Part shown: positions 1 through 5,084 of the stretch, in pieces
Layout: every line of letters begins with the position of its first letter
Position numbering within the stretch: the first letter of the stretch is position 1
From: Chloroflexota bacterium
GTDB taxonomy: Bacteria > Chloroflexota > Limnocylindria > Limnocylindrales > CSP1-4
NCBI GenBank assembly: GCA_021777365.1
Contig: JAJYDP010000416.1
Coordinates: 1-5,084 of the forward strand
Direction of reading: 5' to 3'
Length of the DNA: 5,084 nucleotides
Made by a program: the position numbers and the translations under genes
The notes under the pieces: model-generated
Database searches by the model: none
What the model saw: the letters and a program-made list of their open reading frames with translations, nothing else
Told to the model about the DNA's origin: nothing

Positions 1-1
1 C

Positions 2-802
2 GACCAACTCGAGTCTGCCCGTGAGCCACTGCTGGCCGAGCGCCGTCGAAGGATCATGGAAACCATCCAAGTCAGGGGCGGCGCGTCGGTAGAGGAGCTC
101 GCGCAGTTGCTCGCCGTATCGACATCGACCGTGCGGCGTGACCTGTTGTGGCTGGCAAGCCGCAACCTCATCTCCCGGACGTGGGGTGGTGGCGTGAGCC
201 CGGACTCGTTGGCGGCTCGACGCACCACAGACTTGGACCTGGCCCGACGCGAGGAAGAGAACCCCAAGCAGAAGGCGGCCATCGCCCGGGCCGCAGCTTC
301 ACTCGTGAACGACGGGGAGGCGGTCGTGATCGATGCGGGATCCACGACCGAACTGATGGTTCCCCACCTGCTGACTCGACGTCAGTTGACGGTGATCACG
401 ACGTCGCTACGACTGGCATGGGATCTCAGGGGCCAACCCAACATCGAGTTGATCGTGGCCGGCGGTCACGTGCAGCAACGAGCTGGGTCTTTGGTCGGGC
501 TACTCGCGGAACAGGCGCTCGCGCAGCTGTATGTGGACACTGCCTTCGTGGGAGCTCGCGGCCTGACTCCACAGGAGGGCCTAACCAATCCCGTGCTTGA
601 TGAAGTGCCGGTCAAGCGACTCATGCTGAAGATCGCCAAGCGATCGGTGGCCCTGGTGGACAGCGCCAAGTGGGGGCGCGTGTTCATGGGGTTGATCGCC
701 CCTGCCTCCAGCTTCGACGTCATCGTCACGGACTCCGGAGTGCCGGACGCGATGCGCAGGGAGGTCGAGTTGATGGGCACGGAAGTGCTGGTGGCCGAGT
801 AA
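2..802 (+). CDS. DeoR-family transcriptional repressor, 5' partial
   Basis: This is a DNA-binding repressor of the DeoR/GlpR type, which normally controls a sugar or polyol catabolic operon and is released by a phosphorylated sugar. The frame is open to the window edge. The first methionine (position 56) lies inside the conserved N-terminal helix (PLLAERRRRIMETI), so the true start is upstream of the window; between 2 and 55 there is no ATG, GTG or TTG in frame. Counting from position 2, the winged helix-turn-helix spans about residues 10-65, with the recognition helix STSTVRRDL at 40-48. The DeoRC effector domain follows, with the phosphosugar-binding loop DAGSTT at 111-116 and typical GGHVQQRAGSLVG and FVGARGL blocks. 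Length (about 266 residues visible) fits an intact family member. GC content is visibly lower than in genes to the right. The regulated genes lie outside the window. Confidence 0.93.
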   Translation, partial: DQLESAREPLLAERRRRIMETIQVRGGASVEELAQLLAVSTSTVRRDLLWLASRNLISRTWGGGVSPDSLAARRTTDLDLARREEENPKQKAAIARAAASLVNDGEAVVIDAGSTTELMVPHLLTRRQLTVITTSLRLAWDLRGQPNIELIVAGGHVQQRAGSLVGLLAEQALAQLYVDTAFVGARGLTPQEGLTNPVLDEVPVKRLMLKIAKRSVALVDSAKWGRVFMGLIAPASSFDVIVTDSGVPDAMRREVELMGTEVLVAE

Positions 803-814
803 GCCCGGATCTAC

Positions 815-960
815 GTGTGCCCTGCCAAGGGCTCGATCACCAGCGGGTGGAAGTCCCGCCGGGGTAACTGCCAGGAAGCCCCGTAGCAAGTGGCCGGCGT
901 CGGGCGAGATCCCGGCGTCGAAGCGCCACGTTCACGCCTCGAAAGGAGGTGGCAACCGGA
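815..960 (+). mobile_element. Group II intron 5' fragment (domain I stub)
   Basis: Thirteen bases after the regulator's stop codon the sequence begins GTGTGCCC, matching the GUGYG 5' splice-site consensus of bacterial group II introns. A small hairpin follows (gccct 819-823 with agggc 828-832). Next is gcgggtggaagtcccgc, the conserved GGGUGnnAGUCCC hairpin of domain I. The stretch to about 940 contains more paired GC-rich segments of the domain I kind. No intron-encoded reverse transcriptase, domain V or 3' end follows, so this is a truncated remnant and not a splicing-competent intron. The right boundary is uncertain. The call rests on recalled consensus motifs, not on a covariance search. 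Confidence 0.55.
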
Positions 961-995
961 CAGGCCGCAGCATCACGCGAAGGCTGCCGCATCGA

Positions 996-1074
996 AAGGG
1001 TGCGCATTCCGATGATTTCGGACAGCCAGTCCGATCGTTTCCGGACAGCCAGTCCGGAGTTCCCCGACACTCCG
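996..1074. repeat. Short tandem array of dyad repeats, IS21-end-like
   Basis: Two perfect copies of cggacagccagtccg lie at 1019-1033 and 1042-1056, 23 bp apart. Each is itself a dyad (cggac / gtccg around a 5-base centre). A half copy (cattccga) precedes them and a degenerate one (cgacactccg, 1065-1074) follows, giving three to four units separated by 6-base spacers such as tgattt, tcgttt and agttcc. Serial repeats of this cggacag...ttccg type are known near the ends of some IS21-family elements, where the transposase binds. No istA or istB gene is present, so this would be an orphan end cut by the insertion at 1079. An operator array for an unknown regulator is the alternative. Confidence 0.5.
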
Positions 1075-1075
1075 C

Positions 1076-1078
1076 TTA
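1076..1078. repeat. Putative target-site duplication TTA, left copy
   Basis: TTA directly precedes the left inverted repeat and recurs at 2644-2646 directly after the right one. A 3-bp TNA duplication is typical of the IS1031 group of the IS5 family. Because the group prefers TNA, a chance match of two unrelated sites has about a one in four probability, so this is weak proof that the two flanks were once joined. Confidence 0.55.
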
Positions 1079-1096
1079 GAGGCCGCGCAGATAGGC
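1079..1096 (+). repeat. Left terminal inverted repeat of the IS
   Basis: GAGGCCGCGCAGATAGGC is the exact reverse complement of 2626-2643. A match of 18 bases without mismatch, placed outside both genes of the element, defines its left end. Identity stops on the inner side at 1097. Confidence 0.93.
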
Positions 1097-1296
1097 CTCG
1101 TCAGCTGACGCGCTGCGCCGGCTTGGGTGGCAGTGGATCGGGGGCTTCCGAGTCCGTCGTGCCGGCCGAGGACCCTCCGGAGGAGCTCGCGGCTGCCGCA
1201 GAAGCCGCAACTCGGGCGCGCTGACGCGCGCTGGGCGCCGTTCGAGACACGGCCGTCCGGCTCGGGCCGGACGATTCGCCGATCCCGGGCGACCGA
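1097..1296. other. Non-coding arm of the IS, two hairpins, no gene seen
   Basis: These 200 bp between the left repeat and the transposase stop hold no convincing gene. Visible structures are a 12-bp palindrome cgtcagctgacg (1099-1110) just inside the terminal repeat, and an 8-bp-stem hairpin (cgtccggc 1254-1261, loop tcgg, gccggacg 1266-1273). The hairpin could act as a transcription terminator for the minus-strand transposase, although no T-run follows. The subterminal palindrome could be a second transposase contact. Confidence 0.5.
1254..1273 (-). terminator. Possible transposase terminator hairpin
   Basis: A perfect 8-bp GC stem with a TCGG tetraloop sits 24 bases after the transposase stop codon in the minus-strand direction. 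The downstream side lacks a U-tract, so it is at best an atypical terminator of the kind seen in high-GC bacteria. It may instead be simple RNA structure. Confidence 0.35.
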
Positions 1297-2166
1297 TCAG
1301 CGGTTCCAGCGGTCCGCCCAGGCGATGAGCTTGATCGCGAGGATGAACACGAGCGCGAGGGCCAGCTGGGCGAGCCGATGGGCGATCCGGCGGTCGGTGT
1401 TGCGCCGCAGCTGGCCGAAGTTGGCGAGCCACGCGTTCGTCCGCTCGACCGGCCAGCGCAGCCCGAGCGGCTGACGGTTCCTCGTGCCCCTGGCCGTGCC
1501 CCGCGGGCGCCGCCGCGCGCACACGACGTCGGACAGGCCGTGCTCGCCGCACGTCGTGCGGGCGACCGCCGAGTCGTAGCCCCGGTCGAGATGGAGCGTC
1601 TCGATGTCGGCGAGCAGACCCCGGGCGCCGACGGCGTCGAGCGTCGGCCCCAGGAGCTTCGCGTCGTGGCGGTTCGCGGCGTCGGTCGCCCAGCCGATCG
1701 GGATCCCGTGTCGGTCGGTGGCGACCGACCACTTCCAGCCGCGCTTGCCCCGGTCGGTCGGGTTCGGACCGGTCCCCTCGCCGCCGGTCGGGGCCTTGTG
1801 GATCGAGCCGTCGAGGGCGACCTCGGACAGATCGAGCCCGACGATCCGGTCGTACGCGGCGCGCGCCTCCTCGACCAGCCGGTCGAACACGGCGGCCCCG
1901 AGCCACTCGTCGCGCCGGTTGCGCAGCGTCGTCGCCCCGGCCGGCGCGAGCCGGCCGGCGGTCCGCCACGAGCAGCCGGTGACGAGCCGGACGAGGATGC
2001 CGACGAAGCAGGCGCGATCGCCGATCCGGGGACGATGACAGCCCAGCGGATGGCGGTCCGGGGGTCGGGCCGGGAGCAGCGGTTCGACCGCCGCCCAGAC
2101 TGCCGCCACGACGCGCGGGTCGAGCGCCTGCCCACTCCCTCCGACGGCTCGCGGGTCCGTCGCCAT
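1297..2166 (-). CDS. IS5-family DDE transposase
   Basis: This 289-aa protein cuts and joins the ends of the surrounding insertion sequence. The N-terminal part (about 20-90) is the usual IS5 helix-rich DNA-binding region (VEPLLPARPPDRHPLG..., then GCSWRTA). The RNase-H-like catalytic core carries D119 (VALDGSIHKAPTGGEGTG), D194 (LHLDRGYDS) and E241 (RWPVERTNAWLANF). R237 fits the R(3)E part of the IS5 Y(2)R(3)E(6)K signature, whereas the Y and K positions are L234 and A248. Length is normal for the family and no frameshift is seen, so it is probably functional. The ATG at 2166 is the first plausible start, with no clear Shine-Dalgarno sequence, consistent with low transposase expression. It is transcribed divergently from the DUF6788-like gene, 59 bp away. 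Confidence 0.93.
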   Translation of the reverse strand: MATDPRAVGGSGQALDPRVVAAVWAAVEPLLPARPPDRHPLGCHRPRIGDRACFVGILVRLVTGCSWRTAGRLAPAGATTLRNRRDEWLGAAVFDRLVEEARAAYDRIVGLDLSEVALDGSIHKAPTGGEGTGPNPTDRGKRGWKWSVATDRHGIPIGWATDAANRHDAKLLGPTLDAVGARGLLADIETLHLDRGYDSAVARTTCGEHGLSDVVCARRRPRGTARGTRNRQPLGLRWPVERTNAWLANFGQLRRNTDRRIAHRLAQLALALVFILAIKLIAWADRWNR

Positions 2167-2225
2167 CTGGACGTAACATACATCCGGATGGAGCGTCGAT
2201 ACACGCCCCGCCGTGGAGGACCGCG
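2167..2225. promoter_or_regulatory. Divergent promoter region with 10-bp palindrome
   Basis: This 59-bp gap separates the two divergent genes of the element and must carry both promoters. It is locally less GC-rich. It holds a perfect palindrome catccggatg (2181-2190) and a TAACAT hexamer (2174-2179) that could serve as a -10 element for the plus-strand gene; its complement lies just before the transposase start. A GGAGGA Shine-Dalgarno (2215-2220) stands 5 bases before the plus-strand ATG. The palindrome is a candidate site for one regulator acting on both genes. Promoter hexamers are guesses from sequence. Confidence 0.45.
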
Positions 2226-2600
2226 ATGAAGATCACCACCGAGCAGGCCGCCGCCCGGGCCCGGATCGCCGCGGGCCTGGCCGAGACGGGCTTCGCCCTG
2301 CCGGGGACGCTGAGTCTCCAGCGCTACCGCTGCGGCAAGGCGACCTGCCGCTGCCGGGCCGATCCGCCCCAGCTCCACGGGCCATACGCCCAGTGGACCC
2401 GCAAGATCGAGGCCAAGACGGTGACCCGCCGGCTCAGCCCCTCGGAGCTGACCGACTACGGGCCGCTGTTCGACAACGCCAAGCGCCTCCGGGCCCTCGT
2501 CGCCGAGCTCCAGGCCCTCACCCTCGCGATCGTCGAGGCGGAGGCCGAGGCCACCGGGCACCCCCGGCCGCGAGCCGACCGGCGCACGCGGTCCGTCTGA
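2226..2600 (+). CDS. DUF6788-like small Cys-motif protein, IS passenger
   Basis: This 124-aa protein has no established function. An N-terminal helix (about 1-22) leads into a compact core: GTLSLQRYRCGKATCRCRADPPQLHGPY, in which C36, C41 and C43 plus H51 could bind a metal. The core continues as a basic strand region (KIEAKTVTRRLS, 60-71) and ends in a long helix (about 80-108) rich in Leu and Glu that could form a coiled coil. The pattern YRCGKxxCxC...HGPYxxxxxKxxxKTVTRRLS is one I associate with DUF6788, whose members often lie near mobile genes; this assignment is from memory. A strong Shine-Dalgarno GGAGGA supports the ATG at 2226. The gene lies inside the IS inverted repeats and diverges from the transposase, so it moves with it. 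An accessory DNA-binding or transposition-regulating role is possible but not shown. Confidence 0.82.
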   Translation: MKITTEQAAARARIAAGLAETGFALPGTLSLQRYRCGKATCRCRADPPQLHGPYAQWTRKIEAKTVTRRLSPSELTDYGPLFDNAKRLRALVAELQALTLAIVEAEAEATGHPRPRADRRTRSV

Positions 2601-2625
2601 GGCCGGCGGCGACCCTGGCCGGTGC

Positions 2626-2643
2626 GCCTATCTGCGCGGCCTC
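2626..2643 (-). repeat. Right terminal inverted repeat of the IS
   Basis: GCCTATCTGCGCGGCCTC is the exact reverse complement of 1079-1096. It begins 26 bases after the stop codon of the DUF6788-like gene, showing that this gene lies inside the element. Identity ends at 2643; TTA follows at 2644-2646. Confidence 0.93.
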
Positions 2644-2646
2644 TTA
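2644..2646. repeat. Putative target-site duplication TTA, right copy
   Basis: TTA after the right inverted repeat matches 1076-1078. It is also an in-frame leucine codon of the disrupted cation diffusion facilitator, so on this side it is genuine target sequence. Confidence 0.55.
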
Positions 2647-2973
2647 CTCATCCTGCCGCGGACCTGGGGCCTGCTGCGTGAGGCGATCGACATTCTGCTG
2701 GAGGCCACGCCCAGGGGCATCGACCTCGCCGATGTCCGGGCGCACATCCTCGACGCTCAGGGCGTCCACGACGTCCACGACCTCCACGCCTGGACGATCA
2801 CGTCGAGCATGAACGTCGTGTCGGCGCATGTCGTGCTCGACGAAGCGGCCGATCCGCCGGCCGTCCTCGATCAGCTCTGTCGTTACCTCTCGGGGGACTT
2901 CGACATCGAGCACTCGACGTTCCAGCTCGAGACCGTCGACCGTCGCCGGCTCGAGGAGCACACCCACCGGTGA
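2644..2973 (+). pseudogene. CzcD-type cation diffusion facilitator, C-terminal remnant
   Basis: The 109 codons after the insertion sequence encode the end of a cation diffusion facilitator, an inner-membrane antiporter exporting Zn, Cd or Co. The fragment starts at the end of the last membrane helix (LLILPRTWGLLREAIDILLEATPRGID). It then runs through the whole cytoplasmic metal-sensing domain: DLADVRAHILDAQGVHDVHDLHAWTITSS, then VVSAHVVLD, the last ~50 residues, and a stop. The GVxxVHDLHxWTI block is the family hallmark and its histidines belong to the regulatory metal sites. About two thirds of a normal ~300-aa protein, including all the transport helices, is missing. The insertion sequence sits at the break, but the DNA on its far side is not facilitator coding sequence. 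No start codon is expected, so the remnant is probably not expressed as a transporter. Confidence 0.88.
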
Positions 2974-2999
2974 CCGCGGGCGGGCCGGTCCGCCCGCGG
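2974..2999. terminator. Strong GC hairpin after the facilitator stop
   Basis: ccgcgggcgg (2974-2983) pairs perfectly with ccgcccgcgg (2990-2999) around gccggt. The stem begins with the base right after the facilitator's TGA. No T-run follows on either side, but long GC stems without U-tracts are common terminators in high-GC bacteria. It lies between convergent genes and, being symmetric, could stop transcription from both sides. Confidence 0.6.
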
Positions 3000-3077
3000 T
3001 CTCCTGGCGCGAGACTTGGTCGTCGGCGTCGCGGCCCATCGAGGAACTCGGCGCGGCAGCCGCGCAAACCTGCTCTG

Positions 3078-3305
3078 TCAGCCCGCCACGGGCGCGGCGG
3101 TGCGGTAGCCCTCGTGCTCGACAGCATCGCGCAGCCGGGCCGGCGTCGTGGACCGCGCGTCGTAGCGGATGTAGGCCGCCTCGGTCGCGAGATTCACGGC
3201 GACTTCCACCACGCCCGGCAGCCGCGCCAGCCGGCGCTCCAACCCGGCCGCTGCGCCGGCACAGCCGAGGTCGAGGATCGGGATCCGAACCCAGTGGGCG
3301 TCCAT
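3078..3305 (-). CDS. HMA-like heavy-metal-associated protein, second Cys missing
   Basis: This 75-aa protein has the size and layout of a CopZ-type metallochaperone or stand-alone heavy-metal-associated domain: IPILDLGCAGAAAGLERRLARLPGVVEVAVNLATEAAYIRYD, then a helix ending LRDAVEHEGYRTAAP. This is a beta-alpha-beta-beta-alpha-beta order. The canonical metal loop is G-M-x-C-x-x-C; here it reads LGCAGA, keeping C15 but with Ala at position 18, so two-thiolate copper or zinc binding is not expected from one chain. Metal could be bound between two chains, with help from H4, or not at all. The ATG at 3305 lies 4 bases after the stop of the transporter gene, suggesting translational coupling at the end of the operon; GGCAGG upstream is a weak ribosome site. 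Confidence 0.8.
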   Translation of the reverse strand: MDAHWVRIPILDLGCAGAAAGLERRLARLPGVVEVAVNLATEAAYIRYDARSTTPARLRDAVEHEGYRTAAPVAG

Positions 3306-3309
3306 GGAG

Positions 3310-4290
3310 TCAGCCTGCCGCGGGAGAGTGAGAGGTGCCTGAAGCTCGGCTGAGGGGCGTCGAAGAAGGCCCGGGCACCCTTGCCGCGCTGCGGCTCGCG
3401 CCGGTCACCGCAGTTCCGCCACCCGTCGCGGGCCACCCCGCGGCTAGAGCGACGCCGACGAGCATGACCGCCAGACCCACCAGCTCGGTCGGTCCGACCC
3501 TGCCCCCGCTCAGAATGTCAGCGGCGACGCCGGCGACCGGCACGAGGTAGAGCGCCGACCCGAGGCGTGCCAGCGACACGCGCTCGAGGAGGCCGAACCA
3601 GACCAGGTAGGCGACGCCCGTCCCGACCACGCCGAGGAACACCAGGGCAAGCGCTCCGGCGGCATCGAGCCTTGGTGCGAACGGGCCTGCGACGACCGCC
3701 CCGACCGCCAGCAGCGCCGCGCCTCCGGCGAGGAACTGCCACGCCGTCACGACAAGCAGGTCGACGCGTCCAACGAGGCGCCGCATGAGGATCGTGCCGG
3801 CGGCCGGCCCAGCGGACGAGAGGAGCGCGAGCGAAAGGCCGCCCAGGCTCGACCCGCTCGTCCGGCCTCCCGCCGCCACCAGCAGCACGCCCACGGCGCC
3901 GAGCGCGATCCCGGTCGCGCCGCGCCGTCCGACGCGCTCGCCGAAGATAACGGCGCCGGCCAGACCCAGCAGGATCGGCTGGGTGTTCCCCACGACGGTC
4001 TCGGCGGCGACGCCGGCCCGGCCCGCGGCGAGGAACATCGCGCCCAGCGCGATGGCGCCGTTCAGCAGCGCGAGCGGCGCCGTGACGCGCCAACCGGCCC
4101 CGCCATGCATCAGCCGGCGCGGGCCGCCGCGCCTGACGACCGCCACAGCCAGGATCGCCCCACCGAGCAGCGCACGGACGCCGGCGAGGATGAGCGGCGA
4201 GCGCATGGGCGCCAGAGCCTGGAGCAGCACAAAACAGAGGCCCCAGGCGGCCGCCACGGCCACCGTCAGCGCGGTGTCGCGGGCCGTCAT
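3310..4290 (-). CDS. EamA/DMT-family transporter
   Basis: This is a 326-aa inner-membrane protein of the drug/metabolite transporter superfamily; such proteins export amino acids, metabolites or drugs, and the substrate cannot be told from sequence. About ten hydrophobic helices form two EamA repeats. The first opens AAWGLCFVLLQ and ends with GNTQPILLGLAGAVIFGERVG, the typical end-of-repeat motif. The second runs AGTILMRRL...YLVWFGLLERVSLARLGSALYLVPVAGVAADILSGGRVG, where the usual GE is replaced by GG. A ~40-residue Ser/Pro/Ala-rich, non-membrane tail follows the last helix. I chose the ATG at 4290 because the first helix starts soon after it; the earlier in-frame ATG at 4374 would overlap the upstream gene by 62 bases and add a disordered leader. 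It lies 22 bp after the CCAHH protein gene and 4 bp before the HMA-like gene. Confidence 0.88.
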   Translation of the reverse strand: MTARDTALTVAVAAAWGLCFVLLQALAPMRSPLILAGVRALLGGAILAVAVVRRGGPRRLMHGGAGWRVTAPLALLNGAIALGAMFLAAGRAGVAAETVVGNTQPILLGLAGAVIFGERVGRRGATGIALGAVGVLLVAAGGRTSGSSLGGLSLALLSSAGPAAGTILMRRLVGRVDLLVVTAWQFLAGGAALLAVGAVVAGPFAPRLDAAGALALVFLGVVGTGVAYLVWFGLLERVSLARLGSALYLVPVAGVAADILSGGRVGPTELVGLAVMLVGVALAAGWPATGGGTAVTGASRSAARVPGPSSTPLSRASGTSHSPAAG

Positions 4291-4312
4291 CGCGGCGACC
4301 GAGGATGCCGCT

Positions 4313-4807
4313 CTATGCGTGGACGGCGTCGGCGATGGCGCACGCCCGCCTGGCTCGTCGGAGCTGGCGCCCAATGAGCGCGATCCCCAGCGCGTTCATG
4401 GCTAGGCCGAGGAGCAGCAGCGGCGTGCGGTACGCATCGAGGAAGACGGCAGCTGCCGAGAGCCCGACGAGCGGGAGCAGGTCCACCACGTGGTGCGCAC
4501 AGCAGGCGAGCATGGCCGCGCCGCTCGTGCCGGTGCCGACGGCCGTCACGACCGCGCCCGCGCGGTGGCGGCGATCGACGCGCCGCAGCTCGCTGAAGAG
4601 GGCGACCTGCGTGCCGAAGCCCACCGCGACCAGGACCACGAACGGCGCATCCGAGGCCAGCTGTTCAAGCGCGTGGGAAGGTCCCTGCGCCAGGCTGATG
4701 AGGCCGAGGTAGACGCCGAGCAGCGCGGCCCCTGCGACGACGCCGACCGCGACGCTGCGGAGCGGGACGGATCGCGGCCGCGCGAACGCCGCTGCCTGGC
4801 TCGTCAC
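4313..4807 (-). CDS. Four-helix membrane protein with CCAHH motif
   Basis: This is a 164-aa integral membrane protein of unknown function. Helices are visible at about residues 18-40 (VAVGVVAGAALLGVYLGLIS), 52-70 (FVVLVAVGFGTQVALFSEL), 80-120 and 126-146 (LLLLGLAMNALGIALIG). Within the third hydrophobic stretch lies GTGTSGAAMLACCAHHVVDLLPLVGLS: adjacent cysteines and histidines in a membrane helix are a plausible metal ligand set, loosely recalling the paired Cys of MerT-type mercury transporters, though I see no homology to those. The chosen start is the GTG at 4807, which overlaps the TGA of the upstream gene by 4 bases (GTGA), a typical coupling arrangement. Starting at the ATG at 4966 would put the start deep inside the upstream gene and add an Arg/Pro-rich leader that is its frame shadow. 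Confidence 0.78.
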   Translation of the reverse strand: MTSQAAAFARPRSVPLRSVAVGVVAGAALLGVYLGLISLAQGPSHALEQLASDAPFVVLVAVGFGTQVALFSELRRVDRRHRAGAVVTAVGTGTSGAAMLACCAHHVVDLLPLVGLSAAAVFLDAYRTPLLLLGLAMNALGIALIGRQLRRARRACAIADAVHA

Positions 4808-5084
4808 GAGGAGGCCCCGAGCGTCCAGCGGAGCGGTGGCACGGTGTTCGAGCCGATTAGCGGGAGCGTGAGCTCGACCCAGTTGGCTCCGGCCAGGAAC
4901 GGGCCGGAGGTGCCGTTGAACAGGAGCGATCCTTCCCGATGATGCCCACCGGGGGGCGCGAACCACGGCTTGGCGTCGAGCCGGTCCCCGCGGTCGTTGA
5001 TCAGCACGGCACCCTCGAGGGTGACCCCGTCGAGGTCGATCTGATGATTGTCGAGCTTCACGTGGAAGCTGAGACCGGCCCCCG
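4804..5084 (-). CDS. Hypothetical protein with GGHHREG motif, N-terminus missing
   Basis: The frame is open to the window end, so only the last 92 residues are seen (beginning GAGLSFHVKLDNHQIDLDG). A GTG at 5061 could initiate, but coding-like sequence (LSFHV) continues before it, so the start is probably beyond the window. The visible part looks all-beta, with alternating hydrophobic strands: VTLEGAVLINDRGDRLDAKPWFAPPGGHHREGSLLFNG, then WVELTLPLIGSNTVPPLRWTL. The paired His in PPGGHHREG, with other His residues in LDNHQ and FHV, could bind a metal. I recall similar C-terminal domains in extracytoplasmic proteins of high-GC bacteria but cannot name a family. Its stop overlaps the start of the CCAHH membrane protein, so it is the first visible gene of the minus-strand operon. 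Confidence 0.72.
   Translation of the reverse strand, partial: GAGLSFHVKLDNHQIDLDGVTLEGAVLINDRGDRLDAKPWFAPPGGHHREGSLLFNGTSGPFLAGANWVELTLPLIGSNTVPPLRWTLGASS

Follow-up and report, generated by a model that had tools for sequence, protein, structure and literature searches.

The stretch of DNA that we analysed (hereafter the window; 5,084 nucleotides) holds a 1565-bp element at 1079-2643, inside which two divergent genes lie, one for an IS5 transposase on the minus strand and one for a DUF6788 protein on the plus strand. We set the element's boundaries at these positions because its 18-bp ends are bordered by TTA at 1076-1078 and by TTA at 2644-2646. The features of the element are as follows.

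1076-1078, left TTA flank, a candidate target duplication (sequence; TTA occurs again at 2644-2646)
1079-1096, plus strand, left terminal inverted repeat, 18 bp, perfect (repeat search; similar ends in L087, L060 and L127)
1297-2166, minus strand, IS5-family DDE transposase, 289 aa by the first ATG (ORF list, Pfam, NCBIfam)
2163-2191, palindrome and candidate operator, CCATCTGGACGTAACATACATCCGGATGG, with a 21-bp core at 2167-2187 (alignment of divergent regions)
2167-2225, divergent intergenic region, 59 bp (sequence, ORF list)
2215-2220, plus strand, ribosome-binding site GGAGGA, 5 nt before the ATG (sequence)
2226-2600, plus strand, DUF6788 accessory gene, 124 aa, with Cys36, Cys41, Cys43 and His51 conserved (Pfam, alignment)
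2626-2643, minus strand, right terminal inverted repeat, 18 bp, perfect (repeat search)
2644-2646, right TTA flank (sequence)

An inverted-repeat search of the window yielded arms at 1078-1096 and 2626-2644 that are 100% complementary over 19/19 bp, and the 18-bp end sequence GAGGCCGCGCAGATAGGC is found at 1079-1096 and 2626-2643. The first-pass annotation had placed both genes within perfect 18-bp inverted repeats, which these arms confirm, and the strong ribosome site and 59-bp divergent gap that it described were likewise found at the positions listed above. Some IS5 groups have a 3-bp target site of the form TNA. The 3-bp flanks are TTA/TTA in the window copy and TAA/TTA in a second two-gene IS5 element (L087). 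Given the TNA form and the flanks of L087, TTA on both sides is weak evidence of a target duplication. In L197, where the repeats match at 24/24 positions, TTA lies 5 nt outside the 24-bp repeat on both sides.

The outer flanks of the window element look unrelated: to the left lie a DeoR regulator and a piece of a group II intron, to the right the C-terminal portion of a cation transporter (profile searches). The window copy may therefore sit at a deletion, a rearrangement or an assembly join. The intron fragment (841-975; RF02003, D1-D4-4, 97.7 bits) spans the full model length and lies just left of the element. Between this piece and the element, the near-identical 18-bp stretches TTTCGGACAGCCAGTCCG and TTCCGGACAGCCAGTCCG lie within 1016-1056, their starts 23 bp apart. 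On the other side, a cation diffusion facilitator, represented by its C-terminal part (2644-2973; TIGR01297 positions 181-284), starts at the element's right edge. The N-terminal part was not recognised among the left-flank ORFs of the window, which suggests that the site was rearranged or the contig joined.

The minus-strand gene product scored 160.9 bits against the NCBIfam IS5 model NF033580, above the curated cut-off of 110, which upholds its earlier description as an IS5-type DDE transposase; it also matched DDE_Tnp_1 and DUF4096 in Pfam. Three motif stretches that we read as the predicted DDE sites are intact; they start at residues 118 (LDGS), 193 (LDRGYD) and 241 (ERTNA). The start of the protein is uncertain since close relatives are 278 aa long, compared with 289 aa for the window ORF. 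Set against the IS5 family, in what are presumably the IS1031/IS427-like groups, the window element shares the transposase model, perfect terminal repeats and 3-bp flanks compatible with the TNA type, and differs in having a second, divergent gene inside its ends. Its 1565 bp also stand against the 850-1200 nt reported for IS5 elements in Ralstonia in the available part of that study (PMC7371123).

The small protein scored 93.2 bits against Pfam PF20586 (DUF6788), where the cut-off is 27.2, and is therefore a full member of the family; the label "DUF6788-like" given in the first-pass annotation was right about the kinship and too cautious in its suffix. GC content by codon position in the window gene is 0.70/0.58/0.96. 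Pairwise dN/dS values (NG86) were ∼0.33 for the window and L087 genes and 0.25 for those of L060 and L197, and judged by these values the DUF6788 gene evolves under purifying selection. A spurious ORF is ruled out by the PF20586 match and the dN/dS of 0.33. Across 25 diverse members of the family, G27, C36, C41, H51, G52 and P53 are invariant and C43 is kept in at least 90%. An AlphaFold model (pLDDT 78, pTM 0.49) gives the order helix, strand, cysteine loop, two strands and long helix. From its sequence, DUF6788 is probably a cysteine-rich, metal-binding protein. At E ≤ 0.001, neither the PDB nor a viral model library yielded a structural match to the model, PDB sequence relatives were likewise absent (best E 0.17), and no resolvase or other described family was matched in Pfam or NCBIfam. 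The family is large, with at least 3,890 relatives at E ≤ 0.001 among the 7,998 candidates listed. Pfam states no function for it, and the association with mobile elements is added by our analysis. A DUF6788 core also occurs inside frames of ∼1000-1590 aa in several Chloroflexota genomes. In the one that was domain-scanned, a 1504-aa protein (L075), residues 9-60 form a DUF6788 segment that is followed by BTAD, AAA and TPR domains, and its presence in such a regulator-like protein is a weak hint of a regulatory role.

Inverted repeats were found around both genes in IS5 elements (the window copy, L087 and L197), in IS1634 elements (L055, 23/23; L188, 24/24; L059, 18/19), in an IS1380 element (L058, 14/14, with CTAA on both sides) and at an NF041680 locus (L196, 14/14). 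Repeat pairs were accepted at 5/17 loci in a first examination and at 3/6 in a second; the remaining loci examined gave no acceptable pair, and several of them are cut by contig ends. Because repeats of up to 14/14 also occur at places that were not accepted (L068), acceptance of the 14/14 pairs depends on how tightly they are placed (L058 and L196) and, for L058, also on the CTAA flanks. Copies in different surroundings could also be compared. Two 1.9-kb ISKra4 copies on one contig (L122 and L123) are 99.9% identical, have different flanks and contain both genes, which lie on the same strand with DUF6788 first. Similarly, IS1634 elements of two genomes (L055 and L188) share 96.9% identity across 2.2 kb and have different flanks. 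The transposase and DUF6788 travel together. Enclosing repeats and repeated co-travel rule out a chance neighbour or hitchhiker, and the DUF6788 gene is part of the element; the earlier suggestion that the small protein functions within the element is supported, having withstood both checks proposed with it (described below), the first only in part.

Within the IS5 group, the closest transposase relatives listed (P0121-P0131, n = 11) are 77-91% identical to the window transposase. We infer that 7/11 share a contig with a DUF6788 relative from equal lengths of the longest contig (1565, 1552, 1683, 10234, 18366, 7457 and 6878), one of which is exactly the size of the element (1565). IS5 elements with both genes were located in genomes at L087, L060, L127, L197, L198 and L200, and in decayed form at L070; both ends are visible only in the window copy, L087 and L197. 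L197 and L198, from the same genome, share 95% identity across 907 bp. When 10 genomes were searched with the end pattern GAGNSCGCGCRGATAGG, allowing up to 1 mismatch, 17 places were found, and five of these had an IS5 transposase nearby. The five correspond to elements in G001 (both ends counted), G291 and G381 (C89), plus one in G381 (C42). DUF6788 is present in 3/3 elements in which the transposase and the DUF6788 region are visible (G001, G291 and G381:C89), and its presence in G381:C42 cannot be judged because the contig stops inside the transposase. The other 12/17 places showed neither transposase nor DUF6788 in the stretch read. Transposases of at least 59% identity numbered three in 301 genomes; two have DUF6788, and none was detected beside the third, a broken copy in G193 (L128). 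The question of whether elements of this kind occur without the gene, raised in the first-pass annotation, therefore has a divided answer, with the gene in all three judgeable elements with the same ends and missing beside the broken L128. DUF6788 was absent from the ten fetched IS5 loci at 35-47% identity (L129-L138), as from all other transposase matches in the 301 genomes (∼1.5-kb flanks where the contig allowed); IS5 transposases at 35-47% identity lie outside the window element's group. Two protein scans of viral contigs returned no relative.

Full-length DUF6788 (E ≤ 1e-12) is rare and patchy in Chloroflexota, occurring in 9/301, 5/177, 14/400 and 13/110 genomes of four overlapping samples. 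These samples yielded 44 distinct places, all of which were fetched, and 38/44 of them have a transposase or recombinase no more than 1 kb from the full-length DUF6788 gene (25/30 first loci, L121 and L125 by NCBIfam, 8/14 later loci, and L192, L194 and L195). The possibility that DUF6788 sits mostly away from transposases is thus reversed. The six places without such a partner are L054, L064, L069, L191, L193 and L199; near the DUF6788 gene of L054 lies an AAA ATPase (1637-2575, minus strand) weakly like PtuA (38.2 bits, cut-off 500).

The partners belong, by best model, to eight DDE families (IS5, IS1634, IS1380, IS4, IS1182, ISNCY, ISKra4 and NF041680), and recombinases adjoin as well, namely a Xer-type tyrosine recombinase (L050) and XisF-like serine recombinases (L192 and L195). 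DUF6788 is therefore no companion of IS5 specifically, and an IS5-specific accessory gene is ruled out by its place beside other transposase families. Among these best-model names, the ISNCY matches of L049, L051 and L052 (partial ORFs), the Xer match of L050, the XisF matches of L192 and L195 and the IS701-like match of L089 fall below the NCBIfam cut-off, the integrase of L050 and the resolvase-type recombinase of L166 exceed their Pfam cut-offs, and IS4 is represented by one locus (L062), which is bordered on the opposite side by an ISNCY transposase. The transposase queries were taken partly from DUF6788 loci, with representatives confirmed by NCBIfam or Pfam, and the short or broken matches of L056, L066, L070, L127, L187, L189 and L190 are based on tblastn to these queries. 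In a control, the queries matched 0/19 regions (131 kb) of the same genomes, a result that is specific but narrow and understates other transposases because of the origin of the query set. Likewise, no transposase query matched at the 17 loci where DUF6788 itself was matched weakly or in part.

The association also extends to plasmids. In Burkholderiales plasmids, DUF6788 lies between DUF5372 (Y4bD/Y4pK) and a serine recombinase in 5/5 annotated records, two of which have identical proteins. Plasmid searches with five DUF6788 proteins returned one Polaromonas record, in which a partial gene for an IS701/IS4-like transposase lies ∼0.7 kb away from DUF6788, and the ISKra4-type query alone added seven proteobacterial plasmid records at ∼28-34% identity (the stretch is unannotated in L170 and L171). 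A three-gene unit of DUF5372, DUF6788 and serine recombinase on one strand recurs in plasmids and Chloroflexota (L166-L169, L172, L192 and L195), with DUF5372 assigned by Pfam or record annotation, and by eye in L192 and L195; this unit is possibly a recombinase-borne mobile element.

Immediately upstream of DUF6788, mostly between divergent genes, there is often a palindrome. Alignment of the divergent regions of four IS5 elements revealed the palindrome CTGGACGTATCATACGTCCAG in L127, which recurs with one mismatch in L087, imperfectly in the window and with 17-bp arms in L060. The window palindrome alone is weak (p 0.11 and 0.21 in two scorings), and it is homologous to stronger ones in L127, L200 and L197. 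Scored against dinucleotide shuffles, a palindrome upstream of DUF6788 reached p ≤ 0.01 in 8/31 loci and p ≤ 0.05 in 9/31 (L066 was too short to be scored, and the L087 segment was taken from a wrong start that was corrected in the half-site test), compared with 0/10 and 1/10, respectively, upstream of IS5 transposases without DUF6788. Among the loci read later, 9/14 reached p ≤ 0.05 versus 2/60 random segments; in this set the values of L193 and L194 are meaningless because the DUF6788 position was misplaced, and L197 and L198 represent the same element twice. A prediction fixed before these 14 loci were read, position included, held in 5/14, three of them IS5 and two of those copies of one element.

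We also applied a half-site model trained on IS5. It gave p ≤ 0.05 in 6/25 other loci versus 1/40 random segments, in a test that was designed after one ISKra4 palindrome was known, left out L123 and L066, and counted L064 as non-IS5 despite its IS5-type end. At the 14 later loci the same model gave 6/14 versus 7/60 random segments, and the six include three from IS5, the training family, and the misplaced L194. The half-sites are nearly alike in IS5 (CTGGACGTA) and in the ISKra4-type loci L063 and L191 (CTGGACGTG); otherwise, palindrome sequences differ between families. For IS1634, p ≤ 0.05 was found in 3/4 loci with DUF6788, where palindromes were already known before the comparison, and in 0/14 without; the count is effectively 2/3 versus 0/14 since L215 and L218 are near-identical. 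Of the 23 loci in that set, 4 offered no ORF that could be scored, and the redundant L202 was left out. The contrast is confounded by transposase type, which is L055 or L059 at the loci with DUF6788 and L061 at 13/14 loci without it. No significant palindrome was found upstream of DUF6788 at the IS1182, IS4 and ISNCY loci or upstream of DUF5372 at five serine-recombinase loci. Taken together, the enrichment of palindromes upstream of DUF6788 is shown statistically at the sequence level, and IS5 and IS1634 transposases without DUF6788 mostly have no such palindrome. In IS5 the palindrome sits between the divergent starts, with TAnnnT boxes visible by eye on both strands.

We propose that DUF6788 is a small, dimeric, metal-site DNA-binding autoregulator that represses both itself and the transposase and is a standing accessory of many mobile elements, a reading to which we give a probability of roughly 55% on computational evidence drawn mostly from one phylum, Chloroflexota. 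The protein would form a small dimer and combine three strands and a long C-terminal helix with a metal site of the form Cys-x4-Cys-x-Cys...His. It would bind the palindrome over the two promoters in the shared region and, once bound, repress its own gene and that of the transposase, so that transposition would be kept low after the element is established. The regulator would also have been traded between unrelated mobile elements. Metal binding, dimerisation, DNA binding and repression are all inferred here. The reading is economical because it explains the divergent layout, the first position of DUF6788 in the ISKra4 pair, the upstream palindromes and the unrelated chemistries of the partner enzymes. 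As for the earlier suggestion of a transposition regulator or target-choice factor, the regulator half is favoured by the candidate operator, and target choice found no support.

The tight link to the transposase and the co-travel of the two genes would fit a cofactor equally well, and transposition helper proteins do exist in IS21 and IS66 elements, which provide a precedent. DUF6788 could accordingly be a working part of the transposition machinery, such as an end-binding protein or an adaptor to target or host factor, with the palindrome as a loading site for it or for the transposase. We regard this as unlikely, although it is the best of the alternatives: the partners range over DDE, tyrosine and serine recombinases, whose chemistries are unrelated, and such a range argues against a direct role in strand transfer; other IS1634 members manage without DUF6788, which is absent from the stretch read at 14/18 scored loci; and the palindrome does not resemble the element ends by eye. 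Still less probable is that DUF6788 protects the element or the host against something else, such as silencing, a defence system or a toxic by-product, with regulation being secondary. Its spread over many element types does suggest a general benefit, and the ATPase at the transposase-less L054 is weakly like the retron/Septu-type PtuA, but the other identified neighbours are nearly all transposases or recombinases. That the palindrome is instead a structural DNA or RNA element, for example a hairpin shielding against outside transcription, with the role of DUF6788 lying elsewhere, would suit a symmetry that is kept while sequences differ between families, yet it is highly improbable given the position of the IS5 palindrome between divergent starts with TAnnnT boxes on both strands.

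Insertion sequences are usually seen as transposase-only, and how the simplest of them limit themselves is an old question. Control of a transposase by a divergently encoded protein from a shared promoter region is familiar from the element-encoded repressor TnpR of Tn3; the autoregulator that we propose resembles TnpR in its divergent layout and proposed control of the transposase, and differs in that DUF6788 matches no resolvase family in Pfam or NCBIfam. A full-text search found no literature naming DUF6788 or DUF5372 (most subscription papers and ISfinder were outside its scope), and the two-gene arrangement was not described in the titles or abstract openings of its results. The available portions of two papers (PMC7371123, PMC9208149) contain nothing on the DUF6788 gene. 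Recurrent extra genes of unknown function in insertion sequences are a point of likeness with ISAzba1 and ISKra4 elements, for which the accessible part of one study describes 12 elements from a single branch of transposases that carry a pRiA4_Orf3-like gene, as well as four ISKra4 elements with different genes of unknown function (PMC3942029). DUF6788 differs from what that part describes in recurring as a single family beside many kinds of transposase, together with a candidate operator.

More tentatively, and at somewhat less than even odds, DUF6788 may serve prokaryotic mobile DNA as a general control module. In this view it would be a single family of small repressors that bind metal and act on a palindromic operator of their own; eight DDE families, and elements with tyrosine or serine recombinases, would each have acquired it independently, and host BTAD/AAA/TPR regulators would have taken it up as their N-terminal domain. 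If a shared regulator does move between unrelated transposases, transposition control would itself be a mobile module, and a large unnamed family, DUF6788, would gain a function. The palindrome is a directly testable candidate operator.

An end-pattern scan of viral contigs matched eight contigs, with a single match each. Lastly, three solitary IS5-type ends (L225, L233 and L235), with TAA outside and neither gene in the stretch read, may be remnants or small non-autonomous elements.
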